Source: Candidatus Electryonea clarkiae (GTDB lineage Bacteria; Electryoneota; Electryoneia; Electryoneales; Electryoneaceae). From it: a DNA stretch of 64,000 nt. This document shows positions 1-64,000 of this stretch, piece after piece. The number at the start of each line of letters is the position of its first letter. Position 1 is the stretch's first letter. The translations under genes and the position numbers were made by a program. Below the pieces are notes generated by a model, which was not told the DNA's origin, did no database searches, and saw only the letters and a list, made by a program, of their open reading frames with translations. The stretch spans positions 1 to 64,000 of the forward strand of contig JAVCCM010000008.1 of the NCBI GenBank assembly GCA_030765455.1, written 5' to 3'.

Positions 1-1
1 A

Positions 2-2704
2 TTCTTCGGGGAAGAATTCACCTTACGGCATTCCCGTGTAATTAATACCGAGGGAATACTATTTCGGTCAAGTTATTCAAGGAGTACTATCGAAAACAAC
101 CGGTTTACCTGTTCAGCTCGTGGTGGTGCAAACGTTCGATTCAGTAGTTGCGCATCATCCATATTCCGGAATAACCATGCGGACAGCGTAGGTTTTCAAT
201 CCTGGGAGACGCAGTTGGAATCCTGCTACGGCAACAGGCTAAGGACGACTTCTATTATTGATGCGCAATTCGAGTTTCATGATAATTTTGTCGCTGCTTA
301 CTTCAACATAGACGATTGCGACTTTGATGTCCATGATAATGAATTCATGAGCGCCTCTGTCTCCGGGAGCAATGGTACTTTCGAAAACAACAGGATCTAT
401 TCCAACAGTAGAACCAGCATTGACGAAGGCAGCGATATTGTTTTCCGCAATAACACCATCACCCCCAAACCCAACAATGTTTCTTCTGACCATTATTCCT
501 TTGATATTGATAGAGACTGCGAAGTTCTGTTTGAATCGAATCTGGTTGTCTCCTCAAGAACTTTTATTTATTTACAGTCACCTTTAGAGCTGAGTAATAA
601 TACTTTCTTATTCGGGGATGGGGCGCTCGATTTAGGCAGAGGCTCACGGTTAGATGCTATAAATAATATCTTTAGCGGTGACGGCGTCAACTGCCCGTTA
701 ATTTATTCTATAGACGGAGGTAACGTTGTAATAAACAGGTTTGAATACAATACAGTTCATAACATCAGTGAAATCTACTCCGCTTTTGATTTTGGCGACC
801 TTGATGAATCAAACCTGTTCACAAATCCCCGTTTCAATGGCGGCGATCCATTTGATTATTTTCTTCAGGCAAACTCACCCTGCATAGATGCGGGCGACCC
901 AGACAGTCCTGATGATCCCGACGAAACCAGGGCAGACATTGGAGCTTTTTTCTATGACCAAAGCATTGACAATCCACCAGCTCTGATATCGCCGTTTCAG
1001 CTGATAGAGCAAGCCGGAACAGAATTCAATTATTCAGCACTATGTATTGACGACGAGGGACCTTTAACCTTCCAATTCCAAAACCTGCCTGACTGGCTGG
1101 AGGAAGACGAAAACAATCTTGCCTGGGTAGCGGACAGCGCGGTTATTTCAGGAACTATTCCTGACGATATAAACCAGTTTGAGTTCCAGGTATTGGTTGA
1201 AGACGGCTTGGGACAATCTGATTCAGCAGAGGTATTCTGTGAAGTAGTTCAGTACACACTGCTTCGAGGCGATACATCAGGAATCCTGTCGGTGGAGGAT
1301 TCGCCTTTTCTTGTTGTTGAAGATGTAAATGTTCTGGAGGGTGACAGTCTCGTAATTGAACCAGGTTGTGAACTATACTTCCATTTTGTTGAATATGAAG
1401 ACGCAAGAATCGGCATAGATGTTTACGGTACTCTCATTGCGGAAGGAACAGTAGACGACTCTATAAAGTTTTTACTCGATTCGAATGAGGCAGTTTCCAA
1501 CGGATTTAGAGGGCTACGTTTCTTCACCAATCCAGATACATCACGTTACAATTATGTCGCGATGAACTACGCGACCTATGGAGCTAAACTGGATTCTACC
1601 TCAATATCTATTGAAAATTCGACGTTTCTTGATGTGCAGAATACTATAGATGCCCGGGCAACCTCATCTGTCAGGCTCGATAGTTCAACATGTATTCAGC
1701 AGCAAATTAGAATTTTCGTCTTCATTTACAGTTTTGAGGGCAACCTTGAGGTAACCAATTCTCAGTTTTACGGAACTGAAGATGAGGCGGGAATTTTCCC
1801 CATCCGCTGTCATAGATCTACAGCACTGATTCAAGACAATTTATTTGATCGCGGTCAATATGTCATACTCGCAGAAAACGAAGCAATTTTTAACCGAAAT
1901 TGTTTATACAATGTTGCTTTAAATATGCATAATGTAGTTAACGTCGTCGTATCGAATAACTTATTTGCCGCAATTTATCAAAACCAGTTTCAACCCGGTT
2001 TATCTCTTTTCCGCATGCCCGCCACAATTGCGAATAATCTCTTTGTTGATAATAGTACCGGGGCTCTGATTCATTATTTTGAGGAAGGGGATTCTCTTCC
2101 TCAGTTTGTGAATAATGTGTTTATGTCCAACGAAATCAGTGTTTTGACTGAGTATCAAGATTTTAACATACCATCGTTTCAATATAACTGCCTTTTTGAT
2201 AACGACTCAATCTCTGAAACTGTACTTTTGGATACAACTAATCTCTTTCTTGATCCTGAATTTGCTGATACAATTCAATTTATGCTTTCAGATTCATCAC
2301 GGTTGATAAACGCAGGTCATCCTGATTCTGCTTACAATGATCTCGATGGATCCAGAAACGATATCGGATTATGGGGTGGACCTTATGCTACAGCTATTGA
2401 GGATACTGATTTCGTATTTGAACCTCTTGATAATTTACAAACACAATTATCTCTTGGCGCACCATACCCGAATCCTTTCAACTCATCTCAAACATTCTAT
2501 TTCTCCCTGCCGAAAGCGGGAGATGTAACAATCAAGCTTTATAATCTCCTCGGACAAAGAGTGCTGACACAACACCTACCGGCTTTGCAAGCCGGGGTGC
2601 ATATGCGGACGCTGAACGCTTCAACTTTATCCTCTGGAGTTTATTTTCTTGAACTTTCAACGCGGGAGGAAAAGCATAGAACAAAAGTGATTTTGCTCAG
2701 GTAA
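2..2704 (+). CDS. T9SS-sorted beta-helix surface protein (5' end missing)
   Basis: The frame is open from base 2, so this is the 3' part (about 900 residues) of a longer gene whose start lies upstream of the window; the TTG near 215 is internal. The protein is built from beta-helix rungs rich in N-N-x-F/I and 'ENN/SNN' turns, as in pectin-lyase-like adhesins and lyases. One Ig/cadherin-like domain (about 320-420 from the window edge, with 'LPDWL' and 'VLVEDGLGQSDSA') splits the helix in two. The last 80 residues are a T9SS type A sorting domain: YPNPFNSS, 'YNLLGQRV', 'SSGVYFLEL', ending in KVILLR. It should be exported and attached to or released from the outer membrane. No catalytic residues can be assigned, so the role (adhesion or polysaccharide binding) is inferred from fold only. 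Confidence 0.85.
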   Translation, partial: FFGEEFTLRHSRVINTEGILFRSSYSRSTIENNRFTCSARGGANVRFSSCASSIFRNNHADSVGFQSWETQLESCYGNRLRTTSIIDAQFEFHDNFVAAYFNIDDCDFDVHDNEFMSASVSGSNGTFENNRIYSNSRTSIDEGSDIVFRNNTITPKPNNVSSDHYSFDIDRDCEVLFESNLVVSSRTFIYLQSPLELSNNTFLFGDGALDLGRGSRLDAINNIFSGDGVNCPLIYSIDGGNVVINRFEYNTVHNISEIYSAFDFGDLDESNLFTNPRFNGGDPFDYFLQANSPCIDAGDPDSPDDPDETRADIGAFFYDQSIDNPPALISPFQLIEQAGTEFNYSALCIDDEGPLTFQFQNLPDWLEEDENNLAWVADSAVISGTIPDDINQFEFQVLVEDGLGQSDSAEVFCEVVQYTLLRGDTSGILSVEDSPFLVVEDVNVLEGDSLVIEPGCELYFHFVEYEDARIGIDVYGTLIAEGTVDDSIKFLLDSNEAVSNGFRGLRFFTNPDTSRYNYVAMNYATYGAKLDSTSISIENSTFLDVQNTIDARATSSVRLDSSTCIQQQIRIFVFIYSFEGNLEVTNSQFYGTEDEAGIFPIRCHRSTALIQDNLFDRGQYVILAENEAIFNRNCLYNVALNMHNVVNVVVSNNLFAAIYQNQFQPGLSLFRMPATIANNLFVDNSTGALIHYFEEGDSLPQFVNNVFMSNEISVLTEYQDFNIPSFQYNCLFDNDSISETVLLDTTNLFLDPEFADTIQFMLSDSSRLINAGHPDSAYNDLDGSRNDIGLWGGPYATAIEDTDFVFEPLDNLQTQLSLGAPYPNPFNSSQTFYFSLPKAGDVTIKLYNLLGQRVLTQHLPALQAGVHMRTLNASTLSSGVYFLELSTREEKHRTKVILLR

Positions 2705-2842
2705 AGAATGTAATTTTAGTTAATTGGAAACATTGTAAGTAAAAAGTACCGCACGGAGAACAGTTTGGCAACGACTCCGTACGGCACCAACTACAGATCA
2801 TTTCCCAGGGGGATTGATCTGTTTAAAGATAGGAGTTTTATC

Positions 2843-3526
2843 GTGAGAACGCAAAAGTTATTACATAAAATGATAATGCATACCTCGTTATACATTATTT
2901 GGATGGTTGTCTTGTCGGGAGTCACTATAGCCCAAACCGAGACATTTGTTAGAGATATTGTTGGATACACCTTAGACAGCGATACGACCTATATTATCGA
3001 TGACGGTGATGATGAGTTTCACATTACATCCGGTACGTTGACCATTCCTACAGGTACTACAATTAAATTTGCGTCAGGAAATTCAATGGTTATTGACGCT
3101 GACGCGACTTTACGTGCTGATAGTATTGCAACCTTCACGTCGTATGAGGCTGGAGGTGATACCGCTGGACACTGGGGCTCAATCATTTTTGAGGGTGAGG
3201 AAAACAGTGAAGCTACGGGAGTATTCGGATACTGCATTTTCGAGTATGGCGGAGAAAATGCTACAGATGATCGTCTTATAATTTGTGATGATTATTCTGA
3301 TGTCATAGTAGAAAACTGTACTTTTCGCTATAATAATGGCTGGGTATTAAAGTCAGTTTTACAAGACGCACACAGGATCGAATTCACGGATAACGTCGTC
3401 CACCATTGCGCGGGTGCAGGGTTTATCTTATTTCTTTTCAACCGATTAGTCCGTATCTCTCCAGTACTCAGGAATATCGACACCTACAGGATCAGGTTTA
3501 TTCTGAATCCAGAATTTTGCGCTTGA
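2843..3526 (+). pseudogene. Truncated exported beta-helix protein, cut by RAYT insertion
   Basis: I place the start at GTG 2843 because an AGGAG box lies at 2831-2835; the upstream TTG 2765 has none. The first 30 residues form a signal peptide ending near 'VTIAQ'. What follows resembles the start of a right-handed beta-helix protein ('TLTIPTGTTIKF', 'GHWGSIIFEG', 'VIVENCTFRYNNG'). After about 191 residues the frame runs into the RAYT element beginning near 3417, and the remaining 36 codons belong to that element. No beta-helix sequence resumes on the far side (after 4061) and there is no T9SS tail, so the rest of the gene is lost. It sits 138 bp after another beta-helix gene and may be its paralogue. 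Confidence 0.7.
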
Positions 3527-3991
3527 CCATTTCCATTCTTCCGGAAACTCTACCAGTTTGTTTCTTACAGGATTGTTATGAATATATTCCATAACCTTCC
3601 TCAAGGTATCATCTCCGTACACATTTCGATCATAGCCTCCACCTGCCTGCCAGAATCGATTCATACTCCGATTCCCATGCTTTACATGAAGTTTTTCAAA
3701 CAATTCCGGATATTTCATGCCTAAGAGTTTAAGAGCATGATAAGCAAACGGTCGTTTGATTGTCCTGAGGATTGCAGGAATATCTTTTGTACCATTGGGA
3801 TAGATTAACATGTGGACATGGTTGGGCATAACAACATAGGCATAAACATGAAAACCGTGTTGTTCCCTTGCCTTCTGAATATGATTCAGAAACAGAGAAT
3901 AAAATGGTTCTCCCTTGAAGAGCCACAGTTTCTTATAACATGAGAAAGTAATGAAATGAGCATGCCCTTCTTCATGTATCATATGAGACAT
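3446..3991 (-). CDS. REP-associated tyrosine transposase (RAYT, IS200/Y1 superfamily)
   Basis: 181 residues, the usual size for RAYT proteins of the Y1_Tnp superfamily. These single-strand transposases use an HUH metal site and a tyrosine nucleophile and are thought to move short palindromic REP sequences. The HUH pair is H-V-H in 'MPNHVHMLIYP'. The C-terminal block 'VMEYIHNNPVRNKLV' and the 'WKWSSA' motif are typical of the family, and a tyrosine in 'GGGYDRNVY' or the HNNP helix is the likely nucleophile. No other transposase or accessory gene is present. It appears intact. Confidence 0.9.
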   Translation of the reverse strand: MSHMIHEEGHAHFITFSCYKKLWLFKGEPFYSLFLNHIQKAREQHGFHVYAYVVMPNHVHMLIYPNGTKDIPAILRTIKRPFAYHALKLLGMKYPELFEKLHVKHGNRSMNRFWQAGGGYDRNVYGDDTLRKVMEYIHNNPVRNKLVEFPEEWKWSSAKFWIQNKPDPVGVDIPEYWRDTD

Positions 3992-4038
3992 AATTGAATT
4001 ATCCAGTCATGAATAGTATTGAATTTTAATATAATAAA

Positions 4039-4061
4039 CCCTGTTTGATGAACAAACAGGG
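4039..4061. repeat. REP-like hairpin beside the RAYT gene
   Basis: A 23-base near-perfect hairpin: stem CCCTGTTTG / CAAACAGGG around ATGAA. It lies 48 bases upstream of the transposase start. A sister hairpin at 55133-55161 has the same loop region but a changed, still paired stem (CCCATG / CATGGG), which suggests the structure is conserved. Likely the cognate REP of this RAYT. Confidence 0.6.
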
Positions 4062-4338
4062 GCACACATTTTGAGTCATTACGTCATAATAAGCCTTGGT
4101 TTTCAATATAATACTCGTATTTCTGAAGTAAAAAAGAATTCAAGTCGCTGTGCATTATATCCATTTACATCATATCGTGCAAAATATACTGGCACAATGC
4201 ATGCTTTGCATGGATCGTTTCTTATGATTTGATGGTGTTCGATGGATATCCCGAAACGGAGAGACAGTATTTCATCCTAAAGATAAAAGTAACAAGCATT
4301 AAAAATGCCTCGAAAAATCATTCCTGAAAATCTTCAGG

Positions 4339-4355
4339 CTGGCACAGCCGTTGCT
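4339..4355 (+). promoter_or_regulatory. Sigma-54 (-24/-12) promoter match
   Basis: CTGGCAC, five bases, then TTGCT matches the sigma-54 consensus TGGCAC-N5-TTGCW fully, with the expected GG/GC spacing. Transcription would start near 4366 and run rightward into the 24-bp repeat array. No protein gene lies immediately downstream. Confidence 0.5.
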
Positions 4356-4577
4356 ACTAACAATAGTTAGAACACAGATCTTTGACCTGCGATTTAGGAA
4401 GGCTTCTTTTCATGAGAGCAACCGGGTGAAGCTTAGCTTCCCGATCTTGAATACGGTACTTGTTCCATAGCACGGTTTTAATTTGCATAGCTTTCTGCAC
4501 ACTTGACACGCACTGATACTGATTTTCTACGACACGGTTTACTGCACGGATATGTTACGGTTTTCACGACGATTTGA

Positions 4578-4745
4578 CTTACGTTTCCACGCACTGAATG
4601 AGTTACGGTTTCATGCACTGAAATAGCAACGGTTCCACGCACTGAATTAGTTACGGTTTCATGCACTGAAAAAGCAACGGTTCCACGCACTGAATTAACT
4701 ACGGTTTCTCGCACTGATTACAGCACTGGTCTCTTGCACTGAAGC
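4578..4745. repeat. 24-bp tandem repeat, about seven units
   Basis: The core GCACTGA recurs at 4591, 4615, 4639, 4663, 4687 and 4711, exactly 24 bases apart, and once more at 4736. Two unit types alternate: one with ACGGTTTCAT before the core and one with ACGGTTCCAC, giving a 48-bp higher-order period. Weaker relatives of the unit occur upstream to about 4510 and downstream to about 4790. There are no spacers, so this is not a CRISPR array. The minus strand is open through it (4478-4714) as an 8-residue repeat, with no other sign of coding. Confidence 0.8.
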
Positions 4746-4825
4746 TGATTGGTTTACTTGCACACTTGCAGCACGGTTACGTGAACGGGTACAGATGAGT
4801 ATTGAAGACAGTTTCCGGCGTTCCT

Positions 4826-4849
4826 GGAAGCAGGAAGCCTTCCTTTTTT
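4826..4849 (+). terminator. Possible intrinsic terminator
   Basis: GGAAG and CTTCC form a short stem around an 8-base loop and are followed by six T. Weak stem, but it is the first of three such structures after the repeat array. Confidence 0.35.
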
Positions 4850-4874
4850 GAATACAAGCACTGCTTATATAAGA

Positions 4875-4930
4875 GGGTTGGTATTTGCCAATTATACGGT
4901 TTGATTAATATACCAGCCCTTTTATTTTTT
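4875..4930 (+). terminator. Possible intrinsic terminator
   Basis: GGGTTGGTAT (4875-4884) pairs with ATACCAGCCC (4910-4919) with one G-T pair, followed by TTTTATTTTTT. The loop is about 25 bases. Confidence 0.45.
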
Positions 4931-4975
4931 CGCAGGCAATATGCGGCGTTCCCTCGACGCCGTCACCTGACCATC

Positions 4976-5001
4976 AAAAAGCCGGCCAAAACCGGTTTTT
5001 T
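4976..5001. terminator. Bidirectional terminator-like hairpin
   Basis: AAAAAGCCGG and CCGGTTTTTT flank a 6-base loop. The A tract on one side and T tract on the other allow termination in both directions. It lies 100 bases beyond the 3' end of the minus-strand metalloprotease gene, so it may also serve that gene. Confidence 0.55.
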
Positions 5002-5100
5002 GATCTCCTATTCGTTACCACAGGGCAGAAATTTAGAATTCAGAATTGTGGCTTGGTTCTCTTTTAGAAGCTACAGGAGATAACCACATTCATGATTTTT

Positions 5101-5793
5101 CTAATCATCACCAATCATCCCACGCAATAACAGTAATCTAAGGAGTTGTAACACTGCCATAGTTGCAGCGGCTACATAAGTCCATGCGGCAGCATCAAGT
5201 ACTTTTTTAGCCCCTTTTACTTCGTTTGGAGTAAGGTAACCGTCCGTATTAAGGATAGCGATTGCCCTTTTGCTGGCATCGAATTCCACCGGGAGAGTAA
5301 CCATGTGGAATAATACGGCGAGGCTGAAGAGGACAATCCCGATATCCATCATCCCCGGACTGGAAAATATCAATCCCAGGAAAAACAAGGGGAAAGCAGC
5401 CCAACTTCCAAATTGAACCGGTCGAGCCAATGAATGGCGGAATCTCAAAGCAGAATATCCTTCGGAGTGTTGGATCGCATGACCACATTCATGCGCCGCA
5501 ACCGCCAGACCTGCCAGTGATGGCTGGCTGAAATTTGATTCAGAGAGTCTGACGACTCTTTTAAGTGGATCATAATGATCGGATAACATTCCTGATACAG
5601 CTTCAACCTCAACATCCTGCAAAGCATAACGGTCTAATATCCGTCTTGCCACCTGGGCGCCGGTGAGACGGGAACCGTTTGCAATTTTACTGTATTGTTT
5701 AAAAGCACTCTTCACACGGGATTGAGCCCACAATGCTAATATCAGTGCAGGTATCAGCAGGATCATTGTGGGATCAAAAAAGGGGATGAACAT
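5101..5793 (-). CDS. YugP-type neutral zinc metallopeptidase
   Basis: 230 residues, full length for the Zn_peptidase_2 (YugP) family of membrane zinc proteases. An N-terminal membrane segment (about 8-24) precedes the zinc motif HECGH (101-105); the likely third ligand is E170 in 'PVEFDAS', a family hallmark. Hydrophobic segments follow at about 128-168 and near the C-terminus. The active site probably faces the membrane or cytoplasm and substrates are unknown; the family is linked to membrane protein turnover. It is transcribed divergently from rnhB. Confidence 0.92.
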   Translation of the reverse strand: MFIPFFDPTMILLIPALILALWAQSRVKSAFKQYSKIANGSRLTGAQVARRILDRYALQDVEVEAVSGMLSDHYDPLKRVVRLSESNFSQPSLAGLAVAAHECGHAIQHSEGYSALRFRHSLARPVQFGSWAAFPLFFLGLIFSSPGMMDIGIVLFSLAVLFHMVTLPVEFDASKRAIAILNTDGYLTPNEVKGAKKVLDAAAWTYVAAATMAVLQLLRLLLLRGMIGDD

Positions 5794-5956
5794 TCTATTA
5801 GTCCTTGGTAGTATCTTTGTCAGCTATTGGCTAATGTGGAATCTCTAAATCATTCATTTGAATTAGTTGCCTTTTTTCGCAATAAAAACCACTTACCTTT
5901 GCAGATACTTGGCGAAAAAGGATAAGTTCCAGCGTCTGTTGAACAGGGAGACAGTA

Positions 5957-6670
5957 TTGAGGGAAGATCATAAACTTGTAAACCTTGATTTATTTGTTGA
6001 TGAGGAGAAATGGCAGCCGGTTTCTCCGGATAGTCCTTTTGGTCCGGAACTTGAATGGTGGCGTAAAGGATGGACGGTAATAGGAGTGGATGAAGCTGGC
6101 CGAGGTCCTCTTGCGGGTCCTGTTGTGGCTGCGGCAGTTGCATTTCAACCCGACGTCACACTTGAAGGTATTGGGGATTCAAAACAGCTTTCTGCCAGGA
6201 TTCGTGAAAAACTGGAAACGAAAATAAAAAAGTTATCCATATCTCATGCTGTTATTGAAGTTGATCATAATCAAATTGATAAGATTAATATACTTCAAGC
6301 TACAAAAGTTGCAATGTCGAATGCGGTGAGTAATGTATTAGCCGGTCTCAATTCATTTGATCATTCCGAAAGAAAAGAGCAACATGTTATTTTAATTGAC
6401 GGACGAATCCCTTTTCTTGGACTTGGACAACAAGTGAATATTATCAAGGGAGACAGACGAAGTTTCTCTATCGGCGCGGCATCGATCCTCGCCAAGGTTC
6501 ATCGTGACCGTCTGATGATCGAGCTGGATGATAAATTTCCCGGTTATGGATTCGCACAACATAAGGGTTACGGTACAAGGATGCATGTACAGGCAATCAG
6601 GGACTTGGGATATTGTACAATACATCGTCGCAGTTTCAGAATTCGAGCACTTGATAATGAACTTAAGTGA
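5957..6670 (+). CDS. rnhB: Ribonuclease HII
   Basis: Removes RNA (single ribonucleotides and primers) from RNA:DNA hybrids by a metal-dependent mechanism. The acidic signature GVDEAGRGPLAGP gives D45 and E46; the 'DSKQLS' and 'LIDG' motifs and the C-terminal 'HKGYGT' block also match. No ATG precedes the domain. I prefer TTG 5957 because AGGGAG lies 7 bases upstream (237 residues); TTG 5939 or TTG 5867 are alternatives. The stop overlaps the start of the next gene (yraN), the usual neighbour, so they are probably cotranscribed. Confidence 0.93.
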   Translation: MREDHKLVNLDLFVDEEKWQPVSPDSPFGPELEWWRKGWTVIGVDEAGRGPLAGPVVAAAVAFQPDVTLEGIGDSKQLSARIREKLETKIKKLSISHAVIEVDHNQIDKINILQATKVAMSNAVSNVLAGLNSFDHSERKEQHVILIDGRIPFLGLGQQVNIIKGDRRSFSIGAASILAKVHRDRLMIELDDKFPGYGFAQHKGYGTRMHVQAIRDLGYCTIHRRSFRIRALDNELK

Positions 6671-7106
6671 AATAATCAAAAATATTATAAGAAGATTAAA
6701 ACCGGACGCCGGAAACAAAGGTCCAAAAGATCACAGAAAATCTTTAGGCGATAAAGGCGAACGGATTGCAGAACGTTTCCTGAAGCGTAAGGGATTTAAA
6801 GTAAGTAAAAGAAATTTAAGGTATAAAGCCGGTGAAATTGATTTATTAATGATTGATAAAGAAGACCTTGTAATTGTAGAAGTACGGACAATCCAGGATA
6901 AAGGTGAATTAGCGTTGGAGGATAGAGTGCCTTATCGCAAAAGACAGCAATTGATTCGGCTCGCTAATTATCTTATAGCAGAATTGGATGATCCATTGCC
7001 CCCAATTCGTTTTGATATCTGTGTCGTAGTTATGGAACCCTCCATAGAGGTTCACCATTATAAAGATGCATTCAGGTCAGATGAAATCGGCAGACAACGG
7101 TATTAA
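6657..7106 (+). CDS. yraN: YraN/UPF0102 family endonuclease-like protein
   Basis: 149 residues from ATG 6657, which overlaps the rnhB stop; a longer frame upstream is only rnhB read in another frame. The family has a PD-(D/E)XK-type fold resembling Holliday junction resolvases, and its function is not established. Motifs seen: 'GERIAERFLKRKGF', 'KAGEIDLLM' (catalytic-type E and D) and 'VIVEVRT', where the usual lysine of the E-x-K triad is arginine. The rnhB-yraN pairing is common in bacteria and points to nucleic-acid maintenance. Confidence 0.88.
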   Translation: MNLSEIIKNIIRRLKPDAGNKGPKDHRKSLGDKGERIAERFLKRKGFKVSKRNLRYKAGEIDLLMIDKEDLVIVEVRTIQDKGELALEDRVPYRKRQQLIRLANYLIAELDDPLPPIRFDICVVVMEPSIEVHHYKDAFRSDEIGRQRY

Positions 7107-7214
7107 TTCCAGATTTATCTCATAGTAATTTATTATTTCAGCTATTTATAGGATAATAAGTTTTGTATATTTTCGATCTATAGATTTCTTCGTCAAACAG
7201 GTTGAGTAAAATAT

Positions 7215-8576
7215 ATGTCTAAAATAATGGCAGGCATTGCCGGTATCCGTGGAGTTGTCGGCGATGGATTTAGCCCGGATTTGATAGCCAAATACGGGGC
7301 GGCTTTCGGAACTTTCCTCCAGGGTGGTAAAGTTGTTGTTGGGGGAGATACCCGGGCGTCACGGCATATGGTGCGTTCAGCGTTATTCTCAGGGTTGAAT
7401 GCGACTGGATGCGATATCATTGATCTCGGATTGGCAACAACTCCAACCATAGAAATAATGGTTAAGGAATTAGGTGCAGCGGGTGGGGTATGTATTACTG
7501 CCAGCCATAATCCTGTATCATGGAATGCAATGAAGTTCCTTGATAGAAAAGGTCATTTCCTTGGAACTGAGGAAGGTGGCGAAGTAAACAGGATATATAA
7601 CGAAAAGGATTTTGACTTTGTCGGTACTGCTCGCCTGGGAAAAGTGACAGCGTTTGAAGGCAGCGGATTAGATGAACATATCAGGCTTATCCTGGAGCAC
7701 CCTTTAATTGATGTTGCAGCTATTCGTAAAAGTCAGTTCAGGGTTGCGATTGATGCTGTAAATTCTGTCGGAAACCTGATTATGCCGGTTTTGCTGCAAG
7801 AGCTGGGTTGTGATGTGGTTAAAATAAATGGGGATCTCAGCGGTGAATTTGGCCGAGGTGCTGAACCGGTTCCGGGGAACCTATCAGATTTATCTGATCT
7901 TGTAGTAAATGAAGGCGCTGATATAGGACTTGCCCTTGATCCGGACGGTGATCGTTTGGCTATTGTCAACGAACAGGGTACCCCGATTGGCGAAGAAAGC
8001 ACTCTTGCGTTGGCTGTAAAATACGTTTTGTCGCATGAATCCGGTCCCGTGGTGGTGAATCTTTCCACCAGTCGAGCTGTCGAAGACCTGGCGAAGGATG
8101 CAGGGGTGGACTTTTACAGAACACCTGTCGGAGAAGCACATGTTGCCACGCAGATGGAAAAGACAGGAGCCATAATCGGGGGAGAGGGTAATGGGGGTGT
8201 TATGCTGGCGAGTATCCATTCTGGACGCGACGCTATGGTCGGTACAGCTTTAATCCTGACACTACTTGCCGAAGAGGGTGATCCTATAAGCTTCATTCAC
8301 AGCCGCCTGCCTCGATACAAGATTGTTAAAAGAAGTAGTCCCGCAGCAAATCTCGACAGGGATTCCATGAAATCAAAGCTGCAAGCAGAATTTGGTGATG
8401 ACGTTAAATATGATAATCGTGACGGTGTAAGAATTGATCTGCCCAAAGGTTGGGTGCAGGTACGACTTTCAAACACCGAACCAATCGCCCGGCTCTTTGC
8501 CGAAGCAAGTACAACTGAGAAAGCAAATGCGCTCGCTGATCGCGCTGAAAATGCTATATCCGGAGATAAAGAATGA
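7215..8576 (+). CDS. Phosphoglucosamine/phosphomannomutase (alpha-D-phosphohexomutase)
   Basis: 453 residues, normal for the family. Such enzymes move a phosphate between C1 and C6 of a sugar phosphate through a phosphoserine. The active-site loop TASHNP (95-100) has the serine at 97, the metal loop is DPDGDR (242-247), the sugar-binding loop is GGEGNGG (322-328), and the C-terminal phosphate site is 'RLSNTEP'. The GEGNGG loop fits GlmM or archaeal-type phosphoglucosamine mutases, so a role in UDP-GlcNAc synthesis is likely, but phosphomannomutase cannot be excluded. Its stop overlaps the ybjQ start (ATGA). Confidence 0.9.
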
Positions 8577-8884
8577 TTATTACCACCACAAATAATATCG
8601 AGGGAAAGCCGGTTCGGGAATACCTTGGAATAGTAAGCGGTGAGGCGATAATGGGCGCTAATATTGTGCGTGACATGTTTGCGTCAATTACAGATGTTAT
8701 TGGCGGACGAAGCGGTGTATATGAAAAGAAATTGCAGGATGCTCGAAATATCAGCCTGAAAGAAATGCAGGATGAAGCAGAAAATGTGGGTGCGAATGCT
8801 GTAATAGGCGTCGATCTCGATTACGAAGTCGTACGTGAAGGTATGCTTATGGTTACCGCTGCCGGTACCGCTGTAAGAATTTGA
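8573..8884 (+). CDS. YbjQ/UPF0145 family protein
   Basis: 103 residues, typical length. The family forms pentamers and is sometimes described as a heavy-metal-binding domain; no biochemical role is firm. Matching blocks are the N-terminal '[20 protein letters not shown]', '[19 protein letters not shown]' and '[11 protein letters not shown]'. ATGA overlap with the mutase gene implies translational coupling. Confidence 0.9.
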
Positions 8885-8890
8885 CAAAAC

Positions 8891-8945
8891 CGTCATTGCG
8901 AGGTAAAAAAACGTCATTGCGAGGAACGAAGCAATCCTCCAAATC
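8891..8945. repeat. GTCATTGCGAG repeat, two half copies
   Basis: CGTCATTGCGAG occurs at 8891 and again at 8912, the second followed by GAACGAAGCAATCC. These are half-sites of the palindromic element seen whole at 47565-47659 and degenerate at 13040-13140. The rest of the gap to 9147 holds the low-complexity motif AAGGAT...CAGGATAAA, common in bacterial intergenic DNA. Confidence 0.7.
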
Positions 8946-9147
8946 GACGAAAACCATTCACAGGATGCAAGGATATCAAGGATAAACAGGATAAATATCT
9001 CCTGCGTGTGCCCCGGACAGCTCGATGTCCGGGAAATGATCACTACCCTTATTTTACTTAGCTGCTTTGCGACTTTGCACGAAACCAAATACACCTGTTT
9101 TTTTGCGTTCTTTGCCCCCTAACATCTTTGCGTGAGACAGACTTCCC

Positions 9148-9840
9148 ATGGATTTAGCAAAACTCATAGATCATACTCAACTGAAACCATCCGCCGTATT
9201 GTCGGATATAGATAATGCGATCCGGGTAGGTATCGATTATAAGGTAGCGTCTGTCTGCGTATATCCTGTATGGGTCAGGCATGTCGCTGAAGCGCTTGTT
9301 AATACAGAAGTAAAGTGTTGTTCCGTTGCCGGTTTTCCCACTGGAGCAAACCATCCCAAAGTAATCCTTCAAGAGGTAGCTCAAGCTGTTTATGACGGTG
9401 CTGATGAGATCGATATGGTTATGAACCTGGGGTATGCCCGGATGGGGAACTGGTGCGAAATATCCAATGAAATAAAGTCTATCAAGAATGAAATAGGCAG
9501 TAAAATCCTGAAAGTAATACTGGAAATCTGTGAATTGTCCGATGAAGAAATATTGATTGCATCTCAAGTTGCAATGGACAGTGGAGCAGATTTCATAAAA
9601 ACTTCAACCGGTTTTGGTCAACATGGCGCTACACTGGAATCAGTGAAATTGATGGCGTCGATTACCCAGGGTAAAATTGGAATAAAAGCAGCAGGCGGGA
9701 TTCGCACTCTGAGTGATATGCAATCGTTCATTAACGCAGGAGCCTCACGGATCGGTACCTCGTCAACGGTAAACATTTTGAATGAAGCAGCTAAAAATAA
9801 TGATGAAAATGAAAAAAAGAACCAAATAGTATTGACTTGA
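9148..9840 (+). CDS. deoC: Deoxyribose-phosphate aldolase
   Basis: Cleaves 2-deoxyribose 5-phosphate to glyceraldehyde 3-phosphate and acetaldehyde, the last step of deoxynucleoside breakdown. 230 residues, class I fold: Schiff-base lysine K151 in 'DFIKTSTGF', assisting lysine K180 in 'IGIKAAGGIR', and the acidic 'DEIDMVMN' block (86-93). It matches the salvage genes cdd and nupC at 41 kb, although it stands alone here. The stop overlaps a small frame (9837-10004). Confidence 0.96.
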   Translation: MDLAKLIDHTQLKPSAVLSDIDNAIRVGIDYKVASVCVYPVWVRHVAEALVNTEVKCCSVAGFPTGANHPKVILQEVAQAVYDGADEIDMVMNLGYARMGNWCEISNEIKSIKNEIGSKILKVILEICELSDEEILIASQVAMDSGADFIKTSTGFGQHGATLESVKLMASITQGKIGIKAAGGIRTLSDMQSFINAGASRIGTSSTVNILNEAAKNNDENEKKNQIVLT

Positions 9841-10004
9841 TCATCAGAAAACTGATACTATCAAACAAAGGAAAGCGTGAATTCAAAGGAAGTGAACTTA
9901 TCAAATTCCTCAACAATCTTGATTTGTCCATTGACACTGTTTTCTATCTGCTGGGTGAAGTCAAATTTCGGTTAAGGTATTACAATTATTGGATTATAGA
10001 CTAA
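9837..10004 (+). CDS. Possible 55-residue protein coupled to deoC
   Basis: A TTG overlapping the deoC stop (TTGA) opens a 55-codon frame ending at TAA 10002-10004. It encodes a basic, hydrophobic peptide ('KFLNNLDLSIDTVFYLLGE'). I recognise no family. The coupling overlap and sensible composition favour coding, but there is no obvious ribosome site and it could be a remnant. Confidence 0.3.
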   Translation: MIIRKLILSNKGKREFKGSELIKFLNNLDLSIDTVFYLLGEVKFRLRYYNYWIID

Positions 10005-10043
10005 TGTTTTTTCTGACAAGATACGTATAAGTGGAGAGAAGTT

Positions 10044-10799
10044 ATGCCATTAGTCCGAACTATTGATATTGGTGGGTCTTCAGTAAAAACTATGACATTC
10101 AGCGTTGATTTAGATGTTCAACCTAACGATGAATTATTAATTCTTGATCAAGGCGCAGACAACCACCCCCATGATTTCGCAGAGTGGTTTGTTAAATCCA
10201 TTACCGGCAAACGCAATACCAATGCAGATATCCTGTCCGTTTGTGCCCCAGAAAGATATTTGAATGAGTTTAGTCAGGAAATCGCAGACGGACTTGGTGT
10301 TCCCCATTGCAATGACGACATAGTAGACTCTGTAGCGCACGCCTTTAATTTTGTCGACTCCAATTTTCCTCGCCCCATTATTATTCTTACACTCGGTACA
10401 GCAGTTGGAAGCGCATTAATTGAGTATAATGAACCTGTCGACATAGATGAATATGTAGGTAAATTTCGTCTAAAAAAAACCGAAGCAAATCCGCCAGAGG
10501 CATGGAAAGCACTTGGGCATCACGGTCTCAATGCACTGGAAAAGAAATACAGTAGAAGCGAAGCACACAAACATTATGGTCAGCGTCTCGGATGGTTTAT
10601 AGTTAACTTTCTAGTCCTTAAATTCAACCCTGCAACGATAGTATTAAGTGGCGGCATTGCCGATAGCTGTTATTCAGGTTTTGGACCCTATTTGAACGAA
10701 ATAATACAACAAGAGCCATTCCACAAGCCCCCGCACATCGAACTATCCTCATATGGACGAGAAACGGGATTGTGGGGATTGGCAAAGATGACAAGATAA
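10044..10799 (+). CDS. ROK-like sugar kinase (ASKHA fold)
   Basis: 251 residues, close to polyphosphate glucokinases and short ROK kinases. ATP-site elements are present: phosphate-1 loop DIGGSSVK (8-15), phosphate-2 loop LTLGTAVGSAL (115-125) and the adenosine motif IVLSGGIA (199-206). The catalytic aspartate is probably in 'CNDDIVDSVAHA' (89-100). The ROK zinc motif (C-x-C-G-x2-G-C) is absent, which fits the ppGK-like branch. Substrate is inferred to be a hexose. A good ribosome site (GGAGAGAAG) lies 7 bases before ATG. Confidence 0.78.
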   Translation: MPLVRTIDIGGSSVKTMTFSVDLDVQPNDELLILDQGADNHPHDFAEWFVKSITGKRNTNADILSVCAPERYLNEFSQEIADGLGVPHCNDDIVDSVAHAFNFVDSNFPRPIIILTLGTAVGSALIEYNEPVDIDEYVGKFRLKKTEANPPEAWKALGHHGLNALEKKYSRSEAHKHYGQRLGWFIVNFLVLKFNPATIVLSGGIADSCYSGFGPYLNEIIQQEPFHKPPHIELSSYGRETGLWGLAKMTR

Positions 10800-10929
10800 T
10801 AACATTATGTGTCGTTAATTGTCGTATTGTTTTAGATTGCGATACGATTGAGTATTCTTTTAGGAATATGTGAGGTGATATCGAACCTAAAAGTTTCAGG
10901 AAAATAACTAGTATCTTCAGGAGATTATC

Positions 10930-12087
10930 ATGGCAGAAGGTGAAGAAATTTTAAATAATCTGTTAGATCGTGCATTAAAGGATGAAGATCATGAAACAGA
11001 AGCATTGGCATTTGTACTTACATATGATCCGATTGCACGTGGAATGATTATTAATAAATGGTTGAAAAGAAATCAAGACAACCTTGCAATAGGCTTAGAG
11101 TGGAAAACCATTAAAACTCAGTTTTCTTTTAAATCTGGTAAAAGGATCGATTTGATATTTGAAAGTGAAAAAGAAAAGGAAAAACTTGTTGTTGAAGTAA
11201 AACCCATCAATAAATCTCCACATTCTCAGAGCGAAGACAACATAAATCATTATTTAGAGGAGCTTAAGGAATTTCCAGATGACTATATTGGTCTAGGACT
11301 GCTTTATTCAGCCAATTATCCTTTTATAAAAGAAGGATTTAATCAGCATGAAAGTTACCTTGGAGAGTTAACTTGGGACAATATTGCCAGTATTTTGACA
11401 ATGCGTCTTAATGATCATTCCAGAGATCAATTGTTCCCAAATGAGGAGGTAGTCTACTGGTCTAAAAAAATAATTGAAAAAGTAGTGCAAGGAGGTGGTA
11501 ACGTGGAAGAATTGTATCCCTTAACGGCAGAAGACGGATTAACATTAGTTCGACATCATGAAGTATTGGAAAAAGTAAAGAACCTGTTGGACCAAACGGT
11601 AGGCACCCTTCAAAAGAAGGATCCCCTTAACAAATTTCAAATTAAGAATAGCAAATCAAATCTTGGACAATATCAACATGCACCAACACGCATGGGTCTT
11701 TTTATGGCACACAAAGAACATCCTGATCTCATAATGTTCATGGGAATAGGATATAGAAAAAGTGCATATGGCGTAGCCTTACTATATTTTTTCATTGAGA
11801 CATCAATATCTGACCCACCAAGTGATAAACGCGTTCGATTACAAGAAATTGCAGAAAAAATGCAACAAGACGACCCATCCCTAAAAGACAAAGGATGGAA
11901 ATTTAACACTGGGAAAAACGAAAAAGATGATCGATATCAAATTATTTGGCGGGTTATTCCTTCAATCCCAACTATAAGTGATAATTCATTTGAAAAACAA
12001 GTGAAGAAGATGAAACAATGGTATGCTGATTGTATCTCAACTGTTCAAAAATATAACGTAATTGAAATAGCTACAAAAATGGATTAG
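10930..12087 (+). CDS. PD-(D/E)XK nuclease-like protein of unknown function
   Basis: 385 residues. The N-terminal part carries a likely PD-(D/E)XK core: D74 in 'KRIDLIFE' and E89-x-K91 in 'KLVVEVKP', the spacing seen in RecB-like and restriction-type nucleases. The C-terminal 200 residues (with 'LGQYQHAPTRMGLFMAHKEH' and a short lysine/aspartate-rich segment) match no domain I know. It has no signal peptide or membrane segment. It follows the ROK gene by 130 bp and precedes a zone of decayed toxin-antitoxin genes and repeats, so a defence or mobile origin is possible but unproven. Confidence 0.6.
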   Translation: MAEGEEILNNLLDRALKDEDHETEALAFVLTYDPIARGMIINKWLKRNQDNLAIGLEWKTIKTQFSFKSGKRIDLIFESEKEKEKLVVEVKPINKSPHSQSEDNINHYLEELKEFPDDYIGLGLLYSANYPFIKEGFNQHESYLGELTWDNIASILTMRLNDHSRDQLFPNEEVVYWSKKIIEKVVQGGGNVEELYPLTAEDGLTLVRHHEVLEKVKNLLDQTVGTLQKKDPLNKFQIKNSKSNLGQYQHAPTRMGLFMAHKEHPDLIMFMGIGYRKSAYGVALLYFFIETSISDPPSDKRVRLQEIAEKMQQDDPSLKDKGWKFNTGKNEKDDRYQIIWRVIPSIPTISDNSFEKQVKKMKQWYADCISTVQKYNVIEIATKMD

Positions 12088-12400
12088 TATGAAACAGCGC
12101 CCTATGTGTTATTCGTATCATAAGATTCAAGTGATAAACAGTGAGAAGTTCAGCGTTCTTACTTCAGTATATAACTAAAGCAAGCTGAAGCTTGGACTCT
12201 ATACTTTTAATCTCTATACGGTTGGAACGACTCCTTTCCAATCCAATAACCGATGTTCGCCTTCAAGTTTCCTGATCCCGGTTACGTCTTGTATTACTTC
12301 TAATGTTCCTCACTTGCAACAGCAAGCGGATAAAGCCTATCGTATTCATATCGCAATATTGCTATAAATATTAAAAGTAACAATAAAACCAAAACAAATT
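12088..12400. other. Intergenic stretch with one palindrome
   Basis: No gene recognised. Holds one copy of the palindrome CAAGCTGAAGCTTG (about 12180-12193) followed by 'GGACTCTATAC', the same family as the array at 13513-13840. Confidence 0.5.
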
Positions 12401-12625
12401 ATGCCAGAAACAGAAGTTCTCTTTTTTGCCGAATCTGATGGAATAGCGCCTGCGCTTGTTTAGATATCTGGTTTGCCGAAAAAAATGCAGGATAAGGCTG
12501 AAGCTCGTATTCTTCGATTGGAGGAAGCCGGGTACGAGCTGAAACGCCCGGTTGCTGATATTCTCAGGGATGGAATTTATGAATTACGCTGGAGTGGCTG
12601 TATAGTGTGCCATTTAAACTCTTGA
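12401..12625 (+). pseudogene. Decayed HigB/RelE-type toxin (Gp49-like)
   Basis: Reading from ATG 12401 gives a start of a RelE/HigB (phage Gp49-like) mRNA interferase: 'GLPKKMQDKAEARI', 'LEEAGYELKRPVA', 'LRDGIYELRW'. It has an in-frame TAG at 12461-12463 where relatives have tryptophan (one G-to-A change), and the conserved 3' half is gone, replaced by a palindromic repeat from about 12632. Non-functional as read. Its antitoxin partner is the equally broken frame at 13193. Confidence 0.7.
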
Positions 12626-12631
12626 TAATCA

Positions 12632-12720
12632 GTCATTCTGAACGTAGTGAAGAATCTCGACTTTCAACAGAGCAGGTTGTGATTCAAACACTTGAGATTC
12701 TTCACTGCGTTCAGAATGAC
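12632..12720. repeat. GTCATTCTGAACG palindromic element (89 bp)
   Basis: Arms of about 26 bases: GTCATTCTGAACG...AAGAATCTC at the left and the reverse complement ending TTCAGAATGAC at the right. It sits where the HigB-like gene breaks off. Confidence 0.85.
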
Positions 12721-12738
12721 AGCGAACGAACAGAATGT

Positions 12739-12872
12739 CCAGTCCCGTAGGGACGACTGGGTCAGCGCAAGAAGAACTTTCCATCATCAGTCGTCCCTAC
12801 GGGACTTAATATATTGATATTACTACACCCACCCTTGAAAGGGTGGGCTAAAATCAACAGTCCCTACGGGAC
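12739..12872. repeat. Nested palindromes around TCCCTACGGGA
   Basis: AGTCCCGTAGGGACGACT (from 12741) is repeated inverted at 12788-12806, then a hairpin CCCACCCTT/AAGGGTGGG (about 12827-12848) and a further GTCCCTACGGGAC (12860-12872). A compound insertion of short palindromic repeats. Confidence 0.75.
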
Positions 12873-12885
12873 AGACTCTGCACGT

Positions 12886-12973
12886 ACAACTCTATAATTC
12901 TATCTTAACAACTCTATAATTTTAGCTTAACAACTCTATAATATTAGCTTAACAACTCTATAATTTTAGCTTA
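12886..12973. repeat. 22-bp tandem repeat, four units
   Basis: Four head-to-tail units of ACAACTCTATAATTTTAGCTTA-like sequence start at 12886, 12908, 12930 and 12952; units two to four differ at one or two bases. No gene is associated. Confidence 0.9.
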
Positions 12974-13039
12974 ACGATATAATCTGAGTTAAACAGATTT
13001 GCATGCTGAAGTATTGTAGTTCTTGAAAAAATAATATGC

Positions 13040-13140
13040 GCTTGAGCAAGGTGACAAGTTGATCTTGCTTCGAAGCAATCCTTTATAAATAAGATTCTTG
13101 CGTTGAATCAGGGGATTGCTTCAATTTTCGCAATGACGGC
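13040..13140. repeat. Degenerate GTCATTGCGAG palindromic element
   Basis: The right arm GGGGATTGCTTC...CGCAATGACGGC (13111-13141) is clear and the left arm (CTTGCTTCGAAGCAATCC) is eroded. Same family as 47565-47659. Confidence 0.6.
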
Positions 13141-13192
13141 TTCTTTTCGAGAGATACTAAAGATTTGCCCTAAATGGCGGGAGGGTATATAA

Positions 13193-13492
13193 ATGGGTAT
13201 CACAAAAACAGGTAAAGCGTCAATTACACTGAAAAAACGACGTGGTGATAATCCCAAACGCGAGATACGTGTACAGGAAGAGCTTGCGAAGCTGCGCATT
13301 TACCACATGATCGCCCAAATGCGTGAGGCTTAAGGTTTATCACAAACGGAACTTGCGGAACTGATGGGTACAACACAATCTGTAATCTCACGCATCGAAA
13401 GCGGGAATTATAACCGTCTTACTGTCAGCACGCTCATGAAAGCCGCGGCTGCAACCGGTCATCAATTGAAAATTGCTGCCGAACCTGTGTGA
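13193..13492 (+). pseudogene. Decayed HigA-type antitoxin (XRE/HTH_3)
   Basis: From ATG 13193 the frame gives a 98-codon HigA-like protein: 'VQEELAKLRIYHMIAQMREA', then a TAA at 13331-13333, then a canonical helix-turn-helix 'GLSQTELAELMGTTQSVIS', 'RIESGNYNRLTVSTL' and the tail 'GHQLKIAAEP' before the real stop at 13490. Relatives usually have glutamine at the interrupted codon, so one C-to-T change would explain it. With the broken HigB-like gene 570 bp upstream this is a dead HigBA module. Re-initiation inside the HTH cannot be excluded. Confidence 0.8.
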
Positions 13493-13512
13493 ACAATTTT
13501 TAGCAAAGTATA

Positions 13513-13840
13513 GAGTCCAACCTTCAGGTTGTTCTTGTAGTGCTTGAGCGTTGACAAGACTCTGCAAGCTGAAGCTTGTACTCTGTGCTGTTTTGAGTCC
13601 AACCTTCAGGTTGTTCTTGTAGTGCTTGAACGTTGGCAAGACTCTGCAAGCTGAAGCTTGTACTCTGTACTGTTTTGAGTCCAACCTTCAGGTTGTTCTT
13701 GTAGTGCTTGAGCGTTGACAAGACTTTGCAAGCTGAAGCTTGTACTCTGTACTGTTTAGAGTCCAACCTTCAGGTTGTTCTTGTAGGGCTTGAGCGTTGA
13801 CAAGACTCTGCAAGCTGAAGCTTGTACTCTAAACTTTCGG
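13513..13840. repeat. 82-bp tandem repeat, four units, made of two palindromes
   Basis: GAGTCCAACC recurs at 13513, 13595, 13677 and 13759, exactly 82 bases apart. Each unit holds CAACCTTCAGGTTG and CAAGCTGAAGCTTG. Units differ at few positions. The minus strand is open through them by chance. Not CRISPR: the sequence between palindromes is itself repeated. Single relatives lie at 12180, 22921 and 55268. Confidence 0.92.
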
Positions 13841-13885
13841 ACTCTAAACTTTTGGACTCTTTCTTTTATACTCTATGCTTTACTA

Positions 13886-14671
13886 TCAGGCTCCTTTTGC
13901 CATGACCGCTGCGGCGGGAATTTCTTGTTCATAAACAATACCACCCTGGATTCCAATCATGACGTCTGTAACCGGGAATTGCGCTCCCACCATTCCCATT
14001 GCCTGTTGAGCAATCTGTACTATACCATTGCAACAGGGAACCTCCATGTGAACCACAGTCAGACTCTTAATGTTTGAATGGGCAAAGATATGGGCGAGTT
14101 TATCGATATATGGATTTACATCATCAAGTTTTGGACATCCGATAGCTAAAACACGTCCCTGCATAAAGCGATTATGAAAATCAGGATACGCAAAGGGAAC
14201 GCAATCAGCAGCAAGCAATATATCCGCATTTTGAAGAAATGGCGCGTTGGAATTTAATAGATGCAATTGAATAGGCCAGCTTTTGAGCTCAGATTGCATA
14301 GGTTGGTGTTTTGAACCGGTAGTTGCGGCAGACACAGGTCTATCCATTGTTCTCATCATAGAACCGGGGCAGGAATGAGCTTCAGCATGGTGTGGAACAG
14401 GTACAGGAATAACCGGTGGTTTTTGTTTTTCAAGTTTTGTCAAATGTTCCTCAACCGCAGTTTCATCAAACACCTCGGCTTCACGTTTTTCTACAGTGAT
14501 CGCATCCTGTGGGCATTCGCCGATACAAACACCAAGTCCGTCACAATAAACATCGCTGACAAGTTTTGCCTTGCCATCGACCATTTGCAGAGCGCCTTCT
14601 GCACAGCTTGTGATACATAGTTCACATCCATCGCATTTATCTTCATCAATTACTACAACATCTCTTAACAT
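13886..14671 (-). CDS. 4Fe-4S ferredoxin-domain protein with C-terminal Cys-rich domain
   Basis: 261 residues, soluble. The N-terminal ferredoxin domain has one full cluster motif (C13, C16, C19, C23) and a second in which only three cysteines remain (C43-x5-C49-x3-C53-P). A linker of about 60 residues leads to a C-terminal domain (about 120-261) with 'ADCVPFAYPDFH', 'AIGCPKLDD' and 'VPCCNG', which may bind another cofactor. Proteins of this architecture are widespread in anaerobes and I know of no settled function. Electron transfer is inferred. The start is followed by a good AGGAG box upstream on the minus strand. Confidence 0.8.
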   Translation of the reverse strand: MLRDVVVIDEDKCDGCELCITSCAEGALQMVDGKAKLVSDVYCDGLGVCIGECPQDAITVEKREAEVFDETAVEEHLTKLEKQKPPVIPVPVPHHAEAHSCPGSMMRTMDRPVSAATTGSKHQPMQSELKSWPIQLHLLNSNAPFLQNADILLAADCVPFAYPDFHNRFMQGRVLAIGCPKLDDVNPYIDKLAHIFAHSNIKSLTVVHMEVPCCNGIVQIAQQAMGMVGAQFPVTDVMIGIQGGIVYEQEIPAAAVMAKGA

Positions 14672-14882
14672 CGTATTATCTCCTGGGAATTAGATCTTGT
14701 GAAATTATCATGTAAAAAGATGTTTCTTTGATAGAAATAATACTTTTGCAAATGTCAAATAGGGATCAACTCCGGAGATTTTATCTAAGGGGCGTTTACT
14801 TATACAAACATTTGTGAATAAGCCGGAAGGGTGGTTTATAATCTCTCGATTAGGTAAAGTTGTCAAGAACTCCCAAAGTCTT

Positions 14883-14962
14883 TTAACCGCAGAGAACACA
14901 AAGCAAGCGCAAAGCCCCTCTTAGCGTCCTCAGCGAATTCTTCGAGTACTTTGTGGTTTTTC
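14883..14962. repeat. Interspersed repeat (CGCAGAGAACACAAAG family)
   Basis: Starts ACCGCAGAGAACACAAAG and ends ACTTTGTGGTTTTT. A related copy in opposite orientation lies at 61533-61613. The remainder of the gap 14672-15140 holds only the 39-bp repeat at 15009 as far as I can see. Confidence 0.6.
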
Positions 14963-15008
14963 TTTTTGCTGCGTGATCACAAAACACATGTCTCCTCTGA
15001 CTACTCCA

Positions 15009-15047
15009 GACAGAGCAATCCAAAGCATGTGAACTGATCCAGTAGTA
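15009..15047. repeat. 39-bp interspersed repeat, copy 1
   Basis: Shares GACAGAGCA, CAAAGCATGTGAACTGATCC and TAGTA with the copy at 45128-45166 (about five differences in 39 bases). Confidence 0.75.
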
Positions 15048-15140
15048 TAAAATATTTTGAATCTTGATATTGGCATTAATAAGCTGCATTTTCCTGCTTC
15101 ATAGAATATCAGGACTCTAAAAATCAGAAAGACTGCTTGT

Positions 15141-15602
15141 ATGTCAGAGATAATCAAGAAATTTCATATTCTAAAGCGTTCAGATGCCGTACGAATTGGA
15201 AAGTTCGGTTTCGTTGGCGTGCTTGGTGTGGGTGTGAATATGGGATTATACTTCATTTTTTCTGATATTCTTGGAATTACTGATTTTATCTCACGAGCCT
15301 TGGCAATAGAAGTGTCGATCATTCATAATTTTGCCTGGAATTTCAGTTGGACATGGAAAGATCGTAGTGGGTCAATTCGTGAAATTCCATCACGTATGCT
15401 CAGGTATCATGGAAGCACATTATTCAGCTCTTTCGGAGTAACTTTAGCGACCGGATGGCTACTAATGCTGATTTTACCTGAAACAGTGATTGCGCGCTAT
15501 ATGAGTCACCTGGCAGGAATTGGTGTAGGCATGGTATCTAATTATATATTGTCGGATTTATGGGTCTTTAAGAAATCGCAGGGAGGAGAAGATAATGATT
15601 AA
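15141..15602 (+). CDS. GtrA-like membrane protein
   Basis: 153 residues with four predicted membrane segments, the normal GtrA architecture. The family is thought to help move polyprenyl-linked sugars across the inner membrane during cell-surface glycosylation. Matching blocks: 'KFGFVGVLGVGVN' at the start of segment 1, 'NFAWNFSWTWKDR' between segments 2 and 3, and 'GMVSNYILSDLWVF' at the C-terminus. No glycosyltransferase is adjacent, so the substrate is unknown. It lies between two short repeats that are neighbours at 45 kb. Confidence 0.85.
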   Translation: MSEIIKKFHILKRSDAVRIGKFGFVGVLGVGVNMGLYFIFSDILGITDFISRALAIEVSIIHNFAWNFSWTWKDRSGSIREIPSRMLRYHGSTLFSSFGVTLATGWLLMLILPETVIARYMSHLAGIGVGMVSNYILSDLWVFKKSQGGEDND

Positions 15603-15677
15603 TAACTCCTATAGAAATCAGGATTTTTCAGTATCTCATCTATTGCTCAGATTCTTATAAATCGAACAGAAAAAGAA

Positions 15678-15700
15678 ACTCCCTTTCGGCGAAAGGGAGT
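15678..15700. terminator. Hairpin between convergent gtrA and cutA
   Basis: ACTCCCTTTCG and CGAAAGGGAGT form an almost perfect palindrome between the convergent 3' ends of two genes. A near-identical hairpin with the same upstream GATTCTTATAAA lies at 45200-45220, so it is also a dispersed repeat. Confidence 0.6.
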
Positions 15701-15728
15701 TACTCCTCAAATCATTTGAAACAAATCT

Positions 15729-16058
15729 TTATAGCGTATGATCGACACAACTGCTAATCCAGTCAAGATAACTTTCTAATCCTTCCTCAACCCCCAATGC
15801 AATCACTTCAGGGACCTCATAAGGGTGAATTTCTGTAACACGTTTAATAAGAGCATCAACATTATCAGCAGTTGTTTTTACTATCAATAAACCTTCATTA
15901 TTCCGGCAGAGGTCACCTTTCCAGATATAGGTGGATTTGATTTTTTCGATGTGGTTTACACATGCAGCCAGCCGTTCGGAAACAAGAGTTTTAGCAATTT
16001 CTTCCGCTGGTTCACCGACCGGGACTGTGATTAAAACCACTCGCGTTTTAGTTTTCAT
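15729..16058 (-). CDS. cutA: Divalent-cation tolerance protein CutA
   Basis: 109 residues, full length for the trimeric CutA1 family, linked to copper and divalent metal tolerance although the mechanism is unclear. Signature blocks: 'TVPVGEPAEEIAKTLV', 'LAACVNHIEKIKSTYIWKG', 'EIHPYEVPEVIAL'. Cytoplasmic, no signal peptide. It follows the SANT-like gene on the same strand by 1 bp and is probably in one transcript. Confidence 0.95.
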   Translation of the reverse strand: MKTKTRVVLITVPVGEPAEEIAKTLVSERLAACVNHIEKIKSTYIWKGDLCRNNEGLLIVKTTADNVDALIKRVTEIHPYEVPEVIALGVEEGLESYLDWISSCVDHTL

Positions 16059-16059
16059 T

Positions 16060-16836
16060 TTACTTGGTCATGTGTTTTTTCTGGATTTTCAAAGGTTTCC
16101 ATCCTTTTTTGGTCATCACCATCATATGCGTATCATGTGACCCGGTGATATCCTTATCCTTATCATCCCTCTTCTGAAACAAACGTGGAATCGACATACT
16201 AACCAGTGGTGTAATAGGCTTTCTTTTCATTGTAATGTCTTCCGGAGGACGTACCGGCGGAGCAAAATGCCTCGGGATATTTAGCAGTGGATGGTGTTTT
16301 TCCTTGATTTTGCCATATTTGAGTCTGACGGCTTCTCGTGGAATACCGAAGTAATCAGCTAATGCATCAGGTCCCAATTCTTCATAATTGCTAATTAGAT
16401 AATTCTCATCCTCTTCTGTCCAGTGTCGAGGACCAACCTGCAGTTGTTCCGTTTCGCTTAGACCCTTGTCCGGGACTAATTCCGATGCTTTATGTTTAAT
16501 TTTGCCATATTTAACTCTTACTGCTTTCTTGGTAACTCCAAAATGCAGAGCTAATTCATCAAGGCTTTGAGTATTATAATTTGCGAGAAGATATCGTTCG
16601 TCATCCTCACTCCATTTCCTTGGACCACGTGGTTGGGTTCCTGTAGAGGGAGCAGGTGGAGTATCAGGGGCATGTTTTGCTATGGTTTCAAAATCAGGCC
16701 GGTCGCGAAGTTTTCCATATTTTACACGAACCGCTTTTTTGGTTACTCCGAATTGCCGCGCCAGTTCTTCTATTGGGATCTTATCATAATTTGCGACAAG
16801 ATATGCCTCGTCTTCAGGTGTCCACTTCTTTGGCAT
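16060..16836 (-). CDS. Triple SANT/Myb-like DNA-binding protein
   Basis: 258 residues with three near-identical 42-residue repeats (4-45, 73-115, 138-180). Each starts W-[TS]-x-[ED]-D-E-x-Y-L, followed by N-Y and a helix-turn-helix 'ELA..FG[VI]..[KE]AVR.KYGK', the pattern of Myb/SANT-like or GcrA-like DNA-binding modules. Linkers are proline-rich (50-72) or acidic (116-137). The last 75 residues are basic and end HMTK with no domain I know. Three tandem modules suggest binding to a repeated or long site. No target is visible here. Spacing to cutA is 1 bp. Confidence 0.65.
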   Translation of the reverse strand: MPKKWTPEDEAYLVANYDKIPIEELARQFGVTKKAVRVKYGKLRDRPDFETIAKHAPDTPPAPSTGTQPRGPRKWSEDDERYLLANYNTQSLDELALHFGVTKKAVRVKYGKIKHKASELVPDKGLSETEQLQVGPRHWTEEDENYLISNYEELGPDALADYFGIPREAVRLKYGKIKEKHHPLLNIPRHFAPPVRPPEDITMKRKPITPLVSMSIPRLFQKRDDKDKDITGSHDTHMMVMTKKGWKPLKIQKKHMTK

Positions 16837-17021
16837 CTTTTATTTCCTCTTTTTAGTTAAATTGAGTGCGAAAGATAGTAAATTGATCCTCTGAGAGCAT
16901 GAGAGCCGATCTCAAATGGAGAGACAATATAATAACAATACACATTGATCGGAAATATAATAATTACAAATAGTAATTGTGAAATTATGCTTCCTCTCTG
17001 AAAATTCGGAGCAAAATAGAG

Positions 17022-17050
17022 TTGACATTGGTGCATTAATAGCCGATATT
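17022..17050 (+). promoter_or_regulatory. Sigma-70-type promoter for the tetR-RND operon
   Basis: TTGACA (17022-17027), a 17-base spacer, then GATATT (17045-17050; 4/6 to TATAAT). It lies 70 bases before the tetR start. Confidence 0.45.
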
Positions 17051-17075
17051 CCATTAAACGTAAATCGTAATATCG
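17044..17075. promoter_or_regulatory. Inverted repeat overlapping the -10, possible TetR operator
   Basis: CGATATT (17044-17050) and AATATCG (17069-17075) are perfect inverted repeats 18 bases apart, the first covering the -10 box. The position suits autorepression by the TetR protein encoded just downstream. Spacing is longer than in most TetR sites. Confidence 0.35.
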
Positions 17076-17118
17076 TTTATTCGTACCAAATACCAAAGTA
17101 TGATATTGAGAATTTCAG

Positions 17119-17730
17119 ATGTTGGAAAAAGATAAAACACAGATAGCAGAGAAACGTCAAAGGTTCTATACATCCGGTGAGCCACTTTTTGAGCGTTTTG
17201 GTTTCAAAAAGACTACAGTTGAAGATATCTGCGCTACAGCCGGAGTATCCAAGAGAACGTTCTACGAGTTATTTAAAGACAAGACAGAATTTTTCGCTCG
17301 AATGGCGCTTCATATTTCTGAAGATCTTTTGTATGAATGGCAAACAGGTCTGCCGGAGACCATGAATGCTCCATCAAAAATTCTATCATTCATTGACTTT
17401 TATGTTGAAATAATGATAAAACGCCCGGTATTCCGTCTATTCTCACAGGATCCGGAAGCGTTGCTGGCATTTGGAGTTCTCGGTTCGGAATTGAGCCTTT
17501 CACCGATTATTGAAGCTTTCCGTGAGATAATCGATCAAGGGAAAGATGAGGGAAATTTCAGAATCCTGGATACTGATATAGCTGTATGGATGATTATGTC
17601 TTTGATGGATAGTATGTATTTATTAGTACCGGAATTTTTTGAGACGGAATTTGATTCAGAAGAAAAAGAGGCAAAGTTGAAGTCCGAGATTAAACAATTT
17701 ATATTGCACGCTTTAGGAGGCAGAAATTGA
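17119..17730 (+). CDS. TetR/AcrR family transcriptional regulator
   Basis: 203 residues. The N-terminal HTH (about 20-65) reads 'FGFKKTTVEDICATAGVS' and 'RTFYELFKDKTEFF', a textbook TetR domain; the C-terminal ligand-binding domain is diverse as usual. Its stop overlaps the TTG start of the RND exporter, so it most likely controls this operon in response to an exported or lipid-like ligand. Confidence 0.93.
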   Translation: MLEKDKTQIAEKRQRFYTSGEPLFERFGFKKTTVEDICATAGVSKRTFYELFKDKTEFFARMALHISEDLLYEWQTGLPETMNAPSKILSFIDFYVEIMIKRPVFRLFSQDPEALLAFGVLGSELSLSPIIEAFREIIDQGKDEGNFRILDTDIAVWMIMSLMDSMYLLVPEFFETEFDSEEKEAKLKSEIKQFILHALGGRN

Positions 17731-20684
17731 AACGCAAAGAAAAGATATGGGCACGATGGTTGACCAATATTGCAGTTAGTCATCCCTGGCTTGTAATTAT
17801 AATCGTAAGCATAATTACAATTATTGCTATTGGTTTTGCCGAACATCTAGAGATGAGACTCAATTTTAAAGATCTATTACCTGCAAAGCATCCTGTTGTA
17901 CAATCTTACCAGGAAGTGCAGGAACGGTTCGGGGAGGCGTCCCTCGTCGTGGCACTCGAGGGAGATCGTCAGGCTATGATTGACATGGCTGAAGAGCTTG
18001 TACCTGAACTGAAAAAAATGGAAAGCCTTTACGTTGTCCAGGGTGAGATGCCATTGGACTATTTCCGTGATCACGGTTTTGTGCTCATGAAACCGGAGCG
18101 TTTTAAACGAAGCCTTAAGATGTTCGAAGATCGCAGCCTGGTAGGAACGTTTCGGAGTATGAATGACGATTACGAACGAGAATATACCGACAGTGAATCC
18201 AACCTGAAGCGTGATGAAACTGAAATAGCAAGAAGTATGCTGGGAATAATCCGCTCGCTTGAAATACTCTATTCAAATTTTGCCGGTAGAGAAGGAGCAG
18301 CTGATGTTAAAGAAGCAGCAGATGCTTTTATCCTGGGTGAACCCTGGATGTTATCGCTTGACCGAAAGATGCTCCTGATCAGTTGTATCCCCAAAGATAA
18401 CATGAATATGGAACTCGAGAGTTTGCTCGCTGCCGCAGAGGAAGCAGATGCACTGGTTGAAAACATAAACATGGCGCATCCGACTGTCCAGGCAAACCTG
18501 ACAGGTATGGCGAGAATCGGTCTCGATGAGATGAACAGCATTGGAGTTTATACCCAGTTGCTCTCTTTGGCAGCATTGTTATTTATTTATTTGCTACTTG
18601 CCTGGATATTTAAAAAATTTACACTCCCGTTGCTCGCTTTATTTCCATTGATTGTCGGCATCTGCTGGACACTTGGTTTACTGTATTTGTTCTTCGGAAG
18701 CCTCAATATGTTCACCATGATGATGATGCTTATCCTGCTTGGACTCGGAATAGACTTTTCGATTCACCTGGTGTCTCGATTTTTTGAGGCTATGGGAGAT
18801 GGAAGCGATATTGAATCAGCCCTGACGTTGTCTCTTAGTGACACCGGTACCGCGATAATTACAGGTGCCATGACAACCGCGCTTGCTTTTTTTGCCCTGA
18901 CTATTGCAGATATGCAAGGTATTTTTGAGTTTGGTGTGGCATGTGGTGCAGGTATCCTTCTTACTCTGATTGCCATATTTATCACTCTTCCATCACTACT
19001 TGTTCTGCATCATAAATTTTCAGAATGGTGCAGAAAATGTAAAGCTGACGGACTTGGTAATTTTGAAGTGTTTCTACTCTCAGGGTATTTCTTCAGTCAT
19101 TTAATAATCTGGTTTTTCAGAAAGAGATTAATTTCCTGGTATTTGGAAAGCAGACAGAAAGGTTACGGCAAGTTTCAGCTATTTTTACTTAGTATCTGCT
19201 TTGATCTTTTGCCAATACTCTGGTTTTTCAAGAAACGATTTAGAAGCTGGTATCTGAGAAAAATAGTCAAAGCACGTAAGAAGCACATCCCAACCGGGCA
19301 GCCAACTAAAGAAGTGTATCAGTCATATCGTTGGATTGGTGCAATTGCTCGAACCGGTTGGAACAAATCCTGGTTATTTTTGACGATAGCCATTGTTTTG
19401 ATGATAGCTTCGTATTGGGCAATGAAACAAATCGAATTTGAATACGACTTCCTTGAAATGGAACCGGCAGGGCTTAAATCCGTTGAGTTGCAGCGAGAGA
19501 TTCCCAAAAGATTTGGAATAGCCGATCATTCAGCCTGGTTGATTACCGACAGCATCGAAGAGAGTAGGGTATTAAAAGAAAAACTTCGTAAGAAAAGTAT
19601 GATTGGTGAAGTGGTTTCGATAAGCGATTATATACCGGCTGAGGAACGAATCAAGGAATACGCCCCCATGCTGGAAGAGTTCAGACGTAATATCCTGAAA
19701 CAGAATCTGCCCGGATGGAGTGAGGGAGATGCTATCAAACTTGCTGATGAATTAGACAGGCTCTGGGACAACCTTGATCTAATGAGTAATCTTGCCTATA
19801 CAAGCGGATTAGATAGAATTGTAAGGGTAATTGACCAGTTAACCGGTTATGACACAGAAGCCAATATTACCGATACAACTGCAGTTCTACCCAGCCTGAC
19901 TCGGATGTTACGACGGGGAGTCGATGAGTACCGGGCAGTACAAATTGCAGAAGAGTGGGGCGAAAGAATGACAACGAATATTTACAGCATGTCCGATTCT
20001 TCGCCACTTGCTATTGATGACCTGCCGGAAGAAGTACGGAAAACCCATCTACCTCGTAGCGGTGATGGATTTCTGCTGTCAATATTTCCCAGGAAATATC
20101 TTTTTGACAGGGAAGCCCTGGAAGCTTTTGCTGAACAAACAGCGGCGGTTCATCCTGGGATTTCCGGTTCGGAACAATTATTTCTTCTCATGATGGATAA
20201 AACACTGGAAGAGGGAAGCCGTGCGGCATGGCTGGCATTGATAGTGATCGCATTGCTTTTATTAATCCATTTCCGTGGACCGGTTGGATTGCTTGCTATG
20301 GTACCTCTTATCTCAGGGGCGTTACTCATGATCGGATTAATGTATTTAATTGGAATGAAGTATAACTTTATGAACATGATTACGGTTCCAATTATTTTGG
20401 GAATTGGAATAGACGACGGCGTTCATGCAATACACCGTTTCCGTCACCAAACGGGTGCGGGCGACCTTAGAATATTTAACAGTTTCCGTTTCGTGGGTAA
20501 AGCGATCCTGTTGAGTTCATTGACTACAATGATCGGTTTTGGCAGTGTCGGTTTATACTCGATGCGAGGGATGGCAAGTTTCGGGCAGGTGCTGTTCATG
20601 GGAGTTGGAGCATGTTTCCTGACAACTGTTTTTGTTCTACCGGCAGTGCTGAAACTATTCTACGGAAAAACAGCGAAAGTGTAG
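17727..20684 (+). CDS. RND/MMPL-family exporter
   Basis: 985 residues starting at TTG 17727 (TTGA overlap with tetR). One N-terminal membrane segment, a large periplasmic loop, then two halves each with a sterol-sensing-like block: 'LLGLGIDFSIHLVSRFFE' (about 340-357) and 'LGIGIDDGVHAIHRF' (about 891-905). This is the hydrophobe/amphiphile exporter branch of the RND superfamily (MMPL/HpnN-like), driven by the proton gradient and usually exporting lipids. The LolA-like periplasmic protein and beta-barrel downstream complete a route for moving a lipid or lipoprotein to the outer membrane, which is inference from context. Between the halves (430-520) lies a basic segment with two similar hydrophobic stretches ('WFFRKRLISWYL' and 'WFFKKRFRSWYL'), an unusual internal duplication. 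Confidence 0.9.
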   Translation: MKRKEKIWARWLTNIAVSHPWLVIIIVSIITIIAIGFAEHLEMRLNFKDLLPAKHPVVQSYQEVQERFGEASLVVALEGDRQAMIDMAEELVPELKKMESLYVVQGEMPLDYFRDHGFVLMKPERFKRSLKMFEDRSLVGTFRSMNDDYEREYTDSESNLKRDETEIARSMLGIIRSLEILYSNFAGREGAADVKEAADAFILGEPWMLSLDRKMLLISCIPKDNMNMELESLLAAAEEADALVENINMAHPTVQANLTGMARIGLDEMNSIGVYTQLLSLAALLFIYLLLAWIFKKFTLPLLALFPLIVGICWTLGLLYLFFGSLNMFTMMMMLILLGLGIDFSIHLVSRFFEAMGDGSDIESALTLSLSDTGTAIITGAMTTALAFFALTIADMQGIFEFGVACGAGILLTLIAIFITLPSLLVLHHKFSEWCRKCKADGLGNFEVFLLSGYFFSHLIIWFFRKRLISWYLESRQKGYGKFQLFLLSICFDLLPILWFFKKRFRSWYLRKIVKARKKHIPTGQPTKEVYQSYRWIGAIARTGWNKSWLFLTIAIVLMIASYWAMKQIEFEYDFLEMEPAGLKSVELQREIPKRFGIADHSAWLITDSIEESRVLKEKLRKKSMIGEVVSISDYIPAEERIKEYAPMLEEFRRNILKQNLPGWSEGDAIKLADELDRLWDNLDLMSNLAYTSGLDRIVRVIDQLTGYDTEANITDTTAVLPSLTRMLRRGVDEYRAVQIAEEWGERMTTNIYSMSDSSPLAIDDLPEEVRKTHLPRSGDGFLLSIFPRKYLFDREALEAFAEQTAAVHPGISGSEQLFLLMMDKTLEEGSRAAWLALIVIALLLLIHFRGPVGLLAMVPLISGALLMIGLMYLIGMKYNFMNMITVPIILGIGIDDGVHAIHRFRHQTGAGDLRIFNSFRFVGKAILLSSLTTMIGFGSVGLYSMRGMASFGQVLFMGVGACFLTTVFVLPAVLKLFYGKTAKV

Positions 20685-20703
20685 CTGAATGATTTCCGAT
20701 GTT

Positions 20704-20778
20704 CTGTCAGGTCTTGAACGCAGTGGTGACCTGACAGCGATCTCCGTCAGTTCACCGCTTCGCTAAAGAACTGACGGA
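20704..20778. repeat. Two adjacent hairpins in the exporter operon
   Basis: CTGTCAGGTC/GACCTGACAG (20704-20737) and TCCGTCAGTTC/GAACTGACGGA (20743-20778). They share GTCAG-x-TC and sit in the 207-bp gap before the LolA-like gene; they could be REP-type insertions or attenuate transcription. Confidence 0.6.
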
Positions 20779-20891
20779 ACAAACAAAAGAATACAGGATA
20801 TAAGGATATTTAAGATATACAGGATAATTACTTTGCAGATTAGGCGCGAGTCAAAATCATCGAGCATGATTCAAGAGGAAGGATTGAAATA

Positions 20892-21674
20892 ATGTGTATT
20901 TATGATAGTTATCAACGCTTTGCAGGATTTGTATTGGTTTTAATCCTGATGTTTGTTTTATCAACATTTCCAGTGCTCGGGATTGAAAATCCTGTCGAAT
21001 TGCTGAAAAAAATCGATGCGGCAGAGAATATTCCTCACTCGTTCAGTATTGTAAAGCAAACTATTACAACATCAGGCGGCAGTGAACGCACCATGACGAT
21101 GAAAGCATGGTCAGCAGAGAATGGTGAACTTTCATTGATGGTTTATACCGATCCTCGTAGGGTTGCTGGTGACAAGATTCTTCAACGGGATAGCGGCGAT
21201 AATATCTGGTATTATATGAACAGGCGTGATGTAACACGTCATTTCACAGGCAGTTCACGAAAACAGAGTGCTATGGGTTCCGATTTTTCTTATGAAGATT
21301 TGTCGCAGGGTGACCTGGTAGAAGATTATAATGCCGAAATCGTGGGTGAAGAGAATATTGATGGAACTCCATGTATCAAATTAAAATGCACACCAACCGA
21401 GAGTGGTCCTTCATATCAATTTATCTATTTATGGGTAGGTAATAATGATTATTTGACAAGAAAGATTGAGTATTACGATGAAGACGGTCACCTCAAAACG
21501 CTATATTTGTCTGAATTTCAAACTATTGAAGGACGGTTGACACCAATGAAAATGGAGATGGTTAGTAAGCGTGAAAGTTCAAGAACCCTGATGGAAAATG
21601 TATCAATCAGTTTTAAGGAAGAGCCCGATGCATCGCTGTTTACAAAAGAAGCACTGACCAGGGAAATGCGATGA
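20892..21674 (+). CDS. LolA-like outer membrane lipoprotein-sorting protein
   Basis: 260 residues with an N-terminal signal segment (about 9-32, ending near 'VLGIEN'). The mature part has the half-barrel signature of the LolA-like family that accompanies RND exporters: 'RRVAGDKILQRDSGDNIWYY', 'DFSYEDLSQGD', 'PCIKLKC'. Such proteins bind lipid chains in the periplasm. It overlaps the downstream beta-barrel gene by 4 bp (ATGA). It probably accepts substrate from the exporter, by analogy. Confidence 0.85.
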   Translation: MCIYDSYQRFAGFVLVLILMFVLSTFPVLGIENPVELLKKIDAAENIPHSFSIVKQTITTSGGSERTMTMKAWSAENGELSLMVYTDPRRVAGDKILQRDSGDNIWYYMNRRDVTRHFTGSSRKQSAMGSDFSYEDLSQGDLVEDYNAEIVGEENIDGTPCIKLKCTPTESGPSYQFIYLWVGNNDYLTRKIEYYDEDGHLKTLYLSEFQTIEGRLTPMKMEMVSKRESSRTLMENVSISFKEEPDASLFTKEALTREMR

Positions 21675-22876
21675 AGAGCCGAAAAATAACTATGATGGTT
21701 TTCGCTGTGTTTATGTTTGCTCCGATTATTTTTGCAAGTGATCTTGAGATTTCCGGCTACTATGAGAATACACTTCAAGGTGATTATACCGACGATAATT
21801 CAGAGGCGATCCTTGATGCTTCTAAATTACGCCTTGATTTTTCCTCCGGCGGCGGGAAAAATGAACTGCAGTTCAAAGGTAATATCAATTTTATCGCAAA
21901 TCATGGTCCGGTCAGCAGGGACATTTCACCGTTTCTACCTGCTACTGTGACAGATTCACTGGATTCGATGGGTCTGCCTGTGATGATCTCTTTTCCCGGC
22001 GAAAGGATATTTCTTGATAATGCTTACCTGACTTGGCGTCATGGTTCTTCAAGAATCAGGGTGGGCAGACAACAGCTTAGTTGGGGTACAGGATATATTT
22101 TTAATCCTACCGATCTTTTCCACAGTAAAAATATTCTGGATCCCACATACGAAAAGGAAGGAGTTACCGCTATACGTGGGGATTATTACTGGGGAGTTGG
22201 CGGACAGCTTTCTCTTATCACAACCACGGATGACAGTTTTGAAGATGCCGGATATGCATTACGGGCAGGCACTCATCTAAGTTCTATTGGATATGATATT
22301 GCTGTAACACTTCACCAGATAACCGACTCAACTGCTATTGAAATAGCGAGTATGGAAACTGATTCTGGTACAATTGATTATCCCCAAGTACTCCACCAAC
22401 AAAGACGGGCAATAGGTTTTGAGGCAAGCGGAGAATTTTTCGGTCCGGGTGTGTGGTTCGAGGGAAATTATAACAAGATGGAAACTGAGGATGATTTTAT
22501 CAGGGCAGTTGCCGGAATAGATTATACACTGGATAACGGTACCTACCTGATGTTGGAGGGGCTGTATAACGGACGTGGAAAATGGGAGGATCCATACCCG
22601 GTAACCGGTTGGCTTGAGAATATAATGTTTGGGGAGCCGATCTCCCAATTAATGCTTTTCAGTGGTATCCGGCATGATCTAACCGACCTCTTGATGGGCA
22701 GCCTTTACGTGATTGGGGGTAGTGACGGTGCGGTAGTGTTAAACCCACGTCTTGATTATAGCCTGGCACAGAATGCTGATCTGATTGTATTTGGCGGGGT
22801 TACGTTTGGAAAAGAAGAAAGTCAGTTCCCTCCCGGTTTGTACTCCCTTATTGCAAGGGCAACAGTATATTTCTAA
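21671..22876 (+). CDS. Outer membrane beta-barrel protein of the RND operon
   Basis: 401 residues, signal peptide 1-22 ('FMFAPIIFAS'). The rest shows alternating amphipathic strands ending in aromatic residues, with 'RIRVGRQQLSWGTGYIFNPTD' like the DUF1302/alginate-export type barrels, and a C-terminal 'RATVYF', an outer-membrane insertion signal. ATGA overlap with the LolA-like gene. In similar operons this protein is taken as the outer membrane end of the export route. Confidence 0.75.
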   Translation: MKSRKITMMVFAVFMFAPIIFASDLEISGYYENTLQGDYTDDNSEAILDASKLRLDFSSGGGKNELQFKGNINFIANHGPVSRDISPFLPATVTDSLDSMGLPVMISFPGERIFLDNAYLTWRHGSSRIRVGRQQLSWGTGYIFNPTDLFHSKNILDPTYEKEGVTAIRGDYYWGVGGQLSLITTTDDSFEDAGYALRAGTHLSSIGYDIAVTLHQITDSTAIEIASMETDSGTIDYPQVLHQQRRAIGFEASGEFFGPGVWFEGNYNKMETEDDFIRAVAGIDYTLDNGTYLMLEGLYNGRGKWEDPYPVTGWLENIMFGEPISQLMLFSGIRHDLTDLLMGSLYVIGGSDGAVVLNPRLDYSLAQNADLIVFGGVTFGKEESQFPPGLYSLIARATVYF

Positions 22877-22896
22877 ATGATTGTAACGAGTTAAAA

Positions 22897-23020
22897 AGTT
22901 TAGAGTCCAAAAGTTTAGAGTCCAACCTTCAGGTTGTTTTTTACACACTTCAATGTGAACTCTAAACTACCCACACTGAAGTGTGTACTCTAAACTATCC
23001 ATACTGAAGTGTGTACTCTG
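22897..23020. repeat. Palindrome cluster (CAACCTTCAGGTTG and ACACTGAAGTGTGT)
   Basis: One CAACCTTCAGGTTG (22923-22936), an ACACACTTCAATGTGA palindrome, then two tandem units of about 29 bp, each ACTCTAAACTA-CCA-ACTGAAGTGTGT. Related to the array at 13513. The rest of the gap to 23249 shows nothing recognisable. Confidence 0.75.
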
Positions 23021-23249
23021 AATTAGGCTCTTGCCATCATCAATATATAGTATTATAATTTACACGAATTTTTGTGAATACAAGTGCGTCGGATCTTCTG
23101 ATCTGACGTTTGCACTCATGCTTTCAAATATTGCGCATAGATTCTTGTTAATTAATAAACAACAAGAATTATGACCTTTAAAATTGAAATGACACTTTCT
23201 TTTATAACTGGACGAGTAAACTATTAATCTGAGAAAGAATCACAAGAGA

Positions 23250-24188
23250 ATGAATATACTTCTTACCGGTGGAGCGGGATTTATAGGATCACATGTAGGT
23301 GATTTGCTGATTGAACATGATCATCAAGTCACTATAGTTGATGATTTAAGCGCAGGTCGCAGAAGCAATCTCCCCCCCGGCTGTGATTTTTATGAAATGG
23401 ATATTCGTTCGAAAGAAATTAATAGTTTATGGCAGGAGAAACAGTTTGATACCCTCGTTCATCTTGCAGCACAGATGGATGTACGGAAGAGTGTGGAAGA
23501 CCCTCTATTTGATAGTGACGTTAACATCAGGGGTTCGCTAAACCTGATGGAGGCGGGGAAAGATAATGGTCTTAAACGGGTAGTGTTCACCTCGACAGGC
23601 GGGGCTGGATATGATGACAACGTAACATTTCCAACACCTGAGAGTACCCCGGCAAAACCAATTTCGCCCTATGGCATTGCGAAGATCTCTTTTGAATTAT
23701 ACTTAAGATACTATGAAAGACAATATGGTATTCAAAATATAGCACTTCGGCTGGCAAATGTTTATGGACCCCGTCAGAATCCTTTCGGTGAAGCGGGAGT
23801 GGTTGCTATTTTTGCACAGAGGCTGCTTGCAGATAATGATATAATTATTAATGGAGATGGACTCCAGACAAGGGATTACGTATTTTGCCAGGATATAGCG
23901 AAAGCGATTCACCTGGCGCTTGCTTACGAGGATAATGGATTCTTTAATATTGGGACGTCCATTGAAACAAGTGTTGTAGAGATATTTCAATTAATCCGCC
24001 AGGCTACCGGATCGGACGCAGGAGAGCTGCACGGTCCTGAACAATCAGGTGAAGTAAGACGGAGTGCTCTTGACGTTGCGCTTGCCGAAAAGGAACTTGG
24101 ATGGAAACCTGTAGTAACATTACAGGAAGGAATCAGGGAAACGATAGAATATTTCCGGCAGCTTCAGATCGATCCTGATAAGAGATAA
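23250..24188 (+). CDS. NAD-dependent nucleotide-sugar epimerase/dehydratase (GalE-like)
   Basis: 312 residues, extended SDR fold. NAD site GGAGFIG (7-13), 'DDLSAGRRSNL' after strand 2, and catalytic Y141-x3-K145 in 'SPYGIAKI', with the serine/threonine in 'FTSTGGAGY' (113-121). 'RLANVYGPRQNP' and 'GDGLQTRDYVF' form the nucleotide-sugar pocket. Most similar to archaeal/thermophile-type UDP-glucose 4-epimerases, so it probably supplies UDP-galactose or a related sugar for surface polysaccharide. It stands alone upstream of two lipid/membrane genes. Confidence 0.88.
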   Translation: MNILLTGGAGFIGSHVGDLLIEHDHQVTIVDDLSAGRRSNLPPGCDFYEMDIRSKEINSLWQEKQFDTLVHLAAQMDVRKSVEDPLFDSDVNIRGSLNLMEAGKDNGLKRVVFTSTGGAGYDDNVTFPTPESTPAKPISPYGIAKISFELYLRYYERQYGIQNIALRLANVYGPRQNPFGEAGVVAIFAQRLLADNDIIINGDGLQTRDYVFCQDIAKAIHLALAYEDNGFFNIGTSIETSVVEIFQLIRQATGSDAGELHGPEQSGEVRRSALDVALAEKELGWKPVVTLQEGIRETIEYFRQLQIDPDKR

Positions 24189-24252
24189 AGCATTATAAGT
24201 AAAGTATAAGGATTTCATTACGACTGTTTATCAAAAAAAGTGGTTTCGGTAT

Positions 24253-24903
24253 TTGACTATTTGGGCGTGGCCCAAACGTACTGTAAAAGGGATTATAGAA
24301 GATGATCCCAATTTCGGAGTAATTATCCTTGGAATCCTTGTCGGGATTACAGCCGCTTTACGTTCAAGCGTACTCAACGGTTTACATCCTCTTCCTGATT
24401 TGATTGGTCACAATACCTTACTGGATGATATCATCAATGTAGGGATTGGACATTCCCCGGGAATCTTCATGACTGCCGCTTCTATTATTATATTTGGAAG
24501 TGTTATGGGTGTTGTGCTGGTACTGTTGGGCGGTTTTCTCCTGCGATTGGGTGGGTTGATCAGTGGTGGACATGGATTATCCAAAAATATTCGTACAGTT
24601 GTAGCATGGTCTTTCGCGCCTTACACGATATTATTTCCAATATGGGTATTAGTTGCTATATTTAACGCAGGTGATTTCAGGCAGTTAGGCATTGCAACTT
24701 CAATCGCAATGTCAAGTATCGGTTGGTATCTACCGGTATTATTTTTCCTGGATAATGCAATCAGAATACTTTGTTTAACATATTTGATTATCTCGCTCGC
24801 GGATGTACACAAGATTTCACCGATTCGTTCCGTTGCAGTTGTATTAATTGCGTTTGTACCTCTTACGCTCGTTGTAATCCCCTGGCAGGGATTTCATTTT
24901 TAA
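24253..24903 (+). CDS. Yip1-domain-like integral membrane protein
   Basis: About 216 residues with five or six hydrophobic segments. The opening 'WAWPKRTVKGIIEDDPNFG' and the conserved 'GHGLSKNIRTVVAWSFAPY' loop match bacterial Yip1-family proteins, whose function is unknown. The TTG 24253 start is uncertain. pgpA follows after 42 bp on the same strand, hinting at a shared membrane-lipid context. Confidence 0.7.
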   Translation: MTIWAWPKRTVKGIIEDDPNFGVIILGILVGITAALRSSVLNGLHPLPDLIGHNTLLDDIINVGIGHSPGIFMTAASIIIFGSVMGVVLVLLGGFLLRLGGLISGGHGLSKNIRTVVAWSFAPYTILFPIWVLVAIFNAGDFRQLGIATSIAMSSIGWYLPVLFFLDNAIRILCLTYLIISLADVHKISPIRSVAVVLIAFVPLTLVVIPWQGFHF

Positions 24904-24945
24904 TTCGAAAATCTATAATCCAGACATAGAAACTCCGGCTTTTCA

Positions 24946-25491
24946 TTGAAGCATCATACCTCAGAAAAAAAGTTATTTGGTATCCCCATCAAACCCGGTA
25001 GAACCGGTGTTCCAACAGGTACTGAACCACCACCCATTGCAAAATTATTGACAAGAGTTTTCGGAACCGGATTGGGAACCGGATATACGCCATTCGCTCA
25101 AGGCACCCTCGGAAGTGCGTTATTTGTAATTCTGTGGGTATTATTTGTGCCTGCGAAATTATCGTATGAAATCATAATTACATTGTTGATTCATGGGGCA
25201 AGTGTTCCGTTATCCGGTTGGGGAGAACGGATATGGGGACCTGATCCCGGACGTATTACCATAGACGAATTTGCAGGTCAGGCTGTAGCACTGATCGGAG
25301 TTCCCAGGAAACCTTTTTATATAATCTCAGCCTTCATTTTATTCAGGATTTTTGACAGCTTGAAATTGAAAGTGATCAAAGAGAGAGTCGAGACTTTGCC
25401 CGGAGGTTGGGGAGTAACCCTTGATGATACAGCCGCAGGATTAATCTCCCGAATAATCATTGCAATTATTAGAAAATTTTCTGCCGCTTAA
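24946..25491 (+). CDS. pgpA: Phosphatidylglycerophosphatase A
   Basis: 181 residues from TTG 24946. Dephosphorylates phosphatidylglycerophosphate to phosphatidylglycerol at the inner membrane. Family blocks: 'TGLGTGYTPFAQGTLGSAL' (usually PGTxGS; here AQGTLGS), 'DPGRITIDEFAGQ' and 'FILFRIFDSLKLKVIK' followed by 'GGWGVTLDDTAAG'. The DE and DD pairs that bind metal are kept. About 35 N-terminal residues before the domain are unusually proline/glycine rich. Confidence 0.92.
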   Translation: MKHHTSEKKLFGIPIKPGRTGVPTGTEPPPIAKLLTRVFGTGLGTGYTPFAQGTLGSALFVILWVLFVPAKLSYEIIITLLIHGASVPLSGWGERIWGPDPGRITIDEFAGQAVALIGVPRKPFYIISAFILFRIFDSLKLKVIKERVETLPGGWGVTLDDTAAGLISRIIIAIIRKFSAA

Positions 25492-25660
25492 AGTTCAACC
25501 TTCATCCTTATATCGTCTCCCGTTGATTATTTCCCTTGAATGTGTCAATGTTTTACTACTGTAGTAGTTCATAAGACTTTATGATCTTATCCTTATAATC
25601 ATTGCTATTAGCACGACCTGTTCATATCTTTAATATTCATACCAATAAACTGGGGAAAAG

Positions 25661-27121
25661 ATGCGCCTGTTTTCATTTATCATCATCTGCTTAGTAATTG
25701 CCAGAATGCCTGTATCAGCCCAACCACCGGATACATTATGGACTAATATTTTCGGTGGAAATTCTTCTGATCACGGTAAAAGTGTGCAACAGACGAATGA
25801 TGGTGGATTTATCATTACTGGAAGAACTTTCTCTTTCGGTGCCGGTTCGTATGATGTATGGCTGATAAAAACAGATTCAACCGGTGATGAAGAGTGGAGC
25901 CAGACTTTCGGGGGAGAATCTAATGATGAAGGCTGGAGCGTTCAGCAGACTGATGATGGTGGATATATTATTGCTGGAGTGACTGCTTCTTTCGGTGTCG
26001 GTGATCGTGCTGTGTGGCTGATAAAAACAGATTCAATTGGTGATGAAGAATGGAACCAGATATTCGGGGGAAATGAAGCTGCTTTTGGTTACAGCGTTCA
26101 GCAGACGAATGATGGTGGATATATCATTATTGGATACACTGAATCATTCGCTAATGGCCCTAACGATGTTTGGCTGATAAAAACAGATTCAGATGGCGAT
26201 GAAGAATGGTCACGGGCTTTTGGGGGCAATAGTAATGATGGTGGCAATAGCGTTCAACAGACAAGTGATGGTGGATATATCATTGCTGGAGTGACCAGTT
26301 CTTTCGGTGCTGGTTCAGGTGATGTGTGGTTGATTAAAACAGATTCAACAGGGAATGAAGAATGGAATCAGACTTTTGGGGGAACTGAGATTGATTGGGG
26401 AAACAGCGTCCAACAGACAAATGATGGAGGTTTTATCATTGCTGGCTACACAAATTCTTTCTCTGTCGGCGAGAATGATGTATGGCTGATAAAAACAGAT
26501 TCAGATGGTGATGAAGAATGGAACCGGACTTTTGGGGGAACTGGTGATGATAGCGGAGAAAGCATCCAACAGACAAATGATGGTGGATATGTAATTGCAG
26601 GGCACACCAATTCTTTCGGTGCTGGTTCTCATGATGTATGGCTTATTAAAACAGATTCAACCGGTGATGAAGAATGGAATCAGACATTTGGGGGAGAGTT
26701 TAGTGATGAAGGCTGGAGCGTTCAACAAACTGATGATGGTGGATATATAATTACTGGGAAGGTTACTAACTCTGGAGGGCAGTTGAATGATGTGTGGCTT
26801 ATTCGTCTCGCTGCGGAAGAAAATGAAATAGTTGAATCCACAACCTCCAGTCCTATAGATTATGTCCTTAAAGAAGTATATCCGAATCCTTTCAATTCAA
26901 CAACAACCATTTCAATAGATATTCCTGTAACATCCGAATTGAAACTCAATGTTTTTAACATGGCAGGTCAGGAAGTGGCAGTTCTTGCTAATGAACGCTA
27001 TTCACCCGGTTACCATAAATTCAATTTCAACGCCGATGGTCTTTCAACCGGAATCTACTTCATTCACGTTTGTGTACCGGGGAAGATGGAAGAAGTGAGA
27101 AAGATTGTGCTGATCAGGTGA
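25661..27121 (+). CDS. T9SS-sorted repeat (propeller-like) protein
   Basis: 486 residues: signal peptide (1-20, ending 'PVSAQ'), seven repeats of about 53 residues with core 'SVQQTNDGGYIIAG' ... 'DVWLIKTDSTGDEEW', then a T9SS type A tail (YPNPFNSTT ... 'STGIYFIHV' ... KIVLIR). Seven such W/G-rich repeats suggest a seven-bladed beta-propeller. The repeats are nearly identical at DNA level too. Surface exposed or secreted; ligand unknown. It stands alone. Confidence 0.92.
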   Translation: MRLFSFIIICLVIARMPVSAQPPDTLWTNIFGGNSSDHGKSVQQTNDGGFIITGRTFSFGAGSYDVWLIKTDSTGDEEWSQTFGGESNDEGWSVQQTDDGGYIIAGVTASFGVGDRAVWLIKTDSIGDEEWNQIFGGNEAAFGYSVQQTNDGGYIIIGYTESFANGPNDVWLIKTDSDGDEEWSRAFGGNSNDGGNSVQQTSDGGYIIAGVTSSFGAGSGDVWLIKTDSTGNEEWNQTFGGTEIDWGNSVQQTNDGGFIIAGYTNSFSVGENDVWLIKTDSDGDEEWNRTFGGTGDDSGESIQQTNDGGYVIAGHTNSFGAGSHDVWLIKTDSTGDEEWNQTFGGEFSDEGWSVQQTDDGGYIITGKVTNSGGQLNDVWLIRLAAEENEIVESTTSSPIDYVLKEVYPNPFNSTTTISIDIPVTSELKLNVFNMAGQEVAVLANERYSPGYHKFNFNADGLSTGIYFIHVCVPGKMEEVRKIVLIR

Positions 27122-27282
27122 GCAGGTGAATATCTTGAGCAATTAATTTTGCACATGTGCATATATTGCATAATTTATTGGGTTATCAAAAGTACTGAAA
27201 TGATTTCATGTATATCACTATGCATTTGATTAATATATATATGGATTATTTCATGTTCATAATATTCCCTTTTTATTAACCT

Positions 27283-27297
27283 TGGCACATAGATTGC
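27283..27297 (+). promoter_or_regulatory. Sigma-54 promoter match upstream of envelope genes
   Basis: TGGCAC, five bases (ATAGA), then TTGC: canonical -24/-12 spacing, ending 43 bases before the ATG at 27341. A T-rich tract (about 27265-27276) precedes it. No enhancer-binding activator gene is nearby. Confidence 0.55.
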
Positions 27298-27340
27298 GTA
27301 GCTATTAATAAACATCGATTTCGTCGGAGGGAAATGCAGA

Positions 27341-28009
27341 ATGCGTCGTTTATCTCAGACTATAGTTATTCTGGTTATATTATTTCTGCCACCGTTATTA
27401 TGTGCGAAAAATATTGGTTTAGGATGCCGAATCCTGAATACACAAGGTTTTGGTGGTGAAATAACTGGACAAATTTTTGAGCGGTTGAACGCACGGATCG
27501 GTTACAATTATTATAAATTTGGTTTCAATATAGATGTTGAAGATGTAAACCTTGACAATGAATTAATCCTAAGTTCCGCCAATTTCCTGGCGGATTATTT
27601 TTTTATTTCAGATCGTTGGCGATTCTCTGCCGGAATTATCCTCAATAATAATAGGACGGAAATCCTGGGAGCACATACAGATACTGTCTTATTTGGCGGT
27701 CTTGAAATACCCCCTGATGAACTCGGAAACATGACAGTTAATATTACTTTCGACAAACTGGCTCCGTATCTGGGCATCGGATATGGGAATCCCGTAGGAG
27801 AAGGAAGATTTGCTTTTGTTTTCGACTTTGGCTTTTTCTTCCAGAATTCCTCGAACGTTTCACTCAAGGCAACAGGTTTGATCGAGCGGACTGAGAGGAA
27901 CGCATATATTATTGAAAATAACCTGAAAGATTTTCGTTTTATGCCGGTAATATCTTTGGGTGTGGCATACCGAATATTTGAACACAAACTTCCAAGCCTG
28001 AAAGGATAA
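27341..28009 (+). CDS. Small outer membrane beta-barrel protein, unknown function
   Basis: 222 residues with signal peptide (1-22, ending 'LLCAK'). The remainder alternates polar and aromatic residues in short strands separated by turns ('NARIGYNYYKFGFNI', 'WRFSAGIIL', 'YLGIGYGNP', 'FAFVFDFGFFF'), as in an 8-10 strand barrel. No specific family recognised. Five bases separate it from the next gene, so they form an operon under the sigma-54 site. Confidence 0.65.
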   Translation: MRRLSQTIVILVILFLPPLLCAKNIGLGCRILNTQGFGGEITGQIFERLNARIGYNYYKFGFNIDVEDVNLDNELILSSANFLADYFFISDRWRFSAGIILNNNRTEILGAHTDTVLFGGLEIPPDELGNMTVNITFDKLAPYLGIGYGNPVGEGRFAFVFDFGFFFQNSSNVSLKATGLIERTERNAYIIENNLKDFRFMPVISLGVAYRIFEHKLPSLKG

Positions 28010-28014
28010 CTGAG

Positions 28015-30966
28015 ATGATACGCCATATTTTCCACATCATAATCGTTTCTGTAGTGATCAGTATTCCAGTTGTATTTATTAATTGTTCTATCAATAATCC
28101 CATGGAGGATTTCAGGATTATTGTTAAAGGACCGGCATTAGGTACTTCTTTCGCTGGAAGGTTTGTTAACACTGCTGATGGTTTGCCCATATTCGACAGT
28201 GTTGTTGAAGTTAATATTGAGGGACCTGATAAGGAAAAGATCGCCAATTTAAGTAATACTCCCAAGGTGCAATTTAAGGCTCCATCAGGTTTTCTGAGTT
28301 TTTCGTTATTGAAAGATATTATTCCCAGTGAAGAGGAACCAGTTGAGTTCATCGTTGTTGCCCACGCTGAGGACTACGTCTCAACCAGTAAAAGATTCGT
28401 CATAACTGAACCTGACGATTATGATTTTTCTATTCGAATGGTGAATATTGAAAATACTCCTCCCGGTGTTTCAGCGGTTATTGACAGCAGTGGAATTGTT
28501 GAAAACGGTTTTTTAGATCGACCGATCATCCTGACCACCGAGAGTGTATCGGAAGAAGGAAAATCACAAGGAGCAACGGTTTCGATACCTGCAAACATAA
28601 TTCTTCGTGATGCTGAAGGAAATTTTTTAATCGGAAGAATAACCACAAGCCTTGTTCACTTTACTACGCAGGACGAACAATCAGTTTCAGCATTTCCGGG
28701 TGGGTTTGAGGTGGAAGCATCCATTGACGGCCAGCAAGAGGAAGTCCTTTTTTTTACTGGAGGTTTTGCAGCGATTGATATGGTTGATGAAGAAGGACGT
28801 TCAGCTCATACATTGGAAAATGGTAAGATAAACATTCAAATGGATTTGGATAATGAACTTCTGAATCCCGAAACTGGAGAAATAGTTCAATCCGGTGATG
28901 AAATCGGAACCTGGAGTTACGATGATCTTACAGGCGAGTGGGCATTTGAAGGCAATATTGAGGTAATGTCAGGTGATGGTTCAGGTCAATTCGGAACATC
29001 ATTTGATGTCACGCACCTCACATGGTGGAATCTGGATTGGAAAGGTAACACTTGCCCAAGTGGTGTTTCACTTGTTTTCACAGGTGGAGGAAATTTTGGT
29101 AAAACTATTAGACTTTCCACTGAAAATCCCTATCAATGGATGCGTGAAAATACTACTGAGGACAACAGGTTCAATTTCAGGAATTTTCCATTGAACGTTC
29201 CGATTAAGATTGAGGTAAATATCAATGGATTCGAAACTATATTTGCAACAACTATAACCGTAACCGACTGCGATCATACATTTGAAATCAATATACCGGA
29301 AAGTGGTGATTTGGTGGATTACACATGTGCCATACGTGCTTATTGTAAAGATGATCCCGATATCAGGTTTGGTCCTTCGATTCCGGTTTATTATAAACTT
29401 TCCAGTGAGGAAATATATGCTTATGGTGGAGTTATGGATGGTGGTGAATTCACGTTCGAAAATCTTATATGGGGTGAAAAATACCAATTCATGGGTGTAT
29501 ATGAAGATCAACCGCCATTTGTCGCTGAACAGATTGTCGGACTGGTGGATACATTCTATATCGAATACCCTCTTGATGAATCATTTTGTGATGGTGAGGA
29601 ACCTGGGTATAACAGTCGCCTGATAAGAGAGAACCCCTGGGGATTGGTCACCCGTCATAAAGATGGATATCCTCAAAGTTTTCCATTCCCATATTATATG
29701 TATTTCAGTCCAGGAGGAACCGGTAATTATCATATCCAGAACCAGCTTTACCCATTAGTTTGGAGCACTTATGATCACGACCTGATGTTATTTATTCCAA
29801 ATGGATTACCTCGAATGGGAACGTTTGAGGTTATTGATGATGGGGATAATGTATATCTTGAATACGATTATGATATTAACAGTAGAACTGAGAATTCATC
29901 ATATAATGAAACCTACGTGTTGATGGGCAGAATTGGTGAAATATTTGATATTATCGATCTCCATTCTGACAGAACTTTCTTCCGCGCTGAAGTGCGAGAG
30001 AATGGCGTACTGACACAGGAGCATCCCACTTATTTGCAATTTCAAAACTCAGATGGTGGATTTGGGAATGACGGTGTGATTATTGATAGAAACAGAGAAC
30101 AAGAATTCAGCCTGTACAATTATATTGATACACTTTTTTGGGATGAAAGCCTTTGGGAGGGTGAACGGAAAATCATTCAGGTCGAATCATCTCTTGATGA
30201 TACCTCATTTACTATATCCTCTGTAGATCATAACGGTGCCACGTTAGCTGAGGAGTACGTTCCATTGTATCACTCAAGACTAAATCATACTCTTTTACAG
30301 CTAACCTCACATTCGATAGGCGGTACCGAATATGATACAGAGAAGTGGATACTCTTAACTGCTGACAACCTCAATCAGTTCACCTGGGAAGATGACGAAA
30401 TGGAACTTCTCTATTCTGTCAGATACAATGATGAGAAGTGGTTATTCCAAATGCAGGATTTTCCCTCCGTTCGCCGGTACGATGGCGCCTGGAATGGAAA
30501 TGACCTGGAGTTAAGTCGCCAGACAGTTGACGGTATGGAGATTGAAACATTCAGACTGGTTAACCAGGACGAAACCCTTAGTGGAACCTGGCGTCTTACT
30601 GAGCGACTTGTTGACGGTACTGCTGAACCACCGGAGTCAATTGATGAGTATCTCCAGATCAATAGCTCCGGAATATTAGCCAGATACACATGGAGTGCCG
30701 CATACGATGTGTATATAAATATTGGATGGAAATATTGGTTCATCAACTCAGAAAATGAAATGTGGTTTATCGTGAATCATAACAATCCTGTACTTATTTC
30801 TGAATATAATCGCATTAATGATTCTTCTTTCAGCATCAGTTTCGAACAGGACAGGGAAGAAATTGTTGAAACCTATGAATTTCCTCAACCACCGGGAACA
30901 CTACAATTTGTCCCTCCATCAATTCATGGAGAGAGAAATAATGCAATAAGCTCTTTATGGCGATAA
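28015..30966 (+). CDS. Large lipoprotein with carboxypeptidase-regulatory-like domains
   Basis: 983 residues. A signal segment ends in a loose lipobox with Cys24 ('VVFINCSIN'), so a lipoprotein is likely. Residues about 40-330 resemble the family in which CarboxypepD_reg-like beta-sandwiches precede a block of 'ATVSIPANIILRDAEG', 'FPGGFEVEA' and 'WNLDWKGNTCPSG' (seen in CILP-like and other surface proteins). Residues about 370-530 contain further beta-sandwich repeats, and the C-terminal 430 residues are W/E-rich strands like lipocalin-type or DUF sheets. There is no T9SS tail, unlike most large exported proteins here. Function unknown. Confidence 0.65.
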   Translation: MIRHIFHIIIVSVVISIPVVFINCSINNPMEDFRIIVKGPALGTSFAGRFVNTADGLPIFDSVVEVNIEGPDKEKIANLSNTPKVQFKAPSGFLSFSLLKDIIPSEEEPVEFIVVAHAEDYVSTSKRFVITEPDDYDFSIRMVNIENTPPGVSAVIDSSGIVENGFLDRPIILTTESVSEEGKSQGATVSIPANIILRDAEGNFLIGRITTSLVHFTTQDEQSVSAFPGGFEVEASIDGQQEEVLFFTGGFAAIDMVDEEGRSAHTLENGKINIQMDLDNELLNPETGEIVQSGDEIGTWSYDDLTGEWAFEGNIEVMSGDGSGQFGTSFDVTHLTWWNLDWKGNTCPSGVSLVFTGGGNFGKTIRLSTENPYQWMRENTTEDNRFNFRNFPLNVPIKIEVNINGFETIFATTITVTDCDHTFEINIPESGDLVDYTCAIRAYCKDDPDIRFGPSIPVYYKLSSEEIYAYGGVMDGGEFTFENLIWGEKYQFMGVYEDQPPFVAEQIVGLVDTFYIEYPLDESFCDGEEPGYNSRLIRENPWGLVTRHKDGYPQSFPFPYYMYFSPGGTGNYHIQNQLYPLVWSTYDHDLMLFIPNGLPRMGTFEVIDDGDNVYLEYDYDINSRTENSSYNETYVLMGRIGEIFDIIDLHSDRTFFRAEVRENGVLTQEHPTYLQFQNSDGGFGNDGVIIDRNREQEFSLYNYIDTLFWDESLWEGERKIIQVESSLDDTSFTISSVDHNGATLAEEYVPLYHSRLNHTLLQLTSHSIGGTEYDTEKWILLTADNLNQFTWEDDEMELLYSVRYNDEKWLFQMQDFPSVRRYDGAWNGNDLELSRQTVDGMEIETFRLVNQDETLSGTWRLTERLVDGTAEPPESIDEYLQINSSGILARYTWSAAYDVYINIGWKYWFINSENEMWFIVNHNNPVLISEYNRINDSSFSISFEQDREEIVETYEFPQPPGTLQFVPPSIHGERNNAISSLWR

Positions 30967-31006
30967 CAATACTGTACTGGAATTTGATTTAAACGGTTGA
31001 AGTGAC

Positions 31007-31069
31007 GTAGCCCGGATTTTAAATCAGGGAATGTGTTGATTCTATTGCATATTGGCAGCATTGATTCTA
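31007..31069. repeat. GTAGCCCGGATT repeat, left-half copy
   Basis: GTAGCCCGGATT, AATC-GGGAAT, GTTGATTCTATTG and ATTGGCAGCAT are shared in order with 31466-31520. Confidence 0.75.
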
Positions 31070-31108
31070 TTATTCATGTACTATTTAGATTTGGAAGGTG
31101 ATGGGTAG

Positions 31109-31378
31109 ATGATTGTATCAATTATTTACTTGATATTAGCGATTGTAGCGATCTATATATTACATAAATTCGTTATACGTCGTAAATTGATTTTATATAT
31201 TCTTATTGTTGTAGGTTATATATACTCTATATTTGGAGTTCTTGATAATCTCATGATGGACAAAAGCGCAAGTTTCACCATTGTTGATGCTATTGGTGAT
31301 GGTTCTGCAAATGTATTAAGGTTAGCAATTCTTGTCGGAGCTGTTGCACTTATAATTAAAATTTTCAGGAAGAAATAA
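31109..31378 (+). CDS. Small membrane protein, unknown
   Basis: 89 residues with hydrophobic segments at about 2-18, 28-45 and 66-85 and a C-terminal KIFRKK. No family recognised. The ATG has an AAGGTGATGG stretch upstream that can act as a ribosome site. Two copies of one palindromic repeat flank the gene (31007 and 31466). Confidence 0.5.
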   Translation: MIVSIIYLILAIVAIYILHKFVIRRKLILYILIVVGYIYSIFGVLDNLMMDKSASFTIVDAIGDGSANVLRLAILVGAVALIIKIFRKK

Positions 31379-31465
31379 CTATATCAGAATCTTAACATTG
31401 ATAATTTTGTAAAGTGCCCCCCATTGTCAAGACCACCGGAGCCTGATTTATATGTGGAGAGTGGC

Positions 31466-31554
31466 GTAGCCCGGATTCTCGAATCCGGGAATACGTTGAT
31501 TCTATTGTATTATGGCAGCATATGTTTTCCCCGGATTCAAGAATCGCGGGCTAC
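31466..31554. repeat. GTAGCCCGGATT palindromic element (89 bp)
   Basis: Left arm GTAGCCCGGATTC.CGAATCCGGG, right arm CCCCGGATTC...GCGGGCTAC. Full-length relative of 31007-31069. The rest of 31379-31662 shows no gene. Confidence 0.8.
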
Positions 31555-31662
31555 TTCGCATAGTACACTTGGTAAAATTTACCAGCATTCCGACCCTATG
31601 AGATCAACGTACACAACATTTAGGATTTGACCCTCTGGATTGTTTTTAAGGTCAATCCTTTA

Positions 31663-34299
31663 TCATTTCATCTTCATTCCCCGCATCATTCCGGGCATTT
31701 TGGGCATGGTTTCTTCGGTTGCTTCGGGTTTGCCGTACACTGTGACCTCATTTTTTGATGGAGCCAAGTATTTTGAAGCAGTCTTTTTCACTTGCTTTAG
31801 TGAAACTGCTTTGAGTTGGTCATACAATTCCCAGGTGAAGAGGGGGTTATCGTGGAGCGCTGCATCATTTCCCAATGCCATTGCCAGGTTGATACGGCTG
31901 GAATACCTGCGGAGAGTCTTTCCCAGTAGTGATTGTCTTGCTACTTCCATTCGATGTTCGTCAAAATCTCCGGATGTGATTGTAGCAAGATGTTGATATA
32001 CAATATCCCGGGATTCCTTAAGATGTTCTTCAGGTAAGCCCATTGATACATAAAAGGCTCCCCAGCCATCACGCGTTTCGAGCCTGCTTCCGGCTCCATA
32101 AGCCCAACCTTTTTTCTCACCTAAATCCCTGTAGATCAGGTCAGAAACCATAGAATTTGCAATCATCAGCGCGGGAATGTCTTCTTTTGGAAGATTCTGA
32201 ATAAGGAAACCACTTGCCAGGAAACCCTGTCTGCCTGAGCCGGTTGCTTCGCTGACTCCTGGCTGCGATTCCGGAATCACTGTTGCTGGTGGTTTGAATC
32301 GTGTCGATGGCATCTCTCCAAAGATAGATTTCGCCACCTCGATAACTTCTTCATTGGGTGCTGGTGAGAGAATTGATATTACCAGGTTATCCGGTGAAAA
32401 ACTTATATCATAAAGTTCCTTTAAAGAATTAGAATCCAGTGTTTTATGTGATGAAGCATCTCCATATATCTTGGACGTAATGTAGTGATTTCCATATAAC
32501 CTGTGTTTGAAATCGCTCATGGTACGCGAAGATAATTTGCCCTGACCTCTTGTAATTATCCCTTTCTGCTCAGTTTTAGCGAGGGAGATATTTTCATCAG
32601 TTATCCGGGGTGATTCGATCATTTTACCAAGAAGCCTCATAGCCGCCGCCCAGCGATCAGCAATTACCTGGATTCGAATAAAACTGTAATCAGGTATAGT
32701 CCTGTAATTATCCATAGGCACACGGGGATCGTCAACAGAGGAGAGTTCCATCCCGATCTCGTTCATCTCCATGTTTAATGCATCTTGATCAGCATCGCCA
32801 TAACCATTAGTAAGTATGCGATGGAGGATATCTACCCAGCCACGCCTTTCGTCTCCTTCCCATAACGAGCGGTGTTTTACCACGAGATGAATGCCGGTGA
32901 CCGGAGTGCCGTCAATCTGGCGGGCAAGGATGATCATGCCGTTATCAAGTGTATCAGCCAACAGATCACCGAGGGAAACTCCAGCTTGGTCGAGGGCATC
33001 GGGACGAGGCAGATAAGCGCTGGCAACATAATAAGGCTCTGAAAACCAACGATTAGCTGCATCAGTTGCCTCTTTACTCCTGACCAGGGATCGTTGATTG
33101 TCTAGTACTTCCCATAAACCATACGGAGCTAAGGCAAGCTTTGGAACTAACAGGAATGAACCATACTGGACTTGTTCCCCAAAGAATAGCTCATCGCGTT
33201 TGTTCTCTTCATATTTCATTATCAATGATTCATCTGAAAATTGATACTGGGAGAATTCGTGTACCGTGGTAATTATTTTGTTGATTACATCCTCAGCATC
33301 AGTTCCCGGTAATAATGAAGCAGTTATGTTCAATACACTGAAATCAGGATCATTGGTAATATCTGAGTAAACATAGGTAACCAATGGAGGACCCTGCTTC
33401 TGAAGTGCTTTTTCTAATTCATTATCTACGAAGTTTTGAATCAATGTATAAGCAGGATAGTCAACGTCATCAAAACCGGGAGCCTGGAACGAGACAGTGA
33501 CGGTACCGCTGCGAACATCACCATAACTGATATGGTTCCTGCCCTGATGCCAGTCATCAAATCCCACTGGCCAGCTTTCGGGACGTTCAGGCAATTTTTT
33601 CGCCGGTTCTGAACCGTAAACTTCATTGGCGAGTTTTTCCATTTCCTCAAAGTTGAGATCACCCTTTAGAACTAATGTCATATTATTGACTGCATACCAG
33701 TCATCGTGAAACTTAGCTACAGTATCTCGTGTCAACTGGCGTATTCCGTTGGCAGAACTAAGTGTGGGAAACGAATATGGCGTTGTTCCATAAACATTCC
33801 TCAGGTGTGCTACCTCTGCAGGATAGGAAGAACGATTGTAGCTTTGTTCGATCTCTGCAATTACTCTTCCTTTTTCAACATCAAAAGTGTCAGCCGGAAT
33901 ATTAGAGTGTAGTATCATATCAGCTTGTATCTGCATTGCCTGGAGAGCATGTTCGTTTGGAACGACAAGTATATAGTTAGTGTATGTTTTGCTGGTCTGG
34001 GCGTTGTAATAGGCTCCCATCAGATCCATTGCATCATAGATTTCGCCCTGGGTGCGTGTTTCAGTTCCGCGAAATAACATGTGCTCAAGCATATGAGTTG
34101 ATCCGGCAGTGGAAAGATTTTCAAAACTTGATCCTGTCCTGACAATTATGAGCGATGACAACAGTGGAGTTGATGCATCAGGCATCAAAACCAGGTCAAG
34201 TCCATTCTCGAGTGTGATTGTTCTTACTTCACCGGAAAAAGAGATATTACTCAAACAAACAATCAATAATAAAATTATGACTTCTTTACCGTAACGCAT
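31663..34299 (-). CDS. M16 family zinc metalloprotease (insulinase/pitrilysin-like), two-domain
   Basis: 878 residues from ATG 34299, preferred over ATG 34314 because GGAG lies 5 bases upstream. Signal peptide about 1-22. The inverted zinc motif is HMLEH (69-73) with a downstream acidic ligand region in 'KGRVIAEIEQSY'. The second half (from about 440) repeats the fold without the zinc motif ('DTLDNGMIILARQIDGTPVTGIHLVVK'), as in fused active-inactive M16 proteins. A Met/Lys/Pro-rich tail (PKMPGMMRGMKMK) ends the protein. Periplasmic peptide degradation is the expected role. Confidence 0.93.
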   Translation of the reverse strand: MRYGKEVIILLLIVCLSNISFSGEVRTITLENGLDLVLMPDASTPLLSSLIIVRTGSSFENLSTAGSTHMLEHMLFRGTETRTQGEIYDAMDLMGAYYNAQTSKTYTNYILVVPNEHALQAMQIQADMILHSNIPADTFDVEKGRVIAEIEQSYNRSSYPAEVAHLRNVYGTTPYSFPTLSSANGIRQLTRDTVAKFHDDWYAVNNMTLVLKGDLNFEEMEKLANEVYGSEPAKKLPERPESWPVGFDDWHQGRNHISYGDVRSGTVTVSFQAPGFDDVDYPAYTLIQNFVDNELEKALQKQGPPLVTYVYSDITNDPDFSVLNITASLLPGTDAEDVINKIITTVHEFSQYQFSDESLIMKYEENKRDELFFGEQVQYGSFLLVPKLALAPYGLWEVLDNQRSLVRSKEATDAANRWFSEPYYVASAYLPRPDALDQAGVSLGDLLADTLDNGMIILARQIDGTPVTGIHLVVKHRSLWEGDERRGWVDILHRILTNGYGDADQDALNMEMNEIGMELSSVDDPRVPMDNYRTIPDYSFIRIQVIADRWAAAMRLLGKMIESPRITDENISLAKTEQKGIITRGQGKLSSRTMSDFKHRLYGNHYITSKIYGDASSHKTLDSNSLKELYDISFSPDNLVISILSPAPNEEVIEVAKSIFGEMPSTRFKPPATVIPESQPGVSEATGSGRQGFLASGFLIQNLPKEDIPALMIANSMVSDLIYRDLGEKKGWAYGAGSRLETRDGWGAFYVSMGLPEEHLKESRDIVYQHLATITSGDFDEHRMEVARQSLLGKTLRRYSSRINLAMALGNDAALHDNPLFTWELYDQLKAVSLKQVKKTASKYLAPSKNEVTVYGKPEATEETMPKMPGMMRGMKMK

Positions 34300-34347
34300 T
34301 TCTACTCCGTTCACATCTGAATCAATTAAGAAAGTGTATAGTTTGGT

Positions 34348-34425
34348 GTCATTCCTGCGAAGGCAGGAATCTATTGTGTCAATAATATCAAGTAGTTACT
34401 GGATTCCTGCCTTCGCAGGAATGAC
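34348..34425. repeat. GTCATTCCTGCGAAGG palindromic element (78 bp)
   Basis: Arms of 24 bases, GTCATTCCTGCGAAGGCAGG... and its reverse complement ending GCAGGAATGAC, around a 29-base middle. Lies between two minus-strand genes. Confidence 0.88.
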
Positions 34426-34467
34426 ATGGTTGATTAATCTAAATAAACAAGTACCAATTAATGAAGT

Positions 34468-35538
34468 CTAACTTTGTTCGTCCTGAATAAGTTCCTCAAA
34501 AGCGATCATATTATTAACGTCACCCAGTATTAACAGGCGGTCTTCTGCACGAAAAACACTTGTGGCTTCGGGATGCATCAGTACATCTCCATCTGCTCTC
34601 TTGATAGCCATGATCAATGCACCGTCAGTAACTCGTCTGATATTTGCCTCAATTATAGATTTGCCAACCAAAGCACAATCTGGTTCGAGAATGAATTCCC
34701 GCATCTGGTAATTATATCCCAGGCGACCCATGAAGAGATCAAAAAACTCTATGAGGCTGGGATTCAACGCTTGTGTGGTCATTCTTTTTGCGCCCATTCT
34801 GAAAGGAAGCTCGATACGGTTTGCGCCCGCTCTTGTTAGTTTTGCCTCAGAACTTTCTTCTACACCACGTGCAACGATAATTATATCAGGATTTAATGTC
34901 CGTGCTGCAATGGTTACCATCACATTTCCCGATTCACCGGTGAGAGCTGCGATTAAGCTGTGAGCGTGTTCAACACCTGCTTCGAGCAGGATCTCGTCAT
35001 CGGAAGCATCCCCCTGAAGAACCAGGATACCTTTTTCAACTGCCTGTTTTACATGGTCAGGATTTTGTTCGATTACACAAAATGCGTGTTTCCTAAGAAT
35101 TAATTCGCGCGCAATTTCACGTCCAAGTTTACCATATCCAGCTACTATTATATGATCACGCACTTTCATTAATCTGTCTTTCATGCGTTTCCCTCGCATT
35201 CTTTCTGAGATTTCTCCACTCACGAGATAAGTCGTGATTGTACCCATCGTTATAGTACCGATAGTCAATCCTGAAATGATAATAATTATTGTGAGAATTC
35301 TACTTGCTGTGTGTAAGATTACAACTTCTGCAAAACCAACGGTACTAAGTGTAATAATTGTCATATAGAGCGCAGAAATAAATGATGCGCTCTCCAATAT
35401 CATATACCCGAATGTCCCTGTGAGAACAACACATATTAGAAGAACGAGATAGAGGAAAAGCCGGCGAAGAACCCCACTGCTGCCAACAGTGTGGAGTATT
35501 GGAAGATGGCGAATATTTTTTTTAGTTTTTGCTTTCAC
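34468..35538 (-). CDS. Potassium channel with RCK (TrkA-N/TrkA-C) domains
   Basis: 356 residues. Two membrane segments (about 26-48 and 79-105) frame a pore helix with filter T-V-G-F-A-E (66-71); the standard filter is TVGYGD. A cytoplasmic RCK_N domain follows with nucleotide loop 'VAGYGKLGR' (132-140), 'VIEQNPDH' and 'GDASDDEIL', then an RCK_C domain (about 270-350). This is the MthK-like two-TM architecture, gated by ligands binding the RCK ring. The filter change (Y to F, GD to AE) may alter selectivity. Confidence 0.9.
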   Translation of the reverse strand: MKAKTKKNIRHLPILHTVGSSGVLRRLFLYLVLLICVVLTGTFGYMILESASFISALYMTIITLSTVGFAEVVILHTASRILTIIIIISGLTIGTITMGTITTYLVSGEISERMRGKRMKDRLMKVRDHIIVAGYGKLGREIARELILRKHAFCVIEQNPDHVKQAVEKGILVLQGDASDDEILLEAGVEHAHSLIAALTGESGNVMVTIAARTLNPDIIIVARGVEESSEAKLTRAGANRIELPFRMGAKRMTTQALNPSLIEFFDLFMGRLGYNYQMREFILEPDCALVGKSIIEANIRRVTDGALIMAIKRADGDVLMHPEATSVFRAEDRLLILGDVNNMIAFEELIQDEQS

Positions 35539-35619
35539 ATGAGTTGAATGGTTTATTCTTTAAAAATTCTGTTACAGTAATAAATCAAGATAAACAATCA
35601 TTTCTGCAATGCAATACAT

Positions 35620-37548
35620 TTAACAGGAAATATCATTAATCATATTGTCCCGAATTCTATCATATACCATTTCCCCTGCACATTTACCGGCTAATGACTG
35701 CATGGCTTCACCCATAGCCACTTTAATCCTTTTTTCAATATCATTCTGCACGTTCTCATAAGCGTATTGTATCGCTTCACTTACACGTTCAGCAATAGTA
35801 TTTTCATCGGCAGGTACAATGCTATATTCCCCAAGCATATCGGTGAATCCGGAAGTTGGTTTTTTGCTCCAATTCTTCAGGAAATCGAAGAGTCCTTCCC
35901 TGAAAATTTTGCCATTTCCCAAACCTCGCAATAAATCTTCCCACTGTTCGAGAGATATTTTTGTGAGGTCAAATCCTTTTCGCCTTAGAGCGGTAATAAT
36001 TCGTGCGAGTACTTCCCCGGCACGGATTGCGGCAACTGCTTTCTCCTCGAGTAAATTATCGAAAAGATCGGCAAAATGACTTATTGCAAGATTCCTGGAA
36101 ATGTCTTCGGGCAAACCCATTTCGAGATATCGTTTTTCACGATCCCAGGGATACTCCGGTATGAATTGTTCTGCTGCTTCAATCTTTTCGCGAGTGATTT
36201 CAAATGGCGCTGAATCAGTATCGGGATACATGCGATCAGGTCCCGGCAGGACTCTTTCGAAGTCGGTGGTATTATCTCGCAGTGCCTGTCGTGTTTCGTT
36301 ACAGACTCCCTGGCTTGCTTCTTCCCAACGGATATGAATCTCTTTAACAGCGGTAATTGTATCCAAGTCCGGTCCCCAGACTACTATTGCAACGTCATCT
36401 TTTCCGCATCGGGCAAATTCGTTAATGAGTTTGAGATCATGATCGTCAAGTACTGCAGATTCAACGTCAGTATGAAAAATATTCGGCTTTTGATCAAGAC
36501 AGGCAATTACTCTTACTCGTCCGCTAAATTCATCAGAAAATCTTCGAATTCCTGTCAATTGCCATGATAGAAGACCTTTTGATTCAGGCAGCCTTATTAC
36601 TCTGATCGTATCTCCAGCCATTTGAGCAGCTTTAAGCTCCGGTCTATGAAAAGATATTCCGTTTCCTTCCAATTTCTTTTCGTCTATAGGAAATTCTCCA
36701 CTACTCAGCCCGCGTCTTACCATCTCATCTTTGATTTGTAATAGGGATTCCTGGCGTCTGGCTTCGTGTGCGGTCAGGTAAGGAATTCTTGGTATTCGGG
36801 GAACTCCCTTGATCTCAACCCGTGTCGATCCATTTATAGAAACATTCACATCCTGCCTGACAGCACCGATTCCCCGGTTGGCATATCCTGTAGCCCTGAG
36901 AAGTCTGCCAATTCTTTGAACACCCTCCGCTGCCTCCTGGGGAGACTCGAAAGTTTTATCGGTTACAACTTCTATCAATGGTATTCCAAGTCGATCTACG
37001 GCAAAAACTATCCTATGTCCATTGTCGGATATTTCACGGCAGGAATCCTCCTCCAGACCAACTTGAATAATACGAACCTCTTTTCCATTTGATAAAGGAA
37101 GGACACCGTCAACACCGATAATACATGTCCGCTGGAATCCGGCTGGAATGGATCCATCGAGATATTGCTTGCGTATGACATGGAGTTCGTTTACCATTTT
37201 ACATTTGAAGGTAAGCGCAATTCTTAATGCTTTATCCACAGCTTCTTCATTGATCTGAAATGGAGGGTTGTCGTCCATTTCATAGGTACATACTTTATCG
37301 CGGTGCAGCCTGTAGATTATCTCCTTTTTGGTTTTAAATTCCATGAGGGCTGTACCATCGTATTCACCAAGTTCGCTCATAGTTGGTCGCATATGCCGTA
37401 AAACTTCGGCATGCCATTCATTTGAGTAAGGACCAGCAGGACAGCGACAAAACAGCTTCTTTTCCGTTTTGATTTGATGATGGACTTCTATTCCGCATCT
37501 AAAACCGAGACGTTTCCAGTCTTCAGGAGTGCCAAGTATGTTTTTCAT
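35620..37548 (-). CDS. gatE: Glu-tRNA(Gln) amidotransferase subunit E (GatE)
   Basis: 642 residues from ATG 37548, which puts 'WKRLGFRCGIEVHHQ' at the N-terminus as in the family; longer starts (TTG 37644) lack support. GatE recognises Glu-tRNA(Gln) and phosphorylates the glutamate before amidation; its partner GatD provides ammonia. Seen: 'EVHHQIKTEKKLFCRCP' (21-37), 'VGLEEDSCREI', 'DRLGIPLIEVVTDK', 'RQDVNVSI' of the GatB/E core, an AspRS-like (GAD) insertion region at about 280-400, and a C-terminal helical plus YqeY-like tail. Length and the GAD insert distinguish it from GatB. GatDE is mainly archaeal. No gatD is present in this window. Confidence 0.88.
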   Translation of the reverse strand: MKNILGTPEDWKRLGFRCGIEVHHQIKTEKKLFCRCPAGPYSNEWHAEVLRHMRPTMSELGEYDGTALMEFKTKKEIIYRLHRDKVCTYEMDDNPPFQINEEAVDKALRIALTFKCKMVNELHVIRKQYLDGSIPAGFQRTCIIGVDGVLPLSNGKEVRIIQVGLEEDSCREISDNGHRIVFAVDRLGIPLIEVVTDKTFESPQEAAEGVQRIGRLLRATGYANRGIGAVRQDVNVSINGSTRVEIKGVPRIPRIPYLTAHEARRQESLLQIKDEMVRRGLSSGEFPIDEKKLEGNGISFHRPELKAAQMAGDTIRVIRLPESKGLLSWQLTGIRRFSDEFSGRVRVIACLDQKPNIFHTDVESAVLDDHDLKLINEFARCGKDDVAIVVWGPDLDTITAVKEIHIRWEEASQGVCNETRQALRDNTTDFERVLPGPDRMYPDTDSAPFEITREKIEAAEQFIPEYPWDREKRYLEMGLPEDISRNLAISHFADLFDNLLEEKAVAAIRAGEVLARIITALRRKGFDLTKISLEQWEDLLRGLGNGKIFREGLFDFLKNWSKKPTSGFTDMLGEYSIVPADENTIAERVSEAIQYAYENVQNDIEKRIKVAMGEAMQSLAGKCAGEMVYDRIRDNMINDISC

Positions 37549-37748
37549 GCTATAAAATGCTTCCATGTATTTGGAATCTGGGTGATTTATTATAATATTA
37601 CTTACACAATTTCCCGAAACGGAATATATCGAAAAATGTTTCAACAGACACTTTTAAAATTGAAGGATTCTCCATTTATTGTTACTATATTAAATAGGTA
37701 GTATCATTTTCATCCGGTTTAATACATAAGGTAGGACAGCTTTCAAAC

Positions 37749-38699
37749 ATGAATTATCGAATCAGACATATTTTAACTGTAGTGATTTCTATGGTGATGG
37801 TATTATGTATTGCCATAAACACGATATATTCTGAAACAGAATCTACCTCATCACCTGTCGGATTTCATAAATTTATGTTTCGTAATGGATGGAATTTTAT
37901 AAGTTTCCCATTTATGCCGACTGATGCTTCGATACAAACCGTATTCGCGGAATCTCTTATCGGGGGAGAATCAGAGGCAGTAGCAGACCGGATAATTACT
38001 TTTGATCCAGTTGAAGGAAGATGGGAATCTGCCTGGAGGGACACTTTGGGAATTTGGCAGGGACTGCTGATAGAAGATTCTTTGAGATTTGAATTGTCCT
38101 ACTGGGTTTTTATCAGGGAAGACCACCCCGATTCACAAATCGTAGAAATTTTTGGCTCTGCCCGAAACGATGAGGTTATTAATAGAGGAATATTTGAACC
38201 GGGATTGCATTTTATCGGGTCAATCTGGTCGGGTATCCTGTCTCTCGATAACGCCGGACTTGATAATGCGGGTATAGAATCTTCTTCGGGACTGTTCCCA
38301 AGTGATCCGGGAGCCATACGAGAGGGGGGAGTTGAGTCGGTTCTCGCTTATGATAATATAAGCGGCTGGTATCAGGTGGCATGGTATGATGGCGGTAATT
38401 GGCATGGAGATTTTAATTCGTTCAAACCGGGTCGAGGTTATTACCTGTGGTTAAAAGAAAGACGCTCATGGTTCTTATTCAGACGACCCGATCAGACGAA
38501 TGTTGACACTCAGCAGATCAACATGAATAACGATTCTCCTGTCCGTAAATCCATTCCTGTTGATAATTATGATGCAATTGCCAAAGATCCGAGAACGACA
38601 TTGCCGTTGCCTCCAATTCCATATTCAAAAGGTAATGCAAAGAAGAATAAACCTGAAAAATTTGATTCACCCTCTCTTAAACGGTCGATCAAACGATGA
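37749..38699 (+). CDS. Exported protein with two 'GW-F-IS' repeats
   Basis: 316 residues with signal peptide (about 1-28). Two repeats follow: 'NGWNFISFPFMPTD' ... 'GRWESAWRD' ... 'ELSYWVFI' and 'GLHFIGSIWSG' ... 'GWYQVAWYDGGNWHGD' ... 'GRGYYLWL'. Similar modules accompany T9SS surface proteins in FCB bacteria; their ligand is unknown. The C-terminal 60 residues are basic and proline rich, with no sorting domain. ATGA overlap with the next gene means tight coupling. Confidence 0.65.
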   Translation: MNYRIRHILTVVISMVMVLCIAINTIYSETESTSSPVGFHKFMFRNGWNFISFPFMPTDASIQTVFAESLIGGESEAVADRIITFDPVEGRWESAWRDTLGIWQGLLIEDSLRFELSYWVFIREDHPDSQIVEIFGSARNDEVINRGIFEPGLHFIGSIWSGILSLDNAGLDNAGIESSSGLFPSDPGAIREGGVESVLAYDNISGWYQVAWYDGGNWHGDFNSFKPGRGYYLWLKERRSWFLFRRPDQTNVDTQQINMNNDSPVRKSIPVDNYDAIAKDPRTTLPLPPIPYSKGNAKKNKPEKFDSPSLKRSIKR

Positions 38700-39976
38700 A
38701 GATACTCAAAATCATAGCAGGTATTATTTTTTCTCTTGGATTCATTTCATATACTCTTTGTCAGCCTGAAAGAATACCAAATATCATTGCATCATATACA
38801 CCAAGACACGGTGGATATGTCGAAGTACCCGACAGAATTGGAAATCGGGCTGAAACAGGCTGGATTTGGCATTTGATAGCGGATGTAGATAGTGATGGGC
38901 TTGATATACCCCAGCTTGCAGAAAATGAAATCGGCATGCCGTTTGACGATGACAGTCTTCTCTGTACCGGATCATTGGGCGATGGAAAATATGCTCATGA
39001 TTCGTTATTAACTTGTGCTGCTTTTGCTACGGTAGATTCAAACCTATGGGGAGTACCGGTATATTTCAGGATTTTCGGAGCAGACAGTCTTGCACCGGGT
39101 ATTCCATTCACACAGACTCTTGACAATAGCAGCTTACTCAGTTCTTTATTTATGGAGCTGAAATCACTCTCCCTGATGCCCTACGGTCACGGTGGTATAA
39201 TGGAAAGCTGGTTGTCGCTCGAAGGCATACCATTGATAAAGGACTACGGTTTTAATAATCCTGAGTCAAACAGGGATTCGGTTATCATTAATGACAGGGC
39301 TTTTGCGGTTTTCAGTGGAGATGAAGGTCATGGATTGATATTCCATGATGTGTGTCTTTTCTCCGGTCAACCACCGACCTGGAATATGAATGCACCCAGC
39401 CTGGATTTTAGCTTAACGGTAAGTGTCGATTTCATAAATAATGAGCCTATAAATGAAATCCGGCATGAATTAAATATATTATTTGATGAAGATGAAATAG
39501 AACTATTATACGGAGAGACTTCTTCCCCGCAGGATTTTCGTATATGGCTGGAATCTGATTCGGGCTGGGTTTCCCTGCAAACGAACGTCTCTATCTATAA
39601 CGAAACGGAATGGCGGGCTGAATTCAGATTGTTGTCTCCACCGTTATCCGGAAGATTCGTTCTGGCTCCGGAGGGATTGAATCCTCTTCTAAGAGAAGAA
39701 AGAGCGAGTATCACAGAGTATAAATTACATCCTGCATATCCGAACCCATTCAATCCGACTACGAGATTATCGCTCGACTTATTAGATGAGAGTTTTACGA
39801 AAATTGAAGTATTCAATATCCTGGGCAGAAGAGTAAGTGTACTATTCAGGGGGAAATTGCCCGCAGGTAGGCATTTGATTACATTCGATGCCGCCAGGTT
39901 TTCATCAGGAGTATATTTTATTAAAGCCGATGCTGGTGTTTATCATGGTTTACAGAAGGTAATGGTTCTTCGTTAA
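38696..39976 (+). CDS. T9SS-sorted exported protein
   Basis: 426 residues: signal peptide (about 1-22, 'SYTLCQ'), a beta-rich body with no domain I recognise (contains 'HGGYVEVPDR', 'GSLGDGKYAHDSLLT'), and a T9SS type A tail (YPNPFNPTT ... 'FNILGRRVSVL' ... 'SSGVYFIKA' ... KVMVLR). Second gene of a run of five (37749-42701). Confidence 0.85.
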   Translation: MKILKIIAGIIFSLGFISYTLCQPERIPNIIASYTPRHGGYVEVPDRIGNRAETGWIWHLIADVDSDGLDIPQLAENEIGMPFDDDSLLCTGSLGDGKYAHDSLLTCAAFATVDSNLWGVPVYFRIFGADSLAPGIPFTQTLDNSSLLSSLFMELKSLSLMPYGHGGIMESWLSLEGIPLIKDYGFNNPESNRDSVIINDRAFAVFSGDEGHGLIFHDVCLFSGQPPTWNMNAPSLDFSLTVSVDFINNEPINEIRHELNILFDEDEIELLYGETSSPQDFRIWLESDSGWVSLQTNVSIYNETEWRAEFRLLSPPLSGRFVLAPEGLNPLLREERASITEYKLHPAYPNPFNPTTRLSLDLLDESFTKIEVFNILGRRVSVLFRGKLPAGRHLITFDAARFSSGVYFIKADAGVYHGLQKVMVLR

Positions 39977-39990
39977 GGAATGAGTTTTAT

Positions 39991-40965
39991 ATGGTTAAAT
40001 TTAGTATGACATTTAGATTATTGATAGTATCAATTTTGACAAGCTGTCTTTTTTCAGGTTGTGGCAGTGACAGCACAAACGAACCCATAGATGTAATTTA
40101 TACAGGAAATTTAATGGGGACAATTGCTCCATGCAGTTGTCCCAACCGCAAAGCAGGTGGCTTACCTCGCCGGGCAACAATTTTTGACAGCCTGGAAAGC
40201 AACCCTGCGTACCGGGTGATTCTGGACGCTGGAAATTTTGCATCGATACGTCCTGACATAGGACCTAAAAAGACTGAGGTTTTATTAGCGGGAATGATGA
40301 AACTTGGTCTGGATGCTATAGTACCGGGATTCAGGGATTTGAATAACGGGATAGAATATTTGCTTGAAATTGAGAAAAAACATCAAATTCCTTTCGTTTC
40401 AGCTAATCTCATGATAAAGGAAACTGAAGAAATTCCATTCCCAGGTAGTCGAATCATTTCGCTCGGCGCAAAATTGTTCAAACAGGGGAAACAGATTGCA
40501 GTTATCGGTATAACAAATGGCAGCCCCAACCGGAGACAACACTCCAAATCCGGTGTAAAGTTCAGTAACCCTGTGGATGCTATAAATAAAGAACTTGAGC
40601 GAATCCCTGAAAATGTTCAAATGATTGTTTTGTTGACAGATGCTCCACGAGATAATATTGAGAAATGGTTAGAGAAAATAGGAAATGATCGAATCAACCT
40701 GATTTTTTGCAGCAACAACAGAACATTCAAAAAGGAAGAAGGAGATATCTCTGGAATACCGTTTTACGTAGGCAGTCGCCAGGGAAAACGTTTGGATCAT
40801 TTGATTGTAGGACCATCGGAAGGTGAAGAATTAAATGTAGAAAAGGGATCAACATTTTTAGGAAAAAAAATCGCCAGTAATAAACTGATGATGTCCTACA
40901 TAAAAGAGCTTCAAGTTGAACTCGAGATGAATGATAACCAGGTCGGAGATTTTGAGTCCCAATAG
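39991..40965 (+). CDS. Lipoprotein related to 5'-nucleotidase-type metallophosphatases, metal site degenerate
   Basis: 324 residues; lipobox with Cys24 ('SCLFSGC'). The layout follows the UshA-like metallophosphatase core: 'DVIYTGNLMGTIAPCSCPNRKAGG' aligns with the D-x-H strand, 'DAGNF' with GDxx, 'PGFRDLNNG' with GNHE, 'LTDAPRDN' with SHxG and 'FCSNNRT' with GGHTH. Every expected metal ligand is replaced, so it is unlikely to hydrolyse phosphate. C48 and C50 (CSCP) are kept in the paralogue at 45268. It overlaps cdd by 35 bp. A binding role for nucleotides is possible. Confidence 0.7.
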   Translation: MVKFSMTFRLLIVSILTSCLFSGCGSDSTNEPIDVIYTGNLMGTIAPCSCPNRKAGGLPRRATIFDSLESNPAYRVILDAGNFASIRPDIGPKKTEVLLAGMMKLGLDAIVPGFRDLNNGIEYLLEIEKKHQIPFVSANLMIKETEEIPFPGSRIISLGAKLFKQGKQIAVIGITNGSPNRRQHSKSGVKFSNPVDAINKELERIPENVQMIVLLTDAPRDNIEKWLEKIGNDRINLIFCSNNRTFKKEEGDISGIPFYVGSRQGKRLDHLIVGPSEGEELNVEKGSTFLGKKIASNKLMMSYIKELQVELEMNDNQVGDFESQ

Positions 40966-41377
40966 CGAACAGGAAATAAGTCATCTCCTTGATCAAGCCG
41001 TAGAGGCAGGAAAACATGCCCTGGCGCCTTACTCGAATTTTAATGTTGGAGCTGCACTTGAAGACGAACTGGGTGAAATCTGGACCGGATGCAATATCGA
41101 ATCATCCAGTTTCGGTTTAACAATTTGTGCGGAACGGGTTGCACTGGTGAAAGCGTTATCTGAGGGAGTTCGGTCATTTAAACGAATCGTTATTGCAGCA
41201 TCAGGCGAAAATATTACCCCGCCTTGTGGAGCATGTCTCCAATTGCTAAATGATTACGCTCCAGAAATTGAAGTCGTCCTGTATAATCCTGACAGCGCTC
41301 AAACCAGGAAGTATAACCTTTCTGATCTTCTCCCGCATCCCTTCAAGTTCACAGATTATAACAAGAATGTAGAATAA
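40931..41377 (+). CDS. cdd: Cytidine deaminase
   Basis: 148 residues from ATG 40931, overlapping the previous gene; TTG 40952 with a GGAG box 4-5 bases away is an alternative. Converts (deoxy)cytidine to (deoxy)uridine. Zinc ligands and catalytic Glu are present: 'TICAERV' (C66, E68) and 'PPCGACLQ' (C99, C102); 'NFNVGAALE' binds nucleoside. Twenty bases upstream of the nucleoside transporter gene. Confidence 0.96.
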   Translation: MITRSEILSPNSEQEISHLLDQAVEAGKHALAPYSNFNVGAALEDELGEIWTGCNIESSSFGLTICAERVALVKALSEGVRSFKRIVIAASGENITPPCGACLQLLNDYAPEIEVVLYNPDSAQTRKYNLSDLLPHPFKFTDYNKNVE

Positions 41378-41396
41378 TCCCGACAGGAGATAAGAT

Positions 41397-42701
41397 TTGT
41401 ACCGGTTGACAGGCATACTTGGAATATTTGCGCTAATGGGCATCGCCTGGTTAATGTCCAGCAATAGAAAAGCGATCAATTGGCGGACTATTGCCGTTGG
41501 CGTGTCACTTCAAATCATTTTTGCCGTTATCGTACTGAAAACCACTCCGGGTGAATGGCTTTTTGATGGTGCCAGGGTAGCAGTATCAAAACTCCTGACA
41601 TTTTCCGATTACGGCGCAAAATTTGTTTTTGGTGATCTATACCTCTCCAGTCCGGATGTTGCCGAATCTGTAAAAGATAATATTCCACCCGGTGGTTTTA
41701 CTGATGGTTTCCAGGTCTGGAATCCCAAAACGCAGAGTTTCAGGGCATTGGGAACAATTGTTATTATGCAGGTTCTTCCCGTAATCATCTTTTTTGCTTC
41801 ATTAACGGCGCTTTTCTATCATCTCGGAATAATGCAGCGACTTGTCCAGGGATTTGCCTGGGTTATGTCCAGAACAATGAAAACAAGCGGCGCTGAATCA
41901 CTTTCTGCGGCAGGAAATATCTTCGTCGGTATGACTGAAGCGCCATTTCTTATCAGACCTTTTATTGCCAAGATGACGACAAGTGAAATAATGGCAATTA
42001 TGACAGGCGGATTTGCCACAGTCGCAGGTAGTGTCATGGCGACTTACGCACGATTCGGAGTTGATCCGGGGCATCTCCTTGCTGCATCAGTAATGAGCGC
42101 ACCGGCAGCGCTGGTAATGGCAAAATTAATTATTCCTGAAACTGAAAAAACTGTTACCGGTACTTCAATGAAAATGGAGATCGAAAAACCCTATGTAAAT
42201 GTGATTGATGCTGCTGCGGCAGGCGCAACCGATGGATTAAAATTAGCGGTGAATGTTGCAGCGATGATAATTGCGTTTATTGCAATTATTTCCCTTGTAA
42301 ATGCTATCCTGGGGTGGGTTGGTGGATTTGTGGGAATTGATCTTTCATTGAAGATAATCTTCGGAATATTGTTTTCGCCTTTAGCTTTGCTGATGGGCGT
42401 CAGTCCAAAAGACATGTTAGAGGTGGGATATCTTTTGGGTACCAAGATAAGTATTAATGAATTTGTCGCTTATATCGATTTGATTGCTATCCAGGATCAG
42501 ATTAGTCAGCGAAGTTTTACAATAGCCACTTATGCTCTGTGCGGCTTTTCCAATTTCGCTTCAATTGCTATTCAAATTGGAGGAATTTCGGTTCTTGTTC
42601 CTGAACGCCGAAAAGACCTTGCAAAACTCGGTCTGAAAGCAATGATCGCCGGCACCCTCGCAAGCTGGCAAACAGCGGCAATTGCGGGCATTCTCATTTA
42701 A
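41397..42701 (+). CDS. Concentrative nucleoside transporter (NupC family)
   Basis: 434 residues starting at TTG 41397 with AGGAG 7 bases before. Imports nucleosides with H+ or Na+. Family landmarks: 'ALFYHLGIMQRLVQGFAWVM' in the core helices, 'SLSAAGNIFVGMTEAPFLIRPF' and 'MTGGFATVAGSVMATY', both nucleoside and cation site loops, and 'NEFVAYIDL' and 'YALCGFSNFASIAIQIGG' near the C-terminus. Together with cdd it gives uptake and deamination of pyrimidine nucleosides. Confidence 0.95.
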   Translation: MYRLTGILGIFALMGIAWLMSSNRKAINWRTIAVGVSLQIIFAVIVLKTTPGEWLFDGARVAVSKLLTFSDYGAKFVFGDLYLSSPDVAESVKDNIPPGGFTDGFQVWNPKTQSFRALGTIVIMQVLPVIIFFASLTALFYHLGIMQRLVQGFAWVMSRTMKTSGAESLSAAGNIFVGMTEAPFLIRPFIAKMTTSEIMAIMTGGFATVAGSVMATYARFGVDPGHLLAASVMSAPAALVMAKLIIPETEKTVTGTSMKMEIEKPYVNVIDAAAAGATDGLKLAVNVAAMIIAFIAIISLVNAILGWVGGFVGIDLSLKIIFGILFSPLALLMGVSPKDMLEVGYLLGTKISINEFVAYIDLIAIQDQISQRSFTIATYALCGFSNFASIAIQIGGISVLVPERRKDLAKLGLKAMIAGTLASWQTAAIAGILI

Positions 42702-42836
42702 TTAGGAATTAGAAATTTTGAATTAGGAATTTCAAATCAAATGTAATCTGAATAGTGAATAAGATTTTTAACACAAAGAAAGAAATCATGTTTTCCGTTG
42801 CGTCGTTAGCTCAGCTCATAAAATCAGGATAGGGAT

Positions 42837-42939
42837 ATTCCCCGAAGGGGTTAAATATGAATAGCCCAGGGTAAGTCACTTTTTCCGGGACGCAACCCTG
42901 GGTTTGTGGATACCAAGCTTCGCTACCCTGAAGGGGTAG
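42837..42939. repeat. CCCGAAGGGG/CCCAGGG nested palindromic element
   Basis: Left part CCCCGAAGGGGTTAAATATG with GCCCAGGGTAAG, right part CAACCCTGGGTTTGTGG with ACCCTGAAGGGGTAG. A well-known kind of intergenic element in MAGs. Elsewhere in 42702-43211 there is only an AATTAGGAATT direct repeat (42704-42735) and a 'CGCAAAGACGCAAAG' fragment. Confidence 0.7.
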
Positions 42940-43211
42940 AACAAAATGTTGATTATTTTAAGCGTTAAGAATTATATTTCACGCAAAGACGCAAAGTATC
43001 AATAATTTGGCTGTGAAAGTATTCATCTCCAATATTATCAAAAAGCTGAGCTAATGACATAACCGGATCCTGTTTATCCTGTACATCCCTGTAATTCTTG
43101 GATAAATTATCATATAGCCATATTTGACTTGACTTGATAACTGAAAAGATCAATCTTTCCTAATTCATTTTTCGACAGAGGAAATTAGACCCGAAACATA
43201 AAAGGTGGCAG

Positions 43212-44570
43212 ATGACTCAACGAGTGGAGGCGAATTCTTCAGGAGACCTGATCAAAAGATCTCATCCTAAAGGTTTGCCAGTATTATTCCTGACGGAGAT
43301 GTGGGAGCGGTTCAGCTTTTACTCCATGAGAGCGATTTTCGCTCTTTATATGATTACACCCAAGGCACAGGGCGGTCTCGGTTTTTCCGGCGAATCAACC
43401 AGCAGTATCTACGGTTGGTACGTTGGACTGGTCTATTTCACCCCGTTTTTTGGCGGTTGGCTTGCTGACCGGTACCTCGGAATTAAAAAATCGGTAACAA
43501 TCGGTGGAATTCTCTTCATAATCGGGCATCTACTCCTGGCGTTCAGACCTCTGCCGTTTTTCTTTGCCGGGTTGGGATTCCTGATGCTTGGCAATGGGTT
43601 CTTCAAACCCAACATTTCAACAATGCTTGGTAACCTCTACCGTAAAGTTCCAGAGCGTCGTGATGACGGTTACAACATCTTTTACATGGGTATCAACCTG
43701 GGTGCTTTTCTTTCGCCGCTGGTTGCAGGATACCTGCGTATTGCGTATGGCTGGCATTACGGTTTTGGAGCCGCTGCGGTTGGGATGGTATGTTCAATGA
43801 TAATTTTCTGGACATTGCAGAAGCAGGTTGTCGAAGGTGACATTTTACCACTCACCAAGCGATTGAAAGAAGCTAAGAGTGCTGGAACTGTAGTTGACAA
43901 GGGTGATCCAAAGAAGAACCGTCAACGCAATATGGCGCTAATGTTTATCTTTTTCATAGTGATATTCTTCTGGATGGCGTTTGAGCAGCAGGGACTGACA
44001 TTGACCTTCTGGGCACAGCAGGCGACTGATACCGCGATTGCGCCGGAGATGTTCCAATCTGTTAACCCGATGTACATCCTCCTGCTCACTTTCCCATTAG
44101 TCTATTTCTGGGGTCTGCTTCGTGCAGTTGGCAAAGAGCCGAGTACCGCCGGAAAAATGTTTATCGGGATGCTGCTTAGTGTAGCAGCTTTCACATTGTT
44201 AGCTTTCGCTTCACTTGCTGGAGGTAATGTCGGGCATGTCAGTGTCGCATGGTTGTTGGGTGCCTATGCACTCTTGACATTAGGGGAGTTGTGCCTGTCA
44301 CCCATGGGACTTTCGCTTGTATCGAAACTTGCGCCAAAACATTTGCTTGGCATGATGATGGGTGGCTGGTTTGTAGCGTCGGGCATAGGTGGGAAAATGT
44401 CGGGATGGATTGGTCAGCTATGGTTCAAGGAGAGTATTTCACATAGCACATTCTTCTTTATCATAGCAGGTATTCTCGGAATAATAGCGCTGGTTCTTCT
44501 CGCTCTCCTCGGGTGGTTGAACCCGATAATACGAGATGCAGAAAAAGAAGCTGAGGAACAGGCATCATAA
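43212..44570 (+). CDS. POT/PTR family oligopeptide:H+ symporter
   Basis: 452 residues, about 12 membrane segments. Proton-coupled uptake of di- and tripeptides. The proton motif E-x-x-E-R is at 29-33 ('EMWERFSFYSM'), followed by 'GWLADRYLGIKK' and the PTR2 signature 'YNIFYMGINLGAFLSP'; 'ELCLSPMGLS' in the second half also fits. Slightly shorter than many POTs but complete. Peptides from the exported proteases of this genome are plausible substrates. Confidence 0.95.
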   Translation: MTQRVEANSSGDLIKRSHPKGLPVLFLTEMWERFSFYSMRAIFALYMITPKAQGGLGFSGESTSSIYGWYVGLVYFTPFFGGWLADRYLGIKKSVTIGGILFIIGHLLLAFRPLPFFFAGLGFLMLGNGFFKPNISTMLGNLYRKVPERRDDGYNIFYMGINLGAFLSPLVAGYLRIAYGWHYGFGAAAVGMVCSMIIFWTLQKQVVEGDILPLTKRLKEAKSAGTVVDKGDPKKNRQRNMALMFIFFIVIFFWMAFEQQGLTLTFWAQQATDTAIAPEMFQSVNPMYILLLTFPLVYFWGLLRAVGKEPSTAGKMFIGMLLSVAAFTLLAFASLAGGNVGHVSVAWLLGAYALLTLGELCLSPMGLSLVSKLAPKHLLGMMMGGWFVASGIGGKMSGWIGQLWFKESISHSTFFFIIAGILGIIALVLLALLGWLNPIIRDAEKEAEEQAS

Positions 44571-44601
44571 GCCGCGCGTAAAAGGACTATTGGAGACTAA
44601 A

Positions 44602-45096
44602 ATGAACAAACATCTTCTAAATATATTACTGGTGATCGTAACAATTGTCCTCGTTTGGGGCATATCATACCTTGGCGCTCATGACCAGGTTACTGAAGTG
44701 ATCGAAATCAGCTCGTTGAATCTCAAAAAAGGTCGAACTGTAAACCTGATCGGGGTCGCTTCACAATCAGCCGAAAAAGCGAACGAAGAATATATAAACA
44801 GTGCAAAGAATCAGATCGAGGGTAATAAAATAACATTGGAATTCACCAACAGCTTTGAGCCTGATACTGCATCTGTTGATATAGCGGCATATATCCGGTT
44901 GAATGACGGAACCGATTATAACGCCTGGCTGATTACAAATGGTTTCGCTGCTGTTAACGATGAACATCAACATCCCAGGAAAGCAGAATATCTTGTGTTG
45001 CAGGAGAAAGCTAACAGTAATGGATTGGGAATCTGGAAAATTGTGGAACCGGTAACTCCTGATAGTGTTGATGTTACAATGGGAATTGAGTCTTAA
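44602..45096 (+). CDS. Membrane-anchored SNase-like domain protein, catalytic residues absent
   Basis: 164 residues from ATG 44602, with TGGAG 7 bases before; a longer in-frame start inside the transporter is not supported. One N-terminal membrane anchor (about 5-24). The body aligns with staphylococcal-nuclease-like OB folds: 'TVNLIGVAS', 'GNKITLEF', 'DIAAYIRLNDGTDYNAWLITNGFAAV', 'EKANSNGLGIWK'. The Arg/Glu/Arg catalytic set is not present (N, S and V/D in those places), so it probably binds rather than cuts nucleic acid. Gap of 31 bp after the transporter. Confidence 0.7.
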   Translation: MNKHLLNILLVIVTIVLVWGISYLGAHDQVTEVIEISSLNLKKGRTVNLIGVASQSAEKANEEYINSAKNQIEGNKITLEFTNSFEPDTASVDIAAYIRLNDGTDYNAWLITNGFAAVNDEHQHPRKAEYLVLQEKANSNGLGIWKIVEPVTPDSVDVTMGIES

Positions 45097-45127
45097 ACTA
45101 GTGCTGTGATTCTTATGAAACGAGAAT

Positions 45128-45220
45128 GACAGAGCACCACAAAGCATGTGAACTGATCCACTAGTACACCGATTCTTATAAAAAGAGTAGTAAAAGTAGC
45201 TCCCTTTCGCCGAAAGGGAG
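45128..45220. repeat. 39-bp repeat copy 2 plus CTCCCTTTCG hairpin
   Basis: 45128-45166 matches 15009-15047, and the hairpin 45200-45220 with preceding GATTCTTATAAA matches 15650-15700. Here the two parts are adjacent; at 15 kb they lie on either side of gtrA. An ACTAGTG/CACTAGT inverted pair (about 45098 and 45159) encloses the first part. Confidence 0.75.
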
Positions 45221-45267
45221 TCATGTCGGCAAATCGAAATTATTGCATGGTTGTTAAGAGGTAGAAT

Positions 45268-46176
45268 ATGCGTGAAATACATACAGGATCATTAATTTTC
45301 CTAATCATTTTCATGTTAGCCATGCTTGGTTTTCCTGCCAGTAGTTCAGCCCTGGAAATCCTATATACCGGTTGTACCAACGGCAAATTCGAGAATTGCC
45401 GTTGTCCGAATGATCCCCTGGGCGCTGTCGAAAAGCGGCTGGCGGAGATTGATCGAAGGAGGGAGTTGGACGAGGTACTGCTGTTTGACTCCGGCGATTT
45501 TATGCCTGCCCTTATTGATACTTTGACTTCAAGGTATGTCGTTAAAGCAATGAAACTACAGGCATTTGATGCTGTCGGTGTGGGCGATCAAGAGATCATG
45601 CAGGGCAGGGTTATCCTGGATGATATTATAAAGAATCTCCCGGTTGTGTCAGCCAATATTGTGTTTGCAGATGGAACCCCGATAGCTCCGAAATATAAAA
45701 TTATTGAAAAAGAAGGTAAGAAATACGCCATCACCGCAATCATTGCACCTGACGCTCTTCGATTTATCCCCCCTGAAAATGTTGATTATATAAAGGTGCT
45801 TGACCCCGATAATGCTATCAGTGAAGTCCGCGATTCCATTCCTGACGATGTTAAGCTTATCGTGCTATCCCATGCCGGTGAAGATGCAGACAAAAAATTC
45901 GCTGCAAAATGGGAAGGCGTTGACCTGATTATCGGTGGTCATTCGCAAAGTGAGATTGAAGGAATCATTGAGAATACCGCGATTCCAATTGTCCAGGCAG
46001 GTGGAAACGGACGTTACCTCGGCGTGGCAAAATTCAGGGGTCCCAAAGTCCGTGCAGAAATAATCCCCATGCGTCCAGAATTACCGGACGACCAAAGAAT
46101 TATCGATATCCTGATGCTGCTAAAATCCGACCAGGCAAAATACAGGTTAAAAGTCCATAATCCTCATAATCATTAG
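45268..46176 (+). CDS. Exported 5'-nucleotidase-like metallophosphatase homologue
   Basis: 302 residues with signal peptide (about 1-29). Paralogue of the lipoprotein at 39991: 'ILYTGCTNGKFENCRCP' (C44, C46) replaces the D-x-H motif, but other metallophosphatase motifs are better kept: 'DSGDF' (74-78), 'GVGDQEI' for GNHE, 'VLSHAG' and 'GGHSQS'. One metal could still bind; activity is doubtful. Lacks the C-terminal nucleotide domain of UshA. Its last 30 codons are duplicated at 49586-49676. Confidence 0.75.
   Translation: MREIHTGSLIFLIIFMLAMLGFPASSSALEILYTGCTNGKFENCRCPNDPLGAVEKRLAEIDRRRELDEVLLFDSGDFMPALIDTLTSRYVVKAMKLQAFDAVGVGDQEIMQGRVILDDIIKNLPVVSANIVFADGTPIAPKYKIIEKEGKKYAITAIIAPDALRFIPPENVDYIKVLDPDNAISEVRDSIPDDVKLIVLSHAGEDADKKFAAKWEGVDLIIGGHSQSEIEGIIENTAIPIVQAGGNGRYLGVAKFRGPKVRAEIIPMRPELPDDQRIIDILMLLKSDQAKYRLKVHNPHNH
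46086..46176. repeat. 91-bp direct repeat, copy A (gene 3' end)
   Basis: Identical to 49586-49676 except for four bases, exactly 3,500 bp apart. It covers the last 30 codons of the metallophosphatase-like gene including the stop. Confidence 0.97.
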
Positions 46177-46279
46177 GTATTAGTTCAATTGGTGTAAAAA
46201 GTTGTTAGTAACAACCATTTGTCTCAATTCTTAGTTCTTAGAATCTTCTGTAGTATTCGAACATCCGCGTCTTGAATAC

Positions 46280-46303
46280 CGTTATTCCCTGCCGTATATT
46301 ACG
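46280..46303. promoter_or_regulatory. Possible ModE-type operator upstream of modE
   Basis: CGTTATTCC and TATATTACG frame a 24-base imperfect palindrome, the same format as the stronger site at 46695. It lies 21 bases before the regulator's ATG and would allow autoregulation. One half-site base deviates. Confidence 0.4.
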
Positions 46304-46323
46304 CTCGTCATTTTGGGAAAGAT

Positions 46324-46680
46324 ATGAAAGAACCAGAGAATCAAAGCCGGTATCCTTTGGGTGGCAGAATCTGGATAGATGGTCCGGAAGGTACTTACCT
46401 CGCTTATGGTCGGGTTGTTCTGATGGAACGTATTCGTGAGCACGGCTCAATAAGTGCGGCAGCTCGCTCTATGAACATGTCCTATCGCCATGCTTGGGAA
46501 TTGGTAGAATCAATGAATAAACAAAGCCTGAATCCTGTCGTCATTAAACGTACCGGCGGAAAAGGAGGAGGTGGCGCTGTTTTGACGAAAGCAGGGGAAA
46601 ATGCGATAAATTGTTTTTGGGCGGCATATCATGACTTCCAGAAATATTTGGCAAAATATTCAAAGAGGCTGGATTTGTAA
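46324..46680 (+). CDS. ModE-like molybdate regulator, DNA-binding domain only
   Basis: 118 residues. The winged HTH matches the ModE N-terminal (LysR-like) domain: 'LMERIREHGSISAAARSMNMSYRHAWELV' and 'RTGGKGGGGAVLTKAG'. The C-terminal molybdate-binding (TOBE/Mop) domains of E. coli ModE are missing, a common short form. It heads modABC and is likely its regulator, possibly sensing molybdate through another protein. Confidence 0.88.
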   Translation: MKEPENQSRYPLGGRIWIDGPEGTYLAYGRVVLMERIREHGSISAAARSMNMSYRHAWELVESMNKQSLNPVVIKRTGGKGGGGAVLTKAGENAINCFWAAYHDFQKYLAKYSKRLDL

Positions 46681-46694
46681 TTTTTTTTTATTAC

Positions 46695-46718
46695 CGTTAT
46701 ATATCACAAAACATAACG
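46695..46718. promoter_or_regulatory. ModE-type operator upstream of modA
   Basis: CGTTATAT, nine bases, then CATAACG. Half-sites and spacing match the E. coli modA operator as I remember it. Sits 18 bases before modA, where binding would block transcription or initiation. Confidence 0.65.
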
Positions 46719-46736
46719 ACCGGACAGGATAACAAT

Positions 46737-47492
46737 ATGAGAAGAGTAATATTATGCTGGATGATATCAGGTTTACTCATATTACCGTTTTTAACGGAAG
46801 CGTTGTACGCGGGAGAAATAAAGATAGCAGTGGCTTCAAATTTTACAAATGTCATCAGGGATATCAGCCGGAAATTTGAAAATCAAACCGGTCATAAAGT
46901 TATACTGATTTTCGGTTCAACAGGAAAACATTATGCTCAAATTGTAAATGGGGCGCCATTTGATATTTTTTTTGCAGCGGATGTTCAACGACCAAAATTA
47001 CTGGAAGAACAAGGTTTCGCCTTGAAGGGAAGCCGCTTCACGTATGCTATAGGAAAACTGGCGCTGTGGAGTCCTCAAGACAACTATGTGGACAAATCTG
47101 GCGAGATATTACGACACGGGGATTTTCGCCACCTGGCTATTGCTAATCCAAAACTTGCTCCGTATGGGGAAGCTGCGAGGGCTGTTTTACAATCACTGGA
47201 TCTCTGGGATAGTCTGCACAAAAAATTGGTGCGTGGTGAAAACATCAGCCAGGCATTTCAGCTTATCAAAAGTGGTAATGCTGAACTCGGATTGGTGGCT
47301 TTATCACAGGTAATACAGGCAGGATATTATCAGACAGATACTTTTTGGGTTGTACCTGAGGAGCTGTATCCACCAATAGAACAGCAAGTTGTATTGTTGA
47401 AAGACAATCCAATTGCACGAGCCTATCTGAAATTCATACAGACTGATGAAATAAAAGAGATGATTTGCAGTTTTGGTTATAGTACAAAATGA
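46737..47492 (+). CDS. modA: Molybdate ABC transporter, substrate-binding protein
   Basis: 251 residues with signal peptide (1-25, 'ALYAGE'). Binds molybdate or tungstate in the periplasm and hands it to ModB. ModA motifs: 'AVASNFTNVI', 'FGSTGKHYAQI', 'PFDIFFAADVQRP', 'ANPKLAPYGEAA' and 'LGLVALSQV'. Complete. The permease gene follows after 232 bp, a gap filled by a palindromic element. Confidence 0.96.
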   Translation: MRRVILCWMISGLLILPFLTEALYAGEIKIAVASNFTNVIRDISRKFENQTGHKVILIFGSTGKHYAQIVNGAPFDIFFAADVQRPKLLEEQGFALKGSRFTYAIGKLALWSPQDNYVDKSGEILRHGDFRHLAIANPKLAPYGEAARAVLQSLDLWDSLHKKLVRGENISQAFQLIKSGNAELGLVALSQVIQAGYYQTDTFWVVPEELYPPIEQQVVLLKDNPIARAYLKFIQTDEIKEMICSFGYSTK

Positions 47493-47564
47493 CATCTGTC
47501 GAATATGGCAAAAACTTCAAATGTTTGTACGTTCTTGATAAATATAGTAATTACTAAAATTCCG

Positions 47565-47659
47565 CCGTCATTGCGAGCGAAGCGAAGCAATCTCATATTT
47601 CGAACAACTACTTTGTTATTTGGGGATTGCTTCGTCGCTTCGCTTCCTCGCAATGACGG
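47565..47659. repeat. GTCATTGCGAGCGAAGC palindromic element (95 bp) inside the mod operon
   Basis: Arms of about 30 bases: CCGTCATTGCGAGCGAAGCG... at the left, ...TTCGCTTCCTCGCAATGACGG at the right. Best-preserved copy of the family also seen at 8891 and 13040. Lies between modA and modB. Confidence 0.93.
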
Positions 47660-47724
47660 AATATTAATGAGATATACTATACATACTCACTCTATGTTTT
47701 ATAGATGATTGTTAAGGTAACAGG

Positions 47725-48411
47725 TTGGATATGCTAACAGAAAATGATATTTCGGCATTATGGATCACATTTAAGCTGGCTGGTCTGACAACGCTGATTC
47801 TCCTGTTATTAGGGACGCCGTTGGCGTGGTGGCTGGCAAATACCCGTAACCGTTTCAAAACAATTATAGAGGCGGTGGTTGCATTGCCATTAGTGCTGCC
47901 CCCAACAGTTCTTGGATTTTATTTTCTGATCGTACTCGGTCCCTATGGACCATTGGGAAAGTTGATGCTGCTTACCGGCGGACATTCTCTGGCTTTTACT
48001 TTTGCAGGTCTGGTTGTAGGATCGGTTTTTTACTCGATGCCCTTCGTAGTTCAACCTTTACAGAACGCGTTTATTACCATCGGAAAACGTTCCATGGAAG
48101 TTGCCGCCACTTTGCGGGCTTCTCCGGTTGACCGTTTTTTTTCTATTGCCCTGCCTTTAGCGCGACCGGGTTTCCTGACCGCTACCGTTCTTGGTTTTGC
48201 TCATACAGTGGGTGAATTTGGTGTGGTTTTAATGATCGGCGGTAATATTCCCGGCGAAACACATGTTTTATCGATTGCAATTTATGATCATGTGGAATCA
48301 TTGGAATATGGTCAGGCTCACGTGTTGGCGGGAGGGCTTCTGGTGATTTCATTTATTCTGTTGTTGCTGGTATATGGATTAAATCGTCGATTCAGGATTG
48401 TATTTTCATGA
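47725..48411 (+). CDS. modB: Molybdate ABC transporter, permease
   Basis: 228 residues, five or six membrane segments. Forms the inner membrane channel with ModC. The EAA loop '[27 protein letters not shown]' contacts the ATPase; '[18 protein letters not shown]' and '[22 protein letters not shown]' are ModB hallmarks. Overlaps modC by 4 bp (ATGA). Confidence 0.96.
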
Positions 48412-49475
48412 CTATTGAAGCCAGGTTTCGTTTAAAAAGAGGTAGTTTTACCCTGGACGCTGACTTGACTGTTCCGGCGCAGTGTTTTACCTGTATTCTT
48501 GGTCCCTCCGGGTCAGGTAAAACAACCCTTTTAAGGGCTATAGCCGGACTGACAAAATGTCGTGACGGCTATTTTAGAATAGGTGAATATATATGGCAGG
48601 AGGGTGATTATTATACACCTCCTCATAAACGTCCCCTGGGTTATGTTTTTCAAGAACCAAGCTTGTTTCCACATATGTTGGTAAAACAGAACCTGGAATA
48701 CGGATTCAAAAGAATACCGGCTCTGGAGCGGCGAATAAAATTTGAAGAGGCGATTTCATTACTGGGATTACAACCATTTCTTGAGAGGAATTCCAACAGT
48801 CTGTCAGGCGGTGAACGACAACGAGTTGCTATTGCCCGGGCGATACTGACCAGCCCAAAATTGTTGCTGATGGATGAACCACTGGCTTCCCTGGATTCCG
48901 AGAGCAAAAGAGGTATAATCCCCTATCTGGCAACACTGCATACGAACCTGGAGATTCCTGTTTTTTATGTGAGTCATTCACATGATGAAATAGCGCAGCT
49001 TGCGGATACTTTGGTGTTTTTGGATGCCGGCAAAGTGAAAAAAGTCACACGGATTACAGGCAGGAATACAAGCATCGATCTTCCCCTGGAGCCTGGTAAA
49101 GATAACTGGGCTATCATTGAAGCTAAAGTCGCTGGATACGACAATGAATTCAATCTTACTTATGCCGATTTCTCCGGTGGATGTTTTTATATTGCCTGCG
49201 GTGAACTGCCAATTGATTCTCCAATCCGGTTACGTGTTATGGCAGGGGATGTAAGCCTTAGCCTGGATTTTCAAGAGGAAACAAGCGTTCTGAATATTTT
49301 CCCGGTTTATATTGAAGAAATCTCAACCAACGATGCTGCAACAATGACAGTACGATTGGATTTACTGGGCACCCCAATACTTGCCCAAATCACTCGCAAA
49401 TCAGCTCATGCACTAAAATTGGAGAAGCATAAAAAAGTATATGCTCATATCAAAAATGTTGCACTAATACATTAA
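48408..49475 (+). CDS. modC: Molybdate ABC transporter, ATPase
   Basis: 355 residues. Walker A GPSGSGKT (32-39), signature LSGGERQR, Walker B 'LLLMDEP' and the switch histidine in 'VSHSHDE'. The C-terminal 110 residues form a Mop/TOBE-like regulatory domain ('[19 protein letters not shown]', '[15 protein letters not shown]'), which in ModC proteins binds oxyanion and can trans-inhibit transport. This may partly replace the sensor domain missing in the short ModE. Confidence 0.95.
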
Positions 49476-49583
49476 AAGTTCTCCCTGAATAAAATCCCAT
49501 TCGCTGTGATAATATTTGATTTCATCATTCCCACATATACCTCAAACTCATGTCGAATTCACTCAGGATATTCACAGCATGCC

Positions 49584-49676
49584 ATGGATGACCAAAGAAT
49601 TATCGATATCCTGATGCTGCTAAAATCCGACCAGGCAAAATACAGGCAAAAAGTTCATAATCCTCATAATCATTAG
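49584..49676 (+). pseudogene. Duplicated 3' end of metallophosphatase gene (copy B)
   Basis: ATG 49584 opens a 30-codon frame ending TAG 49676 that repeats the last 30 codons of the gene at 45268 with one residue change (Leu to Gln); two of the four base differences are silent. Probably a remnant of a second copy of that gene. Confidence 0.85.
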
Positions 49677-49836
49677 TCTCATAAAAAATATTATAAATTA
49701 TCAACTACGAACTACTTGATTCCAGGCAGAAAATCAGTTAATTTATAATAAGCATAACTATCCTCATTTGAACTTGATAAATGGAAGATAATATTTGTTA
49801 TTATAATATTTTGAAAAGAGAAGAAAGAACGCAAAC

Positions 49837-52137
49837 ATGCGAACGAATTACATACGTAAGCTTCTTTTTCCCCACCAGTTAATAATCATCTTTATTATTT
49901 CAACCCACTTTTTTCCTATATATGCGCAGATCTGGACGAATAACGGACCGCCGGGAGGTTGTGTAAATTCGCTTGAGGTCGCAGCATGGGACGACGAAAT
50001 ATATTTTGTGGGAACCTGCGAAGCCGGGATGTGGCGATATTCAGTCGAGGATTCTTGTTGGGAGGAGTGCAATAGCGGTATGCCATGGCTTACATTTTAT
50101 CCCGAGCCTTATGAAATAGAGGGAATATATCCCGAAGTATTAGATATTTTAACTCATCCGTTAATTGAAGATAAAATCTGGATAGCGCTTAGAGACCATG
50201 GCGTCTGGATAAGTGAAAATGGAGGTAATTCATGGTATCAGACCGAAGAATCAAGCATTTCATTTTTTGATTTACACATCCATGCCAGCCATCCGGACAC
50301 GCTGTTCGGGGCGACATTGCGGGAAGATTTCATTTTACAGAGCCATAATGGTGGTGAAACATGGGATACTGTCACAGGTGTTCCTGCTGGAGCTATTACC
50401 TCAGTACCTGTCAATCCCGATCATATTTTTGCCGGACAAAAAGAAAGCTTTAATGGAGGACGAACATGGTCCGATATGGGGCAATACCCTGGTAATCTAA
50501 ACCAGATGACAGTTGAGTTGGAGATTGATCCTGTGGATCAAGCAACCTTGTGGGCAATAACATCGGAACCTTTTTCCGGTTCAAATGCAAACCTTCTGAA
50601 ATCAAGCAACCAGGGCAGAACCTGGGAACGTATAAGAGGATTGCCTTATTCTGATCTCTATTCACTGAAAATCAGCAGAAGCAGGTCTGTCCTGGTCACG
50701 AGAAGATATTCAAACGTTACACTTATACGAAGCGACGACTTTGGCGAGACATGGCAGGATTATAATTGGACCGGTCATCCTGATTCAATCAATTTCAAGG
50801 GATGGATCAGGGATATTATTATTCTTGATCCCGATGCCGCAAATATTCTTTTCGCCACCATATCCTCAATCTATCATTCAACAGACGGTGGCGAGAGTGT
50901 CGAACCTTTTGAAACAGGATTTGTTGCCGCCCAAACAATTAGCCTGGCTCATGTTTCAGGTCCCCCGGAAACAGTCTTCGCTGGTACTTTGTCGGGTGTT
51001 TACTCCAGTTCAAATCATGGTGTAACATGGGAGAAATTAAATGACTGGGTGTGTAATAAAATCGCTGTGATAAATTATGACCATTTAACAATCTTTTTGA
51101 TGACAAAAGCGATTTTTGATGGAAATATATTTCGTTCTTCAGACGGCGGTGAATCATGGGAAAATATTTTTTATTTTGATGGAGCTGGATATCAGAGTTC
51201 TACGCTGGTAACAAATCAAATATTCCCTGATACAGTCTGGTTTTCAACTGACATAGATGACAGCATTACTGTTTATAGAAGCGTCAATGGTGGTGATAAC
51301 TGGAACCAGGTTTTCTCGGAATACAATCCACGTAACAGAGCGCTTGGAAGATTACGTTATAACCCTCAAAATCCGGAAGAGATATATGTTTGCGGGACCA
51401 ATCTGTATCGAAGTACAGATGCCGGTACAAACTGGCGTGCGATCTCCACTCCGGGTGATGTTGTTTATGATGTTGTCGTTGGTTTCAATGATCCCGGGAC
51501 TCTTGTAATTGAAGGTTATAACGGAATCTATCTTTCTACGGATTTTGGCGAAACCTGGGAAAATTTCAGCTCAGGTTTGATTAACTTGTTTGCATCAAAT
51601 GGAAAACTGGAATTACTTGATCCTGAAACAGACAAATTAGCTTATCAGCAGGGAAAGGGTTATTCAATACATAGCTCATCACGAGGCGTATTCATAAGAT
51701 CATTGGATGATGAACAATGGGAATTGACAAATTATTCTGATAATCAAGGGCAAACATGGAATATTCACGCTCTTGAAAACGGCGAATTAGCTGTAGCCAC
51801 CTCGAACCGCGGGGTATTCATTTCAAGTTATTTGACTGATTTAGATGAGGGAAATTACCGCCTGGTTCAGCCGGTTGTATTTTCAGTTGGAGACCCATAT
51901 CCCAATCCATTCAATTCATCAACAAAACTTGATTTCAATCTTATTAATCCAGGTTTAGTTAGGTTTAGTCTGTATAACCATCTCGGCAAACTTGTTTTGT
52001 CAAAAAACAGCATTTACCAGGTTCCGGGAATTTATTCTTTCAGTTTGCATGCTGGAGAACATGCCTCCGGTGTATATTTCCTTTCCATAAACACAAATTC
52101 AGGATCAGACACAAAAAGACTTGTTTATTTAAAATAA
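49837..52137 (+). CDS. T9SS-sorted BNR/sortilin-like beta-propeller protein
   Basis: 766 residues: signal peptide (about 1-30, 'IYAQ'), many copies of the BNR/Asp-box pattern ('SENGGNSWYQT', 'SHNGGETWDTV', 'SNQGRTWERI', 'SSDGGESWENI', 'STDAGTNWRAI', 'STDFGETWENF') typical of sialidase- or VPS10/sortilin-like propellers, and a T9SS tail (YPNPFNSST ... 'YNHLGKLVL' ... 'ASGVYFLSI' ... RLVYLK). No sialidase arginine triad was identified, so a binding rather than enzymatic role is likely. Confidence 0.9.
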   Translation: MRTNYIRKLLFPHQLIIIFIISTHFFPIYAQIWTNNGPPGGCVNSLEVAAWDDEIYFVGTCEAGMWRYSVEDSCWEECNSGMPWLTFYPEPYEIEGIYPEVLDILTHPLIEDKIWIALRDHGVWISENGGNSWYQTEESSISFFDLHIHASHPDTLFGATLREDFILQSHNGGETWDTVTGVPAGAITSVPVNPDHIFAGQKESFNGGRTWSDMGQYPGNLNQMTVELEIDPVDQATLWAITSEPFSGSNANLLKSSNQGRTWERIRGLPYSDLYSLKISRSRSVLVTRRYSNVTLIRSDDFGETWQDYNWTGHPDSINFKGWIRDIIILDPDAANILFATISSIYHSTDGGESVEPFETGFVAAQTISLAHVSGPPETVFAGTLSGVYSSSNHGVTWEKLNDWVCNKIAVINYDHLTIFLMTKAIFDGNIFRSSDGGESWENIFYFDGAGYQSSTLVTNQIFPDTVWFSTDIDDSITVYRSVNGGDNWNQVFSEYNPRNRALGRLRYNPQNPEEIYVCGTNLYRSTDAGTNWRAISTPGDVVYDVVVGFNDPGTLVIEGYNGIYLSTDFGETWENFSSGLINLFASNGKLELLDPETDKLAYQQGKGYSIHSSSRGVFIRSLDDEQWELTNYSDNQGQTWNIHALENGELAVATSNRGVFISSYLTDLDEGNYRLVQPVVFSVGDPYPNPFNSSTKLDFNLINPGLVRFSLYNHLGKLVLSKNSIYQVPGIYSFSLHAGEHASGVYFLSINTNSGSDTKRLVYLK

Positions 52138-52254
52138 TACAACAATTTGGTTACAAAGATGGTGGGTACGGAATGCTAAAGAAATCCTAAGTGGGTAGAT
52201 TCAATTGTAATTATAGGATAGTGTTATTGTTAAACTAATAAAGGAGAAGGCATT

Positions 52255-54999
52255 ATGTTACGCTGGTTACTAAGTATTATTTTTCTTGTGATTATTTGCA
52301 CAAACAGTTGGGCTCTTTCAACTTCACCTCTTGGAATGTCAATTGATTACGATACCTTATTAGGGGCTGGTTCTGATGTTGATATTGAGATTGATTTAGA
52401 AGCTTTTGATGATGTTGACAATGTTGTGATCACTGTCAAATTGACCGATCCGAAAGGAACGGCAACCATTGATCAATCAATAGTTTCTATAGGTAAGATG
52501 GATTCTTCAGATCAGAATACGAATACCTGTACTATAGAACCGCCTTTGATGTTCGATGGCAGGATAAATATCCTTGCCAGCGGTGAGATATATGGCTACC
52601 AGGTTTCTTGTGTTGAAGAGATTCTTTTAGATTCCAAGGCAGATGGAATGCATCTTGTTGGAATTCGTGAGAGGGAAAACAATCCATATATTTATCCGGT
52701 TCCTCTTAATGATTATAATCCTGAACCACTAACTGTTATAACAGTCCCGGCAACAATCCATGATGTTAATGATGACACAATCGCAATACCCGAACCTAAT
52801 CTTGATGATTTATTTGTAATAGGTGAACCGAGGGGAGAGCTGGATGAGGATACACTTGGGATATTCAATGTACAACTCACCTTCGAAGGTCAATTGGAAT
52901 GGACATCTTATTTTGATGACGAGCAGTTGAGGCCATTCTGCAATATTCGCATACATATATACAATTATGATACAGGATGGATATCTCGTCAGCACTGGTC
53001 AGGATATGCAGATGAAAATGGTGAATACAGTATCCAGACTGAAGCAGGGGGAGATATTTTGGCATTCAGGCTTGATGACGAAAATGATCCAATCGCACAT
53101 TTCCGAGTTGAGATTGAATTTAGAGATCAAGAGAACAATAGAATTACAGGGGAAGAAGATGTACCGATAGACTTAATTATCGGATATGGATGCTATCAAC
53201 CGGGATTCAATACTACAAGGAATATTGGTTATTTAGTTAATCGGGATGCTCGTCCAGATTTACTAGAACTTTCCAGTATGTGGACAGCGTTGTGGGATGC
53301 AAAGAATTTCGCTTATTCTATAAACCAGTTTCAAAGAACCGTGCGAGTTAAACACGTTATGAATGATGAAACCTATACTAACCACCCACGTGCTAATGGA
53401 TATTATAATCGTGTTACTTATCCTGATCGAATAAATGTTAAGGTAGGTGAGACTAATTCTGATAGAACATTACTGCATGAATATGGTCATCTTTATCAGC
53501 ATTGGCATTTTGAAGATTGGCCTTGGGACGATTATGATAGCGATTATTATCGGCATTTACCCTCGAACGAATGGACAGCAATGTTAGAAGGTTTTGCTGA
53601 CTTTTACTTTTGTCTAGCTACTCTTTATAGTGAATATAATACTAGTGCTTATTATTATGGTCATGATCTTGGAGAGGATAACAGAGATTGGGTTCCAGAA
53701 GATGGACCAGAAGTTATCCATAGTGTAGTAAATCTCTGGTGGGATCTGGTTGATTTAGATAATGATTTATTTTTAGAGCCACCGGAGCCACCTCCTTCTT
53801 GTGGAGACGGTAAAGATGATTATAATGGTTTCTCTGATAGAATAAATATGGGGTACGAGTATTTTTTCGAAGTACTTGATTATCTCTCTGATCTTGATGA
53901 AGGTCATGATTTTTGGGATCACCCACTGGAAGAAATGGAAGCCTATCTTATTTCTGACTTTCAATATACAGGAGATGCCGATTATTATATCCAGCAAGTA
54001 TTCGAAATGAATGGTATGGATTGGGATCCTCTTGATCATGATCCTTCATTCACCGACATCGGACTCGTTTATGCGCCTACAACATGGCTTTGGAGGCAAC
54101 TAATCAATACAACATTTTACGTTAACTATAGTCCACAACAAGTGTGGCAGGATTATGAATATACATGGCACTATCGAGTACCAGATGCCGATTGGATAGA
54201 ATTCGGCGTAAACTACCATCGTGCGAGTTTAAATAATATCGAGATGCTTTATAGTCACCTTGATATAAAGTGCAAAGTAGAATCCCAATTAACTCAAGAT
54301 TATGGTGAAACGACACATAGAATAGTAAGAATCTTTCCTCCTTTGTATCATCCGGAAAACGTGACACTGGATTATGGTGTGGAAAATCATGTCAGAATAT
54401 CTTGGGATATGGTTCATACAAGCGATGATCTTGCAGGTTATTTGGTTACTCGCAATACTGGTAATGGAGAAGATGAAATTTCCGATTTTTTGGATTCGGA
54501 TGTTCTTCAATACGTTGATCTCAATTATTATTTATGCGGAAATGGTGATGACCCCGGTGCTATAAGGGGAGATTACCGTGTTTATTCGTTTGAAATAGAT
54601 AGCCTCGGTTGTCCTGCATATCCTGATGAAGAGCCAGACTGTGTTAGCGGTTGGATTTCAACAGAACCACATGTTTATGGTGGGCTTCCTAAGCGAACTG
54701 TAACGAAAATAGAACCTATCCCCAATGATTATGAATTTCTAAAAATGTATCCTAATCCATTCAATGCAACAATAAACGTTCCTATTGCATTACCAGAGGA
54801 TAACAAAGTAAATATCGCGATTTTCAATATCAAAGGACAAAAAATCATTACTCTGGCAGACAACGAATTCCAGGCAGGTTATCATAATCTATCTTGGAAT
54901 AGTAATTCCAAAGAGGGATTTGCGTCTTCAGGAATTTACTTCGTGGTTATGAAATCCTCTGAATTCATGGATACTCAAAAAATCTTATTAATCAAGTAG
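52255..54999 (+). CDS. T9SS-sorted protein with gluzincin-type metalloprotease motif
   Basis: 914 residues with signal peptide (1-20). Residues 20-330 are beta-sandwich-like, with a transthyretin-like stretch ('RIHIYNYDTGWISRQHWSG', 'ADENGEYSI'). A zinc motif HEYGH (408-412) is followed 33 residues on by E445 in 'LEGFADF', the HExxH...E layout of gluzincins, so secreted proteolysis is likely. A fibronectin-like part ('DDLAGYLVTRNTG') precedes the T9SS tail (YPNPFNATI ... 'FNIKGQKIITL' ... 'SSGIYFVVM' ... KILLIK). Not assignable to a named peptidase family. A terminator follows. Confidence 0.8.
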   Translation: MLRWLLSIIFLVIICTNSWALSTSPLGMSIDYDTLLGAGSDVDIEIDLEAFDDVDNVVITVKLTDPKGTATIDQSIVSIGKMDSSDQNTNTCTIEPPLMFDGRINILASGEIYGYQVSCVEEILLDSKADGMHLVGIRERENNPYIYPVPLNDYNPEPLTVITVPATIHDVNDDTIAIPEPNLDDLFVIGEPRGELDEDTLGIFNVQLTFEGQLEWTSYFDDEQLRPFCNIRIHIYNYDTGWISRQHWSGYADENGEYSIQTEAGGDILAFRLDDENDPIAHFRVEIEFRDQENNRITGEEDVPIDLIIGYGCYQPGFNTTRNIGYLVNRDARPDLLELSSMWTALWDAKNFAYSINQFQRTVRVKHVMNDETYTNHPRANGYYNRVTYPDRINVKVGETNSDRTLLHEYGHLYQHWHFEDWPWDDYDSDYYRHLPSNEWTAMLEGFADFYFCLATLYSEYNTSAYYYGHDLGEDNRDWVPEDGPEVIHSVVNLWWDLVDLDNDLFLEPPEPPPSCGDGKDDYNGFSDRINMGYEYFFEVLDYLSDLDEGHDFWDHPLEEMEAYLISDFQYTGDADYYIQQVFEMNGMDWDPLDHDPSFTDIGLVYAPTTWLWRQLINTTFYVNYSPQQVWQDYEYTWHYRVPDADWIEFGVNYHRASLNNIEMLYSHLDIKCKVESQLTQDYGETTHRIVRIFPPLYHPENVTLDYGVENHVRISWDMVHTSDDLAGYLVTRNTGNGEDEISDFLDSDVLQYVDLNYYLCGNGDDPGAIRGDYRVYSFEIDSLGCPAYPDEEPDCVSGWISTEPHVYGGLPKRTVTKIEPIPNDYEFLKMYPNPFNATINVPIALPEDNKVNIAIFNIKGQKIITLADNEFQAGYHNLSWNSNSKEGFASSGIYFVVMKSSEFMDTQKILLIK

Positions 55000-55079
55000 A
55001 AGGAGATCAACCTCAATATTATTTTGAAAGTTGTCCTCTGGCGCACACAAATGGAATTAATAATTCCACACTAAATTTC

Positions 55080-55116
55080 AACCCCGGTTCATTATCATGA
55101 TGAGACCGGGGTTTTC
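55080..55116 (+). terminator. Intrinsic terminator after the T9SS protease gene
   Basis: AACCCCGGT and ACCGGGGTT pair across a loop that itself can pair (ATCATGAT), followed by TTCTCCT. About 80 bases after the stop codon. Confidence 0.6.
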
Positions 55117-55132
55117 TCCTCTTGTTGCCGGG

Positions 55133-55182
55133 AACCCATGTTTGTTCATCAAACATGGGTTATCTTATTTCTTTTCAACCCA
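55133..55182. repeat. Short non-autonomous relative of the RAYT element
   Basis: Hairpin AACCCATGTTTG/CAAACATGGGTT (55133-55161) followed by TATCTTATTTCTTTTCAACC. The hairpin matches the one at 4039-4061 and the tail matches the left edge of the RAYT element (3424-3443). A lone CAAGCTAAAGCTTG palindrome follows at 55274. Confidence 0.7.
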
Positions 55183-55346
55183 TTATTACATATCCATCCC
55201 TCAGGTTTTTTGATCAGATCTTATACAAGTTGCTTTCAAAGGATGATCTTTAAACTCACGTACTAACGCCAGCAAGCTAAAGCTTGTACTCTATACCTGA
55301 CTGTTTGAAAGATACGTAACTGTTTGAAAGCAAATTGATATTACCA

Positions 55347-55766
55347 TTATAAATTTGTCATGAGTTCTTCTCCGGTAATAAGGACAATCCTCTCGATTTT
55401 CGCTAATTCAATGAGTTCAGGGGTAAATCCGGCTGCACTGAATAGTACAAAATGTAGATCACCATCTATTTGTTCAGGCAAATACCGGACTTTCTGTTTC
55501 ATTTTTTTAAGAACATTAATTCCTACAGGCGATTTCCACCATTTGCATTCTCCAACTAAGAAACTCTGCTCACTTTTGCTGAAGACTTCGGCAATGAGAT
55601 CAAACTCTCCGGCGAAAAACTTTCGTAAACCACCAGACTCCTCGCTTTCGGCGTCCATGTCATTCATAAATTAATAGATAAGGGCGATAGTGATCTGCTC
55701 GACCTGGCTTTTTGGATCGGGCACTTTGCCGACGAGAATATCGCGAGCGGTGTCGGTGTCCAGCAT
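55347..55766 (-). pseudogene. Chimeric remnant: hsdM start fused to DUF234-type C-terminus
   Basis: From ATG 55766 the frame reads like the N-terminus of a type I methyltransferase HsdM ('ARDILVGKVPDPKSQVEQI', 'TIALIY'), hits TAA at 55671-55673, and continues in the same frame as HsdM ('MNDMDAESEESGGLRKFFAGEF'). From there it becomes 'DLIAEVFSKSEQSFLVGECKW', the C-terminal nuclease-like DUF234 domain of archaeal-type AAA ATPases, running to the end at 55347. The switch falls on G-E-F, present in both families. A short internal deletion near codon 7 is also likely. Not a working methylase. Confidence 0.75.
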
Positions 55767-55772
55767 AGTTGG

Positions 55773-56597
55773 TTATTCTTTGATTTGTTTCAGCGTGGGT
55801 ACTGAGGCGAGTACCTTCATCTGCCGGATGGCGATTTCGTTGAGGCGTTTTAAACGTTCCCCTTGTGACAGCCCCAAATGAATAAGTTCGGCGTTCATGC
55901 TTTCGATATTAGCAAGCACCAAAAGTTGATCGATGGAAGAATACTCGCGCATATTTCCTTCAAGATCAGGATTGTTAGTCCGCCACTGCCCGGCGGTCTG
56001 ACCGAAAAGGGCAACATTGAGAATGTCCGCTTCGCTGGCATAGGTGATGGCAGCTTGCGCCGGTGTAACTTCGGTTGGAATCAGGTGCGCCTGAATAGCG
56101 TCCGTGTGGATGCGATAGTTGAGTTTGGCAAGTGTACGGTTAAGGTTCCACTCAAGGGACAGGCGGTTGTTTTCTTCATCCTTAAGACGCTGAAATTCTC
56201 TGATGAGGTAAATCTTGAATTCCGGACTGATCCACATGCCGAATTCAAATGCAATATCTTTATGCGCGTAAGTGCCGCCGTATCGCCCGGCTGTTGCTTT
56301 CAAGCCTATGGCACGAGTTTTATTAACCCACTCCTTGACGCTAATCTTATAGTTGTTTAGTCCCGCCCGGTTTCTAATTGTGGCGAATTCGCCATAATTA
56401 AAATCAGGATTGTAAACGCTCTCCCAGATGCCAAGAAACTCGACAGTGTTGCGATTTCTCAGCCAGTCGGAAATAAAAAATTCACCGTCTTTCGCTTTTA
56501 ACATATCCGTCAGGGAAATGTAGTCTCCCTGAGGTTGCGACAGGATCGTTATCTCTGTTCCCTGAACTGCTATAATTGATTTTCCGGTCTTGCTCAT
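55773..56597 (-). CDS. KilA-N domain protein
   Basis: 274 residues, apparently intact. The KilA-N DNA-binding domain spans about 10-125 ('GDYISLTDMLKAKDGEFFISDWLRN', 'NRAGLNNYKISVKEW', 'GRYGGTYAHKDIAFEFGMWIS'), followed by helical 'FKIYLIREFQRLKDEE' and a C-terminal part ending 'VLASVPTLKQIKE'. Such proteins often sit within type I restriction-modification operons and phages; function there is unknown. A strong GAGGAG site precedes the start, inside the hsdR remnant. It lies between the hsdR and hsdM remnants. Confidence 0.9.
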   Translation of the reverse strand: MSKTGKSIIAVQGTEITILSQPQGDYISLTDMLKAKDGEFFISDWLRNRNTVEFLGIWESVYNPDFNYGEFATIRNRAGLNNYKISVKEWVNKTRAIGLKATAGRYGGTYAHKDIAFEFGMWISPEFKIYLIREFQRLKDEENNRLSLEWNLNRTLAKLNYRIHTDAIQAHLIPTEVTPAQAAITYASEADILNVALFGQTAGQWRTNNPDLEGNMREYSSIDQLLVLANIESMNAELIHLGLSQGERLKRLNEIAIRQMKVLASVPTLKQIKE

Positions 56598-56599
56598 TA

Positions 56600-56707
56600 T
56601 TACTCCTCTATGCAGATATTGGCAGGTTTGTTTTTCTCAGGAAAGAAACGCCACCCTGATTTTTCGAGGAGCTTGTTTATCTTTATGCGAGCTGTTGCTT
56701 CTTTCAT
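56600..56707 (-). pseudogene. hsdR 5' remnant (35 codons)
   Basis: From ATG 56707 the frame 'MKEATARIKINKLLEKSGWR' onward repeats the N-terminus of the hsdR gene at 62738, then stops at TAA 56602. The 122 bp 56606-56727 match 62718-62839 in inverted orientation with six mismatches, including the sequence before the ATG. The remaining hsdR is gone and the KilA-N gene follows directly. Confidence 0.9.
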
Positions 56708-56984
56708 GTGAAAATTGTTCTCCAGAGATAGTAAATGCAAACATCCTTGATGATATTCAGATAAAAATAGGTATCATAAAATACAACACAGTTTTTTCTC
56801 AAACAATACGGAATCAAGCGCTCACATCATTATGGGACTTAATTACTCTCCTGTAAGATGATCACTGTAAATCATTGAGGGGCTCTTTCTTTTGTTGCCT
56901 TGATTGTTATTAAGTTGTATTTTTGCTGTTTCCAATTGGGTTTCAACCTGCCTGTATTGTGTTACATGAAATGAGGGAGAAGGA

Positions 56985-58583
56985 ATGAAGTTTAATATTT
57001 ACAATAACCAGTTGATAGCAGCGATCATCTTATTATTGTTTATGTCTGTATGCAGTATTCCATGCCTGGCATCGGATGACAAGGCTTTAGACGAAATAGA
57101 ACATGTCTCCGACAATGAATCTGCTGTGGAACACGAAACGCACGATACTCATGCTGTTACTTCTGACGAAAAGCATGGTGGTGGTCATGATGATCATGGA
57201 ACGAAAAGTGGTAAGGGTCACAGCTCATTAGGTAAATCCTTGCCGATATGGAGCGCAATACCGTTCGTCGGAATCCTTCTTTCGATTGCATTACTTCCCT
57301 TATTTGCGCCTCGTTTCTGGCATCATCATTTTCCAAAGATTTCAGCATTCTGGGCTGTGCTGTTTGCTGTCCCGTTTTTGATCGCGTATAAGAGTGGTGG
57401 GCTCTATGAGATAATGCATATTTACATTGCTGATTATATACCATTTATCATTTTATTGTGGGGATTGTATGCTGCATCCGGAGGAATCCTACTCAGGGGA
57501 ACCCTGATAGGAACTCCCGTCGTTAACCTAGTCCTGCTTCTTATTGGTACAATTCTCGCTTCCTGGATAGGGACTACCGGTGCCTCTATGATCCTGATTC
57601 GTCCTGTTCTGAAGGCGAACAAGAGCCGGTCCAACAAAATGCACGTGGTGATTTTCTTTATATTCCTTGTCAGCAATATCGGGGGATCTTTGACTCCCTT
57701 GGGCGATCCACCGCTATTCCTTGGATTTCTTCATGGGGTACCATTTTTCTGGACGCTTAACCTGCTTCCACACATGGGTTTAGCGGCAGGTTGGCTGCTC
57801 CTGTTATTCTTCCTAATGGATTCATTTTTATTCAGGAAGGATAAGGATAAATTTAAAGAACTTGCGAACATGGATCGTGAACCTCTGAAACTCGAAGGAC
57901 TTCACAACCTTATCTTTTTTGCCGGAATTATGGGAGCAGTTCTGTTCAGCGGGATGGTTCAGCTTAAAGTATTTAACGTAATGGGAGTACATTTACCGCT
58001 TCAAAATATTATACGCGACCTGTTTATTGTTCTTATGGTTTATCTCTCAGTAAAGACTACCAAAACTAAGATACGCAAGGACAACAGTTTTACCTGGTTT
58101 CCCATCAAGGAAGTGGCATATTTATTTGCAGGTATCTTCATGACGATCATTCCGGCGCTTGCGATGTTACGCGCAGGAACTGAGGGTGGTCTCGGTTTTA
58201 TAGTGGATTTCGTGAAAGAGCCAATACATTATTTCTGGATTACTGGTGCTCTCTCAAGTTTCCTTGATAATGCTCCCACTTACTTAACGTTCTACAACCT
58301 GGCACAGGGGAGAATTGGAATAGATGATTTTATGGTTAACCAGATTTTGACGGAATCCGTTCAACATCCAATGTCAAATACTTTCATCCAATATTTGAAA
58401 GCGATCTCGGCTGGAGCGGTATTCTTTGGCGCTATGACATACATAGGTAATGCACCTAACTTCATGGTTCGCAGTATTGCTGAGGAAAGCGGTTTGAAAA
58501 TGCCGAGTTTCTTTGGTTATATGCTTTGGTCAATCGCAATTCTTGTTCCGTTATTTATTGTAGTAACCTGGGTCTTTATCTAA
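56985..58583 (+). CDS. NhaD-type sodium:proton antiporter (CitMHS/IT superfamily)
   Basis: 532 residues. A signal-like first segment (11-29) is followed by a polar, histidine-rich stretch (40-80, eight His in 41 residues) and then about 11 membrane segments. Family landmarks: 'LIGTILASWIGTTGASMILIRPVLKAN', 'SNIGGSLTPLGDPPLFLGFL', 'GALSSFLDNAPTYLTFYNLA' and 'ISAGAVFFGAMTYIGNAPNFMVRSIAE'. Exchanges Na+ for H+ at the inner membrane. The universal stress gene 30 bp on is probably in the same operon. Confidence 0.92.
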   Translation: MKFNIYNNQLIAAIILLLFMSVCSIPCLASDDKALDEIEHVSDNESAVEHETHDTHAVTSDEKHGGGHDDHGTKSGKGHSSLGKSLPIWSAIPFVGILLSIALLPLFAPRFWHHHFPKISAFWAVLFAVPFLIAYKSGGLYEIMHIYIADYIPFIILLWGLYAASGGILLRGTLIGTPVVNLVLLLIGTILASWIGTTGASMILIRPVLKANKSRSNKMHVVIFFIFLVSNIGGSLTPLGDPPLFLGFLHGVPFFWTLNLLPHMGLAAGWLLLLFFLMDSFLFRKDKDKFKELANMDREPLKLEGLHNLIFFAGIMGAVLFSGMVQLKVFNVMGVHLPLQNIIRDLFIVLMVYLSVKTTKTKIRKDNSFTWFPIKEVAYLFAGIFMTIIPALAMLRAGTEGGLGFIVDFVKEPIHYFWITGALSSFLDNAPTYLTFYNLAQGRIGIDDFMVNQILTESVQHPMSNTFIQYLKAISAGAVFFGAMTYIGNAPNFMVRSIAEESGLKMPSFFGYMLWSIAILVPLFIVVTWVFI

Positions 58584-58613
58584 AACACAATAGCTGGTGT
58601 AGGTGGAGGGAAA

Positions 58614-59063
58614 ATGTTTCAACATATTATGTTTCCAACTGATACTTCAGAGATCTCGAATGCAGGATTTAATGTTGCCCTGAATCTTCAAAAAAGGTAC
58701 GGCGGTAAAATTACCATCCTGAATGTTCATGATGAGTTTATGTCAAAAGAGGAGATGCAATATCTTCGAGTCAGTCAGCAGCAATATGAGGAGTTTATTC
58801 GAGAACGTGCAGTATTAAGCCGTGATAAAATTGCAGAGATGCTGAAGAAACATGATGCTGAAGATGTATGCGACATTCTCTTGCGCAAAGGCAAACCACG
58901 GCAAGTAATTACAGAAGTGGCGGACACAATTGAGGCTGATTTAATTGTAATGTCCTCTCAGGGCAGATCATGTTTTTCTGATCAGATTATTGGTTCGGTA
59001 GCGGAGCACGTTGTTAGACAGGCAAAAATGCCCGTGCTCGTTGTAAAAGTCGAGAAAAATTGA
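58614..59063 (+). CDS. Universal stress protein (UspA family)
   Basis: 149 residues, one Usp domain: 'MFPTDTSEISNAGFNVALNL' start, 'KITILNVHDEF', 'EADLIVMSSQGRSCFSD' and 'GSVAEHVVRQAKMPVLVVK'. The ATP-binding loop G-x2-G-x9-G-S is incomplete (second G is C), so ATP binding is uncertain. Coupled to the antiporter gene; such Usps often regulate adjacent transporters. Confidence 0.93.
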   Translation: MFQHIMFPTDTSEISNAGFNVALNLQKRYGGKITILNVHDEFMSKEEMQYLRVSQQQYEEFIRERAVLSRDKIAEMLKKHDAEDVCDILLRKGKPRQVITEVADTIEADLIVMSSQGRSCFSDQIIGSVAEHVVRQAKMPVLVVKVEKN

Positions 59064-59097
59064 ATACCTCCTGAGACTTTTCAATTGACTTGAAATG

Positions 59098-59126
59098 TTG
59101 ACAATATTAAAACATCTATCTATATT
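59098..59126 (+). promoter_or_regulatory. Sigma-70 promoter for the tRNA cluster
   Basis: TTGACA, a 17-base spacer, then TATATT. It lies 135 bases before the first tRNA. A second TTGACA at 59233 with poor -10 is closer. Confidence 0.5.
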
Positions 59127-59260
59127 CTTGTCTCGTGAAAAAATGAGTTTTCGCATGTTATTTCAACTGGATAGAACTTAATTTTGTTAACATTACGTTC
59201 ATCTAATTGTCAATGAGATGATATCCAAAACTTGACAGGGGTGTTTTCCGACAAATAAAG

Positions 59261-59333
59261 GGGGCCTTAGCTCAGCTGGGAGAGCGCCTGAATGGCATTC
59301 AGGAGGTCAGCGGTTCGATCCCGCTAGGCTCCA
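59261..59333 (+). tRNA. tRNA-Ala (GGC)
   Basis: 73 bases folding as a full cloverleaf: acceptor GGGGCCT/AGGCTCC, anticodon stem CCTGA/TCAGG with loop ATGGCAT, T arm GGTTCGATCC. No CCA encoded. Confidence 0.97.
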
Positions 59334-59359
59334 CAATCTTAACGGGTAGGAGCTGTCAG

Positions 59360-59587
59360 GTGAAAGCGATTCTTGGAATATTCCTTTGTATAATATTATT
59401 TTTCTTTTTAGTGATGGGCAGGAGAGAGAAAAAACGTTATAAGAATTTGAGGAAGAAGATTGTAGATAGAGCAAAGGGTAGAGTTTTTGATTCGGTAGAT
59501 TATCCGGAAAATGTTTTAGATTTAAATGTAGATGACATCGAACCTGAAGAGAATTCAGATACGGTTCAGGATAATACGACTAATTAA
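59360..59587 (+). CDS. Small single-pass membrane protein between tRNA genes
   Basis: 75 residues from GTG 59360 with GGAG 9 bases before. One hydrophobic segment (3-19), then a very basic stretch (21-40, 'RREKKRYKNLRKKIVDR') and an acidic tail. Topology should place the charged part in the cytoplasm. No family recognised. Wedged between tRNA-Ala and tRNA-Gly, so perhaps cotranscribed with them. Confidence 0.55.
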   Translation: MKAILGIFLCIILFFFLVMGRREKKRYKNLRKKIVDRAKGRVFDSVDYPENVLDLNVDDIEPEENSDTVQDNTTN

Positions 59588-59650
59588 ACTCTTGCGGAGG
59601 CAAAGTCTTTATTTACATGTGATGAAATCTCATAATTATTTTCTATATTT

Positions 59651-59723
59651 GCGAGAGTAGCTCAGTTGGTAGAGCCCCACGTTGCCAACGTGGCTGTCGC
59701 CGGTTCGAGTCCGGTCTCTCGCC
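59651..59723 (+). tRNA. tRNA-Gly (GCC)
   Basis: Acceptor GCGAGAG/CTCTCGC, anticodon stem CCACG/CGTGG with loop TTGCCAA, T arm GGTTCGAGTCC. Full cloverleaf. Confidence 0.97.
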
Positions 59724-59804
59724 CATTTTTTTATCCCGGTGCAGATGAAATTATAGTTTGCATTGGATTTGGTTCAGGATGCGCTTTTAACCTTTGGCGA
59801 AACT

Positions 59805-59877
59805 GGCGGCGTGGCCAAGCGGCTAAGGCGAAGGTCTGCAAAACCTTTATTCCCCGGTTCGAATCCGGGCGCCGCCT
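59805..59877 (+). tRNA. tRNA-Cys (GCA)
   Basis: Acceptor GGCGGCG/CGCCGCC, anticodon loop CTGCAAA on stem AAGGT/ACCTT, T arm GGTTCGAATCC. Confidence 0.96.
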
Positions 59878-59952
59878 CAGCAGGAATTGTTCATTTTTAT
59901 GGTTATGGTCCTTGACCTGTTTGAAAGAACCTGAAGGTCTTGGCGTCGTTTC

Positions 59953-60036
59953 GCCGGGGTGGTGGAATGGCAGACACAGGAGACTTAAAATCTCCCGGGG
60001 CTTAGCCCTGTGCCGGTTCAAGTCCGGCTCCCGGCA
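59953..60036 (+). tRNA. tRNA-Leu (TAA)
   Basis: 84 bases with a long variable arm (CCCGGGGCTTAGCCCTGT). Acceptor GCCGGGG/TCCCGGC, anticodon stem GGAGA/TCTCC with loop CTTAAAA. Confidence 0.96.
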
Positions 60037-60098
60037 CTCTACAATGGAATTAACGATTTTTCGTTCTTTGGAAATTATTAGATGAATGAATTTTCCCA

Positions 60099-60174
60099 GG
60101 GCGATTAGCTCAGCTTTGGTTAGAGCGCTGTCTTGACATGGCAGAGGTCACTGGTTCGAGTCCAGTATCGCCCA
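60099..60174 (+). tRNA. tRNA-Val (GAC)
   Basis: 76 bases, acceptor GGGCGAT/ATCGCCC, anticodon stem CTGTC/GGCAG with loop TTGACAT, T arm TGGTTCGAGTCCA. Confidence 0.96.
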
Positions 60175-60210
60175 CTTTTTAATAGTTAAACAATAAAGGA
60201 GAAACCACAC

Positions 60211-60753
60211 ATCGCCACATTTAGAGATCGTAGCTCATCAAATCAACCCGCAGCACATCGGATTAATGAGCAGATTAAAGTGTCATCTGTAAGGCTCATC
60301 GGAGCTGAAGGAGATCAGGTAGGAATAGTTGATACGATAAAAGCGAGGAAACTCGCAGTAGAGAGTGGACTTGATCTTGTTGAAGTAGCGCCAAACGCTA
60401 AACCTCCCGTAGCAAGAATACTTGATTATGGGAAATTTCAATATGAGATCGCAAAACGAGAAAAAGCCAGCAGGAAAAAAGGACACCAGACACAAGTCAA
60501 ACGTATCAGGCTTTCACCGAAAATTGATGATCATGATTTTAATTTCAAATTAAAAGCTATCCGTCAGTTTATTGAAAACGGTGATAAGGCAAAAGTTACA
60601 TTGATCTTTAAAGGGCGAATGGTAACTCACAAGGAACTCGGTCGAGAGGTGATGGAAAAAATGGTGGAAGCTGTTTCGGATGTCGCCAAGGTAGAAGGTA
60701 GTATTCAGATGGAAGGTCCCCGGAACATGGTGATGACCTTGCAAAAGAAATAA
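60211..60753 (+). CDS. infC: Translation initiation factor IF-3 (AUC start)
   Basis: 180 residues when started at ATC 60211, 8 bases after AAAGGAG. IF-3 normally begins a few residues before 'RINEQI', here 'HRINEQIKV'; the GTG 60280 downstream would cut this conserved stretch off. Rare start codons in infC allow IF-3 to repress its own mRNA, as known in E. coli (AUU). The N-domain ('VRLIGAEGDQVGIVD'), linker ('KRIRLSPKIDDHD') and C-domain ('KVTLIFKGRMVTHKELG') are all present. Heads infC-rpmI-rplT. Confidence 0.93.
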   Translation: MATFRDRSSSNQPAAHRINEQIKVSSVRLIGAEGDQVGIVDTIKARKLAVESGLDLVEVAPNAKPPVARILDYGKFQYEIAKREKASRKKGHQTQVKRIRLSPKIDDHDFNFKLKAIRQFIENGDKAKVTLIFKGRMVTHKELGREVMEKMVEAVSDVAKVEGSIQMEGPRNMVMTLQKK

Positions 60754-60780
60754 ATAATTTAAGAACGGAAGAGGCAAGCT

Positions 60781-60975
60781 ATGCCAAAAATGAAAACAAG
60801 TCGTGCAGCGGCAAAGAGATTCACAAGAACAGGGACTGGGAAAATTCGCTGCAATCACAGTCATAAGAGTCATATCCTGACTAAGAAAAAAAGAAGTAGA
60901 AAACGTAAATTACGGAAATCCGGATTGATTGCAAGTGTGGATGTTCCGCGTGTAAATAAGATGATTTTGACATAG
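60781..60975 (+). CDS. rpmI: 50S ribosomal protein L35
   Basis: 64 residues, very basic, standard length: '[14 protein letters not shown]' start and '[16 protein letters not shown]' middle. Part of the large ribosomal subunit. 27 bp after infC and 9 bp before rplT, with GGAAGAGG before the ATG. Confidence 0.98.
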
Positions 60976-60984
60976 GAAAATCCA

Positions 60985-61329
60985 ATGCCCAGAGCAACTA
61001 ACAATCCGGCGTCAAAGGCACGTAGAAAAAAGATATTAAAAAGTGCCAAGGGGTATTACGGGCGCAGTAAAAGCACAATACGAGCGGCGCAGCGTGCAGT
61101 TGATCGTGCCGGACAATACTCATATCGCGACAGAAGGGTCAGACGTCGTGAATTTCGTAGATTATGGATCATTCGAATCAATGCAGCAGTACGTCCTCAT
61201 GGACTTAGCTATTCAAGATTTATGTATCTATTAAAAGAGAAAGAAATAGGTCTCGACCGGAAGACGCTTGCGTATCTTGCTTTCGAGGATATTGATGCAT
61301 TTAATGCAATCGTGGCGGAAGTATTGTAA
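60985..61329 (+). CDS. rplT: 50S ribosomal protein L20
   Basis: 114 residues: 'ARRKKILKSAKGYYGRSK' and 'RDRRVRRREFRRLWI', 'AAVRPHGLSYSRFM'. Needed early in 50S assembly and, in many bacteria, a translational repressor of this operon. Last gene before a strong terminator. Confidence 0.98.
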   Translation: MPRATNNPASKARRKKILKSAKGYYGRSKSTIRAAQRAVDRAGQYSYRDRRVRRREFRRLWIIRINAAVRPHGLSYSRFMYLLKEKEIGLDRKTLAYLAFEDIDAFNAIVAEVL

Positions 61330-61361
61330 CCGGAATTATGATATCATAACAATGTATTGAT

Positions 61362-61390
61362 GAGACCCTGCCGGGTCTCTTTTTATTTTT
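61362..61390 (+). terminator. Intrinsic terminator of the infC operon
   Basis: GAGACCC-TGCC-GGGTCTC followed by TTTTTATTTTT, 32 bases after the rplT stop. Confidence 0.9.
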
Positions 61391-61532
61391 AATGAGCTAT
61401 TTCTGTTTGTTATCAGGAAGTAATTGCATAGTTTGACTGCTAACTCTTAAATATTTAGGGCTTCTTGAAAATTTTACATCATCAAGAAATTATGTGTCAT
61501 GGAAATTCTTGATCTATCGGAGAAAAAAGAAA

Positions 61533-61613
61533 ACCACAAAGATCGCAGAGAATCCGCAAAGAACTCAAAGAAATTCTTAGTGAACTTTGTGCCTGCTTTG
61601 TGTTCTCTGTGGT
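61533..61613. repeat. Interspersed repeat (CGCAGAGAACACAAAG family), opposite orientation
   Basis: ACCACAAAG...CGCAGAGAA at the left and CTTTGTGTTCTCTGTGGT at the right; reverse-complement relative of 14883-14962. No gene in 61391-61699. Confidence 0.6.
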
Positions 61614-61699
61614 AAAAACAATTTTGCGAACATGCTGCATTATTTTCGAGATACCCTACAAACAGAACAAATATTCTATTATTCAGGAAGGATAAAAGA

Positions 61700-62056
61700 A
61701 TGGATAATCGTATCCCTGTGACTTCCAAGATGTGCATGACAAGAGATGTGGGAACACATGGCAACCTTTTCGGTGGGAATATGCTGGGATGGATGGATGA
61801 GGCTGCCGCTATTTATGCGAGAAAACAGACAGGTGCAAACCATGTTGTAACTGTGAAATTCACTGAAGTAATATTCAAATATGTTGTTAAAGTTGGCGAG
61901 ATAGTTGAATTTTCGGTTTCAAATTCACGAATAGGAAATACCAGCATTACATTCGATCTTGAGGGCTATGTAGGCGAGACGATGGTAGTACGTACCGAAG
62001 CCACATTCGTAGCGGTAGATGAGCAGGGAAGACCGACAGTTATCAGGCGTGGTTAG
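61700..62056 (+). CDS. Hotdog-fold acyl-CoA thioesterase (YciA-like)
   Basis: 118 residues. Hydrolyses acyl-CoA thioesters. Signature 'HGNLFGGNMLGWMDEAAAIYA' holds the conserved N, GG and D/E of the BACH/YciA family, then 'VTVKFTEVIFKYVVKVGEIVEF' and 'EATFVAVDEQGRP'. Cytoplasmic, single domain. Stands alone. Confidence 0.9.
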   Translation: MDNRIPVTSKMCMTRDVGTHGNLFGGNMLGWMDEAAAIYARKQTGANHVVTVKFTEVIFKYVVKVGEIVEFSVSNSRIGNTSITFDLEGYVGETMVVRTEATFVAVDEQGRPTVIRRG

Positions 62057-62149
62057 CTTGAGAGTGTGTCAATGTTTTAGTTTAAAGAATTTGTAAATTG
62101 TTCTAAATAGAGTTGAAAAACTCTATGAGAAGTATTAATAAATTTATTC

Positions 62150-62482
62150 ATGCAATTAGTAATCAAGCCATATCACCAACTGAAACATTGGATAGTGGAG
62201 ATAATAGTGGAAACTGAAGTTGTACGAATCTTGACAGTGACCTTTGAAGCACATGCTCAACAGACAGAGAATGGAGTTGAATATTGGCTTGCTCGAGATT
62301 TACAGCAGCTTCTGGGGTATGCGAAATGGGTAAACTTTCTAAACGTTGTTACGAAAGCTAAGACCGCTTGTGAAGTCAGTGGTCATAAAGTGTCAGACCA
62401 TTTTGCTGACGTCAGCAAAAAGGTTGACTTAGGATCAGGTAGTCAGCGAGATATTGATGATATCATGGGGACTTCGCCTTGA
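62150..62482 (+). pseudogene. DinD-like protein, truncated
   Basis: About 110 codons matching the N-terminal part of DNA-damage-inducible protein D: 'TFEAHAQQTENGVEYWLARDLQQLLGY', 'WVNFLNVVTKAKTACEVSG', 'HFADVSKKVDLGSGSQRDIDD'. Full-length DinD is about 280 residues and continues with 'LSRYACYLI'; here the frame ends after 'DDIMGTSP'. The true start is uncertain (ATG 62150 or GTG near 62207). The 255 bp to hsdR hold no recognisable gene. DinD relatives often sit in type I restriction loci. Confidence 0.65.
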
Positions 62483-62717
62483 TCCGAAATAAAGGACTTC
62501 AAACAGTTGACAAGCGAAATAATTCACACTAAGTTACGAAAGTTAGCATTAGTTGAATCAATACCTCTAATATCAAGAAAGATACAAAATATTATGAATC
62601 CTGAATATCACCGGTACTTCAGATGAATCATCCTTTTGCAATATCAGAAAAAAATACCGGGTTGGGAAAGAAAGATAAAAGAATTAGAAATACTGTTCCA
62701 AGCAAAACATTTACAAC

Positions 62718-62839
62718 CTCTGGAGAATAATTTTCACATGAAAGAAGCAACAGCTCGCATAAAGATTAATAAGCTCCTCGAAAAATCAGGGTGGCGTTTC
62801 TTTCCTGAGAAAAACAAACCTGCCAATATATGCCTTGAG
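62718..62839. repeat. 122-bp inverted duplicate of 56606-56727
   Basis: Covers the ribosome site and first 34 codons of hsdR. Six mismatches to the copy upstream of the KilA-N gene. Confidence 0.95.
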
Positions 62840-64000
62840 CCGAGCGTGAAGATCAAGTCTTCCGATCTGGAAGCACTTGGGGAGGACTTCGAGAAAACTA
62901 CGAGGGGGTTTATTGACTTTTTACTGCTTGATTCAAAAGGTTTTCCGCTTATCGTTCTTGAAGCAAAATCTGAAGATAGGAATCCTTTTGACGGCAAAGA
63001 GCAGGCACGGAAATACGCAAGGTCTCTCAACTGTCGTTTCGTAATTCTTTCTAACGGAAATCTTCACTATTTCTGGGACTTGGAACGTGGTAATCCATAC
63101 CTGATTACGACTTTCCCCTCTCCGGATTCCGTAATTGGATATCAAAAGATCATACCCAATCCTCAACGCCTTATTGATGAAAAAGTCGGTGACGACTATA
63201 TAGCATTGACTCAGCGTCCGAACTACGCCTCAGAAGCTGCTTGGAAAAATGAGAGTGAGCGTCCCGGCTACATCAAAGCCAATAATCTTCGTTTCCTGCG
63301 ACCCTATCAATTAAATGCAGTGCACGCCTTACAACGGGCAGTGAAAGACGGGGATGATCGTTTCCTCTTCGAGATGGCAACAGGCACGGGAAAAACACTT
63401 ACCGCAGCGGCAGTTATCAGGCTTTTTCTCCGTACCGGAAATGCCCAGCGCGTATTGTTCCTGGTGGATCGACTCGAACTCGAGGATCAAGCTAATAAGG
63501 CTTTCAAAACGCTCCTCTCCGCAGATTTTCAATCAGTTATCTATAAAGAGAACCGAGATGACTGGCGGCGGGCGGAAATAGTGGTTACCACCGTGCAATC
63601 ACTTCTGTTCAACAACAAGTATCAGCAGCTCTTCTCGCCGACCGATTTTGATCTGGTCATCTCCGATGAAGCTCACCGCTCTATCGGCGGGAACGCACGT
63701 GCAGTATTCGAATACTTCATCGGCTATAAACTCGGACTCACAGCCACGCCACGCGACTATCTCAGGAAATTTGATAAATCCGATCCTTCCACCCGTGATC
63801 CACGTGAAGCAGAACGGCGGCTTCTTATGGATACATATCGCACTTTCGGCTGCGAGAAAAGCCAACCTACATTTCGTTATTCTCTGCTCGATGGTGTAAA
63901 GGAAGGCTATTTGATTAATCCCACGGTGGTTGATGCACGTACTGATATCACAACCGAACTACTTTCCGAGCAAGGTTTTATTGTCTCTTTCACCGATGAT
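62738..64000 (+). CDS. hsdR: Type I restriction endonuclease subunit R (3' end beyond window)
   Basis: Open from ATG 62738 to the last base: 421 residues of a protein usually about 800-1100 long. HsdR cuts DNA and drives translocation in a complex with HsdM and HsdS. Seen: PD-(D/E)XK nuclease with D60 and E75-x-K77 ('IDFLLLD', 'VLEAKSED'), Q-like 'LRPYQLNAV' (187-195), Walker A TGTGKT (215-220), DEAH box (310-313) and motif III LTATP (334-338). TGGAG lies 13 bases before the start. kilA-N, hsdM and hsdS are expected further right, by comparison with the remnant at 55.3-56.7 kb. Confidence 0.96.
   Translation, partial: MKEATARIKINKLLEKSGWRFFPEKNKPANICLEPSVKIKSSDLEALGEDFEKTTRGFIDFLLLDSKGFPLIVLEAKSEDRNPFDGKEQARKYARSLNCRFVILSNGNLHYFWDLERGNPYLITTFPSPDSVIGYQKIIPNPQRLIDEKVGDDYIALTQRPNYASEAAWKNESERPGYIKANNLRFLRPYQLNAVHALQRAVKDGDDRFLFEMATGTGKTLTAAAVIRLFLRTGNAQRVLFLVDRLELEDQANKAFKTLLSADFQSVIYKENRDDWRRAEIVVTTVQSLLFNNKYQQLFSPTDFDLVISDEAHRSIGGNARAVFEYFIGYKLGLTATPRDYLRKFDKSDPSTRDPREAERRLLMDTYRTFGCEKSQPTFRYSLLDGVKEGYLINPTVVDARTDITTELLSEQGFIVSFTDD

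Follow-up and report, generated by a model that had tools for sequence, protein, structure and literature searches.

Organisation of the two loci

The window, i.e. the whole stretch of 64,000 nucleotides of Candidatus Electryonea clarkiae DNA analysed here, belongs to a contig that extends to 100,924. Its minus strand carries the start of an hsdR gene (hsdR'), a whole kilA-N gene and the start of an hsdM gene (hsdM'), all of them where the initial annotation had placed them (Table 1). The short open reading frame of hsdR' stops at the start of kilA-N. At the junction 5' of kilA-N, CTGCATAG appears to be the very end of hsdR, which an internal deletion of that gene would have left in place. The sequence after hsdM', previously described as unrelated, codes for the end of an Mrr_cat-type nuclease domain, joined in frame to hsdM' by a deletion. 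With only about 34 hsdR codons, a broken hsdM start and no hsdS, this wreck does not qualify as a type I restriction-modification locus. To its left, a 25-bp motif (55271-55296) recurs near 12.2 kb (window 12179-13834), with copies at 82-bp spacing near 13.6 kb.

The neighbouring locus qualifies as type I restriction-modification by its ResIII/HSDR_N, N6_Mtase and Methylase_S domains. It had been suggested that homologues of kilA-N and hsdM should lie to the right of position 64,000. An hsdM homologue is present there on the contig, whereas kilA-N is absent between the adjoining hsdR and hsdM-S genes.

Table 1. Features of the wrecked locus and of the neighbouring locus (positions on the contig, which are also those of the window up to 64,000)
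Feature	Position	Strand	Remarks
Mrr_cat-type nuclease domain tail	55347-55600 (right end approximate)	-	Pfam PF04471, 22.7 bits (cut-off 21)
hsdM' (hsdM start, about 50 codons)	55601-55770	-	18-bp in-frame deletion and premature stop
kilA-N	55773-56597	-	intact ORF of 274 codons; PADLOC PDC-S22
30-bp palindrome TTTAATTATGGCGAATTCGCCACAATTAGA	56373-56402	-	kilA-N codons 66-75; proposed self-encoded operator
Probable recognition helix EFFISDWLRNR	56451-56483	-	kilA-N codons 39-49; columns covary with palindrome arms
hsdR' remnant	56606-56737	-	leader with ribosome-binding site and about 34 codons; ATG at 56707
Truncated dinD/Bro-N gene (PDC-S13)	62150-62482	+	upstream of intact hsdR
Perfect 20-bp palindrome TTTTGCTGACGTCAGCAAAA	62401-62420	+	inside truncated dinD
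Intact hsdR	62738-64000 in window, to 65272 on contig	+	ATG at 62738
hsdM-S fusion	65282-67804		3' of intact hsdR
DUF6602 gene	67801-68505		3' of hsdM-S fusion

Origin of the wreck

The initial annotation explained the wreck as an inverted and gutted copy of the neighbouring locus, with nothing else notable. In agreement with such a duplication, hsdR' and the start of the intact hsdR, leader included, are 94% identical over 132 bp (56737-56606 vs. 62839-62708; E = 8e-54), with three synonymous and no amino-acid differences in 32 codons. In addition, among all relatives, the intact copy is the nearest to both flanks of kilA-N. However, the neighbouring locus has no kilA-N gene, and the divergences of the two flanks are unequal. 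The hsdM parts (55755-55601 vs. 65311-65465) are 83% identical (E = 7e-42), and the 49 compared codons of hsdM' show a premature stop and five further amino-acid differences. Synonymous differences affect 15 of these 49 codons (dS about 1.2) vs. 3 of 32 codons in the hsdR parts (Fisher P = 0.014), so that the flanks do not share one common duplication date. Judging by these divergences, the hsdM parts separated anciently and the hsdR' parts recently. A single duplication followed by inversion and gutting is therefore improbable. We infer that the data are better explained if the two alleles were acquired separately and sequence was later exchanged at the 5' end of hsdR. An assembly artefact is ruled out, since the copies have diverged at about 6% and 17% of sites.

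An ancestral hsdR-kilA-N-hsdM operon, as had been proposed, is confirmed by relatives with the same hsdR/hsdM family: this order was found, with hardly any intergenic spacing, in a deltaproteobacterium (L010), an actinomycetotan (L015) and a spirochaete (L042). Moreover, a second, independent wreck in a member of the Latescibacterota (L036:2293-3599) consists of an hsdR tail, kilA-N and an hsdM start, and its kilA-N gene is interrupted by about 80 bp. The ancestral order is thus real, and the survival of kilA-N is not universal. Among 39 genomes of the same phylum, only four (its own included) carry kilA-N and two this hsdM, too few for a comparison of the states before and after the deletion.

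The kilA-N gene was indeed the only one left whole: beside the broken hsdM', its reading frame is intact and shows no deviation at 80 near-invariant columns. The proposed dN/dS check gave 0.078 against the L010 gene; as most of this divergence predates the wreck, the value indicates an absence of decay and not the strength of selection since. These observations support the view that kilA-N outlived its operon without decay.

The kilA-N family

The kilA-N product matches the Pfam KilA-N profile (PF04383; 84.5 bits, cut-off 23.8) and, over residues 3-273, the PADLOC profile PDLC04962 (PDC-S22; 428 bits). PDC-S22 and PDC-S13 (DinD) are both PADLOC phage-defence candidate families. The gene is single-copy in its own 5.76-Mb genome. 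We collected 80 kilA-N loci from a scan of species genomes, and an iterative profile search detected HsdR, HsdM or HsdS no further than 6 kb from kilA-N in 33 of them, which is a lower bound because many contigs are short. It seems from this distribution that kilA-N also occurs outside type I loci.

The AlphaFold2 model of the protein has a mean pLDDT of 83.7 and a pTM of 0.55, with only moderate confidence around residues 31-50; residues 41-45 and 68-77 are helical in it. With this model, the best Foldseek neighbour was the DNA-damage protein DdrC of Deinococcus radiodurans (8u0g; E = 1e-4), with low TM-scores of 0.29-0.36, and a weak match to the APSES domain of Mbp1 (1mb1; E = 0.09) was also found. 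A sequence search of the PDB returned nothing useful and no close solved relative. No nuclease domain was found in KilA-N with Pfam profiles.

A conserved palindrome within the kilA-N reading frame

The main feature of the interval, more important than the wreck and absent from the initial annotation, is a palindrome inside kilA-N that covaries with the protein. A codon-by-codon entropy scan over the 80 kilA-N genes revealed that codons 66-76 are nearly without synonymous variation, while nearly all other codons are saturated. The frozen codons are AAT (79/79), GGC (76/76), GCC (76/76), ATA (45/45), ATT (75/76) and GAA (79/80). The consensus TTTAATTATGGCGAATTCGCCATAATTAAA, a perfect 30-bp palindrome encoding FNYGEFAIIK, is exact in 24 of the 80 genes, and the gene of the window keeps 13 of the 15 pairs. 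Distant relatives have other palindromes at the same codons, for example TTTAATCCCATCGAATTCGATGGGATTAAA (L007), TTTAACATGGTGGAATTCCACCATGTTAAA (L144), TTTAAAGGTGTCGAATTCGACACCTTTAAA (L145) and TTTAATTATACCGAATTCGGTATAATTAAA (L148). On viral contigs (L172-L174, about 4001-4259), frameshifted kilA-N genes end a few codons past the palindrome.

Among 143 non-redundant kilA-N genes, we counted 79 distinct 30-mers and 39 inner arms, with up to four Watson-Crick types per arm position. Both arms change together, and at least 11 of 15 pairs are kept in 141 of 142 genes. Mean pairing is 13.8 out of 15 vs. 8.95 when synonymous codons are shuffled, with P < 0.01 in 125 of 135 genes. In 61 genes with about 52,000 windows altogether, only 63 windows, i.e. 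about one per gene, reach 12 pairs. Protein constraint alone is ruled out as the cause of the palindrome by this shuffling and by the changes of class. From this pattern, the palindrome is almost certainly selected as DNA.

Selection might instead bear on a hairpin of the mRNA or of single-stranded DNA, and not on a double-stranded operator, given that any palindrome can fold and that pairing is kept as the arms change. However, single-sided mispairs on the sense strand (29 A.C, 20 G.U) show no wobble bias, and the sequence of one subfamily is frozen even though paired synonymous changes would preserve a hairpin. Moreover, structure alone does not predict the covariation between helix and arms described below, and a hairpin is very improbable.

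Covariation between a helix of KilA-N and the palindrome arms

We then searched for protein columns that covary with the arms, leaving out the codons around the palindrome and taking permutation maxima as threshold. Columns 40, 44, 47 and 43 covary most, above the 99% permutation maximum, with a spacing that corresponds to one face of a helix; one outlier is seen, at column 87. Correlation averages 0.215 for residues 36-49 (permutation maximum 0.103) and about zero elsewhere. The associations approach a code: ADxIKNW goes with GGTC, xYxIQNW with CATC and DxIRNW with GTC, and for single residues, E43 goes with TTCC, D39 with CCC, K39 with GG, R39 with CCG and Q47 with G at position 12.

Using the nearest neighbour at helix residues 39, 40, 43, 44 and 47, 83-85% of the variable arm bases are predicted, vs. 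50-63% with the nearest relative by overall identity and 41-44% at random. The data used to choose these five columns are also those on which they are scored, a circularity answered only in part by control sets and new paralogues: none of 1000 equally variable control column sets matches the five-residue prediction, and newly fetched paralogues mostly obey the code (PKDVVKNW with AGGGGTC, GLVISHW with TGTTACT), one of them (TDYVIQNW) departing from it at a single base.

Part of this covariation could reflect coupling within the protein, between the helix and the peptide encoded by the palindrome. The only kilA-N gene without an internal palindrome, L311 (helix NDLIRNW), argues against such coupling, albeit as one gene only: CTAAACCCGTCGAAATCGACGGGTTTAAA, about 17 bp before its ATG, is of the class predicted by its helix (CCCGTC). 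The covariation makes it very probable that the palindrome is read by the protein that it helps to encode.

Palindromes outside kilA-N genes

No second copy of the window palindrome was found within three mismatches in its own genome, and the flanks of 142 kilA-N loci contain almost no palindromes. A regulon of many sites is rejected on both counts. The few palindromes near kilA-N loci are mostly upstream (6 in 58.6 kb upstream vs. 2 in 1,219 kb elsewhere), and those upstream of kilA-N in L033, L071 and L158 are of a foreign class. Simple autoregulation does not account for these foreign-class palindromes, which suggest cross-talk between KilA-N types.

Two of these loci have an unusual arrangement. 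In L033 (5850-5985), the gap between hsdR and kilA-N holds four tandem kilA-N-type palindromes that belong to different classes, with TTTAA/TTAAA ends common to all. In L071 (400-1040), a kilA-N fragment cut just past its palindrome is followed by further isolated palindromes, then by a complete kilA-N gene whose start codon is a few bases after the last of them. Both arrangements would be in keeping with a palindrome that is a recombination or homing site for the exchange or insertion of kilA-N. Such a role seems most unlikely: neither a recombinase nor defined element ends were found, most genes have no neighbouring copy, and a recombination site does not predict the helix code.

Co-resident kilA-N paralogues differ in class in 16 of 18 pairs, against an expectation of 32% of pairs of the same class from the pool, which is rough because the sample was drawn through one class. 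This difference would be in line with allele recognition, in which the protein would bind any DNA carrying the same kilA-N allele, so that an incoming copy would be excluded, silenced or marked. The site would then be placed inside the gene so that the two cannot be separated. The constant presence of the site in the gene and its near absence from other places, the many and mutually distinct classes and the foreign-class palindromes upstream of some kilA-N genes also agree with this role. On the other hand, KilA-N has no nuclease domain, the matching site of L311 is near the start codon like an operator, and the expectation for paralogues is only approximate. We consider allele recognition unlikely.

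The same design in DinD/Bro-N

In dinD genes from kilA-N-bearing genomes, palindromes that have variable arms and reach 30 bp lie at the motif DHFxxVxKM. At least 11 of 15 pairs are kept in 67 of 87 non-redundant dinD genes. The dinD gene of Escherichia coli K-12 carries GACCATTTCGAGGAGATCCTCGATATGGTC, with 13 of 15 pairs. In DinD, covariation with the arms is seen at residues 38 and 36 (EWRNF with GTTGA, QWRNF with GCTGA, QWRRF with GCCGA, KWENF with CCTGA and RWENF with CGTGA). At the strictest redundancy cut-off (22 representatives), the helix prediction was not significantly better than that from the nearest relative (P = 0.19), although no control set equalled it. The dinD/Bro-N family replicates the self-palindrome design, more weakly at the strictest cut-off. 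In three loci, a dinD-type palindrome is found outside dinD (L328:1918, L368:1911, L355:2847); it precedes the gene in two viral-contig loci and directly follows it in one.

Among 30 RhuM (Virulence_RhuM) genes, one isolated window with 12 of 15 pairs was found and otherwise none. A general property of accessory DNA-binding genes in such loci is rejected on this negative result.

A proposed self-encoded operator

The interval holds the remains of a former hsdR-kilA-N-hsdM operon. With a probability of about two in three, the KilA-N protein still encoded there would bind, as a dimer, an operator in its own reading frame, likely for autoregulation in cis. The dimer would read the palindrome of about 30 bp through helix residues around 39-47, and the palindrome at codons 66-75 would be its own operator. 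As it is written into the reading frame, gene and operator would be inseparable. Distinct KilA-N types have distinct helices and matching distinct palindromes. The bound dimer might block or tune transcription through kilA-N and, in a type I operon, might also limit downstream hsdM/hsdS. An internal operator would be well suited to a promoterless gene that moves between foreign operons. The single site within three mismatches in its genome makes a local role likely, and the site of L311 before its start codon supports an operator role; a use of the palindrome for autoregulation in cis is probable. That the protein physically binds the site, that it does so as a dimer, in which direction and with what effect it regulates, and any benefit to the host are what we infer from comparison of sequences.

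We propose "self-encoded operator" as a class for genes in which a fixed-codon palindrome is conserved beyond protein constraint, its arm is predicted by the protein's own helix, and the protein would bind this site and thereby control its gene. The first two properties are found in kilA-N and in dinD, the second with less support for dinD at the strictest cut-off. The design recurs with different palindromes in well over 100 kilA-N relatives and in E. coli dinD.

A broader conjecture, which we regard as doubtful, is that KilA-N and DinD each encode their own palindrome by a simple residue-to-base code, so that alleles would recognise themselves and not others. They would form a self-recognition system of mobile defence-locus genes, and arrays of foreign palindromes would serve to record encounters with other alleles or to control them.

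If the proposed operator is real, two large and poorly understood families of restriction-modification loci (KilA-N and DinD/Bro-N) would gain a concrete role, and the DNA site of each member would be predictable from its own gene. The dozens of natural helix-palindrome pairs could serve to decipher a protein-DNA recognition code, and the gene would clearly exemplify how a single DNA segment can be selected simultaneously as protein and as operator. It would also offer a possible answer to how a promoterless mobile gene carries its regulation into any operon. Since dinD of E. coli K-12 shows the design, it is directly testable in a laboratory strain.

Comparison with known systems

We found no description of the internal kilA-N/dinD palindrome in the open-licence literature of PMC. 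The PDC-S22 and PDC-S13 candidates probably come from a 2024 bioRxiv preprint by Payne et al.; they are the same protein families, and their genes likewise lie inside type I restriction-modification loci. The controller (C) proteins of type II restriction-modification systems are small DNA-binding proteins that control their own expression through palindromic boxes. They resemble KilA-N as small DNA-binding proteins of restriction-modification loci with palindromic sites, but they have a different fold and their boxes are in the promoter, outside the reading frame. Operators inside coding sequences are known, such as lac O2 and gal OI; unlike the kilA-N site, they are not at fixed codons of the binder's gene and do not co-diversify with a recognition helix. 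RptR is a homodimeric repressor linked to type I restriction-modification islands that autoregulates through palindromes (PMC12255303). Unlike KilA-N, it is an alpha-helical protein that uses 6-bp TAGCTA repeats in its promoter (PMC12255303). Finally, for RGG motifs and G-quadruplexes, the sequence that codes for the binding part is at the same time what this part binds (PMC11789052). This target, unlike the proposed kilA-N site, is RNA and consists of low-complexity repeats set by the genetic code, with no specific palindrome (PMC11789052).
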